Shown: positions 1 through 10,318 of the stretch, in pieces | Position numbering within the stretch: the stretch's first letter is position 1 | Layout of the letters: the number at the start of each line of letters is the position of its first letter | DNA from: Pseudomonadota bacterium | GTDB lineage: Bacteria; Pseudomonadota; Alphaproteobacteria; Acetobacterales; Acetobacteraceae | NCBI GenBank assembly: GCA_021805485.1 | Contig: JAJZFF010000156.1 | Location: forward strand, 1 to 10,318 | Reading direction: 5' to 3' | Length of the DNA: 10,318 nucleotides | Notes under the pieces: model-generated | Told to the model about the DNA's origin: nothing | Databases searched by the model: none | What the model saw: only the letters and a program-made list of their open reading frames with translations | Program-made: the position numbers and the translations under genes

Positions 1-765
1 AAGATGGAAAAGCCCCAGGCGCTCGACAATCTCGACGAGATCATGGATGCGACCGATGCCGTCATGGTCGCGCGCGGCGATCTCGGCGTCGAGCTGCCGC
101 CCGAGGAAGTGCCGATCGTGCAGAAGCGCATCATCCGCGCCGCCCAGCAGCGCGGCCTGCCGGTGGTCGTCGCGACGCAGATGCTGGAGAGCATGATCTC
201 CGCCCCCGCCCCCACCCGCGCCGAGGCATCGGACGTGGCGACCGCGGTGTTCGACGGCGCCGATGCGGTGATGCTCTCGGCCGAGAGTGCCGCCGGCCAG
301 TATCCGCGCGAGGCGGTGAACATGATGGACCGCATCGTCGCCCGGGTGGAGCGGGACGATGATTGGCGGCGGACGATCGACGCCAAGCGGCCGGACCCCG
401 AACCTTCCTCGGCCGATGCCATCGCCCGTGCCGCCGAACAGGTCGCGCACACGATCGGCGCGCGCGCCATCGTCGCCTTCACCAGTTCCGGCGCCAGCGC
501 GCTGCGCGTCGCCCGCGAGCGGCCGGACTGCCCCGTGATCGGCCTGACACCCAGTCTGGACACCGCCCGCCGCCTCGCGGCGGTCTGGGGCGTGCATGCC
601 GTGGTCACGCAGGATGTGGGCTCGATGACCGAGGCTGTCGCCCTTTCGGCGAAGGTCGCGCGGCAGGAGGGCTTCGCCCAGCCGGGCGAAGAAATCGTCG
701 TCGTCGCCGGCGTCCCCTTCGGCCAGAGCGGCACGACCAACGCGCTGCGCGTGGCCAGGGTGTAA
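1..765 (+). CDS. pyk: Pyruvate kinase, C-terminal part (5' end cut by window edge)
   Basis: Pyruvate kinase transfers phosphate from phosphoenolpyruvate to ADP, the last step of glycolysis, in the cytoplasm. The visible 254 residues start inside the family signature: K1 of KMEKPQ is the catalytic lysine and E3 a metal ligand. MVARGDLGVELP follows (D27 is the second metal ligand), then VATQMLESM (T59, active-site threonine), PTRAEASDVA and DGADAVMLSAES, which complete the TIM-barrel face. From about residue 130 comes the C-terminal regulatory domain (AIVAFTSSGASALRVARERP onward), which ends naturally at TAA. About the first 220 residues of a usual 470-480 lie outside the window. The second signature residue is Met where Leu, Ile or Val is usual, which is conservative. 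The EthD-type gene follows after 62 nt with its own strong ribosome-binding site. I see no hairpin terminator between them, so co-transcription is possible. Identification is secure. Confidence 0.97.
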   Translation, partial: KMEKPQALDNLDEIMDATDAVMVARGDLGVELPPEEVPIVQKRIIRAAQQRGLPVVVATQMLESMISAPAPTRAEASDVATAVFDGADAVMLSAESAAGQYPREAVNMMDRIVARVERDDDWRRTIDAKRPDPEPSSADAIARAAEQVAHTIGARAIVAFTSSGASALRVARERPDCPVIGLTPSLDTARRLAAVWGVHAVVTQDVGSMTEAVALSAKVARQEGFAQPGEEIVVVAGVPFGQSGTTNALRVARV

Positions 766-827
766 CCCGCACGCCCCTTGCATTGCCGCCGTGCCCGGGC
801 AAGACTGAAGCCTAGGGAGGACATCAT

Positions 828-1139
828 ATGATCGCGATTACCGTTCTGTATCCGAAGACCGCCACCTCGACCTTCGACACCACCTATTACCACGACAAGC
901 ACATGAAGCTGGTCGGCGACCGCTGGGGATCGATGGGCCTCAAGGGCGCCACCGTGCTGCATGGCGTCAACGGGCCGGATGGCGCGGCTCCGCCCTACGC
1001 CGTCATCACCACGCTCCAGTTCGAAAGCCTTGAGGCCTTCGGCAAGGCCGTGCAGGCGCATGGCCCCGAGGTGATGGGCGACATCGCCAACTTCACCAAC
1101 GTCCAGCCGGTCCTGCAATTCAGCGAGATCGCCGCCTGA
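828..1139 (+). CDS. EthD family (dimeric alpha-beta barrel) small protein
   Basis: A 103-residue protein resembling the EthD family, small ferredoxin-like dimeric alpha-beta-barrel proteins named after a factor needed for ethyl tert-butyl ether degradation in Rhodococcus. Supporting features are the opening strand IAITVLYP, the YYHDKHMKLV segment (residues 20-29; the HM pair is the family hallmark), a strand at YAVITTLQFES and the late VQPVLQFSEI strand. Length matches the usual ~100 residues. ATG is preceded by AGGGAGG at 814-820 with a 7-nt spacer, a strong start. It lies 62 nt after pyk and 53 nt before a terminator hairpin, so it either ends the pyk transcript or is transcribed alone. No ether-degradation genes are nearby, so the name indicates fold only; most chromosomal members have no known substrate. 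Related ABM-type monooxygenases are the alternative, but the DKHM pattern favours EthD. Confidence 0.85.
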   Translation: MIAITVLYPKTATSTFDTTYYHDKHMKLVGDRWGSMGLKGATVLHGVNGPDGAAPPYAVITTLQFESLEAFGKAVQAHGPEVMGDIANFTNVQPVLQFSEIAA

Positions 1140-1162
1140 CACGGAATTTAACCTGAACTTTC

Positions 1163-1191
1163 TTTACTTCCCGAGGCTTCCGGGCCTATCT
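1163..1191 (+). promoter_or_regulatory. Candidate promoter for the secreted protein/phosphatase pair
   Basis: TTTACT (1163-1168) and CTATCT (1186-1191) are separated by 17 bp and resemble the alphaproteobacterial housekeeping pattern TTGAC-N17-CTATAT. Transcription would start near 1198, inside the 5' arm of the terminator hairpin at 1193-1222. This is the only plausible promoter I see close to the gene at 1246, and there is no room for one between hairpin and start codon. Inferred from sequence only. Confidence 0.4.
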
Positions 1192-1192
1192 G

Positions 1193-1230
1193 AAGGCGGT
1201 CGCGATCTTGTGCGGCCGCCTTTTGTTGTT
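1193..1230 (+). terminator. Rho-independent terminator after the EthD gene
   Basis: An 11-bp stem (arms 1193-1203 and 1212-1222, with one U-G wobble) closes an 8-nt loop and is followed by TTGTTGTT; the arm itself ends in TT, giving a TTTTGTTGTT tract. It sits 53 nt past the EthD stop codon, as expected for the end of the pyk/EthD transcript. It ends only 15 nt before the next start codon and overlaps the predicted transcription start of that gene. Confidence 0.7.
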
Positions 1231-1245
1231 CCGTTGGGAGGTTGC

Positions 1246-1740
1246 ATGCGCCGGATCGCCCCGCTCCTGTTCGCCGCCGCGTTCATTACCGGCAATGCGT
1301 CCGCCTGCGTCACGCCGCAGAACCAGGAAGCGCTCGACATCATCGGCCTGAAAAGCACGCTGATGGTCTCGGCCCTCACCTGTGGCCAGCGCAGCCAGTA
1401 CGATCAGTTCATGACGCGCTTTCATCCCTACATCCTGCGCGAGCAGCATGTTCTGGACGCTTATTTCCGGGCCCGGCACGGGCGCGCCTATCAGCATTAC
1501 GAAGACAGCTACGTGACCAATCTCGCGAACGCGCAGTCCACCGCCGGCATCCATCAGGGTTCCGATTTCTGCGCCGCGAGCCAGCATTTGTTCGATCAGG
1601 TGCTCGGCCAGCCCGACCAGACGGCGCTGGTCACCTTCGCCCGCCAGAATCCGGCGGCGCAGCCGATCGTCGTGCTGACCTGCGGCATCGTCGAGTCGGA
1701 CGAGTTCCGCCGGATGGAGCAATACACGCCGCGGCACTGA
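1246..1740 (+). CDS. Unrecognised secreted protein with four cysteines
   Basis: I do not recognise a family. The 164-residue product starts with a clear signal peptide: MRR, a hydrophobic core (IAPLLFAAAFITG) and an ASA cleavage site before C21. The -3 residue is Ala, not Leu/Val/Ile, so this is not a good lipobox and export by signal peptidase I to the periplasm is more likely. The mature part has exactly four cysteines (C21, C46, C109, C146), suggesting two disulfides, with helical, Gln/Tyr/His-rich sequence between (ILREQHVLDAYFRARHG and similar). ATG at 1246 is chosen over an in-frame GTG at 1210 because GGGAGG at 1236-1241 lies 4 nt upstream, the signal peptide begins there, and the GTG sits inside the terminator hairpin. 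The phosphatase gene starts 7 nt after the stop, so the two are probably one operon. Confidence 0.8.
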   Translation: MRRIAPLLFAAAFITGNASACVTPQNQEALDIIGLKSTLMVSALTCGQRSQYDQFMTRFHPYILREQHVLDAYFRARHGRAYQHYEDSYVTNLANAQSTAGIHQGSDFCAASQHLFDQVLGQPDQTALVTFARQNPAAQPIVVLTCGIVESDEFRRMEQYTPRH

Positions 1741-1747
1741 TCCCAGC

Positions 1748-2515
1748 GTGACGACCCTCGCCAACGCGCCGAATTTCCGCGATGTAGGCCCGCTGCCACT
1801 GACCGGGGGCGGCACGCTGCGGCCGGGCCGGCTGTTCCGCTCCGGCCAGCTGTCCGGCCTCGACGAGGCCGACCTGAAGCGCCTCGAAGCGCTCGGCATC
1901 CGCCTGGTCTGCGACCTTCGCAGCAGCGGCGAACGCAAGCGCTTCGCCTCGCGCTGGCCCACACTCGCCCCGGCGCGGATCATCGAGATGCCTGCCAGCA
2001 CCGATAGCGCCGCCGGCATGCAGACGCTGATCCTGCGCCTTGCCGGCCAACCCGGTGCGGCGGGCGCGCGGCGGGCGATGCTCGATCTCTATGCCAGCCT
2101 GCCCGCCCTGCTCGTCGCGACGATTTCCGCCGCGACAGAAGCGATGGCCAGCGGCTGGGGCGTGCCGGTCCTGCTGCACTGCCATGTCGGCAAGGACCGA
2201 ACCGGCGTCGCCACCGCGCTGCTGCTCACCGCTCTCGGCGTGCGGCGGGAGGCGATCCTCGCCGATTATGAGGAAACCGGCCGGCGCATCGATATCGTCG
2301 AGGAAACCAGGCACATCGCGCGCAGCCTCAACAAGCTGCTCGGCCACACGGTCGATCCCGGCGCGCTCGACGCGCTCGGCCGGACCGATCCCGCCTATCT
2401 CGACAGCGCCTTCACCGCGATCGACCGGGATTGGGGCGGTATCGACGCCTACCTGGCCGCCTCCGGCATCACGACCAGCCGGCGCGAGCGCCTCGCGACC
2501 TTGTTCCACGCATGA
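1748..2515 (+). CDS. Tyrosine-protein/lipid phosphatase (Y_phosphatase3, MptpB-like)
   Basis: A 255-residue phosphatase of the cysteine-dependent class. The P-loop HCHVGKDRTG (residues 144-153) supplies nucleophile C145 and phosphate-binding R151; the GKDR variant is typical of the MptpB-related family, whose members act on phosphotyrosine and phosphoinositides. Other family marks are the N-terminal NFRDVG (9-14), RPGRLFRSGQL (25-35) and the VCDLRSSGER segment (54-63). No signal peptide is present, so it is predicted to be cytoplasmic unless exported by another route. The start is GTG at 1748, 7 nt after the preceding stop, with no convincing Shine-Dalgarno sequence; translational coupling to the secreted-protein gene is likely. 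A strong hairpin follows the TGA directly. The family call is firm; the physiological substrate is unknown. No partner tyrosine kinase is in the window. Confidence 0.92.
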   Translation: MTTLANAPNFRDVGPLPLTGGGTLRPGRLFRSGQLSGLDEADLKRLEALGIRLVCDLRSSGERKRFASRWPTLAPARIIEMPASTDSAAGMQTLILRLAGQPGAAGARRAMLDLYASLPALLVATISAATEAMASGWGVPVLLHCHVGKDRTGVATALLLTALGVRREAILADYEETGRRIDIVEETRHIARSLNKLLGHTVDPGALDALGRTDPAYLDSAFTAIDRDWGGIDAYLAASGITTSRRERLATLFHA

Positions 2516-2543
2516 AAAAACCCCGGCGTTTCCGCCGGGGTTT
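2516..2543. terminator. Bidirectional terminator between phosphatase and ompA copy 1
   Basis: An 11-bp perfect stem (2518-2528 with 2533-2543) closes a TTTC tetraloop. Read on the minus strand it is followed by six T, a classic terminator for the ompA gene ending at 2568. On the plus strand it gives TTTCC, weaker but sufficient to act on the phosphatase transcript whose stop codon overlaps the A-tract. The same hairpin recurs at 3860-3885 as part of the long repeat. Confidence 0.85.
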
Positions 2544-2989
2544 CCTGATCCGATCCGCAGGCCTTGCTCAGTGGAGGATGATTTCCACGCGGCGGTTCTG
2601 CGGCTCGCGAACATTCGGGCCGGTCGGCACCAGAAGGTGCGTCTCGCCATAGCCCTTGATCACGATGTCGTTCTTCGACACGCCATCCGCAACCAGCTGG
2701 GCCGCCACGTTGTGCGCGCGGCGCAGCGACAGCTTCATGTTGTAGGCCGGCGCACCCGAGGTATCGGTATAGCCGTTCACGTTCAGACGCGTCACCTTCG
2801 TGGTCTGCGACGCCTTCGCCGCCTCGGAGACGATCTGCTGCGCCCGCGGCGTCAGGTTCGCCTTGTCCCAGTTGAAGAACACCAGGTAAGTGCGGGCCGG
2901 AGCCGGCGCCGGAGCCGCAACCGGCGTCGGCGCGGGAGCCGCGGCCGGAGCCGGCGGCGCAGGCGGGAACAGCTCGTAGCGCAGGCCGA
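2516..2989 (-). repeat. 474-bp direct repeat, copy 1 (ompA 3' part plus terminator)
   Basis: By direct reading, every base from 2516 to 2989 matches 3858 to 4331 at a constant offset of 1342 with no gaps. It covers the last 139 codons of ompA copy 1 (Pro/Ala linker and OmpA-like domain), the stop codon, the 3' untranslated region and the terminator. Similarity stops abruptly: A against G at 2515/3857 on one side and C against T at 2990/4332 on the other, beyond which the barrel-coding parts differ widely. Confidence 0.95.
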
Positions 2990-3653
2990 CCATCAGCATA
3001 TTGTTGCCTTCGTCGCCCACCTTCATCGTCACCGGTGTAGCCCCGACGGTGGCGCGATAGTTGTCGCTGCCCATGGTGCGCATGTAGCGATATTCGACGG
3101 TGGCGGACAGGCCCGGCGCGGCCGGGATCGGGAAGGCCAGACCGGCGATCGCCTGGTAGGCGAAGGCGCCGGGCGTGCCGTTGAAGCGCGCGCCCGTCAC
3201 GCCGGCGTTGCGCCACTGCAGCCACTGATAGCCGACGCCGGCGCCGACATACGGATAGACATAGGGAACGCCGACATCGAAATCATACAGGGCGTTCGCC
3301 ATGAAGCCGTATTTCTGCTCGGTGCCGGATACCACCGCCTGCGCGCCGTTCCCGTCGACCTTCGCGGCCTGATTGTGGAAATAGTCGCCCTCGAGTTCGA
3401 CGCGGAAGCCGTTGCCGAAGCCGTAGCCGACCGAAGCCTCGCCGGTGAACCCGTTGTGGAAGAGGGTACGCGCCCCCGAGGCAAAATCCCCGTACGGCGT
3501 CGAGATGCTTTTCACCTTGCGGCTGCCCATGATGTTGTAGCCGAGGCCAAGGCTGACATAGGGGCCGGTGACCGGCTGAGCCATCGCCGCCGCCGGAACC
3601 AGGGCGGGAGCCGCGATGATCGTCGCCGCCAGAAGTGTCGTGCGCAATTTCAT
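2568..3653 (-). CDS. OmpA family outer-membrane protein, copy 1
   Basis: A 361-residue outer-membrane protein that anchors the envelope to peptidoglycan. Residues 1-25 are a signal peptide (cleavage after AMA). About 30-228 form an eight-strand-type beta-barrel with alternating aromatic/glycine strands (GPYVSLGLGYN, SVGYGFGNGFRVELEGDYF, YVGAGVGYQW) and a closing GLRYELF strand. Residues 230-253 are a Pro/Ala linker, and 254-361 the OmpA-like domain. In that domain NGYTDTSG supplies D297 and LSLRRA supplies R312, spaced as the diaminopimelate-binding Asp and Arg of E. coli OmpA. The ATG is preceded on the minus strand by a GAGGAG ribosome-binding site (3662-3667) 8 nt away. Its downstream neighbour on the same strand, the second OmpA, shares an identical C-terminal 139 residues but a diverged barrel. 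Terminators flank it on both sides, so it should be transcribed alone. Confidence 0.94.
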   Translation of the reverse strand: MKLRTTLLAATIIAAPALVPAAAMAQPVTGPYVSLGLGYNIMGSRKVKSISTPYGDFASGARTLFHNGFTGEASVGYGFGNGFRVELEGDYFHNQAAKVDGNGAQAVVSGTEQKYGFMANALYDFDVGVPYVYPYVGAGVGYQWLQWRNAGVTGARFNGTPGAFAYQAIAGLAFPIPAAPGLSATVEYRYMRTMGSDNYRATVGATPVTMKVGDEGNNMLMVGLRYELFPPAPPAPAAAPAPTPVAAPAPAPARTYLVFFNWDKANLTPRAQQIVSEAAKASQTTKVTRLNVNGYTDTSGAPAYNMKLSLRRAHNVAAQLVADGVSKNDIVIKGYGETHLLVPTGPNVREPQNRRVEIILH

Positions 3654-3857
3654 TTTCGTCTCTCCTCGTGCGCCGGAGCCTGTTTGCTGATCGAACGGTT
3701 AAGCTTCCGTCGACGGACATTTAGCATCGCCCCTGCCGATGCAGGAGGGCTTGAACGTTGACGCCCCGTATTTCCGGATTGGTGTTGCTCCAAAACCACA
3801 GACCGGAACGCGATGTGACAATATCACGACGTTTCCCAGATCCTTGGCCAATGACAG
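3654..3857. other. Leader/intergenic region of ompA copy 1
   Basis: About 200 bp between the two ompA genes. It should hold the minus-strand promoter of ompA copy 1. I see a CTAAAT (3721-3726 region, minus strand) resembling a -10 box and TTGTCA near 3815-3820 (minus) resembling a -35 box, but they are not properly spaced, so I do not call a promoter. A small inverted repeat CCTGC-cgat-GCAGG lies at 3732-3745. The left edge of the second repeat copy and its terminator bound the region. No coding potential is convincing. Confidence 0.5.
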
Positions 3858-4331
3858 AAAAACCCCGGCGTTTCCGCCGGGGTTTCCTGATCCGATCCGC
3901 AGGCCTTGCTCAGTGGAGGATGATTTCCACGCGGCGGTTCTGCGGCTCGCGAACATTCGGGCCGGTCGGCACCAGAAGGTGCGTCTCGCCATAGCCCTTG
4001 ATCACGATGTCGTTCTTCGACACGCCATCCGCAACCAGCTGGGCCGCCACGTTGTGCGCGCGGCGCAGCGACAGCTTCATGTTGTAGGCCGGCGCACCCG
4101 AGGTATCGGTATAGCCGTTCACGTTCAGACGCGTCACCTTCGTGGTCTGCGACGCCTTCGCCGCCTCGGAGACGATCTGCTGCGCCCGCGGCGTCAGGTT
4201 CGCCTTGTCCCAGTTGAAGAACACCAGGTAAGTGCGGGCCGGAGCCGGCGCCGGAGCCGCAACCGGCGTCGGCGCGGGAGCCGCGGCCGGAGCCGGCGGC
4301 GCAGGCGGGAACAGCTCGTAGCGCAGGCCGA
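3858..4331 (-). repeat. 474-bp direct repeat, copy 2 (ompA 3' part plus terminator)
   Basis: Second copy of the tract at 2516-2989, identical in my base-by-base comparison, including third codon positions of the low-complexity Pro/Ala linker, the stop codon and the terminator. The boundary in the coding part falls at the codon before GLRYELF, where barrel copy 1 reads MV and copy 2 reads LI. Confidence 0.95.
3860..3885. terminator. Terminator of ompA copy 2
   Basis: Same 11-bp stem and TTTC loop as at 2518-2543 (arms 3860-3870 and 3875-3885). On the minus strand it is followed by five T (complement of 3858-3862), so it should stop ompA copy 2 transcripts before they enter the leader of ompA copy 1. 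It lies 24 nt past the ompA copy 2 stop codon. Confidence 0.82.
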
Positions 4332-5004
4332 TCAGGAACGTGTGATTGCCCGACTGGCCGACATTGATCTGGGTATTCGGCACGGCACCGGTATCATTGT
4401 ATTTCCGATTATGGACCAGCGACATGTACTGGTATTGCGCCGTTACCGCGAGTCCCGGAACCTGCGGCAGGTCATAGGCGACGCCGGCGCTGAGATCATA
4501 GGCCAGGCTGCCATACGTGCCGCCATAAACGTCGCCGGACGGGTCCGCCACGCCGATATGCTGGAACTTCTGCCACTGATACCCGAGGCCCGCGCCGATG
4601 AAGGGCACGAAATTGGTCCCGGTCGGGATGTCGTAATACCCGTTGACCATGAAGCCGTAGGTGTTGACCCCGCCATAGGCGCGGTTCTTGCCCTCGACAT
4701 TGTCGTCGGCCTTCACGGCGTTGTTACGGAAGAAATTGGTGTCGAGCTCGACCCGGAACCCGTTGCCGAGGCCGTAGCCGACGCCGAGCTGCCCGGCATA
4801 ATCGGGGCGAAACAGCAGATTGCCGCCCCGCGCCCCGTTCGGCTGGGCAAAATCGTATTTCTGGTTCTGCATCAGGTTGGTGCCGATGCCGAGATCGACA
4901 TAGGGTCCGGTCACGGGCGGCGGATTCGCGGCCCGCGCCGCCTGCATGCCAAGCGCGAGCGCGGCAGCGCAGCACGCGGTGCAGAGGATCGAGCGATGGG
5001 TCAT
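3910..5004 (-). CDS. OmpA family outer-membrane protein, copy 2
   Basis: A 364-residue paralogue of the protein encoded at 2568-3653. Signal peptide residues 1-25 (MTHRS start, cleavage after ARA) differ entirely from copy 1. The barrel (about 30-231) is recognisably related, sharing PPVTGPYV, VGYGLGNGFRVEL, YGFMVN and FIGAGLGYQW, but much of the sequence between differs, notably in the putative surface loops. From G226 to the C-terminus the protein is identical to copy 1: a Pro/Ala linker, then the peptidoglycan-binding domain with D300 and R315 in the diaminopimelate-binding positions. The ATG follows GGAGG (complement of 5009-5013) by 4 nt. It has its own terminator and lies 150 nt from the DUF2155 gene upstream. 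Two paralogues may give alternative surface exposure; their relative expression cannot be read from sequence. Confidence 0.94.
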   Translation of the reverse strand: MTHRSILCTACCAAALALGMQAARAANPPPVTGPYVDLGIGTNLMQNQKYDFAQPNGARGGNLLFRPDYAGQLGVGYGLGNGFRVELDTNFFRNNAVKADDNVEGKNRAYGGVNTYGFMVNGYYDIPTGTNFVPFIGAGLGYQWQKFQHIGVADPSGDVYGGTYGSLAYDLSAGVAYDLPQVPGLAVTAQYQYMSLVHNRKYNDTGAVPNTQINVGQSGNHTFLIGLRYELFPPAPPAPAAAPAPTPVAAPAPAPARTYLVFFNWDKANLTPRAQQIVSEAAKASQTTKVTRLNVNGYTDTSGAPAYNMKLSLRRAHNVAAQLVADGVSKNDIVIKGYGETHLLVPTGPNVREPQNRRVEIILH

Positions 5005-5154
5005 GTGGCCTCCATGCGGTTGTGTAATCGCTGGGAAGGTTGGTGCGGAATTATGTCGTTACAATGACGGATCCTGCCGGCGTGACCGCCGAAACGGTTA
5101 ACAATCGGTCATTGCGATTTAAGTTACCAATCCGGAACGGACAAATATCCGCGA
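5005..5154. other. Intergenic region upstream of ompA copy 2
   Basis: This 150-bp, comparatively AT-rich stretch should contain the minus-strand promoter of ompA copy 2. A CATAAT (complement of 5050-5055) resembles a -10 box, but the -35 position (GGCAGG) is poor. A short GC hairpin (CGGCG-tgac-CGCCG, 5078-5091) has no T-tract and is not a convincing terminator for the DUF2155 operon. Nothing coding is seen. Confidence 0.45.
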
Positions 5155-5736
5155 TCAGCCAGCGGAACAACCGATGAGGCGGAATGTCACCGCAGCGTCA
5201 CCCACCACGGTGGCGCCGGGCTCGGAGCGGATCAGCCAGCCGCGGAACAGGTCGGGGGCAGCCATGCCGTGCCGCACTGTCATGTATACCGCAGCGTCCG
5301 GCGGCATGTCGGCCGGGCGGACGACACAGGCGCCGATCGTCACCCGCAGCGCGCCTTCGGTGAAACTCGACCCGACGGGCGCGATGATCCGGTTCACCGC
5401 GCCATCGGCCTTCTCGAGCACATCGAGAATCGCGGCCTGGCGCGGATCCCAGATCGGCTTGACCTGTTTCGGCGGCGCAGGCGGCGTCGCCTGCGACCCT
5501 TTCGGGGTTGGGGGTCCTGCAAAGGCACCGCCCTGGTCACCCGGCAAGGTGGGCGCGTTCGGCAGGTCCGGCGCCGGCAGCGCGCCATCCGGCATGGCTG
5601 GGCTCGGCGCCGAGGCGACGGGCGGAGCCTCCGGCACTGTCACCACCGATTGACCGGACTGCGCAAGTCCGCGGCCCGGCAGCGCCGCGAACATCGCGAC
5701 CACCAGAACGACGGCGCCGGCGCGACGGAGGCTCAT
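5155..5736 (-). CDS. DUF2155 domain-containing exported protein
   Basis: A 193-residue exported protein with an N-terminal signal sequence (hydrophobic residues 8-20, cleavage probably after GLA at 25). A long low-complexity Pro/Ala/Gly region (about 34-91) follows, then a globular domain (about 94-193) matching DUF2155: WDPRQAAILDVLEKADGAVNRIIAPVG-type opening, LRVTIGACVVRPADMPPDAA, FRGWLIRSEPG and a terminal FRLIGCSAG. C137 and C190 are the two domain cysteines and probably pair in the periplasm. The function of DUF2155 is not known. Its ATG overlaps the mlaD stop codon in an ATGA arrangement (5733-5736), so translation is probably coupled to mlaD, implying matched amounts. I recall DUF2155 genes beside NDUFA12 and mlaD in other Alphaproteobacteria, which supports the call. 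Confidence 0.85.
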   Translation of the reverse strand: MSLRRAGAVVLVVAMFAALPGRGLAQSGQSVVTVPEAPPVASAPSPAMPDGALPAPDLPNAPTLPGDQGGAFAGPPTPKGSQATPPAPPKQVKPIWDPRQAAILDVLEKADGAVNRIIAPVGSSFTEGALRVTIGACVVRPADMPPDAAVYMTVRHGMAAPDLFRGWLIRSEPGATVVGDAAVTFRLIGCSAG

Positions 5737-6233
5737 TTCGGGGCCGGTACCGAAGTGCCGCCGCCGTTTGCCTTCGCTGTCGAGGTCGCCAGGTTTGCGG
5801 CGCTGAAGACGAACTTGCCGAGCAGCGATTCGATGTTGATGGCCGACTGCGTTGCGGTGATTGCCTGGCCGGGCTTCAACATGGTTTCGGAACCGCCGGG
5901 CGAAATCGAAAGATAATCGCTGCCCAGCAGCGACGCGCTCTCGATCGCCGCGCTGCTATCCTTCGGAATCTTGACGTCCGGCTGGATGCGGAACTGTACG
6001 ATCGCGGCATAGGTCTGCGGGTCGAGCGAGGTGCGGGTCACCTCGCCGATCGTGACGCCGGCGATCTTGACCGGAGAGCCGACGGTGAGCGGACCGATGC
6101 TGCCGAAACTCGCGCGCAAGTCATATCCCGTGCCGCCTACGGTGCGCGTTCGCGACGCCGCATAGGCGAGAAAGACGGCGGCCGCGACGATCACGACCAG
6201 GCCCGCGATGATTTCCGATACCCGATTCTTCAT
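5733..6233 (-). CDS. mlaD: MlaD, MCE-domain phospholipid-transport protein
   Basis: MlaD is the substrate-binding MCE subunit of the Mla system, forming a hexameric ring in the inner membrane that passes phospholipids between the membranes to keep outer-membrane lipid asymmetry. The 166-residue protein has one N-terminal membrane helix (about 8-26, IIAGLVVIVAAAVFLAYAA) and an MCE domain (about 36-115) with the usual YDLRASFGSIGPLTVGSPV core, VKIAGVTIGEV and LLGSDYLSISPGG. The tail continues to a hydrophobic helical stretch (IESLLGKFVFSAANLA), the region that plugs the hexamer pore. Length fits MlaD (150-185) rather than larger multi-MCE proteins. Start ATG 6231-6233 is preceded by AAGGG on the minus strand. 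It follows the NDUFA12 gene by 37 nt and overlaps DUF2155. The ATPase, permease and MlaC genes are not here and must be elsewhere. Confidence 0.94.
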   Translation of the reverse strand: MKNRVSEIIAGLVVIVAAAVFLAYAASRTRTVGGTGYDLRASFGSIGPLTVGSPVKIAGVTIGEVTRTSLDPQTYAAIVQFRIQPDVKIPKDSSAAIESASLLGSDYLSISPGGSETMLKPGQAITATQSAINIESLLGKFVFSAANLATSTAKANGGGTSVPAPK

Positions 6234-6270
6234 CTCACCCTTTCCGGCTTCCGGCGCAGCAGCTTGCCGC

Positions 6271-6708
6271 TCAGCCTTCCGGCGTCCAGGATTCGTAATC
6301 GCCCGTGGCCATCCCCCGCGTGCCGCCGCGATAATCGTGGCCGCGCGGCCGGTAGGAACCAGGCGTTCCCGTCAGATTCGGCTGGTGCGGCTTCTGCCAG
6401 GGGCGGCGCGAAGCCTCGGAGAGCGGGGCGTCGGTCGTGAAATGCAGCCAGGAATGCCATTCGGGCGGCACTAGCGAGGCTTCCCGCGCGCCGCCGGCAT
6501 AGATCACCCAGCGGCGCTTGCGGCCGTCGGGCCTGCTGGCCCTGCGTTCCTCGAAATAGCGATTGCCGAAACTGTCCTGCCCTACCATCAGGCCGTGGCG
6601 AAGCGTGTGCAACGTCAGCCCGGGATTGGCGATCAGCCGGCGCAGACCGCCGAGCGAAGCCAGCGTCGGAACCGTTGACGCATCTGCCGTATCACGGTGT
6701 TCGTTCAT
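6271..6708 (-). CDS. NDUFA12-family complex I accessory subunit
   Basis: A 145-residue homologue of NDUFA12 (B17.2), a supernumerary subunit of respiratory complex I that packs on the peripheral arm of NADH:ubiquinone oxidoreductase. The family signature is nearly complete: GLMVGQDSFGNRYFE (39-53), RRWVIYAGGAREASLVPPEWHSWLH in the middle (65-89, core VPPEWHSWLH), WQKPHQPNLTGT (104-115) and ATGDYESWTPEG at the end. I chose the ATG at 6706-6708, not the in-frame start at 6813, because the extra 35 residues have no family similarity and run through the shared regulatory region; the shorter form has the usual length. The ribosome-binding site is weak (AGGCGG) and the message may be leaderless. 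It leads an operon with mlaD and the DUF2155 gene, a pairing with no obvious functional logic that I recall as conserved. Confidence 0.93.
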   Translation of the reverse strand: MNEHRDTADASTVPTLASLGGLRRLIANPGLTLHTLRHGLMVGQDSFGNRYFEERRASRPDGRKRRWVIYAGGAREASLVPPEWHSWLHFTTDAPLSEASRRPWQKPHQPNLTGTPGSYRPRGHDYRGGTRGMATGDYESWTPEG

Positions 6709-6715
6709 GCCGCCT

Positions 6716-6744
6716 GCTATACAGGAGACGGTCGGATCGGTCCA
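6716..6744 (-). promoter_or_regulatory. Candidate promoter of the NDUFA12-mlaD-DUF2155 operon
   Basis: On the minus strand TGGACC (complement of 6739-6744) and TATAGC (complement of 6716-6721) are separated by exactly 17 bp, four of six matches to each consensus. The predicted start near 6709 is next to the ATG at 6708, which would make the mRNA leaderless or almost so, in keeping with the poor ribosome-binding site. Confidence 0.4.
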
Positions 6745-6754
6745 TCCGCGCGCC

Positions 6755-6766
6755 GGCACATGTGCC
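6755..6766. promoter_or_regulatory. 12-bp perfect palindrome in the divergent promoter region
   Basis: GGCACATGTGCC is a perfect 12-bp palindrome located between the two divergent transcription units, 11 bp upstream of the NDUFA12 candidate -35 box. Symmetry and position fit a dimeric repressor or activator site. I do not recognise the cognate regulator. Confidence 0.35.
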
Positions 6767-6773
6767 CCCCGGC

Positions 6774-6814
6774 TTATCCACAAGATTTTGTGGCCGTGAC
6801 CTGAATTTTCCACA
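6774..6814 (+). promoter_or_regulatory. Two DnaA-box-like sites upstream of the NrdJ-like gene
   Basis: TTATCCACA at 6774-6782 equals the strong E. coli DnaA box, and TTTTCCACA at 6806-6814 fits the looser TTWTNCACA pattern. Both have the same orientation, and their starts are 32 bp apart, about three helical turns. The shared core is a 10-bp repeat, TCCACAAGAT (6777-6786 and 6809-6818). The first site also forms an inverted repeat, CCACAA-GATT-TTGTGG (6778-6793). They lie 55-95 bp upstream of the NrdJ-like start codon and could affect either divergent unit. Confidence 0.5.
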
Positions 6815-6868
6815 AGATGACGCCGACCGCCGCTGGAAACCCCATGAGGAACACGTTAGGCTGAGGGC

Positions 6869-8395
6869 ATGAGGAAGGATCCCGCCAGCAGGCATCGCCC
6901 GACACCGCACCGCGCGTGGCGCGGCATCCGGCTCAAACGGGTCGAGATCGGGATCGATCCCGATGCCGCACCCGAACCCGCCATCATTCCTGCCGACTGG
7001 AGCGATCAGGCCGCCGCCGGGCTGGTGGCGCTACGCGCCGATCGCTCGATGATCGGGGTCGACCAGGCGGCCGATGCCTGGATCGCGCCGCTTGCCGCCG
7101 CCGCGGAGCGTCTGGGTCGCGGCGAGGATGTCGCGTCCACGCTGCACCGGCTGGTCGCAACGCGCCGCGCCGCGCCGAGCCCTGGCATCTGGCAGGGCCG
7201 TGCCGAGCCGGTGCCTGGCTTCGTCTTCAACCTGCCGCAGTTCCTCGACGAGAGCGGCATGTTCGACGCTGCCGCGTTCGGCGGGGCGGTCGAACACGCG
7301 GTGCTCGCCCTCTCGCTGGCACAACCTTCGGCCCAGCGCCTCGCACTCGGCATGGCCGACCTCGCCCTGCTGCTGGCGCGCCTCGATATCGATTACGCGA
7401 GCCCCACGGCGCGCGACGTGGCCGCGACGATCGGCGCGCTGCTCGCCGCCCATGCGGATATCGCCTCGGCCGGGCTGCTGGCGCGGGGCATCGCGCCGGG
7501 ATGCGCCATCACGCCGGTTCCGGTTCCCGCCAGTTGCGCCCAGCCCAGCCTGCGCGCCGCCTTGCTCGACGCGCGCGAGCGGGCCCTGGCGTGCGGCCTG
7601 CGCCAGCATCGCAGCCTGACCGGGCTGCTGCCGCCGGGGCCGGTGGAGATGCTGCTCGACGTCGAGACGGTTGGGATCGCAGCACCGCTCTCGGCGCTGG
7701 ACTCCGAGGGCGGGCTCGCCCGCTGGGCGCGGGCGCGGCTTGCCGCCTCCGGCCGTACGGCCGAGTCGGCGCTGGCCGCGAGCCTGGCCGGCGCCGATCC
7801 GTTCGGCGTGACCGATGCCGCCGGCATCGCCGCAATGCGCGAGGCCATCGCACCGGTCTGCGCCATCCTGCCCGAGGTGCCGTCCCTCCCCGCGCCGCGC
7901 GCGGCCTCCGCCGGGCGCGGCAAGCTGCCGGCGCGCCGCGGCGGCTACACCCAGAAGGTTTCGGTGGGCGGGCACCGGCTATTCCTGCGCACCGGTGAAT
8001 ATCCGGACGGGCGGCTGGGCGAGATCATGATCTCGCTACCGAAGGACTCCGCAACGCTGCGCGGCATGGCCGAGGCGTTCGCCGGCGCGGTCAGCATCGG
8101 GTTGCAGCATGGCGTGCCTCTGGATGAATTCGTCGATGAATTTGCCTTCACCCGCTTCGCGCCCGCCGGCGCGGTGGAAGGCGACGCAATGATCAGCCAG
8201 GCGACCTCGCTCCTCGACTATGTGTTCCGGCACCTGGCCGCGACCTATTCGCAGCGGCCCGATCTCGCGGCGCTCGACCTTGCCGACGATGCGGCTGGTG
8301 TCGATGCCACCGCTCCGCTGCTGCCGCTGGACCTGCCGGAGACCGGAACCGGCCGGCCGAAGCGCCAGCGTCCCGTCCTGAAACTCGTGAGCTGA
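6869..8395 (+). CDS. NrdJ-derived protein lacking the catalytic core (class II RNR pseudoenzyme)
   Basis: A 508-residue protein made of segments of adenosylcobalamin-dependent ribonucleotide reductase (NrdJ). Residues about 17-50 recall the NrdJ N-terminus (PADWSDQAA against PADWSQVA), and RRAAPSPGIW (99-108) recalls AAPNSPQW. The sequence then jumps to NLPQFLDESGMFDAAAF (121-137), matching the segment after the SACNLAS motif; the stretch between, with active-site cysteines and the NPC loop, is absent. LPPGPVEMLLDVETVGI (254-270) aligns gap-free with APTGTIGLVMDCDTTGI but has lost the phosphate-loop Thr residues and the Cys. Residues 359-467 (GYTQKVSVGGHRLFLRTGEY, DGRLGEI, GLQHGVPLDEFVD, FTRFAPAG) are close to NrdJ. 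Reductase activity is therefore improbable; role unknown. The open frame is intact with normal codon bias, so it is not a decaying pseudogene. ATG 6869 has a poorly spaced GAGGG. The RidA-family gene starts 3 nt after its stop. Confidence 0.8.
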   Translation: MRKDPASRHRPTPHRAWRGIRLKRVEIGIDPDAAPEPAIIPADWSDQAAAGLVALRADRSMIGVDQAADAWIAPLAAAAERLGRGEDVASTLHRLVATRRAAPSPGIWQGRAEPVPGFVFNLPQFLDESGMFDAAAFGGAVEHAVLALSLAQPSAQRLALGMADLALLLARLDIDYASPTARDVAATIGALLAAHADIASAGLLARGIAPGCAITPVPVPASCAQPSLRAALLDARERALACGLRQHRSLTGLLPPGPVEMLLDVETVGIAAPLSALDSEGGLARWARARLAASGRTAESALAASLAGADPFGVTDAAGIAAMREAIAPVCAILPEVPSLPAPRAASAGRGKLPARRGGYTQKVSVGGHRLFLRTGEYPDGRLGEIMISLPKDSATLRGMAEAFAGAVSIGLQHGVPLDEFVDEFAFTRFAPAGAVEGDAMISQATSLLDYVFRHLAATYSQRPDLAALDLADDAAGVDATAPLLPLDLPETGTGRPKRQRPVLKLVS

Positions 8396-8398
8396 TCC

Positions 8399-8860
8399 AT
8401 GGATATACGCGCGCGCCTCGCCGAGAACGGCATAACCCTTCCGCCCGCGGCGAAGGCCGTGGCGAATTACGTGCCGGTGGTGGTCGCCGGTGGAATGGCG
8501 ATCGTCAGCGGGCAGTTGCCGCTCGCGGGCGGCAAGCTCGCGGTGACGGGAAAGCTCGGCGACGGAGTGACGGTCGAGGACGGGACTGCGGCAGCGCGGG
8601 CCTGTTTTATCAACGTGCTCGCGCAGATCGAGGCGCATGTCGAGGGCGGACTCGATGCCGTTGCCCAGGTGGTGCGGCTCGGCGGGTTCATTGCGGCGAC
8701 GGCGGATTTCGCCGAGCACGCGAAAGTGATGAACGGGGCATCGGACCTCGCGGTGGCGATTTTCGGCGAGGCGGGGCGGCATGCGCGCTCGACCGTGGGC
8801 GTCGCCTCGCTGCCGCTCAACGCGGCGGTCGAGGTCGAGGGGATGTTTTTGCTCCGCTGA
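8399..8860 (+). CDS. RidA family (YjgF/YER057c/UK114) protein
   Basis: A 153-residue RidA-superfamily protein. RidA proteins are trimers that hydrolyse reactive enamine/imine intermediates such as 2-aminoacrylate formed by PLP enzymes, preventing damage to other PLP enzymes; many paralogues have other or unknown roles. Visible marks are ANYVPVVVAGGMAIVSGQLP (residues 22-41), VVRLGGFIAATADFAEH, VMNGASDLAVAIFGEAGRHARSTVGVASLP with the substrate-anchoring Arg (GRHARST region), and the terminal VEVEGMFLL. Length and the GASDL/GRHARS style match the longer YjgF_like_1-type subgroup, not the ~128-residue archetypal RidA. The start ATG is 3 nt after the upstream TGA with no clear Shine-Dalgarno, suggesting translational coupling to the NrdJ-like gene. 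Enolase follows 57 nt downstream. The subfamily assignment is from memory, and enamine deaminase activity is inferred. Confidence 0.9.
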   Translation: MDIRARLAENGITLPPAAKAVANYVPVVVAGGMAIVSGQLPLAGGKLAVTGKLGDGVTVEDGTAAARACFINVLAQIEAHVEGGLDAVAQVVRLGGFIAATADFAEHAKVMNGASDLAVAIFGEAGRHARSTVGVASLPLNAAVEVEGMFLLR

Positions 8861-10195
<1,335 letters not shown>

Positions 10196-10214
10196 AGCGG
10201 CTTTCGACCGGTCT

Positions 10215-10260
10215 GAATCGCGAGGGGATTCCCATTGGCGTTGATTTCTGATTCAGAATC
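10215..10260. repeat. Cluster of four GANTC sites as two inverted pairs
   Basis: GAATC (10215-10219) and GATTC (10227-10231) form a 5-bp inverted repeat around 7 nt; GATTC (10250-10254) and GAATC (10256-10260) form an 11-bp palindrome GATTC-A-GAATC. GANTC is the target of the alphaproteobacterial CcrM adenine methyltransferase. The same symmetry could equally be part of an insertion-sequence end or a dispersed intergenic repeat. The region lies directly after enolase. Confidence 0.5.
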
Positions 10261-10282
10261 CGTGCTGGTGAAGGAGGCCGGC

Positions 10283-10318
10283 ATGGATGGGCCAACCACT
10301 ATCGATGGATCTTCGTCG
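10283..10318 (+). CDS. Possible start of an unidentified gene (3' end beyond window)
   Basis: ATG at 10283 is preceded by AAGGAGG (10271-10277) with a 5-nt spacer, a near-perfect ribosome-binding site, and the frame stays open to the window edge (MDGPTTIDGSSS). The frame is also open upstream to a TTG at 10241, giving a longer alternative beginning LISDSESVLVKEAG. Twelve residues are too few to recognise a family. The repeat-like sequence just upstream leaves open that this is the start of a mobile-element gene. Confidence 0.4.
   Translation, partial: MDGPTTIDGSSS

What the first reader, a model, noticed from the sequence alone, without database searches (positions are those of the whole stretch)
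6869..8395. NrdJ-like pseudoenzyme: a class II ribonucleotide reductase with its catalytic core removed
The protein appears collinear with vitamin-B12-dependent ribonucleotide reductase but about half its length: N-terminal edge (PADWSDQAA), a segment like AAPNSPQW, then a direct jump to the helical region starting at NLPQFL, and a well kept C-terminal region (359-467). The skipped part would hold the active-site cysteine region and most of the substrate and cobalamin sites. The frame is intact, and two ordinary genes share its operon, so it is probably maintained. A non-catalytic partner or regulator of a true NrdJ, or a repurposed fold, would be new to my knowledge.
Basis: partly seen in the sequence, partly recalled or inferred. 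Interest (0 to 1): 0.75.

Follow-up and report, generated by a model that had tools for sequence, protein, structure and literature searches.

The report
Ribonucleotide reductase stripped of catalytic half
This gene makes a shortened relative of a DNA-building-block enzyme that has lost the half doing the chemistry yet is kept, in the same chromosomal place, by nearly a whole family of bacteria, which suggests that the leftover parts do a second, unknown job.

The parts
6869..8395 (+). NrdJ-derived pseudoenzyme, 508 aa
6869..7201 (+). N-terminal cap, residues 1-111, collinear with NrdJ 1-174
   Evidence: structure; sequence matches weak
7202..7225 (+). residues 112-119, where NrdJ model positions 175-506 (active-site half of the barrel) are absent
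   Evidence: catalytic positions
7226..7903 (+). residues 120-345, remnant of the second half of the barrel
   Evidence: 26% identical to one intact NrdJ
7904..8293 (+). residues 346-475, TSCPD / IscU-like domain, most conserved part
8294..8392 (+). residues 476-508, tail predicted disordered, with LPLDLP motif at about 8321-8338 in place of the redox finger
8399..8860 (+). RidA/YjgF-family gene, 3 bases downstream, same operon
8918..10195 (+). enolase, next downstream
6271..6813 (-). NDUFA12-like gene, divergent neighbour (real start probably inside this frame)
5733..6233 (-). MlaD-like gene, conserved neighbour
5155..5736 (-). DUF2155 gene, conserved neighbour

Best explanation
The gene is the direct descendant, at its original place, of the alphaproteobacterial class II ribonucleotide reductase NrdJ. 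After another reductase (usually class I NrdAB) could supply deoxynucleotides, the catalytic half of the barrel and the C-terminal redox cysteines were lost, while the N-terminal cap, the rest of the barrel and above all the TSCPD/IscU-like domain were kept by purifying selection (shown by sequence). It has no conserved cysteine and so cannot do reductase chemistry (strongly supported, not assayed). Most likely it works as a folded binding module that holds or regulates another protein through the surfaces that NrdJ uses for assembly (inferred). The partner is unknown; class I NrdA/NrdB, which would make it a regulator of deoxynucleotide supply, is my first guess at about one in four (inferred, untested).
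For: Collinearity and fold. All five catalytic residues of NrdJ lie in the missing block. Same slot as intact NrdJ. Matches in 144 of 150 genomes. dN/dS 0.17-0.32, TSCPD domain 0.05-0.17, in the near pairs. No Cys column above 27 of 45. None of 38 stripped proteins has the thiyl Cys: 7 show another residue, 31 have nothing aligned there. Zn ligands kept and redox pair lost in 9 of 9 surviving fingers, against 30 of 30 intact NrdJs with six Cys. Class I NrdA-type frame in 32 of 34 genomes checked. Region linked to oligomer formation in class II enzymes (PMC5704485 passages; PMC9669993 section 8).
Confidence: 0.8

Rival explanations
1. A subunit of a split class II enzyme, like NrdJb of Pseudomonas aeruginosa: it would join a core made by another gene and complete an active enzyme.
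For: [quoted passage not shown] a short NrdJ lies 13 kb away in G001.
Against: That NrdJ is complete, with active-site motifs and its own six-Cys finger. It was found in 9 of 150 genomes of the order, the stripped protein in 144. The window protein lacks the redox finger that NrdJb provides.
Confidence: 0.04
2. A decaying gene without function, not yet lost.
For: Lineages shed different parts in a graded series from 1190 to about 270 aa; five of 150 genomes lack it; G022 has it in three frames.
Against: Open frames in most genomes of the order, strong constraint, zinc ligands kept while redox Cys are lost. In G022 the neighbour RidA is split too, so a sequencing fault is likely.
Confidence: 0.05
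3. A new enzyme: the barrel remnant has gained another catalytic activity.
For: Half-barrel with invariant residues such as Asp164, Tyr176, His247 persists in Acetobacteraceae.
Against: The barrel remnant is less conserved than the TSCPD domain (mean majority-residue frequency 0.63 against 0.82); f8 and f83 keep no barrel; no conserved Cys.
Confidence: 0.08

Closest known systems
Alphaproteobacterial class II ribonucleotide reductase NrdJ (PRK07562 / NF005736; structures 7b9p, 7b9q)
   Same: Order of parts, fold of the kept parts, TSCPD/IscU-like domain, chromosomal slot
   Different: No active-site half of the barrel, no redox finger; 508 aa instead of about 1,220; 182 bits against a cut-off of 1737
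NrdJb of split class II reductases (Pseudomonas aeruginosa)
   Same: Polypeptide with IscU-like domain made apart from a catalytic core (PMC9669993 section 8)
   Different: NrdJb keeps the redox finger and works with NrdJa (PMC4520616 abstract); here no finger, no NrdJa-type core found in most genomes, and a barrel remnant is attached
Catalytically dead class I R1 homologues of betaherpesviruses (recalled, no call)
   Same: Reductase large-subunit fold kept without catalysis and used for protein binding
   Different: Viral, class I-derived, near full length; unrelated in descent to this cellular class II case
Pfam TSCPD (PF12637) proteins
   Same: Carries the domain above the curated cut-off
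   Different: Here joined to a reductase remnant; role of the domain in reductases unreported according to PMC9669993

Membership tests
Class II ribonucleotide reductase (NrdJ) as an enzyme | Active-site thiyl Cys with Asn and Glu (NPCSE in intact NrdJ) | tested here: not met
   Block missing; nothing aligned at those positions
Class II ribonucleotide reductase (NrdJ) as an enzyme | Active-site redox Cys pair and C-terminal redox Cys | tested here: not met
   no conserved Cys column
Class II ribonucleotide reductase (NrdJ) as an enzyme | NCBIfam NF005736 cut-off (1737 bits) | tested here: not met
   182 bits
Class II ribonucleotide reductase (NrdJ) as an enzyme | Adenosylcobalamin binding and reductase activity | not testable with these tools
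   needs protein
Descendant of alphaproteobacterial NrdJ (pseudoenzyme) | Common fold and collinear order of parts | tested here: met
Descendant of alphaproteobacterial NrdJ (pseudoenzyme) | Same chromosomal slot as intact NrdJ | tested here: met
   NDUFA12 beside 12 of 30 and RidA beside 4 of 30 intact NrdJs with ~1.5 kb flanks; same neighbours here
Descendant of alphaproteobacterial NrdJ (pseudoenzyme) | Purifying selection with catalytic residues gone | tested here: met
Split class II reductase subunit NrdJb | Redox zinc finger present | tested here: not met
Split class II reductase subunit NrdJb | A separate catalytic core lacking this domain in the same genomes | tested here: inconclusive
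   G001's NrdJ is complete; short NrdJ in 9 of 150 genomes at E <= 1e-50; other core types were not sought in all 150
TSCPD domain protein (PF12637) | Pfam gathering score | tested here: met
   33.6 against 22.8 bits; 36 of 36 members of A2 match at E <= 1
IscU-like fold | Clear structural match to IscU/SufU | tested here: inconclusive

The most novel reading that the evidence does not exclude
Alphaproteobacterial class II ribonucleotide reductase is a two-job protein. Besides making deoxynucleotides, its second half and its TSCPD/IscU-like domain carry an ancient non-catalytic function, so selection keeps stripped versions in place after the chemistry passes to other reductases, in at least seven lineages.
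Probability: 0.42. Interest if true: 0.87.

Novelty: new variant of a known kind. Interest (0 to 1): 0.74.

Why it matters
Ribonucleotide reductase is among the oldest enzymes, and no cellular pseudoenzyme derived from it appeared in my literature listings (open-licence PubMed Central only, long lists shown in part). Repeated stripping in place, with zinc sites kept and redox sites lost, is a natural experiment that separates structure from chemistry. It points to a second function for a domain whose role a 2022 survey called unreported (PMC9669993 section 8), and makes that function testable in cultivable bacteria. It also warns annotators: one source names some of these proteins 'ribonucleoside-diphosphate reductase alpha chain'.

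Tried and rejected

Class surveys list only part of their rows, so stripped lineages are a lower bound. The rpoB tree has 30 genomes that I chose (16 stripped, 14 intact); G453's rpoB is partial (677 aa); f8 and f83 are long branches; with nodes under 95 collapsed the bound falls from 7 to 3 losses. NrdA in most genomes is judged by match position and frame length only; G001's was scanned. E. coli residue equivalents are recalled. A1 used 45 of the 120 listed homologues (of 1,029). Papers seen: PMC9669993 section 8 in full, outline and passages; PMC5704485 passages; PMC4520616 outline and abstract; PMC5869019, PMC2241609, PMC3019208, PMC5513736 passages; all others listings only.

Full report
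What is there. Window 6869-8395 (+) encodes an intact 508-residue protein. It matches the TSCPD domain (residues 360-458) and, far below cut-off, class II reductases. Public sources call homologues 'TSCPD domain-containing protein', 'hypothetical protein' or 'ribonucleoside-diphosphate reductase alpha chain'; 1,029 proteins passed E 1e-3, 120 were listed, and I aligned 45 of the 120. The nearest held genome (G001, 93% of sampled words, 99% complete) has a 99% identical copy. A genus mate, G069, has a contig of the same length as one of Acidiphilium rubrum, so the genus is probably Acidiphilium (inference).

It is conserved and selected. Of 150 genomes drawn from the order, 144 match the family profile (39 of 41 genera). 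G117 was found afterwards in the same slot, making 145. Four of these (G014, G102, G117, G145) hold a diverged variant; in the three complete copies no TSCPD domain is seen, and G014's copy ends at a contig end. Five genomes have no match: G004, and G020, G066, G074, G113 of genus g15; around RidA or NDUFA12 in G004, G020 and G066 no copy was found either. In G022 the copy is in three frames, but RidA beside it is split too, so a sequencing fault is likely. NG86 dN/dS of the gene is 0.215 against L001, 0.28-0.32 against L002-L004, and 0.17-0.21 among L002-L004; in residues 346-475 it is 0.05-0.17 in these pairs. Neighbours in the same pairs: RidA 0.03-0.22, NDUFA12 0.14-0.33, MlaD 0.08-0.22, enolase 0.03-0.13. 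Against G001 there are only 5 changes (2 silent, 3 not; 0.58). Four more distant pairs (L023, L120, L122, L123) give 0.26-0.52.

It is NrdJ, stripped in place. In 20 loci from 20 genomes of the order MlaD lies nearby in 20, DUF2155 in 19, RidA in 18 and NDUFA12 in 17 (tblastn E <= 1e-5). Around intact NrdJ in other families, with flanks of about 1.5 kb, NDUFA12 is seen in 12 of 30 loci and RidA in 4 of 30, in the same arrangement. The shared slot makes the two positional orthologues.

It is a class-wide pattern. Of 389 alphaproteobacterial genomes, 239 have an NrdJ over the family cut-off. Among matches below it I examined 26 proteins from 13 family codes (f8, f32, f52, f83, f84, f88, f98, f103, f126, f131, f139, f146, f151) and a Brevundimonas, besides 12 from the window's own family f1. 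The gap in model coverage after about position 175-200 is short in f32, f146 and one f88 protein (75-85 positions) and reaches 240-370 in f131, f139, f98, f103 and f151. The series is graded: 1190 aa in f32 (thiyl Cys now Asp), 1085 in f146 (Gln), 808 in f139, about 500-590 in Acetobacteraceae, 272-293 in f8 and f83, where little but the TSCPD domain is left. None of the 38 has the thiyl cysteine: 7 show another residue, 31 have nothing aligned there. NDUFA12 or RidA lies beside 12 of 20 of these loci within short flanks (the other 8, including the f52 and f126 loci, show neither) and NDUFA12 beside the six others looked at more widely. On an rpoB tree of 30 chosen genomes the stripped state forms seven separate clades (seven changes by Fitch count), for example f103 beside intact f9 (support 94) and f32 beside intact f14 (93); a single clade is rejected, AU p 9e-36. 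With nodes under 95 collapsed the bound is 3.

Zinc kept, redox lost. Nine stripped proteins (f52 three, f126 two, f8 two, f131 one, Brevundimonas one) still end in a finger. All nine keep the two CxxC pairs and lack both further cysteines; all 30 intact NrdJs have one cysteine between and one after the pairs. In Stackebrandtia NrdJ four of the six are proposed zinc ligands and the other two the redox shuttle, although one predicted ligand mutant, C939A, kept its zinc (PMC5704485 passages). Structure was kept and chemistry let go in several families.

Another reductase is there. Of 34 genomes with stripped NrdJ checked (13, 20, G001), 32 show a class I NrdA-type frame, G325 shows only a short-type NrdJ, and G334 shows neither at E <= 1e-9. 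Catalytic loss was thus affordable. I did not count NrdA in genomes with intact NrdJ.

How it most likely works. Shown: NrdJ descent, loss of catalytic residues, retention, selection. Inferred: a non-catalytic binding role. The cysteine-rich C-terminal domain of class II enzymes, which covers this region, is involved in higher oligomers of Stackebrandtia NrdJ (PMC5704485 passages), and dimerisation of the IscU-like domain was suggested as an explanation (PMC9669993 section 8). A scaffold or regulator using that surface is the simplest reading. Class I NrdA/NrdB is the partner I would test first because it is nearly always present, but that co-occurrence is also expected merely because it makes NrdJ dispensable. 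RidA and NDUFA12 are equally old neighbours and could be partners or only inherited company.

Against it. Lineages keep different pieces: f88, f98, f103, f151 and genera g12 and g40 have no TSCPD domain or only traces; f8 and f83 have no barrel. One function shared by all is not shown; the Acetobacteraceae protein may have its own.

Verdict. A reductase pseudoenzyme of cellular bacteria, family-wide and repeatedly evolved, is new to me and was not in my listings. As a kind it is a pseudoenzyme, hence a new variant of a known kind.

Noticed in passing
window 2568-3653 (-) and 3910-5004 (-): Two tandem OmpA-like outer-membrane genes share a C-terminal part that reads identical in the translations, as if recently duplicated or converted.
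   Followed up: no
window about 8321-8338 (residues 485-490): A short motif LPLDLP with a basic RxRR stretch behind it is conserved in the tail of the family (118 of 120 listed homologues) and not found in the tails of the other stripped NrdJs; possible docking motif.
   Followed up: partly
G390:C1 (L166 and the frame at 3615270-3616661): In one f88 genome the stripped NrdJ matches lie in two distant open frames (NrdJ 2-188 + 432-562, and 544-916), as if the pseudoenzyme were split into two genes.
   Followed up: no
f83 genomes G232, G322, G497 (L083, L175, L176): Genomes of about 1.2 Mb keep a 272-281 aa protein that is almost only the TSCPD domain, beside NDUFA12.
   Followed up: partly
G088:C4:90041-91747: A short-type NrdJ with one TGA inside the match, in a genome that also has the stripped protein.
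   Followed up: no
L136, L137, L138 (G117, G102, G145): Two genera carry a diverged variant in the same slot that keeps a reductase barrel remnant but no TSCPD domain.
   Followed up: partly
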